Below are positions 1-64,000 of a DNA stretch of 64,000 bases, in pieces. Made by a program: the position numbers and the translations under genes. The notes beneath the pieces are model-generated. The model made no database searches, had not been told where the DNA came from, and was given only the letters and a program-made list of their open reading frames with translations. The stretch comes from Methyloversatilis sp. (GTDB taxonomy: Bacteria > Pseudomonadota > Gammaproteobacteria > Burkholderiales > Rhodocyclaceae): positions 124,001 through 188,000 of the forward strand of contig JAEUNO010000031.1 in assembly GCA_016791045.1 (NCBI GenBank), read 5' to 3'. Within the stretch, counting starts at the first letter, position 1. The number at the start of each line of letters is the position of its first letter.

Positions 1-828
1 GGCAGCTGGCTTGCGCGCCGGCCGCGCGAATCGGTCATCGTGGCCACCAAGGTGGCCGGACCGGCGCGCGGCATCGAATGGATACGCGGCGGGCCGCTGG
101 CGCTGGATGAAAGCAATATCCGTCAGGCGGTCGAAGGATCGCTCGCGCGACTGCGCACCGACTACATCGACCTATACCAGATCCACTGGCCGGCGCGCAA
201 TGTGCCGATGTTCGGCCAGTATGAATATGACCCGGGCGGCGAGCGCGAGGCGGAATCGCTGCGCAGCCAGCTCGAGGCGCTCGGCCGGCTGATCGAGGAA
301 GGCAAGATCCGCCATGTCGGCGTGTCGAACGAAACGCCGTGGGGCCTGATGACCTGCCTGCGGCTGGCCGACGAAGGTCTGCCGCGCGTGGTGAGCATCC
401 AGAACGCCTATCACCTGATGAACCGTACCTTCGATGTCGGCCTGTCCGAGGTGTGTACGCGCGAGCAGGTGTCGCTGCTGGCGTACTCGCCGCTCGGCTT
501 CGGCCACCTGACCGGCAAATACGCCGAACGCGCCGACGCGGCAGGTCGAATCAATGAATTTCCGCAGTTCGGACAGCGCTACTTCAAGGAAAATGTGGCG
601 CCGGCTTCGCGCGCCTACGCCCTGCTGGCGCACGAACACGGACTGACTCCGACCCAGCTGGCGCTCGCGTTCTGCTATCGGCGCCATGCCGTGGCGAGTA
701 CCCTGATCGGTGTGACCACGCGCACTCAGTTGCGGGAAAATATCGATGCGTGGGCCGTTACGCTGTCGAACGCGCTGAACGAAGCCATCGACGCGCTGCA
801 CCTGCGCTACACCAACCCGGCGCCTTGA
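1..828 (+). CDS. Tas-type NADP(H)-dependent aldo/keto reductase, 5'-truncated
   Basis: The reading frame is open from the first base, so the gene begins upstream of the window; the first ATG at 40 is internal. The visible 275 residues are the C-terminal part of an aldo/keto reductase TIM barrel. They include the conserved YIDLYQIHWPARNVPMFG segment, which is characteristic of the Tas/YghZ branch of the family, and the GKIRHVGVSNE strand that follows. The C-terminal NADP-binding part (LIGVTTRTQLREN) is present. Family members reduce aldehydes or ketones with NADPH in the cytoplasm; the physiological substrate cannot be read from sequence. The catalytic Asp/Tyr/Lys/His set lies partly upstream of the window. 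The next gene starts 38 bases downstream with its own ribosome binding site. Confidence 0.9.
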   Translation, partial: GSWLARRPRESVIVATKVAGPARGIEWIRGGPLALDESNIRQAVEGSLARLRTDYIDLYQIHWPARNVPMFGQYEYDPGGEREAESLRSQLEALGRLIEEGKIRHVGVSNETPWGLMTCLRLADEGLPRVVSIQNAYHLMNRTFDVGLSEVCTREQVSLLAYSPLGFGHLTGKYAERADAAGRINEFPQFGQRYFKENVAPASRAYALLAHEHGLTPTQLALAFCYRRHAVASTLIGVTTRTQLRENIDAWAVTLSNALNEAIDALHLRYTNPAP

Positions 829-866
829 CCGGGCGCCCTGCCATGTTGCACAGAGGAGATTTCCGG

Positions 867-2249
867 ATGTTCATCAAGCCGTTAGCCGCGTTGATCGCGG
901 CCAGCGTCATGCTCGCGCCGATGTCGGCGGGCGCCAATACAGCCGCCCCGAAGCCGGCGGCCAGCGCCAAGACAAGCAAACCGGCCGCAAAGGCCAGCAC
1001 GAAAGGCAGCACCAAGGTTGCCGCGCCGAAGGAAGCGGGCGAAGTCGAACTGGCGCACGGTCTGGACGAAGCCGCAGCGCTCGCGCTGCAGGCGCTGGTG
1101 GACGACTTCAATGCCGGCGGCAAGGCCAAGCAGAAAATCGTGCTCAGCACGCGCAACTGGGAAGACGCGGACGCTGCGGCGCCTGCGCTCCCGGCCATGC
1201 TGGTGCTCGACGACGGCGCGCGTCAGCGCTTCCTCGATGGCAAGCCGCGCTACACCCCGCTGCATCAGGTGATGACGACCGCGAAGGAGAAATTCACTCA
1301 CGCTGCCATCCCTGCGCCGATGCCCCCCTACCTGAATGGCACCAAAGGCCGCCTGAATGCGCTGCCGATCGGGCTCACGACGCCGGTCATGTTCTACAAC
1401 CGCGATGCCTTCAGCCGGGTCGGGCTCGACCCGAACGTGCCACCGACCCACTGGTTCTCGCTGCAGGAAGCGCTCGGCACGCTGCGCGATGGCGGCTACG
1501 CCTGCCCCTACACCAGTGCTCGCCCGACCCAGATTCATGTGGACAACATCAGCGCGTGGCACAACGAGCCGTTCGCGCGCAAGCAGGGCAAGACCGGCGA
1601 AGCGCTCGCCATCAACGGCCTCGTGCAGGTGAAGCATCTGGCCATGATGTCGTCGTGGTACAAGAGCCGCTATCTGCACATTTTCGGGCGTGGCGACGAG
1701 GCGGTCCCGATGTTCGCCGGCGGCCAGTGTCAGGTGCTGACGGCTCGCTCCTCCGCCTGGCCGCAGATCAAGCGCGACGCCAAGTTCGACGTCGGTGTCG
1801 CGGCGCTGCCCTTCCACGAAGACATTCGTAACGCGCCGCGCCATACGCTGGCTGACGGTGCCAGCCTGTGGGTGAGCGCCGGTCGCGGCGCCGAGGAAAC
1901 GCGCACCATCGCGCGCTTCGTCACCTTCCTGCTCGATCCGGATCGCCAGGCCCAGTGGTCGCTGGCCACCGGCTTCATTCCGTTGAACCGCGCCGGCATG
2001 GTGGCCATCAGTCCGGTCGATGCGCCGACGGCGGACAGCGTCGCCCGGGTGGCACTGCGCCAGCTGGCCGGTCGCGCCGGCGCGAAGGACGAACAGACCA
2101 GCCACGCCGCCAGCAACCCGCGCGTGCGGGCGGTGCTCGACGAAGAACTGGAAGAGCTGTGGGCCGACCGCAAGCCGGCCAAGGCCGTGCTCGACACGGC
2201 GGTGCTGAGGGCAGGGCCATGTGTGACGTCGATCAACTTGTCCTGCTGA
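867..2249 (+). CDS. Orphan UgpB-like periplasmic solute-binding protein
   Basis: A 460-aa family 1 extracellular solute-binding protein resembling UgpB, the sn-glycerol-3-phosphate receptor. ATG 867 is chosen because AGAGGAGA (852-859) precedes it by 7 bases and a signal peptide follows directly (MFIKPLAALIAASVMLAPMS). UgpB-like landmarks are TTPVMFYNRDAFSRVGLDP, SAWHNEPFA, GASLWVSAG and VLDEELEELWADRK. The part after the signal peptide is unusual: residues about 25-60 are an Ala/Lys/Thr/Ser-rich linker where UgpB normally starts its first beta strand. The last 13 residues also diverge from UgpB, and the 3' end overlaps the next gene by 31 bases. No permease or ATPase genes are adjacent, but ugpQ and glpK are, so a role in glycerophosphodiester/glycerol-phosphate capture or sensing is inferred. 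A homologue with a different polyol-phosphate ligand is also possible. Confidence 0.8.
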   Translation: MFIKPLAALIAASVMLAPMSAGANTAAPKPAASAKTSKPAAKASTKGSTKVAAPKEAGEVELAHGLDEAAALALQALVDDFNAGGKAKQKIVLSTRNWEDADAAAPALPAMLVLDDGARQRFLDGKPRYTPLHQVMTTAKEKFTHAAIPAPMPPYLNGTKGRLNALPIGLTTPVMFYNRDAFSRVGLDPNVPPTHWFSLQEALGTLRDGGYACPYTSARPTQIHVDNISAWHNEPFARKQGKTGEALAINGLVQVKHLAMMSSWYKSRYLHIFGRGDEAVPMFAGGQCQVLTARSSAWPQIKRDAKFDVGVAALPFHEDIRNAPRHTLADGASLWVSAGRGAEETRTIARFVTFLLDPDRQAQWSLATGFIPLNRAGMVAISPVDAPTADSVARVALRQLAGRAGAKDEQTSHAASNPRVRAVLDEELEELWADRKPAKAVLDTAVLRAGPCVTSINLSC

Positions 2250-2455
2250 TCCGCTCGGCGCGTGAAGACGCGTCGGTCGGAGAACCGCTGCGCCGGCTGC
2301 TCGCGCTCGACGATGCGGCGCGCGTCAAGGCGATCGAGAAGTGGGTGCGCGAAGGCGTTGCCGCCGGCACGTCGGTGGACATGCTGACCGCCATCGCCTG
2401 GCTGACCGACGACGACATCGCGCGTCAGGCGCGCGAGTTGCTCGATCCGGTCTGA
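2219..2455 (+). CDS. Small conserved-looking protein of unknown function (78 aa)
   Basis: ATG 2219 lies inside the 3' end of the UgpB-like gene, a 31-base overlap that suggests translational coupling. The product is a soluble, mostly helical 78-aa protein with no signal peptide or membrane segment; it is rich in Asp, Arg, Ala and Leu (for example LLALDDAARVKAIEKWVREG). It lies 10 bases before ugpQ, so it appears to be the middle gene of a three-gene unit. I do not recognise the family. The high third-position GC matches its neighbours and supports real coding. Confidence 0.6.
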   Translation: MCDVDQLVLLIRSAREDASVGEPLRRLLALDDAARVKAIEKWVREGVAAGTSVDMLTAIAWLTDDDIARQARELLDPV

Positions 2456-2465
2456 AGCGGGCCCG

Positions 2466-3218
2466 ATGACGTCCAGGCGGTCGCTCTGGCCCTATCCGCT
2501 GTGGATCGCCCATCGCGGCGGTGGCTCGGCGGCGCCGGAGAACACGATCGCCGCGATCCGCACCGGCGCGGCAGCCGGCTTCGGCATGGTCGAATTCGAC
2601 GTCATGCTGAGCGGCGATGACGTACCGCTGCTGATCCACGACGAAACGCTGGAGCGCACGACCGACGGCGCCGGCAAGGTCAGCGCACACAGCGCCCGCG
2701 CGTTGCGGCAACTCGATGCCGGGCGCTGGCACGGCCCGACCTTCGCCGGAGAACGCATTCCGACGCTGGATCAGGCCCTCGACTGCCTGCTGGCGCTGGA
2801 CATCACCGCCAACATCGAAATCAAGCCGGCCACCGGCTTCGAGCGCCGCACCGGCGAAGTCGTCGCGCGCGCGATTGCGGCGCGCTGGCCTGCCGGCGAG
2901 CAGCCGCCACTGCTGTCCTCGTTCTCGATGGACGCCCTGGAGGCGGCGCGCGAGGTGGCGCCCGATCTGCCGCGCGGCCTGCTGTTCGAACGGCTGCCCG
3001 AAGACTGGGCGGCCCGGGTGCAGGCACATGGCGCGCTGTCGGTGCACTGCGACCAGTCTGCGCTCGATGGTCAGCAACTCCGGGCGGTGCGCGAAACAGG
3101 CGTGCCGCTGCTGTGCTACACCGTGAATGACGCTGCGCGCGCCCGTGAGCTGATTGCGGCCGGTGTGGCCGGACTGTTCACCGACCTGCTCGACCTGCCT
3201 CAGCGCTGCTGCACATGA
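2466..3218 (+). CDS. ugpQ: Glycerophosphodiester phosphodiesterase
   Basis: A 250-aa GDPD of the cytosolic UgpQ type. It hydrolyses glycerophosphodiesters to sn-glycerol-3-phosphate and an alcohol. Family signatures: [15 protein letters not shown] at the N terminus (catalytic His-Arg and the first acidic ligand), [10 protein letters not shown] (metal-binding Glu/Asp), [15 protein letters not shown] (second catalytic His) and IEIKP. There is no signal peptide, so the protein is cytoplasmic. The gene follows the UgpB-like and 78-aa genes. Its 3' end overlaps the convergent glycerol kinase gene by 19 bases, which fits a shared role in glycerol-phosphate use. Length matches E. coli UgpQ (247 aa). 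Confidence 0.93.
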
Positions 3219-4672
3219 TCGAGCGTGGCATGCAGCGCGGCCCGCCATTGTGCGATCAGTGCGTCGCCTGACGCGCCCGACGGCAGGTACAGCCGACCGT
3301 CGTCAGCCGCCGTCTGCAGTGCGATCCCTGCGCCCAGCGCCGCCAGCCGCGCCGCGCCCAGTGCCGTGGTTTCGGTCGCCGGTGCGACGCGCACCGCGCA
3401 GCCGAGCAGGTCGGCCTGCATCTGCATCAGCAGCCCATTGACCGTGCCGCCGCCATCGACGCGCAGTTCTCGCAGCGACGCACCGGCGTCTGCCTCCATC
3501 GCGCGCATCACATCCAGCGTCTGCAGCGCGATGGCTTCGAGCGCGGCACGGGCGATGTGGGCGCGTGTGGTGCCGCGCGTCAGGCCATAGATCGCGCCGC
3601 GCGCCTCGGCCGACCAGTGCGGTGCGCCCAGGCCGGTGAAGGCCGGCACGAGGGTGACGCCGGCGCTGTCCGGCACGCTGCCCGCCAGCGCCTCGATGTC
3701 GCCCGAGCGGGCGATCAGTCCCAGCCCGTCGCGCAACCACTGCACCAGGGCCCCGGTCACGAACACGCTGCCTTCGAGCGCGTATTCGATGCGTGACGAC
3801 GTCTGCGCCGCACAGGTGGTCAGCAGACCGTGGCGCGACGTGATGGCCTGCTCACCGGTATGCATGAGCATGAAACAGCCGGTGCCGTAGGTGTTCTTGG
3901 CCAGCCCCGGCGCCGTGCAGCCCTGCCCGTAAAGTGCCGCCTGCTGGTCGCCGGCGATGCCGGTGATCGGCAGCGCACGGCCGAACAGCGCGGCGCCGGT
4001 TTCCGCCAGGGCGCCGCTGGACGGCACGACGCGCGGCAGCAGCGCACGCGGAATCGCGAACAGTTCGAGCAGGCCTTCGTCCCACTGCCCGGTGTGGATG
4101 TCCAGCAGCTGGGTGCGGCTGGCGTTGGTCAGATCGGTCAGGTGCGCGCGCCCGCCGGTGAGCTGCCACACCAGCCAGCTGTCCATCGTGCCGCAGGCCA
4201 GTTCGCCGCGCAGTGCGCGTTCGCGGGCGCCGGGCAGGTGGTCGAGCAGCCAGGCGATCTTGCTGGCTGAAAAATAGGGGTCGAGCACCAGGCCGGTCCT
4301 GGCGCGCACCGCGTCCTCGTGGCCGTCGGCCTTGAGGCGGGCGCAGACGTCCGCCGTGCGTCGGTCCTGCCAGACGATGGCCGGACCGAGCGGCTCGCCG
4401 GTCGCGCGGTCCCACAGCAGCACTGTTTCGCGCTGGTTCGTGATGCCGACCGCCGCAATGTCGGCCGGCGACAGCGCGGCGCGCGTCAGCACCTCGCGCA
4501 CGCAGTCGACGGTGTCCGTCCAGATGCGCCGGGCGTCATGTTCCACCCAGCCGGGCCGCGGGTAATGCTGCGGCAGTTCGCGCTGCGCCATCGCAACGAC
4601 GCGGCTGTCGGCGTCGAACAGCAGTGCGCGCGAGCTGGTCGTGCCCTGATCGAGTGCGAGGATGTGGCGCAT
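3200..4672 (-). CDS. glpK: Glycerol kinase
   Basis: A 490-aa FGGY-family kinase phosphorylating glycerol to sn-glycerol-3-phosphate with ATP. The N terminus ([15 protein letters not shown]) is the ATP-binding signature, followed by [11 protein letters not shown] and [13 protein letters not shown], all typical of GlpK. The C-terminal FGGY signature region is [18 protein letters not shown]. Start 4672 is used because AAGGAGAAG lies just upstream on the coding strand; the frame extends ten codons further (to 4702) without a better site. Length is close to E. coli GlpK (502 aa). It is convergent with ugpQ (19-base overlap) and divergent from alaS with 122 bases between the starts. No glpF or glpD is adjacent. 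Confidence 0.95.
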
Positions 4673-4751
4673 GTCTTCTCCTTGTCCGCCTGTCGTATCC
4701 ACGGCAGCGCAGTCATCGGACGCTACGGGCGGAATGCTAGAATCTGCGGCT

Positions 4752-4770
4752 GTTTAGCGCAGTTTAGCGC
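4752..4770. repeat. Short direct repeat in the glpK-alaS divergent promoter region
   Basis: The nonamer GTTTAGCGC occurs twice, at 4752-4760 and 4762-4770, exactly 10 bases (about one helical turn) apart. It ends 24 bases before the alaS start. The phasing would suit a regulator binding one face of the DNA, or the repeat could be chance. No matching family is known to me. Confidence 0.4.
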
Positions 4771-4794
4771 CCTCCTGATCCCCCATTGCCGACC

Positions 4795-7598
<2,804 letters not shown>

Positions 7599-7599
<1 letters not shown>

Positions 7600-7895
7600 T
7601 GAAGCGGACGATTTTCATGGCGCTGGCGCTCGTCGCCGGCGGGCTGGTGCAGGCCGGCGAAGGCACGATGATCGAGGCGACCACCGCGGCCGGCGAGAAG
7701 GTGCAGTTGATGCCGGACGGCCGCTGGAAATTCGTCGATCAGGCGAAGCAGGTCGAGGCGAAGAAGATCGCCGACACCTACCCTGAAAACCACCTTCGGC
7801 CGGAAGGCGCGCAGGGCGGCTGGTTCGGCACCCGCGTGCTGATGCCCGGCGACAAGGACTACAACCGCGGCACGCTGAATCCGAAGATGCGCTGA
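7599..7895 (+). CDS. Small exported protein of unknown function
   Basis: A 98-aa protein whose ATG overlaps the alaS stop (TGATG), so it is probably translated by coupling to alaS. The N terminus MKRTIFMALALVAGGLVQAG is a clear signal peptide. The mature part starts with a short beta-rich module (IEATTAAGEKVQLMPDGRW) found in many small periplasmic proteins, followed by a charged stretch and a Gly-rich end. There is no lipobox and no Cys pair. The family is not recognised. Confidence 0.75.
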
Positions 7896-7932
7896 ATCGG
7901 CAGGCCGGCGGTCTGCACCGGCCGGCAATCGG

Positions 7933-8760
7933 TCACAGTGCCAGTTCCGCTTCCGCCGCGTGTTCCGCGCAGTACTCGATGTCAGGCAGGATGGCCGTGC
8001 GGTCCAGGCCGCACAGGTCGGTGATGCTGCGGTTCAGGTGCTCGGCGATATCCTCCGGCTTCACGTCTTCATCGATTTCCATCGCGATCTGGGCGGCGAC
8101 ATTGGTCAGTCGCGCGAGGCGCGTGGCGCTGTCGTGATGCGGCTGGCAGTAGTACTGCATGGCCAGGGCGACGTCATCCGGAAAGTTCCAGCGTGCTGCC
8201 AGCTCTGCGCCCACTTCACAGTGATTGGTGTGCAGCTTCAGATGTTCGACGGCTGCGCGCTCGCTGACGCTGAGTCCATGGCAATCACGCGCAATGTCTT
8301 CGGCGATGCGCGGAAAGGCGATGTGGATCATCAACTGGCCCAGCCGGTGCATCAGGCCGGCGACGTAGGCGTTGTCGGCGTTCTCGCCGGCGTGGCGCGC
8401 GAGCAGTGCATTGGCGCTGGCAGTCATCAGCGCGTGGCGCCAGAAGTCCTTCAGGTCGACACCGGGTACCTTGGGAAACGCACTGCTGACGCCGGCCGAA
8501 ATGACCAGCGTGCGCAGTACGCGCGTCCCGACCAGGCGGACCGCATCGTCGATCGAGCCCACCGTGCGGCGGCTGCCGTAGAAGCCTGAATTGGCGATGC
8601 GCAGCACGCGCGCGCTGATGACCGGATCGAGCCGGATGTCGGCGATCAGCGGCTGCAGGTCCGCATCTTCGTGCTTGAGCGTGTCGATCATCTTCTGTAC
8701 CACCCGCGGAATGACGGGGAGCTGCGCGGTGGCGCTGAAGATGCGTTCCATTGCGTTCAT
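7933..8760 (-). CDS. HDOD-domain signalling protein
   Basis: A 275-aa protein made almost entirely of one HDOD domain, a non-catalytic relative of HD phosphohydrolases found in bacterial signalling proteins. Typical features are the N-terminal LPVIPRVVQKMIDTL, the LDPVISARVLRIANSGFYG helix pair, and SIDDAVRLVGTRVLRTLVIS. The start at 8760 has AAAGGAAG upstream; Met at 8751 is an alternative. It lies 24 bases after the EAL-HDOD gene on the same strand, so the two are probably co-transcribed and may act in the same c-di-GMP or motility/attachment circuit. That role is inferred from the pairing. Confidence 0.9.
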   Translation of the reverse strand: MNAMERIFSATAQLPVIPRVVQKMIDTLKHEDADLQPLIADIRLDPVISARVLRIANSGFYGSRRTVGSIDDAVRLVGTRVLRTLVISAGVSSAFPKVPGVDLKDFWRHALMTASANALLARHAGENADNAYVAGLMHRLGQLMIHIAFPRIAEDIARDCHGLSVSERAAVEHLKLHTNHCEVGAELAARWNFPDDVALAMQYYCQPHHDSATRLARLTNVAAQIAMEIDEDVKPEDIAEHLNRSITDLCGLDRTAILPDIEYCAEHAAEAELAL

Positions 8761-8784
8761 GCAGGCTTCCTTTGTGCGTTCTGG

Positions 8785-10023
8785 TTATTGGCCGAGCGTT
8801 GCCGCCCAGGTCATGGATTCTGAGGTCGCGTTCGTGAATTCGGTCAGGTCGAGCGCTGGCAGACGGGCCAGCGTGAGCACGAATTCGTGCAGCGCGTTGT
8901 CCTCCCAGTTGCGCATCAGCGTAAGCAGTGCGCCCAGGTTGCCCGACCCGTCATTCAGGGCATTCCGGATCGAGTCATCGACCGCCAGGGTCTTCAGGAT
9001 TTCTTCCATCCGGACGCCGAGCAATGCCGGCAGCAGCGACAGGATGCCGGTCAGAAAGGCGCATTCGGGGTCGCAGTCACGGCTGTCGCACCTTTCGGCG
9101 AGCAGTTCCATGGTGCGTGCGCGGGTGGCCACCATGGCAAGCAGCGGGCCGCCGGCCTGCTCACCGCCTTGCGGGCAGAACAGCAGCAATTGCAGCCAGC
9201 GCTGCAGCTGCGTGCGCCCGAGCAGCGTGATGGCCTCGCGCGCGGACGAAATCTGGCGGCCGCCATTGCCGATCGAGTTCGACACCCGCATCAGGTTCAC
9301 CAGCAGTGCCGGCTCCTGCTTGATCAGAGGTTCCATTTCCACCGTCTCCGCGTCGCCGATGACCAGACCGAGCAGTCGCAGCAGCGTCGTTTCACTCGAT
9401 TTCAGCGCGCGTGTGCTCAGCACGCTGGGGCGGGCGAAGAAGTAGCCCTGGAAATAGGCAAAGCCGAGTTCGTTGCAGCGCTGGGCCTGCTCGGCGCTGT
9501 CGACCTTCTCCGCCAGGAGCTTCGCCTTGTAGGGTTTGAAACTGGCGACGATGGCGGGCAGCGTGTCCGGGTCGATGCCCAGAAGGTCGATCTTGATGAA
9601 GGACGCAATCTCGATCAGCGGCCGGAAGTCGTCTTCCAGGCTGAGTACGTCGTCGAGCGCCAGGCGGAAGCCCTTGGCCACCAGATCGCGCGCGCGCTCG
9701 ATGACCGTGGGCGTCGGCGGAATCGTTTCCAGCAACTCGATGACGATCTTGTCGGGCGGCAGCAACTCGATCGCTTCGGACATCAGCATTTCCTCGCTGA
9801 CGTTGATGAAGCCGAATGCATTGCCGAGCGAGTTCTCCAGTCCCAGCTCGTTGAACACCGTGGTGATCACGCGGGCGGTTGCACTGACGTCGCTGCTGAA
9901 TTCCGCGTGTTCCATCTGGCCGGAGCGGAACAGCAGTTCGTACGCGTACAGGGTGCCATCCCGGTCGAGGATGGGCTGGCGTCCGACGAAGATGGAGGTG
10001 GAGGTGGTGTTGTTATTCGGCAT
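8785..10023 (-). CDS. EAL-HDOD (YuxH-family) regulatory protein, EAL probably degenerate
   Basis: A 412-aa protein with an N-terminal EAL-like domain (about residues 8-205) and a C-terminal HDOD domain (about 210-400; GDAETVEMEPLIKQEPALL and ISSAREAITLLGRTQLQRW). The signature EAL reads ELL in GRQPILDRDGTLYAYELLF, and the loop-6 DDFGTG motif reads DDVLSLE. Phosphodiesterase activity is therefore doubtful, although the IKID and AEKV metal-site regions remain. Such proteins usually bind c-di-GMP or partners rather than hydrolyse it. The start at 10023 (MPNNNTTSTSIFVGRQP) fits the domain boundary; the frame runs on to 10080 without a convincing ribosome site. It is upstream of the HDOD gene. Confidence 0.88.
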   Translation of the reverse strand: MPNNNTTSTSIFVGRQPILDRDGTLYAYELLFRSGQMEHAEFSSDVSATARVITTVFNELGLENSLGNAFGFINVSEEMLMSEAIELLPPDKIVIELLETIPPTPTVIERARDLVAKGFRLALDDVLSLEDDFRPLIEIASFIKIDLLGIDPDTLPAIVASFKPYKAKLLAEKVDSAEQAQRCNELGFAYFQGYFFARPSVLSTRALKSSETTLLRLLGLVIGDAETVEMEPLIKQEPALLVNLMRVSNSIGNGGRQISSAREAITLLGRTQLQRWLQLLLFCPQGGEQAGGPLLAMVATRARTMELLAERCDSRDCDPECAFLTGILSLLPALLGVRMEEILKTLAVDDSIRNALNDGSGNLGALLTLMRNWEDNALHEFVLTLARLPALDLTEFTNATSESMTWAATLGQ

Positions 10024-10164
10024 GTACCGGTTTCGGCATGCCGAACTCAAGATTGAGGGTCTAGAGCCCAAATATTGCACGCGACACGAAATGTGTCACC
10101 GATTTCATCCGTTCGCTTCACCGTCGGCCGACTCGCCGGACCGGCTGACGGTGAGGCGAAAGAC

Positions 10165-11541
10165 TCAGAACGGCAGCTTCAGGTCCGGCCGTGCGCGCAG
10201 CAAAACGCCCCGGAAATCGCCCTGGATACGGGCCAGCGCGGCGTCGGTGTCGGCTTCGAAGCGCAGCACGACCACCGGCGTGGTGTTCGAGGCGCGCATC
10301 AGACCGAAGCCGTCGGCGTACTCGACGCGCAGGCCGTCGATCTTGATGATTTCGCGCGCGCCATCGAACACCGCCGATTGCTGCATGTCGGCGATCAGCG
10401 CATGCGGCTCGCCCTCGTTCATCTTGAGATTGAGCTCCGGCGTCGAGATTGCGGTCGGAAGCGCCTTCAGCACGGCGTTGCCGTCCGGCGACGCAGACAG
10501 GATTTCCAGCAGGCGGGCGGCCGCGTACAGGCCGTCGTCGAAGCCGAACCAGCGCTCCTTGAAGAACATGTGGCCGCTCATTTCGCCGGCGAGTGCGGCA
10601 CCGCTCTGCTTGAGCTTGGCCTTGATCAGCGCATGACCGGTGTTCCACATGATCGGCTCGCCGCCGTGTTCGCGCACCCAGGGTGCGAGCAGGCGCGTGC
10701 ATTTCACGTCATAGACGATCTGTGCGCCGGGCTGGCGCGACAGCACGTCGGCGGCGAACAGCATAAGCTGACGATCGGGGTAGATGATTTCGCCGTCGCG
10801 CGTGACCACGCCCAGACGGTCGCCGTCGCCGTCGAAGGCGAGGCCGATTTCGGCGTCACCCGCGGCGAGCACGCGGATCAGGTCTTCCAGGTTTTCCGGC
10901 TTGGACGGATCCGGATGGTGGTTCGGGAAGTGACCATCGACCTCGCAGAACAGCGGCGTCACCTGGCAGCCCAGCGCTTCGAACAGCTTCGGGCCGATGT
11001 CGCCGGCCACGCCGTTGCCGCAGTCGATGACGATCTTCATCGGCCGCTTGAGCTTCACGTCGGACGTCACGCGGGCGATGTATGCGTCGCGCACGTCGGC
11101 GTGGCGGGTGGTGCCCACGCCATGCACCAGATCGTTTTCGATGATGCGCCGGCGCAGGTCCTGGATCATGTCGCCGTACAGCGTCTGGCCGCCGAGCACC
11201 ATTTTCAGCCCGTTGTAGTCGGGTGGGTTGTGACTGCCGGTCACGCTGACCGCGCTGTCGGTGCCCAGATCGAAGGCGGCGAAGTACGACAGCGGCGTCG
11301 GCACGCAGCCGATATCCAGCACGTCGACGCCGGCGGCATTGATGCCGGCGGCCAGTGCGCCCGCCAGTTCGGGCCCCGACAGCCGGCCGTCACGGCCGAC
11401 GGCGATGGTGCGCTGGCCGCGCTTGACGGCTTCTGAGCCGAGCGCGTGGCCGATGGCGCGAACCGCTTCCGCGGTCAGCGTCTTGTCGACGATGCCGCGG
11501 ATGTCGTAGGCCTTGAAAATTTCGGGTGCGGGGAAGGACAT
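10165..11541 (-). CDS. Phosphomannomutase/phosphoglucomutase (AlgC type)
   Basis: A 458-aa alpha-D-phosphohexomutase, interconverting hexose 6- and 1-phosphates (mannose/glucose) for nucleotide-sugar, LPS and exopolysaccharide synthesis. Domain landmarks: FKAYDIRGIVD at the N terminus, the phosphoserine loop SVTGSHNPPDYNGLKM with Ser103, the Mg loop FDGDGDRLGV, the sugar loop GEMSGHMFF, and the phosphate-binding C-terminal domain (LRVEYADGFGLMRASNTTP). Start 11541 has AAAGGAAA upstream; the frame extends to 11673 without coding features. Length matches AlgC (about 463 aa). It could supply precursors for the exopolysaccharide locus at 44-49 kb, but there is no operon link. Confidence 0.94.
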   Translation of the reverse strand: MSFPAPEIFKAYDIRGIVDKTLTAEAVRAIGHALGSEAVKRGQRTIAVGRDGRLSGPELAGALAAGINAAGVDVLDIGCVPTPLSYFAAFDLGTDSAVSVTGSHNPPDYNGLKMVLGGQTLYGDMIQDLRRRIIENDLVHGVGTTRHADVRDAYIARVTSDVKLKRPMKIVIDCGNGVAGDIGPKLFEALGCQVTPLFCEVDGHFPNHHPDPSKPENLEDLIRVLAAGDAEIGLAFDGDGDRLGVVTRDGEIIYPDRQLMLFAADVLSRQPGAQIVYDVKCTRLLAPWVREHGGEPIMWNTGHALIKAKLKQSGAALAGEMSGHMFFKERWFGFDDGLYAAARLLEILSASPDGNAVLKALPTAISTPELNLKMNEGEPHALIADMQQSAVFDGAREIIKIDGLRVEYADGFGLMRASNTTPVVVLRFEADTDAALARIQGDFRGVLLRARPDLKLPF

Positions 11542-11677
11542 CTGTTTTCCTTTCTCTGGATTCGGGGGCGGCACGGTGCATCGGGTGCCATGCGGCAGCG
11601 CGGCAATTATCCTTCGGCAGGCGCGAGGGTGACGCGCATCAGTGCGCAGTCTGGTGCGTATTTCATTGCGCAAACCC

Positions 11678-12256
11678 TCATCCGCCGGTAATCAGGCGCG
11701 CGATGAAGGCGCGCGAGGCGGCCGGACGCAGCGCCTCGCGATCGCCGTCCATCATGCCGAGGCCGAACACGTAGGCGTACAGCAGCAAGCTGCGGCTGGC
11801 GGCTTCGTCGGCGCCGTGGCCGGCGGCGACGAACAGTGCGCTGGCGCAGTCTAGCCGCACCGCGTCGACGGCGTCGATCACCGACTGCGCCGCAGCATCG
11901 TGGCGCGCCCAGTCGCGGATCGCCAGTTCCACGCGCATGCCGCGCTGGTTGCGGGCGAGGCTGTAGGTGTCGATCACGTGGTGAAGTTGCGCGATCTCGT
12001 GGCCGGGCGCACATTGCGTGCGCTGCGTGATGTCGTCGATGCGGCCGGCCCGCCAGTGCTCGAGCAGCGCGTCGAGCAGCGCGCGCCGGTCCTTGAAATG
12101 CCAGTAGAAGCTGCCCTTGGTCAGCCCGAGCTGGCGCGCCAGGCTTTCGACCTTGACGCCGTCGACGCCACTGTCCGCCAGGGTCTGGGTGGCCGCGCGC
12201 AGCCAGGTGTCGCGGTCTGTCTGCGGCCGGGGATCGACGCTTTCGGATTCTGGCAT
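11678..12256 (-). CDS. TetR-family regulator of the divergent etfBA-acyl-CoA dehydrogenase genes
   Basis: A 192-aa TetR/AcrR repressor. The N-terminal helix-turn-helix is clear (SLARQLGLTKGSFYWHFKDR, about residues 34-53). The ligand-binding C-terminal half is helical and family-specific. Met 12256 is preferred because the frame upstream (to 12382) would run through the operator palindromes and the etfB ribosome binding site. It is divergent from etfB with 116 bases between starts and two identical palindromes between them, the usual arrangement for a repressor that senses an acyl-CoA or related ligand. Ligand and target are inferred from position. Confidence 0.88.
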   Translation of the reverse strand: MPESESVDPRPQTDRDTWLRAATQTLADSGVDGVKVESLARQLGLTKGSFYWHFKDRRALLDALLEHWRAGRIDDITQRTQCAPGHEIAQLHHVIDTYSLARNQRGMRVELAIRDWARHDAAAQSVIDAVDAVRLDCASALFVAAGHGADEAASRSLLLYAYVFGLGMMDGDREALRPAASRAFIARLITGG

Positions 12257-12295
12257 GAGGCTATTCCGCATTCGGGTATTGACCATGGATTCAGG

Positions 12296-12335
12296 CATAC
12301 GGTAGCGTATGGATATGGACATACGCATCCGTATG
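12296..12335. promoter_or_regulatory. Double operator, CATACGNNNNCGTATG x2
   Basis: Two perfect dyads with identical arms: CATACG-gtag-CGTATG at 12296-12311 and CATACG-catc-CGTATG at 12320-12335. Their starts are 24 bases apart. Both lie between the divergent tetR (start 12256) and etfB (start 12373). Arms of 6 bp with a 4-base spacer are in the normal range for TetR-family sites, so this is the probable binding site of the adjacent regulator, controlling both promoters. Confidence 0.8.
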
Positions 12336-12372
12336 GGTGCGGCAGCACCTATCGGCGCAGGAGGCGCGAACG

Positions 12373-13125
12373 ATGAAAGCACTGGTTCCGGTCAAGCGGG
12401 TGATCGATTACAACGTGAAGATCCGCGTGGCGGCCGATGGCAGCGGCGTGGAAACCGCCAATGTGAAGATGTCGATGAATCCGTTCGACGAAATCGCGGT
12501 GGAAGAGGCGGTGCGGCTGCGCGAGGCGGGGGTGGTGACCGAAGTCATCGCGGTGTCGTGCGGCATCACGGCCTGCCAGGACACCTTGCGTGCCGCGATG
12601 GCGATCGGCGCCGACCGAGCCATCCTGGTCGCCAGCGACGTCGAATTGCAGCCACTGGCGGTGGCCAAGCTGCTCGCTGCCGTGGCGAAACGCGAAGCGC
12701 CGCAGCTGATCGTCTGCGGCAAGCAGGCGATCGACGATGACGCCAACCAGACCGGTCAGATGCTCGCCGCGCTGCTCGGCTGGGGTCAGGCGACCTTCGC
12801 GTCGAAGGTGCAGCTGGCCGACGGTCGCGCCGTGGTGACGCGCGAAATCGACGGCGGCCTCGAAACCGTCAGCGTTGCGCTGCCGGCGCTGATCAGCACC
12901 GACCTGCGCTTGAACGAGCCGCGCTACGCCAGTCTGCCCAACATCATGAAGGCGAAGAAGAAGCCGCTCGACACGCTGACGCCCGACGAACTGGGCGTGG
13001 ACGTGACGCCGCGCCTGACGACGCTGCGTGTTGCGGAACCGCCGAAGCGGCAGGCCGGCGTGAAGGTGGCCGACGTCGCCGAACTGGTCGCGAAGCTTCG
13101 CAACGAAGCCAAAGTCCTGCGCTGA
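12373..13125 (+). CDS. etfB: Electron transfer flavoprotein subunit beta
   Basis: A 250-aa EtfB. With EtfA it forms the FAD/AMP heterodimer that accepts electrons from acyl-CoA dehydrogenases and passes them to ETF-ubiquinone oxidoreductase. The N terminus [19 protein letters not shown] and the AMP-binding segment [16 protein letters not shown] are characteristic. ATG 12373 is supported by AGGAGG at 12359-12364, eight bases upstream. It is followed 12 bases later by etfA. Length matches the family (about 249 aa). Confidence 0.97.
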
Positions 13126-13137
13126 GGAATCCCTGAC

Positions 13138-14073
<936 letters not shown>

Positions 14074-14161
14074 CCGGCGCTTGATGGTCGCTGCAGGTTT
14101 GCCGCCCCGGCGATCCGCGGCACGGTATCAACGGGCCGCCAGAGCCCCGGAGGAGTGAGCC

Positions 14162-15952
14162 ATGAGTGAATACATTGCCCCGCTGCGCGACATGCGTTTC
14201 GCGCTGGAACTGGCCGGGCTGGCCGAAGTGGTGGCGCTGCCCGGGCTGGAGGATTCCAGCCCCGACGTGGTCGATGCCGTGCTCGACGAGGCTGCGCGCT
14301 TCACCTCCGAAGTGCTGTCGCCGCTGAACTGGATCGGCGATCGCGCCGGCGCCACGCTGGGTGCCGATGGCCGGGTGATGCTGCCGGAAGGCTTCGACGA
14401 CGCCTACCGGCAGTACGCTGAGAACGGGTGGAACGGCATGGGCTGCGACCCGGCACACGGCGGAGCGGGCATGCCGCATGTGGTGGTCGCGATGATCCAG
14501 GAAATGGTGATGGGCGCGAACATGGCATTTTCGCTGTGCCCGCTGCTCACCGCCGGCGCCATCGAAGCGCTGTCGCTGTGTGGTTCGGATGAACAGAAGC
14601 ACCTGTATCTGGACCGGATGGTGAGCGGCGAATGGACCGGCACCATGAACCTGACCGAACCGCAGGCCGGCTCCGACCTCGCCGCCGTGCGCACCCGCGC
14701 CGAGCCGCAGGCAGACGGCAGTTACCGTGTGTTCGGCCAGAAGATCTACATCACCTTCGGCGACCACGAACTGGCCGACAACATCGTGCATCTGGTGCTG
14801 GCACGCACGCCGGGCGCGCCCGAGGGCATGAAGGGCATTTCGCTGTTCATCGTGCCCAAGTTCGTTCCGGACGCCGACGGCAAGCCGGGTGCGCGCAACG
14901 ATGTGCGCTGTGTGTCGCTGGAACACAAGCTGGGCATCCACGCCAGTCCGACCTGCGTCATGGCCTACGGCGACGACGGCGGCGCGGTCGGCTGGCTGTG
15001 CGGCGAGGAAAATCGCGGCATCGAGTACATGTTCATCATGATGAATGCCGCGCGTTACGCGGTCGGCCTGCAGGGCATCGCGGTCGCCGAGCGCGCGCTG
15101 CAGCGCGCGATGGACTATGCGCGCGAGCGGGTGCAGGGTACCGAAGCGGGCATGAAGTCTGGCGAGCGCGTCGCCATCATCCGCCACCCGGATGTACGCC
15201 GCATGCTCATGCTGATGAAGTCGCAGGTCGAGGCGATGCGCGCGCTGGCCGCCGTGACGGCAGCGTCGCTGGACCGCGCCGAACATGACCCCGACCCGGA
15301 AGCGCGTACCCGGGCGCAGGGTTTCGTCGAACTGATGATTCCGCTGGTCAAGGGCTGGAGCACCGAAACCGCCAACGACATCGCCTCACTGGGCGTGCAG
15401 GTGCACGGCGGCATGGGCTACGTCGAGGAAACCGGTGCCGCGCAGTACCTGCGCGACGCACGCATCACCACGATCTACGAAGGCACGACGGCCATCCAGG
15501 CCAATGATCTGGTCGGCCGCAAGATCGCGCGTGACGGCGGTGCCGCCGCCCGCGCGGTGATTGCCGACATGCATGCGCAGTGCGCTGCGCTGGAGGCGAC
15601 CGGTGATGCGGCACTGGCCGTGATCGCCGCCGGCCTGCGCGACGCGGCGCAGGCGCTGGAGCGCGGCGTGGGCTTCGTGGTCGAACACTTCCGCAGCGAT
15701 GTGCGTGCCGTGCTGGCCGGGGCGGTGCCGCTGCTCGGCCTGTGCGGTCGCGCCGCCGGGGGCTGGCAGATGGCGCGTGCGGCGCTGTTGTCGCACCGTC
15801 ACCTGGCCGGCGGCAGCGCCGACGCAGACTTCCATCGCGCCAAGATCGCCAGCGCCCGCTTCTACGCCGACCATGTGCTGAGCCAGTGTGCCGGACTGGC
15901 GCATGTCGTGTGTCAGGGGGCGGCCGCGACGCTGGATGCGTCGCTGGACTGA
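14162..15952 (+). CDS. Acyl-CoA dehydrogenase (about 600-aa class with extra C-terminal domain)
   Basis: A 596-aa flavoprotein that oxidises an acyl-CoA to the 2-enoyl-CoA, passing electrons to EtfAB. ATG 14162 follows GGAGGAG. Domains: N-terminal helical region 1-150, middle beta domain with LTEPQAGSDLAAVRT, C-terminal helical domain with QVHGGMGYVEE and IYEGTTAIQANDL (the Glu440 region is where many ACADs carry the catalytic base), then an extra C-terminal domain of about 120 residues. This longer architecture is shared with DmdC-like (methylmercaptopropionyl-CoA) and other FadE-type enzymes, so chain-length preference cannot be stated. A hairpin (15970-15988) and the REP array follow. Confidence 0.93.
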   Translation: MSEYIAPLRDMRFALELAGLAEVVALPGLEDSSPDVVDAVLDEAARFTSEVLSPLNWIGDRAGATLGADGRVMLPEGFDDAYRQYAENGWNGMGCDPAHGGAGMPHVVVAMIQEMVMGANMAFSLCPLLTAGAIEALSLCGSDEQKHLYLDRMVSGEWTGTMNLTEPQAGSDLAAVRTRAEPQADGSYRVFGQKIYITFGDHELADNIVHLVLARTPGAPEGMKGISLFIVPKFVPDADGKPGARNDVRCVSLEHKLGIHASPTCVMAYGDDGGAVGWLCGEENRGIEYMFIMMNAARYAVGLQGIAVAERALQRAMDYARERVQGTEAGMKSGERVAIIRHPDVRRMLMLMKSQVEAMRALAAVTAASLDRAEHDPDPEARTRAQGFVELMIPLVKGWSTETANDIASLGVQVHGGMGYVEETGAAQYLRDARITTIYEGTTAIQANDLVGRKIARDGGAAARAVIADMHAQCAALEATGDAALAVIAAGLRDAAQALERGVGFVVEHFRSDVRAVLAGAVPLLGLCGRAAGGWQMARAALLSHRHLAGGSADADFHRAKIASARFYADHVLSQCAGLAHVVCQGAAATLDASLD

Positions 15953-16017
15953 CCGATTCGCTGCACGGTCCATGCATCGGTCGCATGGCACGCTCGTGCA
16001 GAAAACCGTTCCGCATG

Positions 16018-16489
16018 TGCAGGAGCGACCCCCGGTCGCGATTGGGGCGTCGATCATGCGCCGGTGCATGTTGAGAGGGCGGAATCGCGAGCAGGGCTCG
16101 CTCCTACAGAAGACCGTGCCTCGGCTGTGCGGGTGACCCCCGGTCGCGATCGGTGCGTCGATCATGCGCCGGTGCGTGTTCGGAGGGCGGAATCGCGAGC
16201 AGGGCTCGCTCCTACAGAAGACCGTGCCTCGGCTGTGCGGGTGACCCCCGGTCGCGATTGGGGCGTCGATCATGCGCCGGTGCGCGTTGAGAGGGCGGAA
16301 TCGCGAGCAGGGCTCGCTCCTACAATTACGTGCCTCGGCTGTGCGGGTGACCCCCGGTCGCGATTGGGGCGTCGATCACGCGCCGGTGCGTGTTTGGAGG
16401 ACGGGATCGCGAGCGAGGCTCGCTCCTACAATTACGTGCTTCCGCTGTAGGAGCGACCCCCGGTCGCGATCGGCGCGTCGATCACGCAC
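16018..16489. repeat. Tandem REP/BIME-like array, 106-108-bp period
   Basis: GGTCGCGAT recurs at 16034, 16142, 16250, 16356 and 16462 (steps 108, 108, 106, 106), and GGCTCGCTCC recurs four times with the same period. Each unit holds two REP-like stems: GCGAGC/GCTCGC (as in AATCGCGAGCAGGGCTCGCT) and GCGACC/GGTCGC. The outermost copies read GGAGCGACCCCC (perfect stem); the inner three read CGGGTGACCCCC (stem broken). The array fills most of the 548-base space between the convergent acyl-CoA dehydrogenase and ylqF genes and may act as a terminator or mRNA stabiliser. Open frames through it on both strands are repeat translations, not genes. Confidence 0.92.
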
Positions 16490-16500
16490 CCGGGCAGCGC

Positions 16501-17421
16501 TCAACCTGCGCTCGTGGTGTCGTCGTCCGGTGCCTTCTGCCGCGCCTTTTCTGCCTTGGCCGCACGGTCGGCGGCGAGCATCCGGGCGCGCGATTCCGGG
16601 GTTTCGAGGCTGACGCGGCCGATGGCGCCGTCGCGGTAGTCCTGCAGCAGGGTGAACGACGCCTTCTCGTAATCCGGCGCGCCGCCCTTGATGCGGTAGC
16701 CGCGCCGCGCGGCGATGTGCTGGATGACCGACACGCCGTCCATGTCCGGCGTACAGCCGTAGCGGGCTGTCATCAGTGCCGGGTACTTCGCCTGCAGCAG
16801 GTTGCCGAGAAAGGTCGCGACCTCTTCGTCGATGATGGCGTTGCGGCCGATGGCATGGCTGGCCGCCAGCATCAGGCCGTCGCTTTCATGCTCGATCTTC
16901 GGCCACATCAGGCCCGGCGTGTCGTACAGCGTCAGCCGCGGCGTCAGGTGGATGCGCTGGATGCTCTTGGTGATCGCCGGCTCGTCGCCGGTCGCGGCGA
17001 CATGCTTCTTCACCAGCGCATTCATCAAGGTCGACTTGCCGACGTTCGGGATGCCCATGATGATGAGGCGCAGCGGTTTGAGATTGTCGTCGCGATGCGG
17101 TGCGAGCGACTGCGCAAGCTGTTCGATGCGTTTCGCGTCGCCCGGCTTGCGCGCCGAAATCGATACCGCCTTCGTGTTCGGCTGCGCGTTGAAGTGCTTC
17201 AGCCAGGCTGCCGTCGCTTCCGGGTCGGCCAGATCGGCCTTGTTCAGCAGCTTCAGGCAGGGCCGGTTGCGATGCGTGCGGATGGCGTGGATCAGCGGAT
17301 TGCTGCTCGCGTCGGGCAGGCGGGCGTCGAGCACCTCGACCACCACGTCGACGGACTTCATCGCGTCGGTCGCGTGCTTGCGCGCGGCGGTCATGTGACC
17401 GGGGAACCACTGGATGGACAT
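16501..17421 (-). CDS. ylqF: Ribosome biogenesis GTPase YlqF/RbgA
   Basis: A 306-aa circularly permuted GTPase acting in late assembly of the 50S subunit. The permuted motif order is visible: G4 (LLNKADL) comes before G1 (IMGIPNVGKSTLMNAL) and G3 (LYDTPGLMWP). The start MSIQWFPGHMTAARK at 17421 is the invariant YlqF N terminus, so the longer frame to 17487 is not used. The C terminus has a basic, Lys/Arg-rich tail. The gene ends 12 bases after the REP array and is monocistronic as far as can be seen. Confidence 0.93.
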   Translation of the reverse strand: MSIQWFPGHMTAARKHATDAMKSVDVVVEVLDARLPDASSNPLIHAIRTHRNRPCLKLLNKADLADPEATAAWLKHFNAQPNTKAVSISARKPGDAKRIEQLAQSLAPHRDDNLKPLRLIIMGIPNVGKSTLMNALVKKHVAATGDEPAITKSIQRIHLTPRLTLYDTPGLMWPKIEHESDGLMLAASHAIGRNAIIDEEVATFLGNLLQAKYPALMTARYGCTPDMDGVSVIQHIAARRGYRIKGGAPDYEKASFTLLQDYRDGAIGRVSLETPESRARMLAADRAAKAEKARQKAPDDDTTSAG

Positions 17422-17547
17422 GTGAGACGGACAGCTGGATAAGGTCGCCATTCTACCGGTCGACCGGCAGCCGGCGCGGCGCTGCACAATCCCCTGTTCC
17501 AGCGGCAGGGCGACCGCGATTGAATGACGAGAAGCGAGGAGACAACG

Positions 17548-17973
17548 ATGCTAGTCCGACTGATCTACGCCAGCCGCGTCCAGCCCGACCTCGGGCCGGG
17601 CGATATCGACCAGATCCTGCAGGTTTCGCAGGCGAACAATGCGCGGGACGGCATCACCGGCGCGCTGTGCTACACCGGCAGCGTGTTCCTGCAATGTCTT
17701 GAAGGTGGCCGCGATCAGGTGAACGCGGCCTATCACCGCATCGTCGCCGACGCGCGGCACCGCGATCCGCTGCTGCTGGGGCTCAGGGAGATCGCGCAGC
17801 GCGACTTCATCGACTGGGGCATGGGGTACGTCGGCTATACCGCCGAGAACCGGGCGCTGTTCCTGAAGTACTGTCCGCGCCCGGAATTCGATCCCTACAC
17901 GATGTCGGCCGCGTCGGTCGAGGCGTTGTTTCAGGCGCTCATCGGCGTGGCGCGCTGGAAGTCAGCGCGCTGA
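17548..17973 (+). CDS. Short BLUF blue-light photoreceptor
   Basis: A 141-aa stand-alone BLUF (FAD-binding blue-light sensor) protein. All key photocycle residues are visible: Tyr7 (LIYAS), Asn31 (NNARDGITGAL), Gln49 (VFLQCLEG), Trp90 and Met92 (DWGMGY). There is no fused output domain; about 45 residues after the core form the usual C-terminal helices that contact partners. ATG 17548 has GAGGAG six bases upstream; the in-frame ATG at 17524 is less likely. The 3' end overlaps the convergent DUF1223 gene by 35 bases. The partner or output is unknown. Confidence 0.92.
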   Translation: MLVRLIYASRVQPDLGPGDIDQILQVSQANNARDGITGALCYTGSVFLQCLEGGRDQVNAAYHRIVADARHRDPLLLGLREIAQRDFIDWGMGYVGYTAENRALFLKYCPRPEFDPYTMSAASVEALFQALIGVARWKSAR

Positions 17974-18745
17974 GGCGCTCGGGTGCGGCGCACAGTGCCA
18001 GGGATGCGCCGAGCCGCGCGGCGCCCGAATCGGCATCGGCTTGCAGCAGTGCCACGCCGAGATCGGCGCGCTTCCATGACGGGTCGAGCGCAATGTCGCG
18101 CATCAGGTTGAACCGCCCCTGTGCGTCGGGCGTGAACGGCCCGATCAGGGTGCGCACGACGAAGTCGTGCTGCAACGTGCGCCCCGCGTTTTCGCCGCCT
18201 GAAATCTTCGACCCCAGCATGCGCTCGTACACCGCGACGTAACCCACCGTGTCGCCCGGCAGCGTGGTGCGTGCATCGACCTTCAGCACCTGGCCGCGCA
18301 GATCGAGCGACAGCGTCACGTCGGCGGCCGGTTCCGGCGACTTGCGCGCCAGCAGCGAACGCACCGTGTCGGCCGAACGCCAGCCGCGGAAGTCGTTGCC
18401 CGACAGCCTGACCTGCGGCGTGTAGACCACGCTCCCACCCTCGGCGCGCGCCAGCCGGCGCTGTCGTGCCGAATGGGCGGCGGACGAGTACGGGTCACGC
18501 CAGCCCAGGTAATCCCAGTAATCGACATGGAAGGCCAGCGGTACGACCTGCTGCGCGTCGGCCGCCTGTTTCAGCGAACGCAGCCAGTCGTCGGCCGGTG
18601 GGCAGCTGCTGCAGCCCTGCGAGGTGTAGAGCTCGACCACCGGTACCCAACTGCGGGTGGCCTGGCAGGGTGGTGTGCCCTGCGCGAGCACGAAGGGCGA
18701 AAGTGCGGCAGCCAGCAGGCCGGGCAGGACAGGGCGCAGCGACAT
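17939..18745 (-). CDS. DUF1223 thioredoxin-like secreted protein
   Basis: A 268-aa protein with an N-terminal signal peptide (MSLRPVLPGLLAAALSPFVL) followed by VVELYTSQGCSSCPPADDW, the DUF1223 hallmark: a thioredoxin-like fold with a CxxC motif. Further family segments are AFHVDYWDYLGWRDP and YTPQVRLSGNDFRGW. The biochemical role of DUF1223 is not established; the CSSC pair suggests redox chemistry in the periplasm. Start 18745 is chosen for the signal peptide. It is convergent with, and overlaps, the BLUF gene. Confidence 0.87.
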   Translation of the reverse strand: MSLRPVLPGLLAAALSPFVLAQGTPPCQATRSWVPVVELYTSQGCSSCPPADDWLRSLKQAADAQQVVPLAFHVDYWDYLGWRDPYSSAAHSARQRRLARAEGGSVVYTPQVRLSGNDFRGWRSADTVRSLLARKSPEPAADVTLSLDLRGQVLKVDARTTLPGDTVGYVAVYERMLGSKISGGENAGRTLQHDFVVRTLIGPFTPDAQGRFNLMRDIALDPSWKRADLGVALLQADADSGAARLGASLALCAAPERLSALTSSAPRR

Positions 18746-18817
18746 GGACGGTCTCCGGCAGTGAACATGCACAGATGACCGGTGTCGGTGCGCCGTCCTT
18801 ACGTGTCAGTTCCGGCG

Positions 18818-18839
18818 CGCCCGGTCATCGGACCGGGCG
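18818..18839. terminator. GC-rich hairpin downstream of the PEP-CTERM gene
   Basis: Perfect 9-bp stem CGCCCGGTC (18818-18826) and GACCGGGCG (18831-18839) with loop ATCG, 9 bases after the PEP-CTERM stop codon. The short T run (18840-18842) is on the plus-strand side, so for the minus-strand gene it would be an imperfect terminator or a 3'-end stabiliser. Confidence 0.5.
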
Positions 18840-18847
18840 TTTCATCA

Positions 18848-19921
18848 TCACGTCCGGCGACGATGCAGCAGTCCGACGACTGCCAGCCCGCCCAGCATCG
18901 ACAGCCAGGTTGACGGTTCGGGGACCGGCGCGGCGGCGAGATTGGCCGCCGCCATCTGCGCACCGATGTAACGGCCGACCTCGCCGGCACCCTCCGGATC
19001 TGCTTCGTCGAACGGCTGGGCTTCGTGATCCTCGGGGTTGTAGGCGCCCAGATATTCATAGAACTCGTAGCGCCGGATGACCGATTTCTTGCCGCCCAGG
19101 TCGCCGGCGAGCGGTTTTTCCAGCAGAAGCTCGTCACCTTCGCCGTCGTCCTTGCCTTCCGGTTTCGCCTGGAACAGCACCCATTCGATTTCGGTTTCCG
19201 ACTGTTCGCGCGGCACGACTTCGTTGTCGCTCAGCAACTCTTCAAGTTCGACCTCCCGCTCGATTTCGGTCGTGTAGACCTTGACCCACTGCGCTTCGCC
19301 ATACTGTTCGTGGTTCTCCGCGGGTTCCGGCGCAATCACCGCCTGCACGACGGGCGCGGCGGCCGGCTGACCCGGGTCGGCCGGTACCGGGTCGATGACC
19401 TGCCAGACCGGCGCGGCGATCAGGACATTGCCGCCGACCGGGGAGATCTGCCCGGTTGCCGCATCACCCTTGAGCCAGCGGTAAGTGGTGCTGGTCGCGT
19501 TCTTGTTTAGGCCCAGTCCGAAGTGCTCGCAGCCGCTGCCCGCGTAACCGGCGCCACCGCCCGACCAGCAACTGTGGCCGTCGGTCGGCGAAAAGCGGGT
19601 GGGGACAGGCGTCGCGGTCATGAAAGCGCCACTGGCGATATCGTAGGCACTGAGGTAGCGCACGAAAATGCCGCCATCGAAGCTGTCGATGCGCGGACTG
19701 CCGTAGCGGTTGTAGTCGCCGCCGAAGGTGTACGTCACGTCCGAACCCGACACCCCGTGCAGCTCGATTTCGAACCCGTGGGTTTCCGAACCGGTGTCGT
19801 TGTAGACGTCGAAGTTGCTCAGGCTGCCGTAGAAGTTGGGGCTGGCAATCGCCGCGCCGGTGCTGCCGGCGAGCAGTGCTGCAGCGATCCAGTGCGTGGT
19901 GTGGAATGACCTCTTGCTCAT
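18848..19921 (-). CDS. PEP-CTERM exosortase substrate, acidic central region
   Basis: A 357-aa exported protein. Start 19921 gives a signal peptide (SFHTTHWIAAALLAGSTGAA); the C terminus is a textbook PEP-CTERM sorting signal: VPEPSTW, a hydrophobic segment, then LLHRRRT. Such proteins are processed by exosortase and are usually linked to exopolysaccharide. Residues about 20-190 are Gly/Asn/Tyr-rich and beta-like; residues about 210-330 are strongly acidic (for example EREVELEELLSDNE and KDDGEGDELLLEKP). No catalytic domain is recognised, and no exosortase gene is in the window. It is the second PEP-CTERM gene here besides 48178-48990. Confidence 0.88.
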   Translation of the reverse strand: MSKRSFHTTHWIAAALLAGSTGAAIASPNFYGSLSNFDVYNDTGSETHGFEIELHGVSGSDVTYTFGGDYNRYGSPRIDSFDGGIFVRYLSAYDIASGAFMTATPVPTRFSPTDGHSCWSGGGAGYAGSGCEHFGLGLNKNATSTTYRWLKGDAATGQISPVGGNVLIAAPVWQVIDPVPADPGQPAAAPVVQAVIAPEPAENHEQYGEAQWVKVYTTEIEREVELEELLSDNEVVPREQSETEIEWVLFQAKPEGKDDGEGDELLLEKPLAGDLGGKKSVIRRYEFYEYLGAYNPEDHEAQPFDEADPEGAGEVGRYIGAQMAAANLAAAPVPEPSTWLSMLGGLAVVGLLHRRRT

Positions 19922-20236
19922 GTTTTTCTGTCCTCGTTTCGGGCTGTATGGGCGCCGGAAGCACGCCTTGCCCGGCGCTGGCGTCATCCGGCAGAGGCAA
20001 CGTGGCATACCCGCGCAGGCCGTGCCACGGCGTTCCTCTTCCGGACGGAGCGCATCGTCCTCCGCCGACAGAAACCCTGCATTAATCAGGGATTAACGGA
20101 GCATGGGCGTCTTTCCAGATGCGCCGCTCCGGCCCGAGCGGGCTGCATGGCAGGGGACATGGCCCTTGAGGTCGTGTGCGGAAAGGATGAAATCAGGCGA
20201 CGGTTGCGGGCGACTCGGGCGCCCGGCCGTCGCCCG
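19922..20236. other. Intergenic region with nested palindrome
   Basis: 315 bases between the PEP-CTERM and gamma-glutamyltransferase genes, both on the minus strand; no credible gene. It contains TTAATC-agg-GATTAA (20082-20096), overlapped by CCCTG-N7-CAGGG (20075-20091), an AT-containing dyad unusual against the GC-rich background. It could be an operator for the PEP-CTERM gene 155-175 bases downstream. No confident -10/-35 pair was found. Confidence 0.35.
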
Positions 20237-21823
20237 TCAGGCGTACTCGACCGAACCGTCCGAACGCGGGTCGGCGGCGCCTTCGATGCGGCCGTCGGGG
20301 TGGCGCACGATGAGGCCGGCGTGGCCGGCGCTTTCGTCGAATTCGAGCAATGACTCGACGACATGACCCCGCTGGCGCAGCGCGTCGAACACCTCCGGCG
20401 CAAAGCGCGACTCCAGTTTCAGGGTGTCGCTGTCCGAGCCCCACGTCCGGCCGAGCAGCCAGCGCGGCGCCGCGACGGCGGCCGTCACGTCGTCACCGAA
20501 AAGCAGGTGGCGCAGCAGCACGGCGGCCTGGAACTGCGGCTGTCCGTCGCCACCCATCGAGCCGTAGACGACCGTGCGCCCGTCGGTCAGCTGGGCGATC
20601 GGCGGGTTGAGCGTGTGGAACGGCTTGCGGCAGGGTTCCAGCGCATTGAGCGCGCCGGTCGCCAGCGAAAAGCTGATGCCGCGGTTCTGCCACAGCACGC
20701 CGGTGTCGCCGGCGATCACGCCACTGCCGAACTCGTGGTAGATGCTCTGGATGAAGCTCACTGCGCGGCCTTCGGCGTCGACCACGCCCATCCACACCGT
20801 ATCGCCCGGCGCACCGCTGACCCAGCCACCGGCGCGCTGCAGGTCGATGCCGTCGGCCAGCATGTCGAGGCAGTCGTCCGACAGCAGCGACTGCGCGTCC
20901 GTGCGCATGCGCGCCGGATCGGTCAGGTGACGGTCGCGGATCACGAAGGCCTGGCGCGTCGCCTCGACCACGCGATGGATGAATTCGGGGGACTGGCCAT
21001 GCAGGCCGTCGAGCCCGAGGCGGTCGAGCTGACCGAGTATCAGCAGCGACAGCAGGCCCTGGGTGGGCGGCGGCGTGTTGTACACATGGCCCAGGCTGTG
21101 CGCGAGCTTCAACGGCGTGCGCCACTGCGCGCGATGCGTCAGGAAGTCGGACAGGCGCAACGGGCTGCCGGCGGCGCCCAGTGCGGAGGCCATGCGGCGC
21201 GCCAGGTCGCCGCGGTAGAAATCTTCGAGTCCGGCGCGCGCCAGCTGGGCAAGCGTGTCGGCCAGCCGTGGCTGACACAGCATGTCGCCGGCCTGCGGCA
21301 TTGTGCTGTCCGGCAGGAAATGCGCGGCGAAGCCGGGCTGATGGCGCAGTTCGTCCTGCTTCGTGCGCAGGCCGCGCGCCAGGCTGCGCGAAACCGGTGT
21401 GCCGCTCCGCGCATGATGTTCGGCATCGCGCAGCAGACGCGACAGCGGCAGGCGCCCACCCGCCTGGGCGGCCGCCTCGAGTGCCAGTTGCCAGCCCGAC
21501 ACCGTGCCGGCCATGGTCAGCGCGGCCAGCGGACCGCGTGTCGGCAGGCGATCGCGCACGTCGTGATCGGCGTACCAGGTGCGGCTGGCAATGACGGCTG
21601 CAGCGCCGCAGGCGTCTATCGCGCGCGGTGGCTGGCCCGGTTCGGCGATCAGCCAGAAACCGTCGCCGCCGAGCGCGTTCATGTGCGGATACACGACGGC
21701 GATCGTCGCGGCGGCGGCGATCATGGCTTCGATCGCATTGCCGCCTTCGCGCAGCACGTCGCGCGCCGATTCGCTGGCCAGGTGATGGGGGGCGACCGCG
21801 ATGCCGCGGGCAGTGGGTTTCAT
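20237..21823 (-). CDS. Gamma-glutamyltransferase family protein
   Basis: A 528-aa Ntn-hydrolase of the gamma-glutamyltranspeptidase family. The N-terminal ASESARDVLREGGNAIEA and NALGGDGFWLIAE segments match the large subunit. The small subunit would begin at the nucleophile Thr in GAPGDTVWMGVVDAEG (about residue 341), where canonical enzymes have DTTH before the SVVD strand. The oxyanion-loop equivalent reads GSMGGDGQPQ rather than the usual GSPGG. No signal peptide is evident, so this is probably a cytoplasmic GGT-like enzyme acting on an unknown gamma-glutamyl or acyl substrate rather than classical periplasmic Ggt. Confidence 0.87.
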   Translation of the reverse strand: MKPTARGIAVAPHHLASESARDVLREGGNAIEAMIAAAATIAVVYPHMNALGGDGFWLIAEPGQPPRAIDACGAAAVIASRTWYADHDVRDRLPTRGPLAALTMAGTVSGWQLALEAAAQAGGRLPLSRLLRDAEHHARSGTPVSRSLARGLRTKQDELRHQPGFAAHFLPDSTMPQAGDMLCQPRLADTLAQLARAGLEDFYRGDLARRMASALGAAGSPLRLSDFLTHRAQWRTPLKLAHSLGHVYNTPPPTQGLLSLLILGQLDRLGLDGLHGQSPEFIHRVVEATRQAFVIRDRHLTDPARMRTDAQSLLSDDCLDMLADGIDLQRAGGWVSGAPGDTVWMGVVDAEGRAVSFIQSIYHEFGSGVIAGDTGVLWQNRGISFSLATGALNALEPCRKPFHTLNPPIAQLTDGRTVVYGSMGGDGQPQFQAAVLLRHLLFGDDVTAAVAAPRWLLGRTWGSDSDTLKLESRFAPEVFDALRQRGHVVESLLEFDESAGHAGLIVRHPDGRIEGAADPRSDGSVEYA

Positions 21824-22044
21824 CGGAACATCTCCATGAGCGGCTGCGCCGGGCAGGTTCGAATGCCCCCGTATGGTGCATCAAGCCGCCTCCGTTGCGC
21901 GTCTTTCAATGAATTTCCGGGGCAAGGGGCCGTTTGAACACGGTTACAGTCGTGCTGTGGGCGCAGCGTACAGCGGCATGCATCTTGCGTCCCGCAATCA
22001 TCTTCGACGGCGTACTGCGCCGCATCCGCTTACGGAATGGATCG

Positions 22045-23445
22045 ATGCATCACAAGAATTCGCTGTGGTCTTTGCTGTCAGCCTGGCGCGCCCGACTGCG
22101 GCTTGCCTGGTTCGATTTCAGGTATCCGGCCCTGCGCCGGCGCAATCAGGCCTATTTCAAGGTCTGGCTCGGCCGTCTCGTGCTGTGGGGGGGCGCGGTC
22201 GTGGTGGGTATGCTGGCGGTCGGCTTCGCGCAGTTGTCGGATCTGGCCATCCACCACTTCCGCGGCCTTGCGAGCGACAACCCCTGGTGGCCCTTCCTGC
22301 TGACGCCGCTCGGCGGCGCGCTGTGCGTGTGGGCGACGCGGCGCTGGTTTCCGGGTGCCGAAGGCAGCGGCATCCCGCAGACCATCGCCGAAATGTCGCG
22401 CCCCGAAGATCGAAGCTGGAAGCCGCTGCTGTCGCTGCGCATCATCATCGGCAAGATCGTCGTCGGCACGGCAGCCGTCGGCAGCGGATTTTCGCTCGGC
22501 CGGGAAGGCCCGACGGTACAGATCGGCGCATCGATGCTCAACGCGCTGCACCGGCTGCTGCCGGGCGGCCTGCACATTCCGCGTACTCACATGCTGGTGG
22601 CCGGCGGAGCCGCCGGCATCGCTGCGGCGTTCAATACGCCGCTGGCGGGCATCGTGTTCGCCATTGAAACGCTTTCGCGCAATGTCGAGTCGCGCATGAG
22701 CGGTCTCATCATCACTGCCATCGTGCTGGCCGGCATCGTGTCGCAGGCCTTTCTCGGCAAGGCGAGCTACTTCGGGCAGATCGCCATCGCCGGTACCGAC
22801 CGCGAAATGGCGCTTGCCGTGGCCATCACCGCGCTGGTGTGCGGCGTCGCGGGCGGCCTGTTCTCGCGCATGCTCATCATCAGTTCCACGTCGTGGAAGG
22901 GCCGGATGGCGGATTATCGACGCGACCATCCGATCCGCTTTGCCGCCGCCTGCGGCGTGCTGGTCGCGGCACTCGGCTACGTCACCGGCGGCAGCAGTTT
23001 CGGCAGCGGCTATGGCGAAACCCGTGCACTGCTCGAAGGCGACACGTCACTGGAGTGGTACTACGGTCCTGCCAAGTTCCTCGCCACGCTGATCGCCTAC
23101 CTGTCCGGCCTGCCGGGCGGCATCTTTGCGCCCAGCCTCGCGATCGGTGCCGGCATCGGTCACGACCTCGCGCCGCTGATCGGCCAGCAGGACGCCCCGG
23201 GCATGCTGCTGGTGCTCTGCATGGCCGGCTTTCTCGCTGCCGTGACCCAGTCGCCGATCACCTCCTTCATCATCGTGATGGAAATGGTCGACGGCTATTC
23301 GGTGGTGATCGGCCTGATGGCGGTATCGCTGCTGTCATCGGGGGTATCGCGCATCTTCAGCCAGCCGCTGTATGAAACGGTGGCGCGGCACATCGTGGTG
23401 CGCAACGGCGGCGCGATGGCGGCGCAGCGGGAGGAGAAGCAGTGA
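22045..23445 (+). CDS. ClC-family chloride channel/transporter
   Basis: A 466-aa integral membrane ClC protein. The selectivity-filter motifs are all present: GAEGSGIPQ, GREGPTVQIG (with the gating glutamate) and GGIFAPSLAIG; about ten hydrophobic segments flank them. In LAGIVFAIETLSR the position equivalent to the internal proton glutamate E203 of E. coli ClcA is Thr, which in the family often goes with channel-like or uncoupled behaviour. ATG 22045 (MHHKNSLWSLL) is the likeliest start; the frame opens at 21934. No CBS domains. It is monocistronic, convergent with the GST gene. Confidence 0.9.
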   Translation: MHHKNSLWSLLSAWRARLRLAWFDFRYPALRRRNQAYFKVWLGRLVLWGGAVVVGMLAVGFAQLSDLAIHHFRGLASDNPWWPFLLTPLGGALCVWATRRWFPGAEGSGIPQTIAEMSRPEDRSWKPLLSLRIIIGKIVVGTAAVGSGFSLGREGPTVQIGASMLNALHRLLPGGLHIPRTHMLVAGGAAGIAAAFNTPLAGIVFAIETLSRNVESRMSGLIITAIVLAGIVSQAFLGKASYFGQIAIAGTDREMALAVAITALVCGVAGGLFSRMLIISSTSWKGRMADYRRDHPIRFAAACGVLVAALGYVTGGSSFGSGYGETRALLEGDTSLEWYYGPAKFLATLIAYLSGLPGGIFAPSLAIGAGIGHDLAPLIGQQDAPGMLLVLCMAGFLAAVTQSPITSFIIVMEMVDGYSVVIGLMAVSLLSSGVSRIFSQPLYETVARHIVVRNGGAMAAQREEKQ

Positions 23446-23534
23446 AGGGCGGTCAGTGCGCGGCGCCATCGAACTCACGTGCCCCGAACGCGCCCTACGA
23501 CGGCCATCACGCGAGACCGCTTGACCGCCTTGCG

Positions 23535-24245
23535 TCAGACGCCACCCTTGTTCGATCCGCCGGTCTCCACCATCTTCTGTGCTCCGGCCACGAAGGCCCG
23601 GGCCTTGTCGTCCTCGGGCTTGGCGAGATCGATGTCGGACGGCGGAATGACCACGCCACGGCGCGCTGCGGGGCGTGCGTCGATGACATCGAGCCAGCGC
23701 TTCAGGTGCGGCAGTTCGTCGATGTTCAGGCCCGACCAGGGATAGGTGCGCACCCACGCCCAGTTCGCGATGTCGGCGATCGAATAGTCGCCGGCCAGGA
23801 ATTCGTGGTCCTTCAGATGGCCGTCGAGCACGCGGAACAGCCGCATCGACTCGCCCTGATAGCGGTCGATCACCGGTTGCAGCTTCTCCGGGAAGTAGCG
23901 GAAGAATACGTTGGCCTGACCCATCATCGGGCCGACGCCGCCCATCTGGAACATCAGCCACTGCAGCACGCGCGAGCGGCCCTTCATGTCCGACGGCATC
24001 AGCTTGCCGGTCTTCTCGGCCAGATAGACCAGGATGGCGCCGGATTCGAATACCGCGAAGTCGTCTTCGTCGCGGTCGATGATGGCCGGAATGCGACCGT
24101 TCGGATTGATCGCGAGGAACCAGGGCTCCTTCTGGTCGCGTGCCGACAGCGACAGTGCATGCACCGTGTAGGGCAGCGCAAGTTCCTCCAGCGCGATGGA
24201 AACCTTGTGGCCGTTGGGTGTGGCGGCGGTGTAGAGATCGATCAT
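23535..24245 (-). CDS. Glutathione S-transferase (Ure2/YfcG-like)
   Basis: A 236-aa GST with an N-terminal thioredoxin fold ([20 protein letters not shown], then [15 protein letters not shown], with cis-Pro and [11 protein letters not shown] glutathione-contact motifs) and a C-terminal helical domain ([17 protein letters not shown]). The pattern is that of the nu/Ure2p-like class (YfcG, YghU), which has disulfide-bond reductase activity on glutathionylated substrates. Start 24245 is preceded by AAGGGAG. It lies downstream of the fae terminator, so its transcription is probably separate from fae. Confidence 0.9.
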
Positions 24246-24350
24246 GATGCTCCCTTCGTTGGAATGGCCGACCTGCAGGGGGTCTCTGCGCCGCAGTGTA
24301 GCCTCCACGTTGCTGCGGAGCGAATTGACGGATGCGCCTGCGCACCGGAC

Positions 24351-24389
24351 AAAAAAAACGCCCCCGGCCAGGCGGCCGGAGGCGTTTTT
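24351..24389 (-). terminator. Strong rho-independent terminator after fae
   Basis: On the minus strand a GC stem (arms 24359-24369 and 24373-24384, one mismatch) is followed by eight U (complement of A8 at 24351-24358). The opposite side also ends in T5 (24385-24389), so it could act in both directions. It lies 20 bases past the fae stop and separates fae from the GST gene. Confidence 0.9.
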
Positions 24390-24408
24390 CGCAAATAAGC
24401 CGTGAGGC

Positions 24409-24918
24409 TTAGTTTGCGGCGAACGGGTGCGTGGCCGAACCCTTCTTGGCAACCACTTCAGCAGCGGTCGGGGTACCGGCAACAGCGCGAGCGATCGATT
24501 CCTTGACCGCGCGGTAGTTGAAGTCCTGGATCTTTGCGTCGTCTTCGGCCATCCAGTGGATGAACACGCCGACGCAGATGAACAGGTTGTCGGCTTCGTC
24601 AGCCGGGATCGTGCCGTCAGCAACGCTGTCGGCAACGGCCATCGCGACGCCGCGCTGTGCCGGGCCAAACATCTGGACAGCCTGCTTGGCGCCCTTGATG
24701 GTGACCTTGTTGAACATGACCGTTGCCGGCTTGCACAGCAGGTTCGGTGCAACGACGGCCAGCAGGGACGTGAAACCATCCTTGTTGTTGACCAGGGCGT
24801 TGGCGAAAGCGGCTTCTGCAGCGCTGCCACGCGGGCCCATGATCAGGTCGATGTGAGCGACTTCATTGCCGTCACCAACCAGGGATTCACCAACACACAG
24901 ACCATTAATCTTCGCCAT
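24409..24918 (-). CDS. fae: Formaldehyde-activating enzyme
   Basis: A 169-aa Fae (5,6,7,8-tetrahydromethanopterin hydro-lyase), which condenses formaldehyde with H4MPT to methylene-H4MPT, the entry step of the pathway encoded by the neighbouring genes. Nearly the whole protein matches Fae: [20 protein letters not shown] (His22 is the conserved His I take to be the catalytic one), [20 protein letters not shown] and [18 protein letters not shown]. Start 24918 has GAGGAGA upstream. It has a 152-base leader after the CitG-like gene and a strong terminator, which suggests separate, high-level expression. Length equals known Fae (about 170 aa). Confidence 0.98.
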
Positions 24919-24942
24919 ATCGAATCTCCTCATTACTAGGCA

Positions 24943-24963
24943 AGTTATAGGGGTTTACCCCCT
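24943..24963 (-). promoter_or_regulatory. Possible fae promoter -10 with adjacent dyad
   Basis: Reading the minus strand, GGGG-TAAA-CCCC (complement of 24950-24961) lies directly upstream of TATAAC (complement of 24943-24948), 25-30 bases before the fae start. TATAAC would make a reasonable -10; no good -35 was found. The dyad would sit in the spacer, where a regulator could act. Confidence 0.4.
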
Positions 24964-25070
24964 GTGGTAGCCCGCGTTCCGGGGTACGAAACACAGGATA
25001 AAAACTTCGTTGTGGTGCGTTTCTGGTGCCTTTGTGATGCTTTCTTGCTTTTGGTTGCATCCTGGCGCCG

Positions 25071-25955
25071 TCATGCGCCGGCAATTTCCAGCGCGCCGGC
25101 GAGGAAGGCTGTCACAACCGTCAGGTCTGCGCTCGTTCCGGGATTGATGCCCGCCGTTTTCAGACGTTCGTCCCATTCCCTCAGCGTGTCTTGCATCATA
25201 ACCGGATCATCCGCCCGTTCAAACCCGTCCAGCAGGCGTATCGCTGTGTTGCGCACCGATAGCGCCGTTTCCGGACCATGTTTGCGCATGATGTGGGTGT
25301 CGGGAATCAATGCGAGACAGAACATGAACACTCTGGCCGCTGCCCATGCTTCACTGCACCATCGATCACGCGCCGCCAGATGGACCGGCAACAGATGACG
25401 GAGGACCCATTGGTAGCGATATGCATACAGCGCGGCGATGCTGTCACGGTGCGCGGCGATCTGCATGGCCTGCAGCAGGGTGATCCGCGCGTCGCCCGCC
25501 ACGTCGTGATCGTCGCGCCGGCCCAGTCCGGCCGGCTGGGCCAGACGGATTGCCGCATACGCATGTGACGCGTCGGTGACAGTCAGGCCGGACAGCGTGC
25601 GCTGCAGCGATGCTGACAAGTCCTCGCCGGGTTGGCAGTGCAGTGCAGCATGGGCGATTGGCGCGCAGCCCAGCACGATGCCCAGATTGGTGTTGCATCC
25701 GACCGCCTGCCAGGTGGCGCGCATGGCCCCTTCGATGCGCTCGCCAACTGTCGCGTCCGCGCGACAGATCGGCCCGGCGGCCGCCTCCGCGCTGGCGATG
25801 AAATCGGCCACCTGCATGCGGTGACCGTCGCCGTGACGTCCGACATTGCCCGGCTTCAGCGCCTCGATGTCGAGCCGGCACGCGTTCAGGAAGGCACTTT
25901 CCAGCGCCGTTTGTCGCGCGATCCGGCCGGTGTCGGGCGGCCGCGTCATCAGCAT
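25071..25955 (-). CDS. CitG-like protein of the H4MPT cluster
   Basis: A 294-aa protein of the triphosphoribosyl-dephospho-CoA synthase (CitG/MdcB) superfamily. Recognisable parts: ALESAFLNACRLDIEALKPGNVG near the N terminus, where CitG has its KPGLV-type motif, and GCNTNLGIVLGCAPI. No citrate lyase or malonate decarboxylase genes are near. Homologues occur beside mch and fae in other methylotrophs (orf7 in M. extorquens AM1, from memory), so a role in making or modifying the methanopterin cofactor is inferred. It overlaps the RimK-like gene by 7 bases (Met 25955) or 1 base (Met 25949, TGATG). Confidence 0.82.
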   Translation of the reverse strand: MLMTRPPDTGRIARQTALESAFLNACRLDIEALKPGNVGRHGDGHRMQVADFIASAEAAAGPICRADATVGERIEGAMRATWQAVGCNTNLGIVLGCAPIAHAALHCQPGEDLSASLQRTLSGLTVTDASHAYAAIRLAQPAGLGRRDDHDVAGDARITLLQAMQIAAHRDSIAALYAYRYQWVLRHLLPVHLAARDRWCSEAWAAARVFMFCLALIPDTHIMRKHGPETALSVRNTAIRLLDGFERADDPVMMQDTLREWDERLKTAGINPGTSADLTVVTAFLAGALEIAGA

Positions 25956-26875
25956 GCGATCTCGCCCGCTGCCGGGCAGCGGCGCAGCAGATCATCCGCC
26001 AGCGCCTGTGCGATGTTCAGGCTGGTGACGCCCTGCAGACCCTTCCAGGCCGGAATGCTGTTAACTTCAAGTACGGTGAGCCGGCCGTGGTCGTCGCGCA
26101 GGATGTCGACGCCGGCGTAGTCCATGCCGGTGGCGCGGGCCGCATCGACCGCCAGTCGGGTCAGCGCTTCGTCGGGCGGAATGGCTTCGCAACGTCCGCC
26201 CTGCGACACATTGTTCAGCCAGCTCCGGCCCTTGCGCAGCATGCCGGCGACCGGCTTGCCGTCGATCACCATGATGCGCCAGTCGCTCCACTCGCCCAGT
26301 GCGTCGCGCGAGCGGGCGCTGTAGCGCTGCATGTACCAGACGTGGCCGACGCTTTCCGCGTCGGGCAGCGCATCGCCGGCCGTCAGGCGCACGATGCCTT
26401 CGCCCTGCGAGCCGAACAGCGGCTTGACCAGCACGTCGTGACCGGCGGCGAATTCGCGCATCAGCACTGCGCGCGCCTCGCTTTCGCTCTCGGCCACCCA
26501 GGTGGGCGGCGTCGGGATGCCCGCGTGGTGCAGCAGCACGCTGGTCATCGCCTTGTCCACGCTCTTTTCGATGGCGCGGGCGTGGTTGTAGACCGGAATG
26601 CCCAGCTCGCCCAGGTAGTGCAGGAAATCCATGCGCAGCACCACCTGCTGCAGCGTGCCGCCGGCCACGCCGCGCACGAAAACGGCCTGCGGCAACGTCT
26701 GTTCGAAGCCGGGCATGACGACACCCGACACGCCGCGCTGCAGGTCGATGTGGCACTCGCCCAGACTGACATAGCGCGCCAGCAGGCCGCGCGCCCGGAA
26801 AGCCTCGACCAGGCGCTTGCCGTGCCAGCCCGGCTCGTCGGTCACGATGGCGATGTCTGCCTGCTGCGCACCCAT
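25949..26875 (-). CDS. RimK-like ATP-grasp ligase of the H4MPT cluster
   Basis: A 308-aa ATP-grasp enzyme resembling RimK and MptN (H4MPT:alpha-L-glutamate ligase). Visible motifs: KAMTSVLLHHAGIPTPPTW, the ATP-binding VLVKPLFGSQGEGI, the central DWRIMVIDGKPVAGMLRKG, and the metal-binding VLEVNSIPAWKGLQ. Start 26875 lies 5 bases past the mch stop. The product probably adds an amino acid to the cofactor, as MptN does in archaea; this is by analogy. The order mtdB, ATP-grasp, mch, RimK-like, CitG-like, fae is conserved in methylotrophs (this gene corresponds to orf5 in AM1, from memory). Confidence 0.85.
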   Translation of the reverse strand: MGAQQADIAIVTDEPGWHGKRLVEAFRARGLLARYVSLGECHIDLQRGVSGVVMPGFEQTLPQAVFVRGVAGGTLQQVVLRMDFLHYLGELGIPVYNHARAIEKSVDKAMTSVLLHHAGIPTPPTWVAESESEARAVLMREFAAGHDVLVKPLFGSQGEGIVRLTAGDALPDAESVGHVWYMQRYSARSRDALGEWSDWRIMVIDGKPVAGMLRKGRSWLNNVSQGGRCEAIPPDEALTRLAVDAARATGMDYAGVDILRDDHGRLTVLEVNSIPAWKGLQGVTSLNIAQALADDLLRRCPAAGEIAC

Positions 26876-26880
26876 GGCGC

Positions 26881-27879
26881 TTACTTGCCCTCGCCGAACG
26901 AACGGCCGAGCAGTTCGGCATTGATCTGGCCGGCCCGGAAGCTCTTGCCGGTGCGCAGATTGCTGACGATGACGCGCGCCGGGGCGAACAGCATCGGGTC
27001 GATCTTGTAGAAGTCGTACTTCACTTCCTTGAACACCTCGGCGAACGGACGGCCATAGTCGCGCGACGAGGAGGACGGCAGTTTCTGCGCCAGATCGGCC
27101 GCCGAATCGTCGTCGCTGTCCACATAGAGCTGTGCCACGCCGCCGAACAGGATGGCGTCGTTGGTGCGACCCATGGCGTTCAGGAAGTCGGGCGCCGGCG
27201 GTGCGACCGGCGCGCTGGCGGACCCGTCGACCACCTGGGTCAGCGGGAAGCCCAGCGCATGCACCTTGTGCAGCGCGACTTCGAGTACGCGGCCGACCAC
27301 CTGCACCGTACCGGCCAGGCTGCGCGTCGGCGTCAGGATCAGCGTTACGGCATCGTCGGCGACCGCGCAGTCGCGGCGGATCTTGGCCAGCACTTCGGCC
27401 GGCGGCTGACGATCGACTTCCAGTACCAGCACGGCGTGCTTCGCGTCGTCCTTGTAGCCCAGTTCCGCAAACAGCGGCTCCTTGACGGCCAGCGCACGGC
27501 CCGGACCGGACCCGAGCGCATGAAACGCCTCCTTGCCTTCGCCGTGCGACAGACTCCAGCCGGCGTACTGGCTCGCCAGGCAGGCGACGACCGGATGGGT
27601 CGAATGCACGTTGATGGTCAGCGGCCAGTGCGCGTCGCGTGTGTTGAAAGTGGCGGTGCCCAGACCGCCCATGCAGATTTCCGTAATGCGGCGACCGGCT
27701 TCGATGCCGCCGTGGCAATGGATGCCGGCGTCGATGACGCGGCCGCCGCCGGGCAGGGCATCAACCTTGATGCGCAGCGCGTCGGCGTCGCGTACCAGGC
27801 CCTCGACCAGATCCATGACGTATCGGCCCACGCTGGGCTGGGCGCCGGTCAGGACCGGTCCGTGTTCTGCAGTGCTCAT
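26881..27879 (-). CDS. mch: Methenyl-tetrahydromethanopterin cyclohydrolase
   Basis: A 332-aa Mch, hydrolysing methenyl-H4MPT to formyl-H4MPT, step 3 of formaldehyde oxidation. Family segments: VIDAGIHCHGGIEAGRRITE, WPLTINVHSTHPVVACLASQ, YAGWSLSHGEGKEAFHALGS and the C-terminal YDFYKIDPMLFAPARV. It shares 4 bases (ATGA) with the upstream ATP-grasp gene and lies 5 bases before the RimK-like gene, within the minus-strand operon. Length is typical of bacterial Mch. Confidence 0.97.
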   Translation of the reverse strand: MSTAEHGPVLTGAQPSVGRYVMDLVEGLVRDADALRIKVDALPGGGRVIDAGIHCHGGIEAGRRITEICMGGLGTATFNTRDAHWPLTINVHSTHPVVACLASQYAGWSLSHGEGKEAFHALGSGPGRALAVKEPLFAELGYKDDAKHAVLVLEVDRQPPAEVLAKIRRDCAVADDAVTLILTPTRSLAGTVQVVGRVLEVALHKVHALGFPLTQVVDGSASAPVAPPAPDFLNAMGRTNDAILFGGVAQLYVDSDDDSAADLAQKLPSSSSRDYGRPFAEVFKEVKYDFYKIDPMLFAPARVIVSNLRTGKSFRAGQINAELLGRSFGEGK

Positions 27880-29039
27880 GCGCTTCTCCTCGGAATGACA
27901 AGATCGTTGTTATGGTCTGTTGCAACTGCTCCGGCGGACGGTGCGATCCGGTGCAGCACTTCTTGGTGGCGTTGCTGCAACTGCGTGCGAACGCTGTTTT
28001 CGTCCGCGCCTGCGGCGTGCGCGACGCAGACCGGGGTTGCCTTGCCGATCAGGCTGCCGGCAGCCGGCAGATCGGTGCAGCCCCCGGGCCACCGGACGCC
28101 GTCGCCGATGACCAGGTCGTGCGGCGCATAGACCACGCGCAGGCCGCGCAGCGTGCGCGACGGTGACAGCACCACATCGTTCAGTCGCCCGCTACAGGCG
28201 GCCACATGGGCTGCAAACAGACCGCCTTCAACGCGGTTCTCGTACAGCGCGAGTGTCGCGGTCGGCCGCGGGTTGATTTCCAGCAGCACGTGACGGCCGC
28301 CGTGCAGCACCAGATCGGCGCCGTTCAGTCCGTGCAGTCCGAACGCCTGCACGATGGCGTCGACATCGCGTTCCAGCGCGGCCTGCTGCGCGTCGTCCAG
28401 CGGCAGGTCACTCACTGCTTCGCACCAGGCGTACGGCCCGGCAATCGCTCCGGGAAACTGCCGGCTGATGCCGACGATGCGCCCGCGTTGACCATCGGCG
28501 AGAAACAGCACCGAAGCCGGAATACCCGCTACGTACGCCTGCACATGCCAGCCCGGCGCGATTGTTTCGCCGCTGCGCACCGGGCGCACGTGCGCGCCGC
28601 CGCAGGCACCGGTCTGTTTCATCAGCCAGCCCTCGGGCGCCCGACCTTCACTACGCATCGCCGCAAAGCGCACGTCCGCCTGCTGCAGGCCGGCGGCCAG
28701 CGTGTCCGGCGCCTTGCAGCGCTGTACGGTCGCCGCAGCGTTGCCGATGCGCGGGACCGATGCCTGGAGTGCGAGGTCCAGCGCGGAAAGCAGATCTGGC
28801 CGCCGTTCGAAACCCGATCCGGCGACGAGGCCGTCACAGCCTTCAGCCAGTCCGGTGATCAGCGCAGGCAGGTCGTCACCGAAGGCACCGTCGCGGAAAT
28901 CCGCCCTGACGGTACGTCGGGCCAGCGCCCGTGTGTCGGTGTCGGCGAACGGATCGATCACGTCGCAGGTCCAGCCTGCCGCGACGCATGAGTGCGCCAG
29001 CGCGCGTGCGCTACCCGACACGATGAGCCAGTGCGGCAC
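27876..29039 (-). CDS. ATP-grasp protein between mtdB and mch
   Basis: A 387-aa protein with an N-terminal Rossmann-like preATP-grasp domain (WLIVSGSARALAHSCVAAGW) and an ATP-grasp domain (GWLMKQTGACGGAHVRP; metal site VLLEINPRPTATLALYE). The last 100 residues form a separate C-terminal region (SRTLRGLRVVYAPHDL) of unknown function. The family belongs to the set of unassigned genes that track with H4MPT in methylotrophs (equivalent to orf17 in AM1, from memory) and is presumed to act in cofactor synthesis, probably forming an amide or peptide-like bond. It overlaps mch by 4 bases and follows mtdB by 25. Confidence 0.82.
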   Translation of the reverse strand: MPHWLIVSGSARALAHSCVAAGWTCDVIDPFADTDTRALARRTVRADFRDGAFGDDLPALITGLAEGCDGLVAGSGFERRPDLLSALDLALQASVPRIGNAAATVQRCKAPDTLAAGLQQADVRFAAMRSEGRAPEGWLMKQTGACGGAHVRPVRSGETIAPGWHVQAYVAGIPASVLFLADGQRGRIVGISRQFPGAIAGPYAWCEAVSDLPLDDAQQAALERDVDAIVQAFGLHGLNGADLVLHGGRHVLLEINPRPTATLALYENRVEGGLFAAHVAACSGRLNDVVLSPSRTLRGLRVVYAPHDLVIGDGVRWPGGCTDLPAAGSLIGKATPVCVAHAAGADENSVRTQLQQRHQEVLHRIAPSAGAVATDHNNDLVIPRRSA

Positions 29040-29064
29040 CGGCGTGCTTTCCAGCCCGGTACGG

Positions 29065-29967
29065 TCAGGCCACCAGTTCGCGGGCGGTGGCGAAGGCGTC
29101 GCGGAAGTCGAGATAGACCGGCTTGTCGGTATTGATCATGCGCTGGAACAATCCGCGCTGGCACAGGTACTTCACGTTGCCGATGGCCAGTGCGCCGATG
29201 CCGACCGCCTTGCCCGAACCGGCTTCCAGCGGCTTGCCGTCGTCCATCACGCCCAGACCTTCGACGCCGGCCGGCGGCACCGCGTTGACGTCGGCCGCCA
29301 CCAGCAGCGAGGTCGCGGACATCAGCTGCGCCTTGCTCAGTACCTGGATGCCGGCCTTCGCCGTACACAGGATGATATTGGCCTGCGGCATCAGGTTTTC
29401 CTTCTGTTCGTTCGATCCGGCCTCGACCGGCAACACCGACGAGCCGTAGCGCGTATTGACCACCTCGGAGGCAACGCGCGCGCGCATGGCGCTCGAGTGG
29501 CTGCCCACCAGCACCTTGGCGCCGGCGCTCGAGGCGAGTACGGCTGCCGCGGTACCCACCGGGCCGGTGCCGCCCAGCACCAGCACGGTCTTGCCTTCGA
29601 GTTCGGTGTTGTGCGCCTTGCGCAACTGGCGTTCGACACAGGCGACCAGCGCGGCCGCGGTGGTGAAGGCGCCGCTCGGATCGGCGAACACCGACACTTC
29701 GAACGGCGGCACCATCGCGTTGCGGCAGGCGTCCAGCATGTCGGCCGCCAGACCGATGTCGCGGCCACCGATGAACAGGCCGGTGCGCTTCACGCCATTG
29801 GGGCCGCGCGAAAAGATCGCGTCCTGCGTCAGGCCGTAGATCTGGTCGAGGCCGACGCCGGAGTAGGGCATCAGAACCTGGTAGCCCGCGTCGCACGCCA
29901 TGTTCACGTCGAACGGGCTGATGTTGTTGGTCGGGCTGAACATGTGAAGGATGTAGGGGTTTTCCAT
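29065..29967 (-). CDS. mtdB: NAD(P)-dependent methylene-tetrahydromethanopterin dehydrogenase
   Basis: A 300-aa MtdB, oxidising methylene-H4MPT to methenyl-H4MPT with NAD(P). The N terminus MENPYILHMFSPTNNISPFD and the folate-like substrate domain are followed by the nucleotide loop TVLVLGGTGPVGTAAAVLA. MtdB rather than MtdA is inferred from location among H4MPT genes and from the N-terminal sequence. ATG 29967 matches known N termini; a GTG at 29979 is possible. It sits between mptG (92 bases upstream) and the ATP-grasp gene. Confidence 0.94.
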   Translation of the reverse strand: MENPYILHMFSPTNNISPFDVNMACDAGYQVLMPYSGVGLDQIYGLTQDAIFSRGPNGVKRTGLFIGGRDIGLAADMLDACRNAMVPPFEVSVFADPSGAFTTAAALVACVERQLRKAHNTELEGKTVLVLGGTGPVGTAAAVLASSAGAKVLVGSHSSAMRARVASEVVNTRYGSSVLPVEAGSNEQKENLMPQANIILCTAKAGIQVLSKAQLMSATSLLVAADVNAVPPAGVEGLGVMDDGKPLEAGSGKAVGIGALAIGNVKYLCQRGLFQRMINTDKPVYLDFRDAFATARELVA

Positions 29968-30059
29968 GGTCTGTCTCACTCTTTCCGCCCGAAGGCTGCG
30001 TACTCTGGTTACGTCGTTGTCAGGTGCGTGCTTGCGCCGTACGCAAGTCTGCCCGGTAC

Positions 30060-31088
30060 TTATTCACGGCTGATCGCGGCGGCAATTGAAGTCTGTCGAG
30101 AGGTCCACTGCGCACCTTCGTTGCGCGCAGCACAAATCATCAGTTCGAGTCCGGCTGCATCCGCGTAGCGTTCGCGCACCGCCCGGACCATGGCCTGCGC
30201 ATCGGCCTCCGATGCGGCCAGCGCGAAGCCGGTTGGCCCCCACGAACTTTGGCCGATGCAGGCTGCGCCCAGTTCCTGCAGGGCCAGCGCGACCTCGCCG
30301 ACCCGCTTGCTGGTGTAGCGCCCACCCTGTGCCGGCGAGAAATAATCGCCGACGCAATGCTGCAGCTCGTTGATCGCGGCGCCGAACAGGTCGATGTCTT
30401 CCTCGGCCAGCGCCGGCAATGCGCGCATCAGCACGAGCCGGCTGAGCCGGTCGGCCACGCCCGGCGCATAGGGCGGCAGCACGCGGAATGCCTCCTTTTC
30501 GGCGCTGCCGTGCAGGCCGCTGCACGCATGATCGAAAATGAGCACCATGCGCCAGGTGGCGGGAAAGCGCATCTGCGCGATGATCGGGGGCGGCGCATCT
30601 ATCGCGCCGCGACCGCCATCGACGATGAAGCCGCCGCCATCGAAACTGCCGATGCCGATGCCGGAGCGGGCACCGCGGTCGAGCAGGCTGGCGACTTCGC
30701 GTGAATCCAGATTGAGGCCGTACAGCCGGGCCAGTGCCACGCCGACCGCCAGGGCGAGCTGGGTGCCGGAACCCAGGCCCGAATGCGACGGAATGGCGTC
30801 GGTCAGCGTGATGCGTGCCGGCGGCAGGTCGAAGCGCGTGCTCAGGTCGAGGGCGTAGCGATGGGCGCGTTCGGCGTCGTGACCGGTCACCTGAAGCGTG
30901 TCGGAAGGCTCGATCTCGACCACCGTGCTCAGCCCGTTCAGCGTCAGGCCGACGCTGCCGAAGCGCCGCCCCATGCTGCCGTCGAGGTCGATGAAGCCCA
31001 GGTGCAGACGCGCGGGGGCCCGGACGGTCAGGGCGGCGGCGGTTGCGTGTCTGGAGTTCATCGCGTCTATCGTGGTCCGAGGAGGCAT
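30060..31088 (-). CDS. mptG: Beta-ribofuranosylaminobenzene 5'-phosphate synthase
   Basis: A 342-aa GHMP-kinase-superfamily enzyme joining 4-hydroxybenzoate/p-aminobenzoate to PRPP, the first committed step of methanopterin biosynthesis. Landmarks: VRAPARLHLGFIDLDGSMGR, the glycine/serine loop IPSHSGLGSGTQLALA, SGIGIGSFDGGGFIVDGG and ACIGQSSWGPTGFA. Start 31088 is the frame's first Met; 31061 (MNSRHATAA) is nearly as good, and neither has a clear ribosome site. It is the first gene of the minus-strand H4MPT operon, divergent from fhcB. Confidence 0.93.
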   Translation of the reverse strand: MPPRTTIDAMNSRHATAAALTVRAPARLHLGFIDLDGSMGRRFGSVGLTLNGLSTVVEIEPSDTLQVTGHDAERAHRYALDLSTRFDLPPARITLTDAIPSHSGLGSGTQLALAVGVALARLYGLNLDSREVASLLDRGARSGIGIGSFDGGGFIVDGGRGAIDAPPPIIAQMRFPATWRMVLIFDHACSGLHGSAEKEAFRVLPPYAPGVADRLSRLVLMRALPALAEEDIDLFGAAINELQHCVGDYFSPAQGGRYTSKRVGEVALALQELGAACIGQSSWGPTGFALAASEADAQAMVRAVRERYADAAGLELMICAARNEGAQWTSRQTSIAAAISRE

Positions 31089-31335
31089 TGATTATCCCAA
31101 ATTCGCCTGCAGCGCAGGGAAGGCTTGGATGATGTGGCCCGGCGGCGGAGTCCGGTGCTGCCGGGTGACGTCGTTTTCGGATCGTGCTGTATCGCTTGTG
31201 AAACAGACTGATCTCACGCGTTCGTCGTGACTTCGATGCTGCACTGCGGCAGCCGAACGTCAGTCCGCACCCGCTTTTTGCATGTTGTATCGTGGCGAGT
31301 GCCGAGTGTGACCCAACTGATGAAACGGAAGATTC
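31089..31335. promoter_or_regulatory. Divergent control region between mptG and fhcB
   Basis: 247 bases separating the two arms of the methylotrophy island; promoters for both arms should lie here. No strong sigma-70 pair or palindrome stands out; the AT-richest part is CTTTTTGCATGTTGTATCG (about 31272-31290), the best candidate for the fhc promoter. ACGGAAG precedes the fhcB ATG. Confidence 0.35.
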
Positions 31336-32634
31336 ATGACCCATGAAGCGACTTCGACTGTCGTCACCGAAGTGGCCTGTCCGCTGTGCGGCCACGCCTG
31401 TGACGACCTGAGCGTCGATACCGCCGGCGCTGCCTTGGCGGTGGTGGCCCATGGCTGCGATCGGGCGGTCAGCGGATTTGCCCGCCTCGGCGCCGGTTCG
31501 ACGGCCGCGACGCCGCGCATCGCCGGCCGTCCGGCCACGCTGGACGAAGCCTGTGCCGAAGCGGCCCGCCTGCTCGCCGCGTCGGCCCAGCCGGTATTCG
31601 GCGGCATGGCGCTCGATGTGAGCGGCGCACGCGGTGCGATGGAACTGGTCGATCGGGCGGGCGGCGTCATCGACCACATGAACAACGAATTCGGCTGGCG
31701 CGCCAGCCGCGTGATCCAGGACGGCGGCGGCATCAACACCACGCTGGCCGAAGTGAAGAATCGCGCCGACCTGATCCTGCTGGTCGGCACCGATGCGGTC
31801 AGCGCGCAGCCACGCTTCTTCGAGCGCTGCGTGTGGGTGAAGGAAACGATGTTCGACCTGCAGCCGGACAGCCGGCGCATCGTCTATCTCGGCGGCGGAC
31901 TGGATACGCAGCCGGGCCACTCGCCGGACGGGCGTGCGCCCGACGTGTTCGACTTCGAGCGCAGTCGCATGCCCGAAGCGCTGTCCGTGCTCAACGCGCT
32001 GGTGGCGCAGCAGCCGGTGGCCGGTGATGCCCCGCTGGGCATTGCGCTGGCGCGCTGGCAGGCACTGGCCGATGCGCTGCTGGGCGCACAGTACAGCGTG
32101 GTCGTATGGGCCGGACCGGCATTCGAGGTGTCGCAGCTCGACCTGAATGTCGGCGCCATCGTGTCGCTGGTGCGTCGGCTCAATGTGACCACCCGCTGCA
32201 ACAGCCTGCCGCTGGCCGGCAACGACGGCGACCTGTCTATGGGCGCCGTGCATACCTGGCAGACCGGCTACCCGATGCGCACCAGCTATGCCAGCGGCAC
32301 GCCGAAGTTCGACCCGCTGCACAACGGCATCGACCGCCTGCTCGCCACCGGCGAAGCGGATGCGCTGGTGTGGCTGTCCAGCCTGAACGACCTGCAGTCG
32401 CCGCCGGCCACCGGCGTGCCGACCATCGTGATCGCACCGCCGTCGCTGAAGTTGGCCGCCGAACCGCAGGTCTACATTCCGGTCGCGACGCCGGGCATGC
32501 ATCACACCGGTCATTTCGTGCGTACCGACAAGGTCGTGACGCTGCCGCTGCAGGCCTTGCGCCGGAGCGCGCTGCCGGCGGCCGGCGAGGTGGCGGTCGC
32601 CATCGCCACCCGTTTGAAGGAGGTGCAGTCGTGA
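31336..32634 (+). CDS. fhcB: Formyltransferase/hydrolase complex subunit B
   Basis: A 432-aa homologue of formylmethanofuran dehydrogenase subunit B (FmdB/FwdB). In methylotrophs it is part of FhcABCD, which moves formyl from H4MPT to a methanofuran analogue and hydrolyses it to formate without redox chemistry. The N terminus keeps CPLCGHACDDL, a remnant of the archaeal Fe-S motif, and the fold is molybdopterin-oxidoreductase-like (VIDHMNNEFGWRASRVIQD, NSLPLAGNDGDLSMGAVHTW), but the protein is much reduced. It is the first gene of fhcBADC and overlaps fhcA by 4 bases (GTGA). Confidence 0.95.
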   Translation: MTHEATSTVVTEVACPLCGHACDDLSVDTAGAALAVVAHGCDRAVSGFARLGAGSTAATPRIAGRPATLDEACAEAARLLAASAQPVFGGMALDVSGARGAMELVDRAGGVIDHMNNEFGWRASRVIQDGGGINTTLAEVKNRADLILLVGTDAVSAQPRFFERCVWVKETMFDLQPDSRRIVYLGGGLDTQPGHSPDGRAPDVFDFERSRMPEALSVLNALVAQQPVAGDAPLGIALARWQALADALLGAQYSVVVWAGPAFEVSQLDLNVGAIVSLVRRLNVTTRCNSLPLAGNDGDLSMGAVHTWQTGYPMRTSYASGTPKFDPLHNGIDRLLATGEADALVWLSSLNDLQSPPATGVPTIVIAPPSLKLAAEPQVYIPVATPGMHHTGHFVRTDKVVTLPLQALRRSALPAAGEVAVAIATRLKEVQS

Positions 32635-34301
32635 GCGTCATCAAGCTGACCGGCGGCCGGGTGATCGATCCGGCAAATGGCGTCGACGATCAGGTCCGCG
32701 ACCTCTACATCCGTGATGGCCGGCTGATCGCCGCGCCGGACGCGCATGACAGGATCAGCGCCGAGTACAACATTTCCGGCCGCATCGTCATGTCGGGCGC
32801 GATCGACATGCACAGCCACATCGGCGGCGGCAAGGTGAACATCGCGCGCGAAATGCTGCCGGAAGACCATCGCGGAGATCCGGTCGAGCGCACCGAACTG
32901 ACGCGGTCGAGCTGCGGCCACGCCGCGCCGGGCACCCTGGCGGCCGGCTACCGTTATGCCGAAATGGGCTACACCGCGGCGTTCGAGCCGGCGTTGCTGC
33001 CGGTCAATGCGCGCCAGGCCCACATGGAAATGGGCGACACGCCGATGCTGGACACCGGCGGCTACGCCATGCTCGGCAGCGATGATTTCCTGCTGCGCAT
33101 GCTGGCGGCGAAGGAAGACCAGCAGGCGATCAACGATTACGTGGCGTGGACGCTGCACGCGACGCAGACGGTCGGCATCAAGGTGGTGAACCCGGGGGCG
33201 ATTTCCGCCTTCAAGTTCAACCAGCGCAAGCTCGACCTCGACGAGCAGAACGCCTTCTACGGCATCACGCCGCGCGAGATCGTCAAGGTGCTGTCGCGTG
33301 CCGTACATGACCTGGGCGTGGCCAAGCCGCTGCACGTGCATGCCAGCAATCTGGGCGTGCCGGGCAATGTCGACACCACGCTGGGCACGATGGATGCGGC
33401 CGAAGGCCTGCCGGTCCACCTGACGCACATCCAGTTCCACAGCTACGGCACCGAGGGCGAGCGCAAGTTTTCGAGTGCTGCGGCCCGCATCGCCGAGGCG
33501 ATCAACCAGAAGAAGAACGTGTCGGCCGACGTCGGTCAGATCCTGTTCGGCCAGACGGTGACCGCGTCCGGCGACAACATGGTGCAGTACCGCAACGCCG
33601 GCCACGGCTCGCCGAAGAAGTCGGTCATCATGGACATCGAGTGCGACGCCGGCTGCGGGGTGGTGCCGTTCAAGTACAAGGACCAGAACTTCGTCAATGC
33701 GCTGCAGTGGGCCATCGGCCTGGAAATCTTCCTGATGGTCGATGATCCGTGGCGCATCTTCCTGACCACCGATCACCCGAATGGCGCGCCCTTCACGACC
33801 TATCCGCACCTGATCAAGCTGCTGATGGACCGCAGCTTCCGCAACGCGATGCTCGACACGATCAACCCGGATGCACGCGCGATGAGCAACCTGGCAGGTC
33901 TCGACCGCGAATATTCGCTGTACGAGATCGCGATCATGACGCGCGCCGGTCCGGCGAAGCTGATCGGCCTGGCCGATCGCGGCCATCTGGCACCGGGTGC
34001 GGCGGCCGACATCGTGGTCTACAAGGAAGATGCCGACCGCGAGCGCATGTTCGAAAAGCCGGAACTGGTGTTCAAGGACGGCGAACTGGTGGTGCGCGAC
34101 GGACGTATCGTCAAGGTGGTGCGCGGCGGCACGCATGCCGTGAAGCCCGAATTCGACATCGGCATCGAAAAGAAGATCAAACCCTATTTCGAACGTTTCC
34201 ATTCGGTGCGCATGAACAATTTCAAGATCAGTGACGACGAACTGTGCGAGTGCGGTGGCGGCTCGAAGCTGATCGCCCATGCCTGCCGGAAGCGGGGTTG
34301 A
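32631..34301 (+). CDS. fhcA: Formyltransferase/hydrolase complex subunit A
   Basis: A 556-aa amidohydrolase homologous to FmdA/FwdA, the subunit that hydrolyses the N-formyl group to formate. The start is GTG 32631, overlapping the fhcB stop, with AAGGAGG at 32617-32623. Metal-ligand motifs: AIDMHSHIGGG (H61, H63), the Lys-containing VGIKVVNPGAIS, HVHASNLG, HLTHIQFHSYG and FLTTDHPNG. The fold is a TIM barrel with a flanking beta domain. Length matches bacterial FhcA (about 550). It lies 4 bases before fhcD. Confidence 0.97.
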   Translation: MSVIKLTGGRVIDPANGVDDQVRDLYIRDGRLIAAPDAHDRISAEYNISGRIVMSGAIDMHSHIGGGKVNIAREMLPEDHRGDPVERTELTRSSCGHAAPGTLAAGYRYAEMGYTAAFEPALLPVNARQAHMEMGDTPMLDTGGYAMLGSDDFLLRMLAAKEDQQAINDYVAWTLHATQTVGIKVVNPGAISAFKFNQRKLDLDEQNAFYGITPREIVKVLSRAVHDLGVAKPLHVHASNLGVPGNVDTTLGTMDAAEGLPVHLTHIQFHSYGTEGERKFSSAAARIAEAINQKKNVSADVGQILFGQTVTASGDNMVQYRNAGHGSPKKSVIMDIECDAGCGVVPFKYKDQNFVNALQWAIGLEIFLMVDDPWRIFLTTDHPNGAPFTTYPHLIKLLMDRSFRNAMLDTINPDARAMSNLAGLDREYSLYEIAIMTRAGPAKLIGLADRGHLAPGAAADIVVYKEDADRERMFEKPELVFKDGELVVRDGRIVKVVRGGTHAVKPEFDIGIEKKIKPYFERFHSVRMNNFKISDDELCECGGGSKLIAHACRKRG

Positions 34302-34305
34302 ACCG

Positions 34306-35202
34306 ATGATCATCAATGGCGTAGCAATCGACGACACCTTTGCCGAAGCATTCGGCATGCGGGGCATCCGCCTCATCATCACGGCCTACAATGAAACCTG
34401 GGCTCTGCATTCGGCCAATGCGCTGACCGGCTTTGCCACCTCGGTCATCGCCTGCGGTGCCGAGGCGGGTATCGAACGCATGATGTCGCCGGACGAAACG
34501 CCGGACGGCCGTCCGGGCGTATCGGTGCTGGTGTTTGCGGTGTCGAGCAAGGAACTGATCAAGCAGATCGAGCGGCGGGTCGGCCAGTGCGTGCTGACCA
34601 GCCCGACCAGCGCCATCTTCGCCGGGCTGGACGAGGGCGATCCGGTGCCGCTGGGCAAGACGCTGCGCTACTTCGGCGACGGCTTCCAGACTTCGAAGCA
34701 GATCGCCGGCAAGCGCTACTGGCGCATTCCGGTGATGGATGGCGAATTCCTCGTGCAGGACACGGCGCGCATGGTGAAGGCGGTCGGCGGCGGCAACTTC
34801 CTGGTGCTCGCAGATACCCAGGTGCAGGCGCTCGAAGCGTGTGAGGCGGCCATCGTCGACATGCGCAAGCTGCCCGAAATCGTCATGCCCTTTCCGGGCG
34901 GCGTCGTGCGTTCCGGCTCCAAGGTCGGCTCGAAGTACAAGGCGCTGTCGGCCTCGACCAATGATGCCTTCTGCCCGACGCTGCGCGGTGCGACGAAATC
35001 CGAACTCGACGAGCGCATCGGCGCGGTGCTCGAGATCGTCATCGACGGCCTGACCGACGCGTCGGTGAAAAAGGCGATGGAGGTCGGCATGCGCGCGGTG
35101 TGCCGGATCGGTGCAGCCGGCGGCATCCGTCGCCTGTCGGCCGGCAATTACGGCGGCAAGCTCGGCCAGTTCCAGTACCACCTGCGGGAGATCCTGAAAT
35201 GA
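34306..35202 (+). CDS. fhcD: Formylmethanofuran:H4MPT formyltransferase (complex subunit D)
   Basis: A 298-aa Ftr homologue transferring formyl between H4MPT and the methanofuran-like carrier. The N terminus MIINGVAIDDTFAEAFGMRG and segments ITAYNETWALHSANALTGFA, MPFPGGVVRSGSKVGSKYK and NDAFCPTLRG are strongly family-typical. Length equals archaeal Ftr (about 297). ATG 34306 follows the fhcA stop by 4 bases; its stop overlaps the fhcC start (ATGA). Confidence 0.97.
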   Translation: MIINGVAIDDTFAEAFGMRGIRLIITAYNETWALHSANALTGFATSVIACGAEAGIERMMSPDETPDGRPGVSVLVFAVSSKELIKQIERRVGQCVLTSPTSAIFAGLDEGDPVPLGKTLRYFGDGFQTSKQIAGKRYWRIPVMDGEFLVQDTARMVKAVGGGNFLVLADTQVQALEACEAAIVDMRKLPEIVMPFPGGVVRSGSKVGSKYKALSASTNDAFCPTLRGATKSELDERIGAVLEIVIDGLTDASVKKAMEVGMRAVCRIGAAGGIRRLSAGNYGGKLGQFQYHLREILK

Positions 35203-36014
35203 GCGCCCTGACATTCACGCTGCGCAGCGCACCGGCCCAGCGCGTCGATGTCGGCATGCTGAATCCTGCTGCACTGGCGGGGCAGGCGGCGTCCGACATC
35301 GCAGCCATCGCGCTGAACGTCGGCAAGCGTGCCGTGCGCGCGGACGAACTGTTCGATATCACTGGCGACGACACGACCGACATCGTGTTCCGCGGCGACT
35401 GCCGCACGCTCGAACGCATCGGTGCCGGCATGAAGTCCGGCCGCGTCACCGTCGACGGCGACGCCGGGCCTTACGTCGGCCAGGGACTGCTCGGCGGCAC
35501 GATCACGGTCGCCGGTTCGGCCGGAGCCTTCTGCGCGACCGGCATGAAGGGCGGTCGCATCGACATCGCCGGCAATGTCGGCGAATCGGCAGGCGGCGCC
35601 ATTCCGGGTGAAATGAAAGGCATGGCCGGCGGTCTGCTGCTGGTCGGCGGCCATGCCGGCGACCGGCTGGGCGACCGCATGCGGCGCGGCCAGATACTGG
35701 TCGCCGGCAATGCCGGTGATTACTGCGGCAGCCGCATGATCGCCGGCACCATTGCGGTGGCCGGCTCGCTGGGCGCGTATCCGGCCTACGGCATGAAGCG
35801 CGGCACGCTGATCTTCAATGCACTGCCGGCGCAGATGCTGCCCACCATCGTCGATTGCGGCGCGCACCGGCTCGGTTTCCTCAGCCTGCTGTATGCGAGC
35901 TGGAAAGGCCTGCCCGGACCGTTCGGCGCGCTCGACGCCGGTGCGTGCACGGTGCGCCGCTACATGGGCGACATGGCGGTCGGCGGACGCGGCGAACTGC
36001 TCGTACGCGGCTGA
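35199..36014 (+). CDS. fhcC: Formyltransferase/hydrolase complex subunit C
   Basis: A 271-aa homologue of FmdC/FwdC with the Gly-rich right-handed beta-helix shared with the glutamate synthase C-terminal (GXGXG) domain. Repeats such as GRVTVDGDAGPYVGQGLLGG and GGRIDIAGNVGESAGG run through residues 80-210. It binds the A and B subunits as a structural part of the complex. It overlaps fhcD by 4 bases and the next gene by 1 base (TGATG), so all five plus-strand genes look translationally coupled. Confidence 0.96.
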   Translation: MSALTFTLRSAPAQRVDVGMLNPAALAGQAASDIAAIALNVGKRAVRADELFDITGDDTTDIVFRGDCRTLERIGAGMKSGRVTVDGDAGPYVGQGLLGGTITVAGSAGAFCATGMKGGRIDIAGNVGESAGGAIPGEMKGMAGGLLLVGGHAGDRLGDRMRRGQILVAGNAGDYCGSRMIAGTIAVAGSLGAYPAYGMKRGTLIFNALPAQMLPTIVDCGAHRLGFLSLLYASWKGLPGPFGALDAGACTVRRYMGDMAVGGRGELLVRG

Positions 36015-37051
36015 TGACGGCGGCGGGCTGGTGGCCTGACTCGGCCTTCGGACGGGTCAGGCGCAACGCAGCCGGGCGTCTGGTCGTGACGGACGCGCTG
36101 CTGCGCGACTGGCTGGGAAGGCCCGAACTGGCGCTCGTGGCGGACAGCTGCGACGCCGAGCGCGCGCTGCATGCCAGCCTGCTCGAAGCGCCGGCGCGCA
36201 TCGTCGATCACGCCGAAATCGCCTCGATTGCCGACGCGGATGCGCGCGACAACTGGTTCGCCTTCATCGCCTTCCGCGACCGCGTGCTCGCACGACCGGA
36301 CATCGAATCGGCCTGGCTGGAACTGTTTCTCGACGGTCTGAGCGGCATCGCGCCACTGTTCGTGCCGCAGCTCACTCAGCTCATCCTGCACGGCCTGCTC
36401 GAAGACTGCACCGGCAATGACGGCGCGCTGATGTGGCGCGCCGCCGAACTTTTCTTCCGCAGCCAGCGTGCGACACCGCACGCCGGACGCATCCTGATGG
36501 CCGATGCCGAAACGCTGGGCGACTACGCCGAAACCGGCGGCTTCGGCAATATCGGCCGCCTGATCCGGCAGGCCGGCGCGACACCACGTGCGGCCGAGCT
36601 CGACGTGCTCGACGCCGGCAACGCCGCCGAACTGTATGCGCGCGCCGGGCGCCGCGCCGTGCTGCCGCTGAATTTCGGCCAGCTCGCGCTGCAGGCGCTG
36701 TGTCACGTGATGGAGCGCTGGATCGCCCACTTCTACGGTGCTGGCGTCCGCATCACGCCACAGCAGGACATCCGCGACGAACACTGGGCCTGGCACATCG
36801 GACTTGACCGCGAAGCGATGGACCTGCTCAACACGCTGTACGAAGGCGGTGAGCTGGCGCCAGACCGCCTGTCGCGCATCGTCGCGCTGTTCCGCCTCGA
36901 CTTCCTCGATGCGCGCGACATGCGCGCCGAACTGCGCCGTGACGGTGCGGCGCGTCCGGTCTGGCTGGCACTGGCCATGGATGAAAACGGTCTGGTACAG
37001 ATGAAACCGCAGAATCTGCTGCTCAACCTGCCACTGACAGGCACACACTGA
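36014..37051 (+). CDS. Protein of unknown function coupled to fhcBADC (345 aa)
   Basis: ATG 36014 overlaps the fhcC stop, so this is the fifth gene of the fhc unit. The protein is soluble, mostly helical, with no signal peptide. It contains acidic, aromatic and Asn-rich stretches (SDTAFGRVRR-like N terminus WWPDSAFGRVRRN, ETGGFGNIGRLIRQAG, DEHWAWHIGLDREAMDLLN, FRLDFLDARDMRAELRRDG). I cannot assign it to an enzyme family; I believe relatives (perhaps DUF6352) occur in other H4MPT clusters. His-Trp-Ala-Trp-His and several conserved-looking Asp/Glu hint at metal or cofactor binding, but that is speculation. Tight coupling argues for a role in Fhc assembly, methanofuran synthesis or the C1 pathway. 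Confidence 0.8.
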   Translation: MTAAGWWPDSAFGRVRRNAAGRLVVTDALLRDWLGRPELALVADSCDAERALHASLLEAPARIVDHAEIASIADADARDNWFAFIAFRDRVLARPDIESAWLELFLDGLSGIAPLFVPQLTQLILHGLLEDCTGNDGALMWRAAELFFRSQRATPHAGRILMADAETLGDYAETGGFGNIGRLIRQAGATPRAAELDVLDAGNAAELYARAGRRAVLPLNFGQLALQALCHVMERWIAHFYGAGVRITPQQDIRDEHWAWHIGLDREAMDLLNTLYEGGELAPDRLSRIVALFRLDFLDARDMRAELRRDGAARPVWLALAMDENGLVQMKPQNLLLNLPLTGTH

Positions 37052-37211
37052 CATCCATCGGGCGCGCGCCGGCGCCCCGTTTGTTCCCTCATCCCTTCGG
37101 GTTTTCAGCTTTTCTTGATCGCCCTCAAGCTTGCCTGCATTTGCTGAGCGCGCGAATGAATTCGTCGCGCAGCGCGTTTAGGATTGTGTCGAAACCCGAA
37201 GGAGCTTTGAA

Positions 37212-39944
37212 ATGCGGCAGCCGACAGACACGCCCGCGCGGCCGGAAAGCTGGCACGCGCTCACCGGCGCCGCGACGCTGGATTCGGTTGGCGGCGCACG
37301 CGATGCCGGACTGACGGCCGACGAGGCGGCGCGCCGACTTGCGGCCGATGGTCCCAACAGCCTGCCCGTAGCGGCCGGGCGCAGTGTTGTGCAACGCCTG
37401 CTTGCCCAGTTCGAAAACGTCCTCATTCGCGTGCTGATCGTCGCTGCCGTGGTGACGGCGCTGCTCGGGCACCTGCTTGACAGCGCGGTCATCGCCGGCG
37501 TGGTGCTCATCAATGCACTGATCGGCTTTCTGCAGGAGGGCAAGGCCGAAGCGGCGCTCGATGCCATCCGGAAGATGCTTTCGCCGCGCGCGCAGGTGCT
37601 GCGCGGCGGACGCCGGATCGATCTGCCTGCAACCGAGCTGGTCTGCGGCGACATCGTGTTTCTCGCATCCGGTGATCGTGTTCCCGCCGATCTGAGGCTG
37701 CTCGACGTGCGCAGCCTGCGCATCGACGAGTCCGCGCTGACCGGTGAGTCTGTGGCGATCGACAAGCACACCGAGGTCTGTGCGGATGACGCGGCGCTCG
37801 GCGATCGCAGGTCGATGGCTTTTTCCGGCACGCTGGTGACCTATGGCCAGGGGACGGGGGTTGTCGTCGCAACCGGCGCGCGCACCCAGATCGGCCACAT
37901 CAGCACGCTTCTCGCAGGCGTGCAGGAACTGGCCACGCCGCTGACGCGCAGGATGGCGGCCTTCAGTGCATGGCTGACCTGGACCATCCTCGGGGTTGCC
38001 GCACTCTCGTTTGGCTTCGGCATACTCGTCCATGACTATTCGGTGGCGGACATGTTTCTCGCCGCGGTCGGTCTGGCGGTGGCTGCGATTCCGGAGGGGT
38101 TGCCTGCGATCATGACCGTGACGCTGGCCATCGGCGTCCAGCGTATGGCGAAGCGTCACGCGATCATCCGGCGCCTGCCGGCGGTCGAGGCGCTGGGCTC
38201 GATCACGGTGATCTGTTCGGACAAGACCGGCACGCTGACGCGCAACGAAATGACGGTGCAGCGGGTCGTCACGGCGCGCGACACCTTCCGGGTAAGCGGC
38301 GCGGGTTACGCGCCGCAAGGCGGGTTTGCGCGCGGCGGCGGTGAATGCGAACTGATCGACTGTCCCGAACTGGTCGAGATAGGCCGCACTGCGCTGCTGT
38401 GCAATGACGCCGCGCTGAACCCGGATGGCGAGGGCAGATGGGTACTTGCAGGCGATCCGACCGAAGGTGCGCTGATCACGCTGGCACTCAAGGCTGGCCT
38501 CGATGCCCGTCGCGAAGCGGACATGCTGCCGCGCATCGACACCATTCCGTTCGAATCCGAACACCGCTTCATGGCGACCCTGCATCACGATCATCAGGGT
38601 CACGCCTTCATGCTGCTGAAGGGCGCGCCCGAGCGCGTGTTCGAACTGTGTCGCGAACAGCGCGAGGGCGGTGATGCGAAGCCGCTTCAGTTGCGCTACT
38701 GGCTCGCCAGCAGCGAGTCCGTCGCGGGCGAGGGCATGCGCCTGCTGGCGCTGGCCATCAAGCCGATGGACGCATCAGTCGGCACGCTGACGTTCGCCGA
38801 CGTCGAAACCGGCGGCTTCACTTTGCTTGCGCTGCTCGGGCTCGCCGATCCGCCGCGCGAGGAGGCGGTCGCCGCGGTCGCGCGCTGCCGCGGTGCCGGC
38901 ATCGCCGTACGCATGATCACCGGCGATCATGCCGTCACGGCCCGCGCGATCGGCGAACAGCTGGGCCTGGGTGATCCGGTGCGCTCGCTGGCCGGCCCGC
39001 AGATCGAACAGATGAATGACGAGCAGCTGCGCGCCGCGGTCGGCGGCACCGAAATATTTGCCCGTGCCAGTCCGGAACACAAGCTGCGCATCGTGCAGGC
39101 GCTGCAGGCGAATGGCGAGGTGGTGGCGATGACCGGCGACGGCGTCAACGACGCGCCTGCCCTGAAACGTGCCGATGTCGGCGTGGCCATGGGTGACAAG
39201 GGCACCGAAGCCGCCAAGGAAGCGGCCGAAATGGTGCTGGCCGACGACAATTTCGCATCGATTGCCGCCGCGGTGGAAGAGGGCCGCACGGTGTTCGACA
39301 ATATCCGCAAATCGGTCATCTTCATCCTGCCGACCGGCGGCGGCGAAGCCGGCATCCTGGTCGCGGCGATCCTGCTCGGCCTGACGCTGCCGATCACGCC
39401 GGCGCAGATATTGTGGGTGAACATGGTGACCGCCGTAACGCTGTCGCTCGCGCTGGCATTCGAAACACCGGAAGCCGACATCATGCAGCGCCCGCCGAGA
39501 AGTCCGGACGAACCGCTGCTGACCGGATTCCTGCTGTGGCGCATCGTGTTCGTGTCGCTGCTGCTGGTGACCGGCGGTCTGTTCCTGTTCCTGCGCATCC
39601 TTGATGAGGGCGGCTCGCTGGAACTGGCGCGCACGGTTGTCGTGAACACGCTGGTGTTCGGAGAAATCGTCTATCTGTTCAATGTGCGCCACCTCACTGC
39701 AAGTTCGCTGACCTTCGAGGGGATCACCGGCAACCGCTATGTGCTGCTCGCGATTCTCGTGCTGCTGGTGCTGCAGGGACTTTTCAACTATCTGCCGGCA
39801 GCGCAGATGCTGTTTGGCACGGCGCCGCCGCAGATGTCCGACTGGTGGCCGATTATGGTGTTCGGCGCACTGCTGATGGCCATCATCGAACTGGAGAAGC
39901 TGGCGGTCCGCTCGTGGGCACGCCGCGGGCGGCAGAGCGGCTGA
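37212..39944 (+). CDS. P2-type cation-transporting ATPase
   Basis: A 910-aa P-type ATPase of the Ca2+/Na+ (PMA1/SERCA-like) group. Order of features: N-terminal cation-ATPase domain (about 20-85), TM pairs M1-M2, actuator domain with DESALTGESVA, M3-M4 with AAIPEGLPA (cation-site motif of P2 ATPases), phosphorylation site SDKTGTLTRNEM (Asp337), nucleotide domain (KGAPERVFE), hinge MTGDGVNDAPALKRADVGVA, then six C-terminal TM helices. Ion specificity is not certain; PEGLPA fits Ca2+ or Na+ export. AAGGAG lies about 8 bases before ATG 37212. The Na/Pi transporter follows after 4 bases, so it is probably an operon. Confidence 0.94.
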   Translation: MRQPTDTPARPESWHALTGAATLDSVGGARDAGLTADEAARRLAADGPNSLPVAAGRSVVQRLLAQFENVLIRVLIVAAVVTALLGHLLDSAVIAGVVLINALIGFLQEGKAEAALDAIRKMLSPRAQVLRGGRRIDLPATELVCGDIVFLASGDRVPADLRLLDVRSLRIDESALTGESVAIDKHTEVCADDAALGDRRSMAFSGTLVTYGQGTGVVVATGARTQIGHISTLLAGVQELATPLTRRMAAFSAWLTWTILGVAALSFGFGILVHDYSVADMFLAAVGLAVAAIPEGLPAIMTVTLAIGVQRMAKRHAIIRRLPAVEALGSITVICSDKTGTLTRNEMTVQRVVTARDTFRVSGAGYAPQGGFARGGGECELIDCPELVEIGRTALLCNDAALNPDGEGRWVLAGDPTEGALITLALKAGLDARREADMLPRIDTIPFESEHRFMATLHHDHQGHAFMLLKGAPERVFELCREQREGGDAKPLQLRYWLASSESVAGEGMRLLALAIKPMDASVGTLTFADVETGGFTLLALLGLADPPREEAVAAVARCRGAGIAVRMITGDHAVTARAIGEQLGLGDPVRSLAGPQIEQMNDEQLRAAVGGTEIFARASPEHKLRIVQALQANGEVVAMTGDGVNDAPALKRADVGVAMGDKGTEAAKEAAEMVLADDNFASIAAAVEEGRTVFDNIRKSVIFILPTGGGEAGILVAAILLGLTLPITPAQILWVNMVTAVTLSLALAFETPEADIMQRPPRSPDEPLLTGFLLWRIVFVSLLLVTGGLFLFLRILDEGGSLELARTVVVNTLVFGEIVYLFNVRHLTASSLTFEGITGNRYVLLAILVLLVLQGLFNYLPAAQMLFGTAPPQMSDWWPIMVFGALLMAIIELEKLAVRSWARRGRQSG

Positions 39945-39948
39945 TCTC

Positions 39949-41589
39949 ATGGAGTCGCTCTTCCACCTTCTTGGCGGTCTCGGCCTGTTCCTGCTCGGCA
40001 TGGGGTTCATGACCGACGGACTCAAACTGGCTGCCGGCCCGGCGCTGGAGCGCATTCTGTCCGAATGGACGCGCACCCGGCTGCGCGCGCTGCTGTCCGG
40101 TGTGCTGGTGACCGGTCTGGTGCAGTCGTCGAGTGCGGTGACGGTCGCCACCATCGGCTTCGTCAATGCAGGTCTGCTGACACTCGGTCAGTCCATGTGG
40201 GTGATCTTCGGCAGCAATGTCGGCACCACGATGACCGGCTGGCTGGTGGCGCTGGTCGGCTTCAAGATGCCGATCGAGCTGTTCGCGTTGCCGTTGATCG
40301 GTGTCGGCATGCTGCTGCGTCTGACCGGCGAAGGGTCGCGTCGCGGGGCGGTCGGCATGACGATCGCCGGCTTCGGTGCGCTGTTTCTGGGCATCGATGT
40401 GCTGCGGCAGGCATTCGGAGGGATCGGGAGCGCTGTCAGTTTCGACGCCTGGGCGGCGGGCGGAGCCGGCGGAGTGCTGTCCGCCGTACTCGTCGGGATT
40501 GTATTGACCACGCTCATGCAGTCATCGAGTGCCGCGATGGCCGTCGTGCTGACGGCCGTGGCGGGGGGCATGGTGCCCTTGTCGGTGGCCGCCGCCGGCG
40601 TTATAGGCGTGAACCTCGGTACCACCGTCACGGCGATCATCGCTGCAGTGGGCGCGACACCGAATGCCCGACGCACGGCTGCGGCGCACGTGGCGTTCAA
40701 TCTGATCACCGCGCTCGTTGCCCTGCTGTGTCTTCCGGTCTTGCTTGCGCTGGTCGCATGGATGACGGACGTACTGGAACTCGAGCCGACGGCGACCACC
40801 GTTCTCGCGACGTTCCACACCACGTTCAATGTGCTCGGCGTGCTGCTGATGTGGCCCCTGTCCATGCGGCTGGAGCGGGCCCTGTCGGCGCGCTTCGTTA
40901 CTCCCGACGAAGACGCCGGACGTCCGCAGCACCTCGACGCGAACGTGCTTTCGGTACCGACGCTGGCGCTGGATGCGCTGGCGCTGGAGGCGCGCCGGGT
41001 CGGCGCGATGGCCAGGGGAATGGTGCTGTCGGCGCTGGATGGCGCAGCGCCCGCATCGCTCGCACACCAGCGCGAGGCGTTCGACCGACTCACGCGGGCG
41101 GTCGCAGGATTCGTTGTCAGCATCCACCGCAGCACGATGAGTGCAGCCAGCGGCGAGCGCCTGCCGCGCGTCCTGCGCGAGTTGCGGTACTACGAAACGG
41201 TCGCCCGCATGGCATCCGTGATGGCTGAACCGGTTCCTTCGGGACCGCTTCCGGACGACGTGGTGAGCTGCGAGACGCGATTTCGCACGCAGGTTCGCGA
41301 TTGGCTCGCGTTGGTGCTGCCAGCCGGGGATGCGGTAGGTCTGCCCGCTGCCGCAGTGCTGCCCGATGCGCTGGTGACCGGGTATGCCGCCCTGAAGGAC
41401 GCGATTCTGCGTGCCGCCGCGGCCGACGCGCTGGATATCGCGCGCATGGATGCGCTGCTGGAGCGGGCGCGCGCGATGCGTCTTGCTGCGGAGCAGGCCG
41501 GGAAGGCGCTGCAACTGCTGCACCGGATCGAAATGAATGACGATGCGATGAGTCCGGATGAAAGCCGGATGCATCTGATTGCAGAGTGA
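39949..41589 (+). CDS. Na/Pi cotransporter family protein with PhoU-like tail
   Basis: A 546-aa SLC34/NptA-type sodium-phosphate symporter homologue. The two inverted repeats each carry the family QSSSA motif (LVQSSSAVTVATIGFV and LMQSSSAAMAVVLTAVA), with GSNVGTT and GVNLGTT next to them. About eight to nine TM segments end near residue 310; residues 330-546 are a PhoU-like helical cytoplasmic domain. In bacteria, members transport or modulate phosphate or related anions. It follows the P-type ATPase by 4 bases and precedes the Kef-type antiporter by 105. Confidence 0.9.
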   Translation: MESLFHLLGGLGLFLLGMGFMTDGLKLAAGPALERILSEWTRTRLRALLSGVLVTGLVQSSSAVTVATIGFVNAGLLTLGQSMWVIFGSNVGTTMTGWLVALVGFKMPIELFALPLIGVGMLLRLTGEGSRRGAVGMTIAGFGALFLGIDVLRQAFGGIGSAVSFDAWAAGGAGGVLSAVLVGIVLTTLMQSSSAAMAVVLTAVAGGMVPLSVAAAGVIGVNLGTTVTAIIAAVGATPNARRTAAAHVAFNLITALVALLCLPVLLALVAWMTDVLELEPTATTVLATFHTTFNVLGVLLMWPLSMRLERALSARFVTPDEDAGRPQHLDANVLSVPTLALDALALEARRVGAMARGMVLSALDGAAPASLAHQREAFDRLTRAVAGFVVSIHRSTMSAASGERLPRVLRELRYYETVARMASVMAEPVPSGPLPDDVVSCETRFRTQVRDWLALVLPAGDAVGLPAAAVLPDALVTGYAALKDAILRAAAADALDIARMDALLERARAMRLAAEQAGKALQLLHRIEMNDDAMSPDESRMHLIAE

Positions 41590-41694
41590 GGCCGTATGCA
41601 CGCGGCGTCGCGGCAGGGCGACGACGTCCGCCGGCGATCACCTGTGCCGGATGTGGAATCGACATGGCGGCGAGGATAGGGAGAAGAGCGCTTC

Positions 41695-43365
41695 ATGGTG
41701 ACTGAAGGCATGCAGACCGGGGTGTTTTCCGAAATGGCGCTGCTGCTCGGCCTGACCACGGCCGCCGGTGCGCTGGCCGTGCGGCTGCGCCAGCCGGTGC
41801 TGATCGCCTACATCGTGGTCGGCATACTGGCCGGTCCGGCGGCATTCGGTTTCGTACAGGCGCATGACCAGATCGACCTGCTGGCGCAGATCGGCGTCGC
41901 GGTGCTGCTATTCGTGGTCGGACTCAAGCTGGATCTTTCGCATGTCCGGCGCATCGGACCCGTTGCGCTGGCAACCGGTCTGGGCCAGCTGTGCTTCACG
42001 ATACTGTTCGGTTTCATCCTGGTGCTGCTGCTCGGCCGGGGCGCGATGGAAGCGCTTTATGTCGCGGTTGCGCTGACCTTCTCCAGCACCATCATCATCG
42101 TCAAGCTGCTGTCCGACAAACGTGAACTCGATTCGCTGCACGGACGCATCGCGGTCGGTTTCCTGATCGTGCAGGACATTGCCGTCGTGCTGGCCATGAT
42201 GGCCATGAGTGCGCTGCGCGGCGCGGGCGATGCCGGCGCCACCGAGGTCGTTCTGTCGCTGCTCGCGCGGGTGTCGGGCGCCGCGCTGCTCATCTTCTTG
42301 CTGATGCGCTACATCCTGCCGCCGCTGGTGCGCACCATGGCCCGCTCGCAGGAACTGCTGCTGCTGTTTGCAATTGCCTGGGGAACCGGCCTTGCCGCAC
42401 TGGGCGAGTGGGCCGGCTTCTCGAAAGAGGCAGGCGCCTTCGTGGCGGGTTTTTCGCTGGCATCGACCCCTTACCGTGAAGCCATGAGCGCCCGCCTGAC
42501 CGGCGTGCGCGACTTCCTGCTGCTGTTCTTCTTCATCGATCTCGGCGCCCGGCTCGATCTGTCGACATTGGGCGATGAAGTCGTGCCGGCGATCGTGCTC
42601 AGCGCCTTCGTACTGATCGGCAACCCGCTGATCGTGATGGCCATCATGGGGTATATGGGTTATCGCAAGCGCACCGGCTTCCTCGCCGGTCTGACCGTCG
42701 CGCAGATCAGCGAATTTTCCATCGTGTTTGTTGCCATGGGCATCACGCTGGGTCACGTCGGCCGCGAGGCGCTGGGGCTGACGACGCTGGTCGGACTGGT
42801 TACCATCGCGCTGTCCACCTACATGATCATCCACGCACAGACGCTGTTCGAAAGGCTGTCGCCCTGGCTGTCGATGTTCGAGCGCACGAATCCGTTTCGC
42901 GAGCCGACGATCGAAAGCGGAGTCGAGCGCTCCGACGTGACGGATGTGATGGTGTTCGGGCTCGGGCGTTACGGCGAACGGCTTGCGCTGCAACTTTCCG
43001 ACGCCGGATTGACCGTGCGGGGCATCGACTTCGATCCGGAAGTGGTGCTTGATCTGCGCGCGCGCGGAGTAATCGTGGATTTCGGCGATGCGCAGGACCC
43101 GCATTTCCTCGACAGCCTGCCGCTCGATACCGTGCAATGGGCCATTAGCACCCTGCCTGACTTCGAGTCGAACCGTGCGTGGCTGGCTGCGCTGAGGGCG
43201 CGCAGCTTTGCCGGCGAGGTGGCGATCGTGGCCCGTGATGATGTGCAGGGAGAACGGCTCAAGCGAGCGGGCGCACCGATCGTGCTGTATCCGTTCCGCA
43301 ACGCGGTGGATTACGTTGCGGAACACCTGTCCGATTTGATACGCAAGAAGGGGGGAGCGACATGA
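41695..43365 (+). CDS. Kef-type cation:proton antiporter with TrkA-N domain
   Basis: A 556-aa CPA2-family antiporter. The membrane part (residues 1-390, about 12 TM) has the family pattern LIAYIVVGILAGP at TM2 and a probable ion site in SKEAGAFVAGFSLAS. The C-terminal RCK/TrkA-N domain binds a dinucleotide (VMVFGLGRYGERLALQL) and continues to about residue 550. It resembles YbaL/KefB, K+ efflux systems gated by NAD(H) or glutathione adducts. It overlaps the universal stress gene by 4 bases, so transport and stress sensing are co-expressed. Confidence 0.92.
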   Translation: MVTEGMQTGVFSEMALLLGLTTAAGALAVRLRQPVLIAYIVVGILAGPAAFGFVQAHDQIDLLAQIGVAVLLFVVGLKLDLSHVRRIGPVALATGLGQLCFTILFGFILVLLLGRGAMEALYVAVALTFSSTIIIVKLLSDKRELDSLHGRIAVGFLIVQDIAVVLAMMAMSALRGAGDAGATEVVLSLLARVSGAALLIFLLMRYILPPLVRTMARSQELLLLFAIAWGTGLAALGEWAGFSKEAGAFVAGFSLASTPYREAMSARLTGVRDFLLLFFFIDLGARLDLSTLGDEVVPAIVLSAFVLIGNPLIVMAIMGYMGYRKRTGFLAGLTVAQISEFSIVFVAMGITLGHVGREALGLTTLVGLVTIALSTYMIIHAQTLFERLSPWLSMFERTNPFREPTIESGVERSDVTDVMVFGLGRYGERLALQLSDAGLTVRGIDFDPEVVLDLRARGVIVDFGDAQDPHFLDSLPLDTVQWAISTLPDFESNRAWLAALRARSFAGEVAIVARDDVQGERLKRAGAPIVLYPFRNAVDYVAEHLSDLIRKKGGAT

Positions 43366-44258
43366 AGCCAATCCGGAACATTCTCGCGGCGACCGATCTG
43401 TCGGCGCCGGCCCGCGAGGCGCTTGCACGTGCATTCCAGCTTGCTGCCGAAACGGATGCGCAGCTGACGCTGATGCATGCCGTGAACAGTGGAGTGATGG
43501 CGGCTCTGCATGAACTGCTCGGCACCCGCGCACCGGGAATCGAGCAGCGCATCGTCGATGATGCCGGCAAAACGCTGCGTGACCTGGCCGACGAACTGGG
43601 GCAGACGCATGGGGTGTCCGCTGCCGTGCGGGTGGTGACCGGTGCGGTGGTGCACGAGATCGTTGGCCTGGTCGATGAACTCGATGCCGATCTGCTCGTC
43701 CTGGGCGCGCGCGGTGAGGATTTCATGCGCCACCTGATGCTGGGCTCGACGGCCGAGCGCATGCTCGGGGTGATGAAGAGGCCGGTGCTGGTGGTACGCC
43801 AACCGCCTCGTGAAGCGTACCGCCGCGTGCTCGTGCCGGTTGATTTCTCGATGGCATCCGGAGCGTCGCTGCAGGCTGTGCGTGCGCTCGCTCCGCACGC
43901 CGAAATCATTCTGCTGCATGCCTTCGAACTGCCGTTCGAAGGCAAGCTGCGCTACGCAGGCATCGACGATGCGTCGATCCATGCACTCCGGATCGCCGAG
44001 CGCAGCGCTGCTTTCCAGCACATCGAAGCGCTTCGGGCAAGCGCCGGAATGGCCGACCAGTCCCGCATCATCGTTCGCCACGGTGATGCGTGTTCTCTGA
44101 TCGGGGAGGTGCAGCAGCAGGAGCGCTGCGATCTGATCGCGCTCGGCAAGCACGGTCGCAACCGCATCAAGGAAATGCTGCTCGGCAGCGTGACCCGACA
44201 TGTCCTGTCGGAGTCCGACTGCGACGTGCTGGTCGTCGGTGATTCGATCGGTGAGTGA
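43362..44258 (+). CDS. Tandem-domain universal stress protein
   Basis: A 298-aa protein with two UspA domains (about 1-145 and 150-298). Each domain has the DLSAPAREAL or DFSMASGASL start after the first strand. The ATP-binding glycine motif is present in both: LGARGEDFMRHLMLGSTAER and LGKHGRNRIKEMLLGSVTRH (GxxGx9GS). It is coupled to the antiporter gene (ATGA overlap), which suggests that it regulates or accompanies the transporter under stress. It is convergent with the exopolysaccharide locus. Confidence 0.92.
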   Translation: MKPIRNILAATDLSAPAREALARAFQLAAETDAQLTLMHAVNSGVMAALHELLGTRAPGIEQRIVDDAGKTLRDLADELGQTHGVSAAVRVVTGAVVHEIVGLVDELDADLLVLGARGEDFMRHLMLGSTAERMLGVMKRPVLVVRQPPREAYRRVLVPVDFSMASGASLQAVRALAPHAEIILLHAFELPFEGKLRYAGIDDASIHALRIAERSAAFQHIEALRASAGMADQSRIIVRHGDACSLIGEVQQQERCDLIALGKHGRNRIKEMLLGSVTRHVLSESDCDVLVVGDSIGE

Positions 44259-44325
44259 GCGTCAATCGACGCCGGGCGAGGCGGTGGCCCACTGACGAAA
44301 GCGCGCTGCCGTCCTTGCGATCAAG

Positions 44326-44347
44326 AAAAACGCGCGAACGTCGCGTT
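44326..44347 (-). terminator. Rho-independent terminator of the Pga-like operon
   Basis: On the minus strand AACGCG-acgttcg-CGCGTT (complement of 44329-44347) runs into a five-U tract (complement of A5 at 44326-44330, which overlaps the stem). It begins 20 bases past the stop of the PgaA-like gene. Confidence 0.7.
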
Positions 44348-44366
44348 CCGATCGGTCCAGGGCAGG

Positions 44367-46445
44367 TCAGAACCACGCATTCAGCGTGACGCTGCCGAAA
44401 CGGCGCCAGTAGCCGCTGCCGCCGCCCGGCGATCCGGCCTCGCTGTCGGACATGCCGGCGGCTGCGCGCAGCTGCCAGCCGGGCCCGAGGTCGTAGGCGA
44501 CCCAGCCTTCGAGCAGATAGTTGCGGCCGGACGCGCCGTTGCCGTCGCCATCGGTCTCGTCGTAGCGACCGAATGCAGCCTTGGCGTAATAGCTCCACGG
44601 GCGCACGTCGTCGTAGATCGACACGAAGGCCCGGTACTCGAGATAGCGGTCCGGGTTGTAGTAGCCGCGATTGGCGCGGCTGACGTTCCACGGCCGGCTG
44701 TTCTCGAAACGATTGCCCTCGATGCCCAGCCGGATCTGCGGGCGCGTCCACAGCGCATAGTCGCCACGCCAGGCGATGCGGTTGCGCTGGTTGTCGTCGT
44801 CGAACTCGAGCCGCGCGACGCTGCCGGCGAAGCTCCAGCGCGGCGTCGGCGTATAGGTCGCACCGATCGACACGTCGCGGAAATTCACTTCGTTGCGCAG
44901 CGCACTGATGGTATCGATGATGCCGCTGCCGGTTTCCGCGTCGATGCGCCACAGATCAGCGGGGACGTAGCGCAGGCGCGCACGCCACAGCGTGCTCTGC
45001 CAGCCGTCGTAATCGCGTCGGCCGAGCGTGAAGCTGGGCCACAGCGTGCCGCGGCTGCCGCGCACCTCGCCCAGACGCAATCCGTAGGTCGCGCTGATTT
45101 CGCTGCCGCTGACCGTGCGGCGCGGCGATCGTGTTCCGGTTTCGTAGCCGCTGATCTGTGGCAGACGCACGCCGACCTCGAAAAAATCGGTCGGCGAACG
45201 TCGCCAGCCGGCCAGCGCGAAGGGCGTGACGATACGCAACCGGTCGGCGTCGTCCGACCAGTCGATGCCGGCCGAGGCGTAGTGCTGCGTATCCCGCCGG
45301 ATGCGGTAATCGCGCAGCCACAGCGCGCCGTCGTCGTCGATGTCGGCCAGCAGCGGCATGGCCTCGTCGGCGTATCCGGCCCAGTACAGTGCGCGCGCTT
45401 TCGCGACCTTCAGGCCGGGATCTGCAGACGCATCCAGGCGGTCGAACTCGCTGATCGCGGCGCGATGCCGCCCGGCAAAGTTCTCCGCCTGCGCCAGACC
45501 GAGCTGTGCATCGGCGTCGTCCGGATCGGTCTGCAGCAGGGTGGCGTAGATCGCCCGCGCACCGGCCGGGTCGTCCGACCACAGCAGCGCGCGCGCCAGG
45601 CCGCGTTGCGCCGTGCGGTCGTCCGGCTGGTCGGCGAGCAGCTTGCGCCACGCCTCGGCCGAACAGGGGTGACGGTCCAGCGCGGCGCAGGCCTGCGCAA
45701 GGCCGCGCCAGGTTTCAGGCAAGCCGATTCCTTCGGCGTGCGCGTCCGAGAACAGCGTACGGGCACCCGCGGCATCGCCTGACCACAAGGTCTGCCAGGC
45801 CAGCGGCAGCAACCAGTCGGTGCGTCGCTCGGGCGCGAGTTGAAGCGCTTGCCGCCAGGCGAGCGCCGACTCGGCGTTGCGGTCGGCATAGCCCAGCACG
45901 CGTGCCACCTCGGCCGTGCGTGCCGCATCCGCGCGGTCCACCCGGGCCAGCTGTGCGTAGGTGTCGAGTGCGCCGTTGTAGTCCTGCGCCGCGGTGCGCG
46001 AACGTGCCAGGCCGAGCAGGGATTCGATCAGGCCGCGCCGGCTGTCGCTGACCGAGGCTGCATCGGACCAGCCATTCATCCGCTGCTGGAACAGCGCCGC
46101 AGCGCGTTCGAAGCGACCCGCCCAGAGCGACTGCCAGGCGAGTGAAGGGAGGATGTCGGCCTGTCGGGCGGGTGCCACGCGCAGGGCGCGTTCATACAGG
46201 TCGGCGGCGGCCTCGTTCCGGTCGGCAAATCCTTCGACCCGCGCGGCTTCGATCAGCAGGTCGGTATCGTCCGGAAACTGCTGCACCAGACCGCGGTAGA
46301 GCTCGATCGCCGGTGCGTACTCTCGCGCGTCGACCAGCCTGCGCGCTTCCTCTCGCTGCGGGTGAGCGGCGAAAGCGGGCTTCAATGCGGGCAGCGAAAG
46401 CATCAGCGTCAGGGCGAGCGTCAGGGCAGGCAGTGCGCGCGTCAT
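44367..46445 (-). CDS. PgaA-like TPR/beta-barrel exopolysaccharide export protein
   Basis: A 692-aa exported protein (signal peptide ALPALTLALTLMLSLPALKP). Residues about 25-350 are TPR repeats (for example AREYAPAIELYRGLVQQFPD, then DPAGARAIYATLLQTDPDD). Residues about 370-692 are alternating beta strands ending in FGSVTLNAWF, the C-terminal Phe expected of an outer-membrane barrel. This architecture is that of PgaA, the PNAG exporter (807 aa in E. coli), here shorter. It is the last gene of the unit, 38 bases after the PgaC-like gene. The start is ATG 46445; an upstream TTG at 46478 is less likely. The exported polymer is inferred, not shown. Confidence 0.82.
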   Translation of the reverse strand: MTRALPALTLALTLMLSLPALKPAFAAHPQREEARRLVDAREYAPAIELYRGLVQQFPDDTDLLIEAARVEGFADRNEAAADLYERALRVAPARQADILPSLAWQSLWAGRFERAAALFQQRMNGWSDAASVSDSRRGLIESLLGLARSRTAAQDYNGALDTYAQLARVDRADAARTAEVARVLGYADRNAESALAWRQALQLAPERRTDWLLPLAWQTLWSGDAAGARTLFSDAHAEGIGLPETWRGLAQACAALDRHPCSAEAWRKLLADQPDDRTAQRGLARALLWSDDPAGARAIYATLLQTDPDDADAQLGLAQAENFAGRHRAAISEFDRLDASADPGLKVAKARALYWAGYADEAMPLLADIDDDGALWLRDYRIRRDTQHYASAGIDWSDDADRLRIVTPFALAGWRRSPTDFFEVGVRLPQISGYETGTRSPRRTVSGSEISATYGLRLGEVRGSRGTLWPSFTLGRRDYDGWQSTLWRARLRYVPADLWRIDAETGSGIIDTISALRNEVNFRDVSIGATYTPTPRWSFAGSVARLEFDDDNQRNRIAWRGDYALWTRPQIRLGIEGNRFENSRPWNVSRANRGYYNPDRYLEYRAFVSIYDDVRPWSYYAKAAFGRYDETDGDGNGASGRNYLLEGWVAYDLGPGWQLRAAAGMSDSEAGSPGGGSGYWRRFGSVTLNAWF

Positions 46446-46483
46446 GGAACGGGATGTTGCGGGCAAGTCGTATAACAAAAGTA

Positions 46484-47755
46484 TCAGGCCTCGCGCCCGG
46501 TGCGCGGCGTGTTCCAGGTGATGGACTGTCGCGCAGGCGCAACAAACAGGTGGTGCAGCGACATGCAGGTGGTGATCGCAAGGAAGGCCCAGTAAACAAG
46601 CGGATAGAACACGGCGTACGGAAAGTAGCGCCAGATTCCGCGGTCATACCGGTGGTCGATCAGCGTGCCCAGGGCGAGCTGTATCAGGCACAGGGTGGCG
46701 ATCACCATGCCCCACAGATTGGGCAGCGGCGACGCACCGACCGGTGGAAAGCCGATCGCCCACGATGTGATCCAGAGAGAAGTCATCGCGACGAATACGA
46801 TGGCCCAGCAGATCGACAGCACCGATTCGATGAACATCGGCCACATGCGGCGATAGCGCCAGTGCAGGATGACGTCGCGATGGCGGCGCAGCACCTGCAT
46901 CAGGCCGCGCGCCCAGCGCAGGCGCTGCCGGAACAGCGCCCGGAAGTGCGTCGGCACGGTCATCCATACGATGGCGTGCGGCTCGTAGCGGATGTCGTGA
47001 AAGTGGCGCTGCAGTTTCCAGGTCAGTTCGATGTCTTCGGTCGGCATGTCGGGCGAAAAGCTGCCGACCGACTGCACCGCGCTCTTGCGGAAGGCGGCGA
47101 CCACGCCCGACACGGTGACGATGCGGCCCCAGATCCGCTGCGAACGCCGCAGCAGGCTGACGATGGACGTGAATTCGATCGCCTGCAGCCGGCTCAGGAA
47201 GTTGTCGACGTTGCGCACCCGCGGATTGCCGGTGACTGCGGCGACGCGGGCGCTCTGAAAGTGCGGGACCAGATGCCACAGGATGTCCTGTTCGGGCTCT
47301 GCATCGGCATCCATGATGAGCACGATGTCGCCGCGCAGCATCGGCAACGCGTCGTTCAGCGCCATCGCCTTGCCCTCGTTGATGCGCTTGTCGATCAGGC
47401 GCACCCGGCCCGTCTGCACGAAAGGCAACACCTGGCGCACCGTGCCGTCGCTGGAGCCGTCATTGACCACCACGATTTCGTAGTCCGGGTAGTCGACAGC
47501 GCACGCGGCGACCAGCGAGCGCGCGATCACTGCATCTTCGTTGTGCGCCGGAATCAGGATGCTGACGGGCGGGGCGAAGCTGCGGTCGGGCGCCGCCGCA
47601 CCCGGCTCGTCGCGTTCCCAGCGGAACACGAAGAACAGCGACGTGGTGATCCACACCAGACTGGAAATGATGGGGTAGGCAGCAAAGAAGAACAGCGCCA
47701 CCGAGTAGGTGCCGGTGTACTGAAAGCTGATCAGCAGGCCTTCGAGCACGTCCAT
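46484..47755 (-). CDS. PgaC-like processive glycosyltransferase
   Basis: A 423-aa GT2 membrane synthase resembling PgaC/IcaA (poly-beta-1,6-GlcNAc synthase, UDP-GlcNAc donor). Two N-terminal TM segments precede the GT-A domain: VSILIPAHNEDAVIARSLVA, VVNDGSSDGT, LIMDADAEPE (Asp149, Asp151), MPTEDIELTWKLQ (catalytic Asp), and the processivity motif RQRLRWARGL (QxxRW). Three to four TM segments follow. Length is close to E. coli PgaC (441). A different hexosamine polymer is possible. It is flanked by PgaD-like (10 bases upstream) and PgaA-like genes. Confidence 0.9.
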   Translation of the reverse strand: MDVLEGLLISFQYTGTYSVALFFFAAYPIISSLVWITTSLFFVFRWERDEPGAAAPDRSFAPPVSILIPAHNEDAVIARSLVAACAVDYPDYEIVVVNDGSSDGTVRQVLPFVQTGRVRLIDKRINEGKAMALNDALPMLRGDIVLIMDADAEPEQDILWHLVPHFQSARVAAVTGNPRVRNVDNFLSRLQAIEFTSIVSLLRRSQRIWGRIVTVSGVVAAFRKSAVQSVGSFSPDMPTEDIELTWKLQRHFHDIRYEPHAIVWMTVPTHFRALFRQRLRWARGLMQVLRRHRDVILHWRYRRMWPMFIESVLSICWAIVFVAMTSLWITSWAIGFPPVGASPLPNLWGMVIATLCLIQLALGTLIDHRYDRGIWRYFPYAVFYPLVYWAFLAITTCMSLHHLFVAPARQSITWNTPRTGREA

Positions 47756-47764
47756 GACCGCCGG

Positions 47765-48178
47765 TCAGCCCTTGCCGAACAGGCGCGACACTCCTGGATT
47801 GACGCTGCGCGGCGCGAGGCAGCGATACAGCTTTCGGGAATCGACGACGCCGATCACCGTGATGGGCGCGGTGCGCAGCATGTCCCAGTCGGCCACCACC
47901 GGGCGCCCGGCCCAGTCGTGCAGGTATTCGGCCTTCGTGTCAGGCAACCGGCGCCGGGGGCCCTTGAGCTTGAACAACGCCAGATTGTGCAGCACCCAGT
48001 ACAGCGTCACCGTCGGGCTGATGATCAAAGTGGCAACGATCATCCAGGCCAGTACGCCGTAGTCGGGCAGGTCGCGACCGACCAGCACCCATGCCCAGCC
48101 GAACAGGAACCACCCCGTGGCGACGACGACGACATGCAGCAGTCGCTGACCCGCGCCGCGCAGCGGCTCACGGCGCAT
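47765..48178 (-). CDS. PgaD-like small membrane protein
   Basis: A 137-aa protein with two TM helices near the N terminus (LLHVVVVATGWFLFGWAWVL and MIVATLIISPTVTLYWVLHN), followed by a soluble tail. Size (E. coli PgaD, 137 aa), topology and position directly upstream of the PgaC-like gene identify it as the PgaD-type subunit, which in E. coli supports PgaC polymerisation and binds c-di-GMP with it. Start 48178 overlaps the PEP-CTERM stop (TGATG). Identification rests on context and topology more than on sequence. Confidence 0.72.
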   Translation of the reverse strand: MRREPLRGAGQRLLHVVVVATGWFLFGWAWVLVGRDLPDYGVLAWMIVATLIISPTVTLYWVLHNLALFKLKGPRRRLPDTKAEYLHDWAGRPVVADWDMLRTAPITVIGVVDSRKLYRCLAPRSVNPGVSRLFGKG

Positions 48179-48990
48179 CAGGTACGTCGCCGGGCGGCAA
48201 CGGCGATCAGGCCCAGCCCACCCAGCAGCATCCACCAGGTGGCGGGTTCGGGTACCGGCAGCGGCTGCGTCAGGCTGAGCAGGTTCTCGGTCGGCACGAG
48301 CGTCCAGTCGGCGGCACCCTCGCGCGACCAGCGCAGGTCGACGACGCCTGCTTCCAGCCGGTTGTAGGCACCCAGCTGAAAGCGGTAAAGGCCGACGTCA
48401 AGCAGGATGTCCTGCTCGAAGCCGAGCCGGTCACGCGGATTCACGCCGTCCTTGACCAGCGACAGCATCGCGCCGTCTGCGCCGTAAAGATTGAAGAAGA
48501 AGCCGTCGTCATACAGCACGCCGAAGTTGTAGAGGCTCTTTTCGGTGATGCGGATGTAGCCGTCGAAGCGCGACAGCCAGTTGGTCTGTGGCTCGCTCAG
48601 CGGCAGTTCAAGCGTGGTTCCCCATTGCGCGGCGTACATCGCGTTGTAGAGCGTGTTGCCGAAATTCACCTGGCTCGCGATGCCGGTCCAGCGTTCGATG
48701 ACGCCGGACTGTCCTGCCGGCTGGTCGATCAGCGCATGCCAGTCGGCGATGCCCCAGATGCCGGTGCCCCAGGCAAAGTCGGAGATCGGTTGTCCGCTGC
48801 CATACGAGAGCGTGGCTTCATCCCACAGCACGGTGCTGCCCTGCCAGTTGTCATCGATCTTGACGAACAGCGCATCCGATCCGCCACCGGTGCCGTAGCT
48901 TCCGGGCAGTGCAGGTGCCAGGTCGACGGCGAAGGCTGCGAGCGGTGCCGCCAGGGCCGTCGCCAGCAATGACGAGAGTGATTTTTTCAT
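48178..48990 (-). CDS. PEP-CTERM protein with PA14-like domain, first gene of the Pga-like operon
   Basis: A 270-aa exported protein. Signal peptide: MKKSLSSLLATALAAPLAAF. Residues about 130-225 look like a PA14-type carbohydrate-binding module (YIRITEKSLYNFGVLYDDGF, then LDVGLYRFQLGAYNRLEAGV). The C terminus has the exosortase signal: PVPEPATWWML, hydrophobic stretch, AVAARRRT. Its stop overlaps the PgaD-like start, so synthesis is coupled to the polysaccharide machinery. The likely role is a cell-surface or matrix protein binding the polymer made by this locus; this is inferred. No exosortase gene is in the window. Confidence 0.85.
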   Translation of the reverse strand: MKKSLSSLLATALAAPLAAFAVDLAPALPGSYGTGGGSDALFVKIDDNWQGSTVLWDEATLSYGSGQPISDFAWGTGIWGIADWHALIDQPAGQSGVIERWTGIASQVNFGNTLYNAMYAAQWGTTLELPLSEPQTNWLSRFDGYIRITEKSLYNFGVLYDDGFFFNLYGADGAMLSLVKDGVNPRDRLGFEQDILLDVGLYRFQLGAYNRLEAGVVDLRWSREGAADWTLVPTENLLSLTQPLPVPEPATWWMLLGGLGLIAVAARRRT

Positions 48991-49388
48991 GACTTTGGTG
49001 TCCGGATTGAGCGAAGTCCTGCAGCATCGGACGCGTGCGTTACTGCGCCATGACTGCGTTTGGGACCGATTATGTAATACAACTTAGGTTATGTGGCTGC
49101 CGGAAGGCAGGACTCCCGTCACAACCGTCGACGTGCAGGCCTGCGGGAATGCCAACTATTGTTACAACGGGCCTTCCGGACCACGTCGTGGCGCTGTGGT
49201 CCGCCGCGGCAGCGCATGCTCGAACACAGTACGGGCAGTGCACGCTGTGCCTCCGAGCTACGTTCTGCGCCACGGCACCGCTGCCGCTATACTTCGCCGC
49301 GATTTGTGCGCGCCCGGCGCACTCCGGCGCCCGTCCGGCCGATGTGCCCGCGCCGATTCACCGTTCAATGTCCAGTGACCGTCACGCC
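48991..49388. other. Divergent intergenic region, Pga-like operon / serC
   Basis: 398 bases. A frame in phase with serC is open from 49035, but its translation is not protein-like. There is an AT-richer patch around 49065-49095 that may hold promoters. I saw no convincing sigma-70 pair, no GG-N10-GC sigma-54 site and no clear dyad. Confidence 0.35.
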
Positions 49389-50555
49389 ATGACCGCCGAA
49401 AAGCCCCTGATCCGTCCGTTGCGGCCCTCGTTCTCCTCCGGGCCGTGCGTGAAGCGTCCGGGCTGGACGCTGGCGGCGCTGGACGATGCCTTCATCGGAC
49501 GTTCGCACCGCGCACCGCAGGGTCTGGCCAGGCTCAGGGCGGTCATCGACCTCAGCCGCGAGGTGCTCGGCGTGCCGGATGACTACCGGATTGCCATCGT
49601 GCCCGGCTCGGATACCGGTGCGGTCGAAATGGCGTTGTGGTCGCTGCTCGGCGAACGCGACGTCGACTGTCTGGCGTGGGAAACCTTCGGCCAGAGCTGG
49701 GTCACGGACGTCGACAGCGTGTTGAAACTGGCTGGCGCCCGTACGTTTGTCGCACCGTTCGGCAGCCTGCCCGACCTGAAAGCCGTCAGCTGGGCGCACG
49801 ATGTGGTGTTCACGTGGAATGGCACGAGTGGTGGCGTGCGCGTACCCGACGGTGACTGGATCGCCGACGATCGCAGCGGCCTGTCGATCTGCGACGCCAC
49901 GTCGGCCGCCTTCGCGATGGAATTGCCCTGGCCGAAACTCGACGTGACCACCTGGTCATGGCAGAAGGTGCTCGGCGGCGAGGCGGCGCACGGCATGATC
50001 GTGCTCAGCCCGCGCGCGGTCGAGCGGCTCGAGCGCCATGTGCCTGCGTGGCCGGTGCCGAAGCTGTTCCGCATGACCAACAAGGCGGGCCTGATCGAAG
50101 ACCTGTTTGCCGGCAGCACGATCAATACGCCGTCGATGCTGTGTGTCGAGGACCAGATCGATGCGCTGCGCTGGGCCGCGTCCATCGGCGGACTGCCCGG
50201 CCTGATCGCGCGCAGCATGGCCAGCTTCGACATGCTGGCGCGCTGGATCGATCGCAGTCACTGGGCGGCCTTCCTGGCCGAAGACCCGGCGACCCGCTCG
50301 AACACCTCGGTCTGTCTGAAGATTGTCGATCCGTGGTTCACCACGCGGCCACAGGCGACGCAGTGGGCGCGGGTGCGCCGCATGTGCGCGCTGCTCGAGC
50401 AGGAAGAGGCCGCCTTCGACGTGGCGGCCTACCGCGATGCACCACCCGGCTTCCGAATCTGGTGCGGCGCCACCGTTGATGCCGCCGATGTCGCCGCCCT
50501 GACGCCCTGGCTGGATTGGGCCTATGAAACCGTCAAGCAGGAATCCTCCGAATGA
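49389..50555 (+). CDS. serC: Phosphoserine aminotransferase (alphaproteobacterial/Methanosarcina type)
   Basis: A 388-aa PLP aminotransferase converting 3-phosphohydroxypyruvate and glutamate to phosphoserine. The N terminus RPLRPSFSSGPCVKRPGW and IGRSHRAPQGLARLRAVI identify the type found in alphaproteobacteria and some archaea rather than the E. coli SerC form. The PLP lysine is probably Lys193 in TTWSWQKVLGGEAAHG. Met 49389 fits known N termini (Met 49368 is possible). It overlaps serB by 4 bases. Serine is also the C1 acceptor of the serine cycle, which may matter in a methylotroph. Confidence 0.93.
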   Translation: MTAEKPLIRPLRPSFSSGPCVKRPGWTLAALDDAFIGRSHRAPQGLARLRAVIDLSREVLGVPDDYRIAIVPGSDTGAVEMALWSLLGERDVDCLAWETFGQSWVTDVDSVLKLAGARTFVAPFGSLPDLKAVSWAHDVVFTWNGTSGGVRVPDGDWIADDRSGLSICDATSAAFAMELPWPKLDVTTWSWQKVLGGEAAHGMIVLSPRAVERLERHVPAWPVPKLFRMTNKAGLIEDLFAGSTINTPSMLCVEDQIDALRWAASIGGLPGLIARSMASFDMLARWIDRSHWAAFLAEDPATRSNTSVCLKIVDPWFTTRPQATQWARVRRMCALLEQEEAAFDVAAYRDAPPGFRIWCGATVDAADVAALTPWLDWAYETVKQESSE

Positions 50556-51229
50556 ATCGCGCCATCCTGTTCGACTGCGACAGCACGTTGTCGACGATTG
50601 AAGGCATCGATGTGCTGGCCGAGCAGGCCGGCGTGGTCGATCAGGTCGTGCCGCTGACCACCGCCGCGATGGACGGCCGGCTGAAACTCGAAGACGCCTA
50701 CGCGGCGCGGCTGGACCTGATACGGCCGGACGCTGCCGCCATCGAGGCGCTCGGCCAGCGCTACATCGATACGCGGGTGGCGGGCGCGTGCAAGGCGGTC
50801 GCCGCACTGCGTGCGCTGGGCTGGCAGGTGCATGTGGTCAGTGGCGGCATCCGCCAGGCGGTGCTGGCGCTGGCGCGCCACCTCGGCGTGCCGGACGAGC
50901 GCGTGCATGCAGTCGACCTGCAGTTCGACGACGCCGGTGCATATGCCGGCTTCGACCGCACATCGCCGCTGGCGCGCAGCGGCGGCAAGGCCGAAGTGTG
51001 CCGGGCGGTGCTGGGCGAGGTGGACAGCGTCGTCATGGTGGGCGACGGCATCACGGATCTGGAGGCCGGCGACGCCGGTGCGACCGTGATCGGCTTCGGC
51101 GGTGTCGTGCGGCGCGACATCGTGGCGCGTCGCGCGCATCACTTCATCGATCGCGCCGACCTGCGTGAAGTCGTCAAACTTGTCGCCACGCCGGAAGAAT
51201 TCGACCGCGTCGACCTGCTGCTGCGCTGA
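50552..51229 (+). CDS. serB: HAD-family phosphoserine phosphatase
   Basis: A 225-aa HAD hydrolase. Motif I is LFDCDSTLS (nucleophile Asp8, acid Asp10), motif II VVSGGIRQ, motif III KAEVCRAVLG (Lys), motif IV MVGDGITDLEAG. The pattern is that of phosphoserine phosphatase without the N-terminal ACT domain. Overlap of 4 bases with serC supports the last step of serine synthesis. A family member with a different phosphate ester cannot be excluded. Confidence 0.9.
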   Translation: MNRAILFDCDSTLSTIEGIDVLAEQAGVVDQVVPLTTAAMDGRLKLEDAYAARLDLIRPDAAAIEALGQRYIDTRVAGACKAVAALRALGWQVHVVSGGIRQAVLALARHLGVPDERVHAVDLQFDDAGAYAGFDRTSPLARSGGKAEVCRAVLGEVDSVVMVGDGITDLEAGDAGATVIGFGGVVRRDIVARRAHHFIDRADLREVVKLVATPEEFDRVDLLLR

Positions 51230-51232
51230 GCG

Positions 51233-51685
51233 TCAGCGCGCCGCGCCGGTGCGGCGCAGCGGCCCGAAGCACTGCTTCACCTCCGGCGCCACGCATACGA
51301 TGTGCTGGTCGCCTTCAGGGTTGAACTTCACGTACACGGTGTAGAGCCGGTTCGTGTCGTCCTCCTTCGAACCGGCACAGTCGGTGCCGCCATGGTCCTT
51401 CAGGATGGTCGCCTCCAGCTTGTAGAAGCCGGTGTCCGATCCCTTCGGATCGAACACATAGGCCATTTCGCTGCGCTCTTCGCCGCTCTGCACCGAACCG
51501 CTGCCGTCCAGGCGGTACTCGTAGGTTTCGCTGCACTGCGCCGGATCGGTCCAGCTCCATGCACCGGCCAGCTGCGGTACCGGCGATGCTGCGCGCTCGG
51601 CATCGGCCGGAACGGCCTGGGCGGTCTGCGCGGCAAGCAGGCCGAAGGACAGCAGGCAGGCGAGCTTCAGGGAAGGTGAGGGCAT
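51233..51685 (-). CDS. Small secreted protein of unknown function
   Basis: A 150-aa protein with signal peptide SLKLACLLSFGLLAAQTAQA. The mature part is lipocalin-like in style (LAGAWSWTDPAQCSETYEYR, then GSDTGFYKLEATIL) and has four Cys that could pair. It is not recognised as a named family. Start 51685 has ACGGAG upstream. It is convergent with serB (3 bases apart) and divergent from the HExxH gene. Confidence 0.7.
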   Translation of the reverse strand: MPSPSLKLACLLSFGLLAAQTAQAVPADAERAASPVPQLAGAWSWTDPAQCSETYEYRLDGSGSVQSGEERSEMAYVFDPKGSDTGFYKLEATILKDHGGTDCAGSKEDDTNRLYTVYVKFNPEGDQHIVCVAPEVKQCFGPLRRTGAAR

Positions 51686-51888
51686 GACGGACTCCGTTGC
51701 GGGGCGTGTGAGGGATGGACTGGATGGCCCATTCTGGCAATGACTGCGCTTTCCGACACGGGCGCCGTGCCCGAGTTCGTCCGGCGCGGAACGATTTCGC
51801 GCGGCGCTGTCGAAATGCGCGGACATCTTTCCACACATGGCGCTGACTGCCCGTATCGGACACCCTCCGAGCCCCTGAGGACGCACAC

Positions 51889-52440
51889 ATGGTTGACAGC
51901 GCAATCATCGCCCACCTGTTCAGCGTGGCGGCAGCCCTCTCGGGCTACCCTGCGATCGCCGAACCGGATAGACCGTTGCTTAGGCTGATGACGCCCGCGG
52001 CGCTGGTCGAGGAAGTCTGCCCGGACGCGCCTTCTGACTGCGAGAAGCTGGTCGCGCTGTACGACCGCGAACGCCATCAGGTGTTGATACGGTCCGATCT
52101 CGACCTGCAGGACGCGGCCGACAATTCCTTCCTGGTGCACGAGTTCGTCCATGTGCTCGAAGCGCGTCAGAAGGGTGCGGCGTATCAGCAGGATTGCGCC
52201 GCGACATTGCGTTCGGAGCGCGAAGCCTACCGCGTGCAGAACCTCTATCTCGGTCGCGAAGGGCGCCCGGAGCGGCATGGCGGCATGCTCGCCCACCGCG
52301 TCTGTTCGGCCGACCAGCCAGGCGGCAGCGGCACCATGAAACTCGAAATGGCGCCCGCCGGCCCGCGCGACGAACAGGCGCTCGAAGCCTTCATGCAGGA
52401 CCTGAACCGGCGCGACGCGTCTCCGGCGCGCCGCCGGTGA
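51889..52440 (+). CDS. Putative zinc metallopeptidase-like protein
   Basis: A 183-aa protein containing FLVHEFVHVLEARQKG: a HExxH zinc motif with His84, Glu85 and His88. A downstream acidic candidate ligand occurs in SEREAYRVQNLY, about 25 residues later. The N terminus is hydrophobic (IIAHLFSVAAALSGYPAIA) and may be a signal peptide. Two Cys pairs flank the motif. Short proteins of this layout occur in many proteobacteria without known substrate (possibly DUF6647). Peptidase activity is inferred from the motif only. Confidence 0.75.
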   Translation: MVDSAIIAHLFSVAAALSGYPAIAEPDRPLLRLMTPAALVEEVCPDAPSDCEKLVALYDRERHQVLIRSDLDLQDAADNSFLVHEFVHVLEARQKGAAYQQDCAATLRSEREAYRVQNLYLGREGRPERHGGMLAHRVCSADQPGGSGTMKLEMAPAGPRDEQALEAFMQDLNRRDASPARRR

Positions 52441-52456
52441 CGGCCGGCCGGCGCCG

Positions 52457-55400
52457 TCACAGCAGCACGCGTTCGATGCCGCCGTTGTTCGCCTGGTCGA
52501 TATAGCGCTCCGCCCAGTCGGCGCCGAGCAGGTGACGCGCCATCTCGACCACGATGTAGTCGGCCTGCGTGGCGCTGTCGTTGTCGTAGCGCGACAGGCC
52601 CTGCAGGCAGGACGGGCAGGACGTCAGGATCTTCACGTCTCCCTTGAAACCGTCCGCGCGCTGCACATCGGCACCCTTGCGCATCTCTTCTTCCTTGCGG
52701 AAGCGCACCTGGGTGGAAATGTCCGGCCGGCTGACCGCCAGCGTGCCGCTTTCGCCGCAGCAGCGATCGTTCAGCGTCACCTTCGAACCGTCCGCCGTGC
52801 CGATCAGCTGATTGACCACCTTCAGTGGCGCGTGCGTCTTCATCGGCGTGTGGCAGGGGTCGTGATACATGTAGCGCACGCCTTCGACGCCCTCGAGCTT
52901 GATGCCTTTTTCCATCAGGTATTCGTGGATGTCGAGCAACCGGCAGCCGGGGAAGATCTTGTCGAATTCGTACTTCTGCAACTGATCCATGCAGGTGCCG
53001 CAGGACACGATGACCGTCTTGATGTCGAGATAATTCAGCGTGTTGGCCACTCGGTGGAACAGCACACGATTCGATGTGCTGATCTGCTGGCCCTTCTCGG
53101 CTTCGCCGCCGGCGGTCTGCGGATAGCCGCAGCACAGATAGCCCGGCGGCAGCACGGTCTGCGCGCCGACGTGGTACAGCATGGCCTGCGTGGCCAGTCC
53201 GACCTGTGAAAACAGCCGCTCGGAACCGCAGCCCGGGAAGTAGAACACCGCGTCCTGTTCTTCCGACGCGCGCTTCGGATTGCGGATGACCGGCACGATG
53301 GCCGCGTCCTCGATGTCGAGCAGCGCGCGCGAGGTGCGTTTCGGCAGCTTGCCCGGCATCGGCTTGTTGATGAAGTGGATCACCTGCGCCTTGATCGGCG
53401 GGCGGCCCAGTGTCGGCGGCGGGTTCTTCGTCTGCCGGTCGATCAGGCCGAGCGCCTTGCCCACCGTGTGGCCGAGCCGCTGCGCCTTGTAGCCGATCCC
53501 CATCATCGCCACGCGCAGTGCCTTGATGGTGGCCGGATCGGTCGCGTTCAGGAAGGCCATCGACGCGGCCGTGCCCGGGTTGAACTTGCGCTTGCCCTGC
53601 TTGCGCAAGGCGTTGCGCATGGCGATCGACACGTCACCGAAGTCGATATCGACCGGACAGGGATTGGCGCACTTGTGGCACACGGTGCAGTGGTCGGCGA
53701 CGTCGCTGAACTCGTCGAAGTGGCGCAGCGACACGCCGCGCCGCGTCTGTTCCTCGTACAGGAAGGCCTCGATCAGCAGCGAGGTGGCGAGGATCTTGTT
53801 GCGCGGCGAGTACAGCAGGTTGGCGCGCGGCACATGGGTCGAACACACCGGCTTGCACTTGCCGCAGCGCAGGCAGTCCTTGATCGACGTGGCGATCTGG
53901 CCGACGTCGCTCATTTCCATGATCAGCGATTCGGTGCCGAGCAGCGAGAACGACGGCGTGTAGGCGCGCGACAGGTCACCGCCCGGCAGCAGCTTGCCGG
54001 CGTTGAAATGGCCATCCGGATCGACGCGCCGCTTGTAGTCGATGAAGGGTGCCAGTTCGTCGTCGGTCAGGAATTCGAGCTTGGTGATGCCGATGCCGTG
54101 CTCGCCCGAAATGACGCCGCCGAGCGAACGCGCCAGCGCCATGATGCGGGCGACCGCTGCGTTGGCTTCCTGCAGCATGTCGTAGTTGTCGGAATTCACC
54201 GGGATGTTGGTGTGCACATTGCCGTCGCCGGCATGCATGTGCAGCGCGACGAACACCCGGCTGCGCAGGATGGCTTTCTGCTCCGCCTCGATGCGTTCGA
54301 GGATGGGCCGGTACATCGCACCGTCGAAAATCTCTTCCAGCAGCGGCTTCAGTTCGCGCTTCCACGACACGCGCACCGAGTAGTCCTGCAGCCGGTGGAA
54401 CAGCGTCGGCGACGCCGCCCGGTTGAGCAGCGGTCCGACTTCGACGCCCAGCGAGCGGGCGACTGCCTCGGCCCGCTCCAGCGGCATGTCGAGGTTGTCG
54501 CGCAGCCACTGCCAGCGCCCGCGCACCGCAGCCACCTGCTGCAGCGCCTGCGTGCGGCGGTCGCCGAGCAGCTGGTCGGCGTCGATGTTGGCGTCACCGG
54601 CGTGCAGCGGCAGCTCGCCGCGCAGCAGCGTCACCAGCGCATCGCAGAAGCGCAGCTTGCTGGCGATCGACAGTTCGATGTTGATGCGTTCGATGCCGTC
54701 GCAGTAGTCACCCATGCGCGGCAGCGGAATCACGACGTCTTCGTTGATCTTGAACGCGTTGGTGTGGCGCGCGATGGCGGCGGTGCGCGCGCGGTCGAGC
54801 CAGAAGGTCTTGCGTGATTCGGCCGAAACCGCGATGAAGCCTTCGGCGCCGCGCTGGTTGCACAGGCGCACGACTTCCGACGCGGCGGCCATCACGGTCG
54901 TTTCGTCGTCGCCGACGATGTCGCCGATCAGCACCATCTTCGGCCGGCCGTGGCGGCGCGCCTTGGTCGCATAGCCGACCGCGCGCACATAGCGCTCGTC
55001 CAGGTGTTCCAGGCCGGCCAGCAGCACACGCGCGTTGCCGGCCTTGGGCAGGGCGTCGAGGTAGTCCTTGATTTCGACGATCGCCGGCACCGCCTCGCGC
55101 ACCTGACCGAAGAACTCCAGACAGACGGTGCGGGTGACCGGCGGCAGCTTGTGCAGGATCCAGCGCGCGCTGGTGATCAGGCCGTCGCACCCTTCCTTCT
55201 GCACGCCGGGCAGGCCGGACAGGAACTTGTCGGTGACGTCCTTGCCCAGCCCTTCCTTGCGAAAGCGCGCGCCCGGCACTTCGAGCGTTTCGGCCTCGCC
55301 GCGCGGCGTTCTGCCGTCCGCCTCGAAGTGCTGGATGGCGAAGCGCACGCGCGCCGCGTCATGGATCTTGCCGAGGTTGTGGTCGAGCCGGGTCACTTCA

Positions 55401-56398
55401 AGCGGAAAACCATCGGCATCGACCATGCGCCAGCTCGCGAGGTTGTCGAGCGCGGTACCCCACAGCACGGCCTTCTTGCCGCCGGCATTGGTCGCGATGT
55501 TGCCGCCGATGCACGAGGCGTCGGCCGATGTCGGATCACAGGCGAATACCAGACCGGCGTGTTCCGCCGCGTCCATCACGCGTCGCGTGACCACGCCGGC
55601 GCCGGTGCGGATGGTGGCGTAGGGCGTTGCCAGGCCGGGCAGCACGGTCGATTCGACCGGTCCGATATCGATCAGCTTTTCGGTGTTGATGACCGCCGAC
55701 GTCGCGGTCAGCGGCACGGCGCTGCCGGTGTAGCCCGTGCCGCCGCCGCGCGGGATGATGGTCAGCCCGAGTTCGATGCAGCCGCGCACCAGCGGCGCGA
55801 TTTCATCTTCGGTATCCGGGTACAGAACGACCATCGGGTATTCGACCCGCCAGTCGGTGGCGTCGGTCACGTGCGACACGCGCGCCAGGCCATCGAAGGC
55901 AATGTTCGCTTCGCGTGTGTGGCGGCCGAGCACCTTCACGATGCGCCGGCGCAGCTCGCGCACGGTGGCAAAATGGGCCGCGAAGGCGTCCACCGCGGTG
56001 CGCGCGGCCACCAGCAACTCGCCCACCTTGCGGTCGCGTTCGAGCGCTGCCGCATCGCCGCTGCGCTGGCGTCGCTGTTCGATTTCGCCCAGTCGATGGT
56101 GCATTGCACCGACCAGCGCCGCCTGACGCTTCGGGTTGTCGAGCAGGTCGTCTTCGAGGTAGGGGTTGCGCTGCACGACCCAGATGTCGCCCAGCACTTC
56201 GTACAGCATGCGCGCGGAGCGGCCGGTCAGACGTTCGCCGCGCAGGCTGGCGAGGGTGTCCCACAGGGGCGCCCCCAGCAGCCGGATGACGATTTCTCGA
56301 TCGGACAGCGAGGTGTAGTTGTACGGTATTTCGCGCAGTCGGGTAGGTTCGCGCGAAGCTTGCAAATCGATGAGCGCGGTAGCGGATTCCATCAACAA
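52457..56398 (-). CDS. Large FAD/Fe-S oxidoreductase (DUF3683, GlcD/D-lactate dehydrogenase-like)
   Basis: A 1313-aa fusion protein. Residues 1-170: helical DUF3683-like N terminus. About 175-400: FAD-binding PCMH domain ([27 protein letters not shown]). About 420-800: FAD-oxidase C domain ([15 protein letters not shown] near 721, [14 protein letters not shown]). About 840-930: two 4Fe-4S clusters ([23 protein letters not shown]). About 1050-1290: CCG cluster domains ([30 protein letters not shown]). It is like GlcD and GlcF fused, so it probably oxidises a 2-hydroxy acid such as D-lactate or glycolate into the respiratory chain; the substrate is unknown. Start 56398 or Met 56392. It is monocistronic. 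Confidence 0.93.
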
Positions 56399-56556
56399 GC
56401 CGTGTAGAGGTTCGGGGACGCATTATACGTCCGCTGGTTGTGCACTGCGCCAGACTGGAAACGATATGCGCCGATAACCGTCCACCGGCAGTATGCATGC
56501 CCGTCCGGACCGAACTTTCGCCGGTCTGCCCCCTCACTTCCCGTTCAGGATGTCTC

Positions 56557-57633
56557 TTGGATACCCTCACACACGCCCTGTCCGGCGCACTGCTCGGACG
56601 CCTGATCGCCCGTCCTTCCGATCCCGCACGGCCGGGGCCGAAGCCGTGGCAGATGGTCGTCGCCGGCGCAGCCGCCGCGACCTTTCCCGATCTCGATTTC
56701 GTGCTCGGCTATGTGTCGGAGCTGACCTATCTGCGCGGCCACCGCGGTGTGACCCACTCCATCGTGCTGCTGCCCCTGTGGGGGCTGCTGATCGCATGGC
56801 TGCTCGCGCGGGTGCCGAAGATGCGCGCGCCGGGCATCGACTGGCGTTCCTTTTACGCCGTGGTGTGCGCGGGCATCGGCATCCACATCCTCGGCGACCT
56901 GATCACGCAGTTCGGCACGATGATTCTTGCTCCCTTCTCCGACCGACGTTTCGGCTGGGGTACTACCTTCATCATCGATCTGCCGCTGACCGGTCTGCTG
57001 ATCGCCGGTCTGGCCGCGAGCGCACTGTGGCGGCGCAGCCGCGCACCGGCCGCATTCGGGCTGGTGGCGGTGTGTGCGTGGGTCGGTGTCGGCGCGGTCG
57101 GAAAGTCGGAAGCCATCGATGTCGCGCGGCGCCATGCCGCGGAGCAGGGCATCGCAGCGGTCGCGATCGACGCGATTCCCCGTCCGGCATCGCCTTTCAA
57201 CTGGACCGCGGTGATCGACGACGGCGAGCGCTTCCACATCGCGCACATCAACACGCGTCGTCCGGACATCCTCGAAGCCGGACCGGACGACAACCTCATC
57301 CGTCGCTTCTCGTCGCATTACCGGCCGGTGGCGATGGCGCAGTGGCAGGTGCGCGAACGTTTCGGAAATGGCGGACAGGGCGAACTGCGGGAACAGGTGC
57401 GCGCCGTCTGGTCAGCGCCGGACTTTGCCTTCTTCCGCTGGTTCGCGATGTTTCCGGTGCTCGACAGCGTCGGTGGCGCAGCCAGCGGGGCCTGCATCAG
57501 CTTTCGCGACCTGCGCTTCGAAACGCCCGGGCGTGAAAGCCTGCCATTCCGCTACGGACTGTGCGACAACGGCGCCGGATGGGCGCTGGTCGAGCGGACG
57601 ATGGCGGGCTGGCGCGCGTTGAGCGGCCGCTGA
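56557..57633 (+). CDS. YdjM-like membrane-bound metal-dependent hydrolase
   Basis: A 358-aa member of the LexA-regulated/YdjM metal-dependent hydrolase family. The start is taken as TTG 56557, giving the family N terminus (L/M)DTLTHALSGALLGRL with AGGA upstream; longer in-frame starts from 56440 give non-family sequence. Motifs: FPDLDFVLGY and RGHRGVTHSIVLLPLWG (conserved His/Asp), then four to five TM segments and a soluble C-terminal half (residues 190-358). The physiological substrate is not known. A terminator for the opposite strand follows directly. Confidence 0.85.
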   Translation: MDTLTHALSGALLGRLIARPSDPARPGPKPWQMVVAGAAAATFPDLDFVLGYVSELTYLRGHRGVTHSIVLLPLWGLLIAWLLARVPKMRAPGIDWRSFYAVVCAGIGIHILGDLITQFGTMILAPFSDRRFGWGTTFIIDLPLTGLLIAGLAASALWRRSRAPAAFGLVAVCAWVGVGAVGKSEAIDVARRHAAEQGIAAVAIDAIPRPASPFNWTAVIDDGERFHIAHINTRRPDILEAGPDDNLIRRFSSHYRPVAMAQWQVRERFGNGGQGELREQVRAVWSAPDFAFFRWFAMFPVLDSVGGAASGACISFRDLRFETPGRESLPFRYGLCDNGAGWALVERTMAGWRALSGR

Positions 57634-57635
57634 GC

Positions 57636-57676
57636 AAAAAAAGCCGGGCCGGCGGTCGACAGACCACCGGCCCGGC
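57636..57676 (-). terminator. Rho-independent terminator of the TonB receptor gene
   Basis: Minus-strand stem (GCCGGGCCGG arms; 57643-57676 with an internal mismatch) followed by seven U (complement of A7 at 57636-57642), 19 bases past the receptor stop. Confidence 0.9.
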
Positions 57677-57695
57677 ACTCATCGCCATCGGGCGA

Positions 57696-59915
57696 TCAGT
57701 ACTTCAGGGTCATCGTCAGCTGGAAGGCACGCTCGGTGCCGGGCACGGCAAAGCCGCCGTTTTCGTACAGCGCCTCGTAGTAGCGCTTGTTGAAGACGTT
57801 GAGCACGTTCAGACGAACGTCGTAGCGCCGCTGTTCGTAAGCCAGCATCAGGTCTGCGCGCACGAAACTCGGTGCCTGCGCGATGGCGACCGGGGTGGTG
57901 CCGCCGGTGCCGTAGGCGAGGCGGTTGCCCTTGGCTTCGAGGCCACCGCCGACACGCCAGGCCGGAGTGATGCGGTAGGTGGTCCACAGATTGCCGGTAT
58001 AGCGCGGTGTATTGCGCGGGCGCAGTCCCACGATGTTCGGATTGTTCGCCGCGAACACCTCGTCGATTTCCGCCCGCATCAACGCAATGCCGCCGAATAC
58101 ATCCCACTGCGGCGTGATGCGGCCGGCCGCCTCGATCTCGAAACCGTCGGTGTGGCGTTCCTTCGACAGCACGGCGGTGTTCGCCTGCTCGAGGTCCGTG
58201 TTCCGTTCGTTGAACTTGGTGGCGCGGTACAGCGCGGTACGCAGCGACAGCGCACCGTCGAGCAGTTCCCACTTGGTGCCCAGTTCCACCGTGCGGCTGC
58301 GCTCGGCGTCGTAGCGGATGCCGTTGTTCAACTGGTACAGGTCGGCCGTCGGGTTGAACGAGTCGCTCCACGCAAAGTAGTAGGTTTCGACATCGCTGGG
58401 CTGGAACAGCAGGCCGCTGCGATAGCTCCACTCGCTGTACTTCAGGTTGAAGGCGGTGGTTGCCAGCGTGGTCGAATTCAGCGAGTGGTAGTCGGCGTCC
58501 ATCCGGTCATGACGCAGACCGAGCAGCAGCTTCCATTTCGGCATGAATTCGATCTGGTCCTGCGCATAGACGCCGATGGAGTCGCCTTCATAACCCGCCG
58601 GGTTGAACCGGACGCGGTTGCCGTAGGCGGCCGGCACCGCCACATCCGGGTCGGGGTTGCCGACCGTGGTGGTGGGTGCCGTGACATTGACCGACGTGTA
58701 GGACCAGCGATCCGCCTTTTCGCGCAGCAGTTCGAGTCCGAACAGCGCCTCGTGCTTCATGCCGGCCAGCGCGAATTTCGTCGTCAGGTCGCTCTGCACC
58801 GTGTACGTGTTTTCCTCGCCGCCGCGTGCCTGACGACCGCGCGTGATGACGGTGGCGTCGTTCACCGTGGCGGTGGTCGTGCCGCCCGGCAGGCGCGGCG
58901 CCACGCCCCACAGATCGCGCTTGTAGTCGGCATAGCGGGCAACCGTGCGCAGTTCGGTGTCGGACGAGAAGCGGTGCGTCCAGATGCCGGTGGTGATGTT
59001 GGTGTCGTTCTGCTCGTAATCGGACGACGTGCCGTAGAAGCGGCTGGCCGATACGTCGAGCGGCGAGCGGGTGACCTGGGAGCGGGTGATGGCGCCCGGA
59101 CGCGCGATGAACGGTACGCCGTAGTCAGGGGTGTTCTTCGTCGTGTAGTAGAGGTGACCGATCGAGAACTCGTTGGCGGTGCCGATACCCCAGCGCAGCG
59201 TCGGCGCGATGCCTTCGCGGTCCGATTCGACGCCGTTGCGTGAGCTTTCGGCATCGGTCTTCATCGCGCTGATGCGAAATGCCATGTTTTCGCCGAGCAC
59301 CTTGTTCACATCCGCGGTGACGCGGCCGTAGTCGTAGCTGCCGACGGTGGCCGACACTTCGGCGCGGTCGACCAGACCCGGCTGCTTGCTGACCCGGTTG
59401 ATGACGCCGCCGGCCTGACCGCGGCCGAACAGCATCGCGGCCGAGCCGCGCAGCACATCGATCTGCTCGACGTGGAACACCTCGCGGTTGTACTGGGCGA
59501 CGTCGCGGATGCCGTCCAGATAGAGGTCGCCGAAGGAATAGAAGCCGCGCAGCATGATGTTGTCGCCGATGCGGCCGCCTTCGCCCGAATTGAAGGTGAG
59601 GCCGGCGACATGGCGCAGCGCGTTCTTCATCGTGTCGGAGTTGCTGTCCAGCATGAGCTGTTCGGTCACGGTGGTGATCGCCTGCGGAATGTCCTTGGAC
59701 AGCTGATTCGTCCTGGCCGAGCGGACGATGCCCGACTGGTATCCGTTGTTCGGCGAATTCGGGCGCTCGCGCGTGTCGCTCACCTGAACTTCGGGCAGTA
59801 CGGGGGTCGTGCCGGCGGGGGCCGTCTGTTGCGCCTGGGCGGCATTGCCGGTCGACAGCGCCATCAGCATGGCGGCCGCCAGCGACAGCGGCTGCTGCGG
59901 GGGAGTGCGGGTCAT
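57696..59915 (-). CDS. TonB-dependent siderophore receptor
   Basis: A 739-aa outer-membrane receptor, probably for a catecholate-type ferric siderophore (FhuE/Fiu-like group). Signal peptide ends near QAQ (SLAAAMLMALSTGNAAQAQQ). The plug domain (about 60-190) has QLSKDIPQAITTVTEQLM, DNIMLRGFYSFGDLYLDGIR and VLRGSAAMLFGRGQAGGVIN. The C-terminal barrel ends in RAFQLTMTLKY. TonB-box-like region: PVLPEVQVSDTRE. It is preceded by a Fur-type promoter and followed by a strong terminator. Ligand specificity is not determinable. Confidence 0.95.
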   Translation of the reverse strand: MTRTPPQQPLSLAAAMLMALSTGNAAQAQQTAPAGTTPVLPEVQVSDTRERPNSPNNGYQSGIVRSARTNQLSKDIPQAITTVTEQLMLDSNSDTMKNALRHVAGLTFNSGEGGRIGDNIMLRGFYSFGDLYLDGIRDVAQYNREVFHVEQIDVLRGSAAMLFGRGQAGGVINRVSKQPGLVDRAEVSATVGSYDYGRVTADVNKVLGENMAFRISAMKTDAESSRNGVESDREGIAPTLRWGIGTANEFSIGHLYYTTKNTPDYGVPFIARPGAITRSQVTRSPLDVSASRFYGTSSDYEQNDTNITTGIWTHRFSSDTELRTVARYADYKRDLWGVAPRLPGGTTTATVNDATVITRGRQARGGEENTYTVQSDLTTKFALAGMKHEALFGLELLREKADRWSYTSVNVTAPTTTVGNPDPDVAVPAAYGNRVRFNPAGYEGDSIGVYAQDQIEFMPKWKLLLGLRHDRMDADYHSLNSTTLATTAFNLKYSEWSYRSGLLFQPSDVETYYFAWSDSFNPTADLYQLNNGIRYDAERSRTVELGTKWELLDGALSLRTALYRATKFNERNTDLEQANTAVLSKERHTDGFEIEAAGRITPQWDVFGGIALMRAEIDEVFAANNPNIVGLRPRNTPRYTGNLWTTYRITPAWRVGGGLEAKGNRLAYGTGGTTPVAIAQAPSFVRADLMLAYEQRRYDVRLNVLNVFNKRYYEALYENGGFAVPGTERAFQLTMTLKY

Positions 59916-60232
59916 CTGAGTCAGTCCTGGAGTGAAGTTGTCGGGACTGGCTTGCAGAGAGGCTGGCTGGTCCGCGGTCTGTCCGGTGAAAGCACCGGCA
60001 GCGACGCGGGGCGGACTATAATCGAGAATGATTCTTGTTAAAATTAGCGTTGTAACCATCTGATGCGTGAGCGCAACACTTCCGGCCAGCGTCGGTGGCG
60101 CGGCCGCCATCCATTCGGGCCCCCCGTTTGCGCCATTCGCTCGCGGGCGCCCGAAACGCGCCAGAATGGTGCGCTTCGCCGCACACTGTGCACCCTGCGC
60201 CTGTCGTCTGCGCCCGGATCCGGATGCCTTGA
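59916..60232. other. Divergent iron-gene intergenic region
   Basis: 317 bases between the receptor and feoA. Besides the Fur-type promoter (60015-60041) it holds no gene. The feoA promoter could not be located; the feoA side is GC-rich. Confidence 0.5.
60015..60041 (-). promoter_or_regulatory. Fur-controlled promoter of the TonB receptor gene
   Basis: On the minus strand TTAACA (-35, complement of 60036-60041), a 15-base spacer and TATAGT (-10, complement of 60015-60020). A shift to TTTAAC gives a 16-base spacer. The spacer carries AGAAT-G-ATTCT (60025-60035), a dyad matching the core of Fur boxes (GATAATCATTATC: 10 of 13). The leader to the ATG would be about 90 bases. The same box may act on feoA, starting about 190 bases away. 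Confidence 0.72.
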
Positions 60233-60499
60233 ATGACCCTGCCTGAGAATGAGATGCGCCTGAGCGATGCCGAGACCGGCGCGCCCATGGTGGTGACCGG
60301 CCTGGACGACAGTACCGGGCTGCCGGATCTGCAGATGCGCCTGCGCGAGCTGGGCTTCATGGAGGGAGAACCGGTGTGCGTCCTGCGCCGGGGGCAGCCG
60401 GGGGGCGAGCCGCTGGCCGTGCGCATCGGCGCATCGACCTTTGCCCTGCGCCGCATCGAAGCCGCCTGCGTGCGCGTCGCCGCCGGGCACGTTGCGTGA
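60233..60499 (+). CDS. feoA: Ferrous iron transport protein A
   Basis: An 88-aa SH3-like FeoA. Family features: the LRELGFMEGEPVCVLRRG segment and the C-terminal LAVRIGASTFALRRIEAACV. It is thought to assist FeoB at the cytoplasmic membrane. Its stop overlaps the feoB start (TGATG). Confidence 0.93.
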   Translation: MTLPENEMRLSDAETGAPMVVTGLDDSTGLPDLQMRLRELGFMEGEPVCVLRRGQPGGEPLAVRIGASTFALRRIEAACVRVAAGHVA

Positions 60500-62367
60500 T
60501 GACGGCACTGCCCATCGACAGCAGCCGCCTCGCACCGCCCATGCTGGCGCTGGTGGGGAATCCGAATTGCGGCAAGACGGCGCTGTTCAATCTGCTGACC
60601 GGCAGTCACCAGAAGGTGGCCAATTACGCCGGCGTCACGGTTGAGCGCAAGGAAGGCTGGCTGCGCACGCCGGCCGGCAGACGCCTGGCGGTGCTCGACC
60701 TGCCGGGCACCTACAGCCTGGCACCGAATTCACCCGACGAACAGGTGACCTGCGATGTGCTCGCCGGCCGGCTGCCGGGTGAGCGTCGCCCCGATCTGGT
60801 GCTGGCGGTGGTCGATGCGACCCAGCTGGCGCGCCAGCTGCGGCTTGTGCTGGGCCTGCAACGGCTCGGTCTGCCGCTGGTCGTCGTGCTCAACATGACC
60901 GACCTTGCACGGGCGCGCGGTGTCGATATCGATGTCGAGGCGCTGTCGCGCGCACTCGGCGTCCCGGTCGTATCGACCGTCGCGGTGCGCGGCGGCGGCG
61001 CCGATGCGCTGTTCAGCTTGCTCGATGCGGCGCTGCCTTCGGCGCCGCCCGCAGCCTCCGCCGGCAGCGTGACCGATGACTACCGGCAGGTGAAGGACAT
61101 CCTGACGACGCTGGGCCTCGATCGCGTGCCGGCACATGCCTTCACCGATCGCGCCGACCGTGTGCTGCTGCATCCACTGGTCGGTCCGCTGCTGCTGTTC
61201 GCGCTGCTGTTCCTGATCTTCCAGGCGGTGTTTGCGTGGGCCGAAGCGCCGATGGGCTGGATCGAATCGGCCACGGCACTGCTCGGCGATGCCGTCGGCC
61301 GTGTGCTGCCGGACGGCCTGCTGCGCAGCCTGCTGGCAGACGGACTGATTGCCGGACTGGGCGGGGTGCTGGTGTTCCTGCCGCAGATCGTCATCCTGTT
61401 CTTCTTCATTCTGGTGCTGGAGGAGTCCGGCTACCTGCCGCGCGCCGCCTTCCTGCTCGATCGGCTGATGGGCGGTGTCGGGTTGTCCGGGCGTGCCTTC
61501 ATTCCGCTGCTGTCGAGCTTTGCCTGCGCCATTCCCGGCATCATGGCCACGCGCACCATCCAGAATCCGCGCGACCGCTGGGTGACCATCATGATTGCGC
61601 CGCTGATGACCTGTTCGGCGCGGCTGCCGGTGTATGCGCTGCTGATCGGCGCCTTCATTCCGGCGCGCCGCGTGGCCGGCGGACTCGAACTGCAGGGGCT
61701 GGTGCTGTTCGCGCTCTATCTCGCGGGCATCGTGTCGGCCGTGTGGGTGGCCTGGCTGCTCAAGCGGCTCGGCTCGAAAGACCGGCAGCACACGCTGCTG
61801 ATGGAACTGCCGGATTACCACTGGCCGTCGCTGCGCAACCTGGCGATCGGACTGTGGCAGCGCGTGCTCATATTCCTGCAGCGGGTCGGCGGCATCATTC
61901 TCGCGCTCACCGTGCTGCTGTGGTTTCTGGCCAGCTTTCCGGGCGCGCCGGCTGACTTCGCAGGCGCACCGATCGAATACAGCTTCGCCGGCCGGCTCGG
62001 TCATTTCCTGCTGCCGCTGTTCGAGCCGATCGGTTTCAACTGGCAGATCGCGGTGGCACTGGTGCCCGGCATGGCGGCGCGTGAAGTCGCCGTCAGTGCG
62101 CTCGGTACCGTCTATGCGCTGTCTGCCACGGCCGACGATACCGCGCAGGCCCTGGCGCCGTTGATCGTCGCCGGCTGGAGCCTGCCGACCGCGCTGTCGC
62201 TGCTCGCCTGGTATGTGTTCGCACCGCAGTGCCTGTCGACGCTTGCCACGGTAAGGCGCGAAACCGGCGGCTGGAGTGCGCCGCTCCTGATGGCGGGCTA
62301 TCTGTTCGCGCTGGCGTATGCGGCCTCGTTCGTCACCTACCGCATCGCGCTGGCCTGCTGCCCATGA
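60499..62367 (+). CDS. feoB: Ferrous iron transporter FeoB
   Basis: A 622-aa Fe2+ permease with N-terminal G domain: G1 VGNPNCGKTALFNLLTG, G3 LDLPGTYSL, G4 VVLNMTDLA. Then a GDI-like linker and a membrane domain with two Gate regions (ESGYLPRAAFLLDRLMGGVG, PLLSSFACAIPGIMATR) and the C-terminal PGMAAREVAVSALGTVY. It is shorter than E. coli FeoB (773) because of compact loops. It overlaps feoA and the small Cys protein gene (ATGA). Confidence 0.96.
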   Translation: MTALPIDSSRLAPPMLALVGNPNCGKTALFNLLTGSHQKVANYAGVTVERKEGWLRTPAGRRLAVLDLPGTYSLAPNSPDEQVTCDVLAGRLPGERRPDLVLAVVDATQLARQLRLVLGLQRLGLPLVVVLNMTDLARARGVDIDVEALSRALGVPVVSTVAVRGGGADALFSLLDAALPSAPPAASAGSVTDDYRQVKDILTTLGLDRVPAHAFTDRADRVLLHPLVGPLLLFALLFLIFQAVFAWAEAPMGWIESATALLGDAVGRVLPDGLLRSLLADGLIAGLGGVLVFLPQIVILFFFILVLEESGYLPRAAFLLDRLMGGVGLSGRAFIPLLSSFACAIPGIMATRTIQNPRDRWVTIMIAPLMTCSARLPVYALLIGAFIPARRVAGGLELQGLVLFALYLAGIVSAVWVAWLLKRLGSKDRQHTLLMELPDYHWPSLRNLAIGLWQRVLIFLQRVGGIILALTVLLWFLASFPGAPADFAGAPIEYSFAGRLGHFLLPLFEPIGFNWQIAVALVPGMAAREVAVSALGTVYALSATADDTAQALAPLIVAGWSLPTALSLLAWYVFAPQCLSTLATVRRETGGWSAPLLMAGYLFALAYAASFVTYRIALACCP

Positions 62368-62573
62368 TCCTTTCCGTGACTGATCTGCTGGCGCTGGTGA
62401 TCGTCGGCCTGGCCGCGTGGAAGGTGATGTGCGTCGCCCGGGCGCGGCTGAGTCCGCCTGGCGAGTCGATGAGCAATCCGGGAAGCAAGCCGGATGCAGA
62501 CGCGGGCAGCGATGGAGGCGATGACGGCTGCCATGGCTGCCGCCAGTGCCCCGGGCGTGCGTCACGCCGCTGA
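62364..62573 (+). CDS. Small FeoB-associated Cys-rich membrane protein
   Basis: A 69-aa protein overlapping the feoB stop by 4 bases. One TM helix (VTDLLALVIVGLAAWKVMCV) is followed by a Gly/Asp-rich linker and a C-terminal CHGCRQC motif. This layout matches the FeoB-associated Cys-rich family more than FeoC (no winged-helix region). It may handle Fe2+ or sense redox at the transporter; this is inferred from the motif and position. Confidence 0.78.
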   Translation: MILSVTDLLALVIVGLAAWKVMCVARARLSPPGESMSNPGSKPDADAGSDGGDDGCHGCRQCPGRASRR

Positions 62574-62580
62574 GTGCGCC

Positions 62581-63369
62581 TCAGGTGGCCGGCTCGGCCA
62601 TCAGCAGCGGGCGTGAGGTCTGCGGGTCGATCCAGACGCGGCACTCCAGTCCGAAGGCGTCCGCCAGCGCGGTCGACTGCAGCACTTCGAACGGTGCACC
62701 GTCGGCCCGGATGCGCCCGTCGGCCAGCAACACCAGGCGATCGGCATAACGGGCGGCGAGATTGAGGTCATGAACGATGGCCAGCACGCCGGTCATTCGG
62801 CTGTGCGCGCGATCGCGCGCGCAGGCCAGCACCCGGTGCTGCCAGGCGATGTCCAGGGCAGCGACCGGTTCATCGAGCAACAGGAAATGTTCGCCGGGCG
62901 TGCCGCGCCAGATCTGCGCCAGTGCGCGCGCCAGATGCACGCGCGCCTGTTCGCCGCCGGACAGCGTGCTGCACAGCCGATCGGCCATCGCCTCGCAGCC
63001 GGTCAGCGCCATCGCGGCACGTGCGATGGCGCGGTCGTCGGCTCCCGGCCGGCCGCCGTGATGCGGGAAGCGGCCGAGGGCCACCACCTGCTGCGCCGTG
63101 TAGTCGAGATCGCTGCGCTGGTGCTGGGCGTGCACCGCGCGCAGCGTGGCCAGCTCGGCTGCGGGAATGTGGCGCAGCGGGCGCCCGTTGCACGACACGG
63201 CATCGCTGGCGGCGTCGATGTCGCCGGACAGCGCACGCAGCAGCGTGGTCTTGCCGGCGCCATTCGGGCCGATCAGGGCCAGCATTTCGCCGGGTCGCAC
63301 GTCGATCGACACGTCGTCGATCAGCCTGCGCTGACCGGCCATGACGGAGAGGTGGCGGGCACTCAGCAT
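62581..63369 (-). CDS. hmuV: Heme ABC transporter ATP-binding protein
   Basis: A 262-aa ABC ATPase of the FecE/HmuV type. Walker A is LIGPNGAGKTTLLRAL, signature LSGGEQARVHLARAL, Walker B FLLLDEPVAALD, followed by the switch His (AIVHDLNLAARYADRL). Heme rather than vitamin B12 or siderophore is favoured by HmuV-like features (VHAQHQRSDLDYTAQQVVAL) but is not certain. Start 63369 is MLSARHLSV. It follows the permease gene with a one-base gap, and is convergent with feo. Confidence 0.88.
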   Translation of the reverse strand: MLSARHLSVMAGQRRLIDDVSIDVRPGEMLALIGPNGAGKTTLLRALSGDIDAASDAVSCNGRPLRHIPAAELATLRAVHAQHQRSDLDYTAQQVVALGRFPHHGGRPGADDRAIARAAMALTGCEAMADRLCSTLSGGEQARVHLARALAQIWRGTPGEHFLLLDEPVAALDIAWQHRVLACARDRAHSRMTGVLAIVHDLNLAARYADRLVLLADGRIRADGAPFEVLQSTALADAFGLECRVWIDPQTSRPLLMAEPAT

Positions 63370-63370
63370 G

Positions 63371-64000
63371 TCAGTGTTCCTGCGCGGCGCGCCGGCGCAG
63401 CAGCAGCATGAAGAAGGGCGCACCGAACAGTGCGGTCAGCACGCCGATCGGCAGTTCGGCCGGACTGACCCAGGTGCGTGCGGCACTGTCGGCCAGCACG
63501 ACCAGCAGCGCGCCGGCCAGCGCACTGGCCGGCAGCAGCAGGTGATGCGACGGTCCGGCGAGGCGGCGCGCCAGATGGGGGGCAATCAGGCCGATGAAAC
63601 CGATGGTGCCGGTCAGTGCCGTGGTGGCGCCGACCGACAGCGCGATCAGCACCACACAGGCGCGGTTCAGCGTACCGACCGCGACGCCCAGGTGGGCCGC
63701 CTGGGCTTCGCCCAATGCCAGCGCATCAAGCGGCCCGGCCTTGCGCAACAGCAGCGCGAGCGCCACGCCGACCGCCGCGGCGGCGGCGATGACACCCGGC
63801 CAGGTGGCGCCGGCCAGGCTGCCCAGCGTCCAGAAGGTGAATTGTCTGACCTGGGCGTCGCTGCCCATGAACAGCAGCAAGCCGATACCCGACATGGCGA
63901 GCGCGTTGATGGCGATGCCCGACAGCAGCATCAGCGTGACCGAACTGCGGCCATTGCGGCGCGACGCGGCATAGACCAGCGCCGTGGTCAGCGCGGCACC
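63371..64000 (-). CDS. hmuU: Heme/iron ABC transporter permease (HmuU/FecCD type), partial
   Basis: The last 210 residues of a FecCD-family permease; the frame is still open at the window edge (TALVYAASRRNGRSSVTLML), so the N terminus lies outside. Conserved parts: LLSGIAINALAMSGIGLLLF, TFWTLGSLAGATWPGV, FIGLIAPHLARRLAGPSHH (coupling region to the ATPase) and ELPIGVLTALFGAPFFMLLL. It is stop-to-start adjacent to hmuV, so it belongs to the same operon. Periplasmic binding protein and receptor genes would be expected upstream, outside the window. Confidence 0.9.
   Translation of the reverse strand, partial: GAALTTALVYAASRRNGRSSVTLMLLSGIAINALAMSGIGLLLFMGSDAQVRQFTFWTLGSLAGATWPGVIAAAAAVGVALALLLRKAGPLDALALGEAQAAHLGVAVGTLNRACVVLIALSVGATTALTGTIGFIGLIAPHLARRLAGPSHHLLLPASALAGALLVVLADSAARTWVSPAELPIGVLTALFGAPFFMLLLRRRAAQEH

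Follow-up and report, generated by a model that had tools for sequence, protein, structure and literature searches.

A pga-like operon with an exosortase substrate carrying a PA14 region, and its distribution relative to PgaB

The operon and its synthase and exporter genes

The window, a 64,000-nucleotide stretch of a Methyloversatilis sp. contig, contains on its minus strand a four-gene operon encoding an exosortase substrate with a PA14 region followed by PgaD-like, PgaC-like and PgaA-like proteins (Table 1). All four open reading frames of the first-pass annotation, which had described them as tightly spaced, were found. The intergenic gaps down the operon are -1, 9, and 5 bases, the first of these reflecting a one-base overlap between the TGA of the PA14 gene and the ATG of the PgaD-like gene (TGATG). 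The identical gene order occurs at 12 of the 15 loci that have the PA14 protein, the window counted in, and the order is therefore more than chance. For the pgaA-like gene, an in-frame ATG at position 46445 is a likelier start than the TTG of the open reading frame. The terminator predicted after pgaA is present as a stem with a T run, but it is poorly set apart from background, as 7 sites of this kind turned up across the region compared with 2.5 in shuffled sequences.

Table 1. Positions of operon features within the window.
Feature	Position	Strand	Basis or remark
PA14/PEP-CTERM protein gene, 270 aa	48178..48990	-	First operon gene; ORF call and Pfam
PgaD-like gene, 137 aa	47765..48178	-	Weak profile match to PgaD
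PgaC-like GT2 synthase gene, 423 aa	46484..47755	-	Pfam/NCBIfam profiles; DGSxD, DAD, TED, and QRLRW motifs
PgaA-like TPR and beta-barrel exporter gene, 703 aa from TTG	44367..46478	-	Pfam/NCBIfam profiles
Terminator-like stem and T run	44333..44345	-	3' of pgaA; tentative
PA14 region, ~residues 126-245	48256..48615	-	Profile of 15 relatives against PDB chain 6qdi, 3.2e-8
Asp161-Asp162 codons, DD[GA]F motif	48505..48510	-	Candidate calcium/sugar site, by analogy with PA14 lectins
PEP-CTERM sorting signal, residues 245-269	48184..48258	-	PF07589, 1.6e-8
14-base element upstream of operon	49076..49089	-	Conserved at 8/8 genus loci

The PgaC-like protein is a GT2 synthase that has the QxxRW motif noted at first pass along with the other motifs in Table 1, and none of the 15 genomes with the PA14 protein has lost any of these PgaC motifs. 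It scores 384.7 bits against TIGR03937, which is below the PNAG cut-off of 422.3 bits, is ~33% identical to E. coli PgaC, and lies on a long branch of the PgaC tree. The PgaC proteins of three other genomes (G049, G175, and G250) exceed this cut-off, with scores of 576-595 bits, and PgaD exceeds the TIGR03940 cut-off in G175 and G250, the two tested; PNAG machinery without PgaB is therefore plain in these three. The poly-hexosamine product proposed earlier is thus well supported in three other genera, but is only likely for the divergent PgaC of the window.

The exporter matches the Pfam PgaA_barrel family (E 5.1e-9, 36.1 bits, cut-off 27), but its score against TIGR03939 (70 bits) is far under the cut-off of 366.65. 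The PgaD-like protein matched none of the families of Pfam or NCBIfam at E≤1, TIGR03940 included, in a scan that used 138 residues (one extra leading codon), and a profile-profile comparison with known PgaD (hhalign) gave an E of 1.4e-4 and a probability of 53%. Its name consequently rests mainly on its size, two hydrophobic stretches, and position. The pgaABCD operon of E. coli K-12 likewise joins a PgaC-type GT2, a PgaD-like partner, and a PgaA-type TPR/barrel exporter. The window operon differs from it in being without PgaB, in having a PA14 exosortase substrate, and in having a PgaC and a PgaA that fall under the PNAG equivalog cut-offs.

The PA14/PEP-CTERM protein

The protein encoded by the first gene of the operon has a signal peptide at about residues 1-21, as judged by eye. 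The PA14 region suspected at first pass has the support of sequence profiles (Table 1). The window protein itself matches PF07691 with an E of 1.6e-3 (18.7 bits, family cut-off 24), and all 15 relatives match at E≤0.1, the best with 8.4e-9. The DD[GA]F motif occurs in all 15 relatives and lines up with the DDG in PA14 chains of known structure; by this analogy, Asp161-Asp162 is likely to be a calcium/sugar site. An AlphaFold model of the window protein with four relatives (five sequences) had a mean pLDDT of 34.4.

The C-terminal sorting signal has a PEP motif, a hydrophobic stretch, and a basic end, and scores 34.7 bits against PF07589 (cut-off 20.7). PF07589 was matched in 12 of the 15 relatives; among the 15 tails, those of G501, G530, and G559 have no PEP motif. 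Relatives were sought in viral contigs as well, and none were found there. Proteins of two further genomes (G206 and G243; L060 and L061) were rejected as relatives, their profile matches being weak (2.7e-5 and 6.5e-5). These resemble metalloproteases by eye, and the match is probably by way of the PEP-CTERM tail.

Linkage of the PA14 gene to pga genes and complementarity with PgaB

Our survey covered 51 genomes bearing PgaC, 17 among 297 genomes of the family and 34 further ones among 399 genomes of the order. Thresholds in the family and order samples were, respectively, 1e-70 and 1e-90 for PgaC, and 1e-30 and 1e-10 for PgaB; the PA14 protein was sought with a single-protein query (1e-5) in one sample and a profile (1e-8) in the other. 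In 15 of the 51 genomes the PA14 protein is encoded next to pgaC and PgaB was undetected; the other 36 have PgaB with a PA14 relative undetected. No PgaC genome had both, and none had neither. The PA14 gene adjoins pga genes in every genome with a near-full-length copy (15/15, from the two samples), as found by the synteny check proposed at first pass. This link spans two gene arrangements, three families, and two PgaC groups. These observations show linkage of the PA14 protein to pga and complementarity with PgaB. We did not count Fisher tests (3e-13 by genome, 1e-6 by genus) as evidence, since they take related genomes to be independent.

The absence of PgaB, claimed at first for the window operon, holds across these genomes: TIGR03938 had no match in the 15 (11 from the family at E≤1e-30 and 4 from the order at E≤1e-10), and a CE4 deacetylase was present at none of the 15 pga loci. 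PgaB was not detected in the window's own genome (~92% complete) either, PF14883 being absent. The anticipated exosortase does occur in that genome, where XrtA and XrtB both exceed their cut-offs. Exosortase is present in 15/15 genomes with the PA14 protein, as compared with 14/36 genomes with PgaB.

Environmental pga operons without pgaB and pgaD were reported in the survey of Bundalovic-Torma et al. 2020 (PMC7112194). PgaB was undetected there too, and these may be the same operons as those described here, although pgaD-like genes are present in ours. The available text of that survey does not tie the pgaB-less operons to a PEP-CTERM or PA14 protein. Our literature searches found no paper linking pgaB-less pga operons to PEP-CTERM proteins.

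Possible role of the PA14 protein

PNAG occurs widely as a polymer of biofilms, and in Gram-negative bacteria PgaB is commonly regarded as a constant component of its machinery. Some environmental bacteria have in place of PgaB a probable sugar-binding surface protein, which suggests that they keep a biofilm polymer on the cell in another way. Our tentative reading is that the operon is a PNAG-type synthase-dependent system in which, PgaB being absent, the exosortase-sorted PA14 protein does part of its job. More tentative still is the specific form of this reading, in which a calcium lectin replaced PgaB and fully acetylated poly-beta-1,6-GlcNAc is exported and held by the PA14 protein through the free 3,4-diols of the polymer. 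In the first, broader reading, PgaC and PgaD would make poly-beta-1,6-GlcNAc and move it across the inner membrane, and PgaA would export it, with no deacetylation at the operon locus. The PA14 protein would exit by means of its signal peptide, be processed by XrtA, and remain on the surface or within the matrix. There its Asp-Asp calcium site may bind the 3,4-diols left free on each GlcNAc by the beta-1,6 linkage, such that a lectin, and not the positive charge conferred by PgaB, would keep the polymer on the cell. Gene content, linkage, complementarity with PgaB, the invariant Asp-Asp pair, and the co-occurrence with exosortase are observed, whereas we infer which polymer is made and how far it is acetylated, the binding of calcium and sugar, the surface location of the protein, and retention.

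Two precedents, as described in the available text of each report, support the lectin reading: in the MpPA14 lectin, calcium is held by an Asp pair of this kind, which binds 3,4-diols and has GlcNAc as one of its best ligands (PMC8092209), and PepA, another PEP-CTERM protein, converts soluble exopolysaccharide to bound polymer (PMC9850573). The 15/36/0 split, the persistence of the link across arrangements, families, and PgaC groups, and the PNAG-grade PgaC in three genomes without PgaB count in its favor as well, as do the PA14 region and DD[GA]F motif in all relatives, the distribution of exosortase, and the intact PgaC motifs. Against it, PNAG export in E. coli and Bordetella is reported to depend critically on PgaB (PMC5933820, available text), and PepA restored flocs but not biofilm (PMC9850573). 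The window PgaC, below the PNAG cut-off and on a long branch, also counts against it, as do the CE4 deacetylases elsewhere in all 15 genomes, the three tails missing a PEP motif, the few independent events (below), the differences in sugars among PA14 lectins, and the low pLDDT of the model (mean 34).

Deacetylation in trans is an unlikely alternative, in which the XrtA-locus CE4 deacetylase (TIGR03006) or another CE4 protein would act on the polymer, with the PA14 protein as a matrix component added to a dPNAG system that is otherwise normal. CE4 genes were indeed found in all 20 genomes searched, including the 15 with the operon, and the window's own genome has the XrtA-locus enzyme (443 bits) as well as another CE4 protein that matches PgaB weakly. 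However, none of the 15 pga loci has a CE4 gene, and two CE4 matches were also found in each of the five genus members that lack the operon. No CE4 gene therefore follows the operon, and a dedicated trans deacetylase was rejected.

We consider it less likely again that the PA14 protein is periplasmic, binding polymer and handing it to PgaA in the export role of the PgaB C-terminal domain, with surface anchoring secondary. In available text, that domain is described as PNAG-binding and critical for export (PMC5933820) and the PgaA TPR domain as working with it (PMC9384988), so a binding domain could substitute. Nevertheless, most members (12/15) carry the exosortase tail, which points to a location past the periplasm, and deacetylation is not needed for transport in B. 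bronchiseptica.

Shared descent only, that is, an old PgaB-less PgaC lineage with a dispensable PA14 gene by happenstance, seems improbable. The 15 genomes fall into two PgaC groups, which were united in 0% of 200 bootstrap trees; since an AU test did not reject a single clade (p 0.194), we dropped the idea of two independent PgaB replacements, and the 15 genomes amount to few independent events. This tree left out L074 (G158, partial PgaC match), L160, L163, and L164 (repeats of genomes already included), and the second PgaC copy of G452. PA14 and PgaC distances also track one another (r 0.92), as shared descent would have it, but the link outlasts changes of arrangement, chromosomal place, and family, and the PA14 gene was lost in 0/15. 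It seems just as improbable that the window PgaC, given its divergence and scarcely recognizable PgaD, makes another polymer for which PgaB was never needed and which the PA14 protein binds, but the three-genus group with PNAG-grade PgaC has the same PA14 protein and is likewise without PgaB.

If a lectin does serve in place of PgaB, the PA14 protein would be, to our knowledge, the first substrate of an exosortase whose polymer partner is defined, and the indispensable service of PgaB would be retention, supplied by either charge or lectin. PgaB-less lineages with a lectin-like exosortase substrate offer a way to test which ligands PEP-CTERM proteins have, and which activities of PgaB are truly required for polymer export and retention.

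TraA of myxobacteria, a PA14-like adhesin with a MYXO-CTERM tail, shares a PA14-like region and a C-terminal sorting tag with the window protein. TraA serves outer-membrane exchange and, unlike the window protein, is not known to be tied to a polysaccharide synthase. MpPA14 of Marinomonas (PMC8092209, available text) has a PA14 region with an Asp-Asp pair in common with the window protein, but forms a single domain within an adhesin of 1.5 MDa, whereas the window protein has 270 amino acids and is tied to a synthase operon. PepA of Aquincola (PMC9850573, available text) is also a short exosortase substrate linked to exopolysaccharide, but is a single gene under sigma-54, whereas the PA14 protein is co-transcribed with, or divergent from, its own polymer synthase.

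In contrast to PepA, no convincing sigma-54 promoter (-24/-12, as in the published PEP-CTERM regulon) was found before the window PA14 gene, where the best GG/GC-anchored candidate has 6 of 11 consensus bases; the top score over the 15 upstream stretches was 9/11, in G459. The 14-base element upstream of the operon is kept at all eight genus loci despite their differing chromosomal places.

Distribution of the PA14 protein and PgaB

PgaC (TIGR03937, E<=1e-70) was present in 17 of the 297 genomes of the family sample, 11 of which are exactly the set encoding a near-full-length match to the 270-aa PA14/PEP-CTERM protein, the first product of the operon. PgaB (TIGR03938, E<=1e-30) was detected in none of these 11. 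The other six PgaC genomes (G158, with only a partial PgaC match, G187, G210, G249, G264, and G268) have PgaB, adjoining pgaC in 6/6, and gave no match to the PA14 protein in whole-genome searches with the single protein or, at pga loci only, with the family profile. G213 has a weak TIGR03938 match under the cut-off and no PgaC at E<=1e-70. The order sample was searched at different thresholds (PgaC, E<=1e-90; PgaB, E<=1e-10), and PgaC occurred in 35 of 399 genomes, the window's own genome included. PgaB was found in 30 of the other 34, exceeding the cut-off in 29; the PA14 protein is encoded by the four lacking it and by no others of the 34. PgaB and pgaC lie on separate contigs in G489 and G634. 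In total, 15 of 51 PgaC genomes have the PA14 protein without detected PgaB and 36 have PgaB without detected PA14 protein; none has both and none has neither.

On a 3.9-kb contig of G050, which has no PgaC at E<=1e-90, a PEP-CTERM protein is encoded that partially matches the PA14-family profile (1.6e-11). In G210, whose pga locus has PgaB, a PEP-CTERM-like protein without a PA14-profile match is encoded ~1.5 kb from pgaC.

Features with coordinates in the window and in the other records compared
Feature	Record	Coordinates	Strand	Position
PA14/PEP-CTERM gene	window	48178-48990	-	first gene of operon
14-base element	window	49076-49089	-	~86 bases upstream of PA14 gene
CE4-type protein, own genome	L064 (contig C8)	6716-7849		far from operon
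GGDEF diguanylate cyclase gene, G559	L156	2267-3538		directly 3' of pgaA
Zinc-type ABC uptake-like and Fur/Zur-like regulator genes, G049	L057	3415-5069, 12181-14426		flanking pga and PA14 genes
PEP-CTERM protein, G050	L158	1477-2289		
PEP-CTERM-like protein, G210	L161	851-1687		near pgaC

Gene order, descent, and upstream sequence

The first-pass annotation had read four tightly ordered genes here, and this layout holds: genes 1 and 2 overlap by one base, the next two pairs are separated by 9 and 5 bases, and pgaA is followed by a terminator-like stem. The closest named relatives found for the locus are three Methyloversatilis records (L006-L008), with 93-96% identity in the 270-aa protein. 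Some match to this protein occurs in 25 of 297 family genomes. The 11 near-full-length matches belong to 8 of 13 sampled genus genomes and to three other genera (G049, G175, and G250), and the remaining matches cover only part of the C-terminal half.

Synteny with the pga genes in relatives, on which the proposed linkage turned, was found. The four-gene order is identical in all eight genus loci, at differing chromosomal places; the serC flank is retained in the window and L050-L053 and not in L054-L056. The same order occurs in four genomes of the order sample: G459, G501 (pgaA cut by a contig end), G530 (its record identical to L009 and counted once), and G559. G049, G175, and G250 have another arrangement, with the PA14 gene oriented divergently from pgaA-pgaC-pgaD (pgaD of G049 identified by profile). 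The genes flanking the G049 locus were recognized by eye, and a similar ABC gene lies near the G250 locus (L059).

PgaC sequences from 50 of the 51 genomes (all but G158) and from E. coli K-12 gave a 51-row tree in which those linked to PA14 fell into two groups: 12 divergent sequences including that of the window, and those of G250, G049, and G175 inside the PgaB set. None of 200 bootstrap trees united the two groups, and a single clade was not rejected by the AU test (p 0.194); the unit thus arose once or twice, and the genomes do not count as independent trials. PA14 and PgaC distances are correlated (Mantel r 0.92; 0/5000 permutations as high), which is what joint inheritance of the unit would produce. 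The divergent group of 12 is spread across three families (f1, f10, and f43), which suggests transfer of the unit.

The 14-base element has its sole match in the window at the position tabulated (0 in 100 shuffles). It occurs in 26 of 198 loci compared, all 26 covering the PA14 region in the eight genus genomes, where it recurs despite the differing chromosomal places. The G559 diguanylate cyclase gene (TIGR00254, 1.5e-49), on the same strand as pgaA, agrees with the c-di-GMP control of PgaC-PgaD mentioned in PMC7112194.

The PA14 protein and its candidate sugar site

The 270-aa protein has a PEP-CTERM signal plus a PA14 region. Alone it scores 18.7 bits for PA14 versus a Pfam cut-off of 24, and its proposed PA14-like nature is supported by profiles: PA14 was matched in 15/15 family members at E<=0.1 (best 8.4e-9) and PEP-CTERM in 12/15. 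A profile built from the 15 members matched 6qdi, a PA14 protein (3.2e-8), and RsgI3 (1.7e-5); next, at ~0.03, rank chains deposited as 'Antifreeze protein', which we take to be the MpPA14 lectin. In a beta-1,6 linkage, positions 3 and 4 stay free on each residue. A DD[GA]F motif is present in 15/15 PA14 proteins and aligns with the DDG of the PA14 chains matched. According to PMC8092209, an Asp-Asp pair in MpPA14 holds the calcium that binds 3,4-diols of sugars; the lectin binds L-fucose and GlcNAc most strongly, and a GlcNAc hexamer poorly because the free 3,4-diol occurs only at the end residue.

Polymer, deacetylation, and sorting

PgaC motifs are intact in 15/15 genomes with the PA14 protein, making polymer synthesis by the operon PgaC likely. 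PgaC exceeds the PNAG cut-off in G049, G175, and G250, as PgaD does its own in the two tested, so that poly-GlcNAc synthesis without PgaB would be the natural reading there; the window PgaC likely makes poly-GlcNAc as well.

No PgaB was found by PF14883 in the window's own genome (3.54 Mb, 47 contigs, ~92% complete), in keeping with the proposed lack of this deacetylase. PF01522 matched two loci: the XrtA-locus deacetylase (TIGR03006, 443 bits) and the CE4-type protein, with a weak, partial TIGR03938 match (43.8 bits versus a cut-off of 321.9). Each of 20 genomes searched (15 with the operon, five genus members without) has at least two PF01522 matches, none by coordinates at a pga locus. A deacetylase acting in trans is possible; none tracks operon presence. 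Deacetylation by the PA14 protein itself is unlikely, since PA14 is a binding domain.

Deacetylation aids polymer retention via charge. Lectin-based retention by the PA14 protein would take the place of this charge-based retention. Two published findings fit protein-based retention: transport of the polymer in B. bronchiseptica does not depend on deacetylation, and a PEP-CTERM protein lowered soluble and raised bound exopolysaccharide and restored flocs, not biofilm (PMC9850573). The PgaB C-terminal domain, called critical for export in PMC5933820, counts against retention by the PA14 protein. Operons of the pga type without pgaB are already known in kind (PMC7112194). Our literature searches, with preprints and most subscription papers outside their scope, found neither PEP-CTERM together with pgaC nor exosortase with PNAG; two papers pair PEP-CTERM with PA14, and a wider search of the same scope found no link between a PA14 exosortase substrate and pga by title among the matches listed.

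An exosortase elsewhere in the own genome was also confirmed, as XrtA and XrtB (NCBIfam); XrtA is assumed to act on the PA14/PEP-CTERM protein. The exosortase family PF09721 was matched in 15/15 PA14 genomes, 14/36 PgaB genomes, and 5/5 genus members without the operon. The PA14-protein tails of G530, G501, and G559 (L154, L155, and L156) carry LPGT, MPGT, and APGT, respectively, instead of PEP, and keep the hydrophobic stretch and basic end, with an exosortase in each genome; the PGT-like motif is possibly a variant sorting signal.
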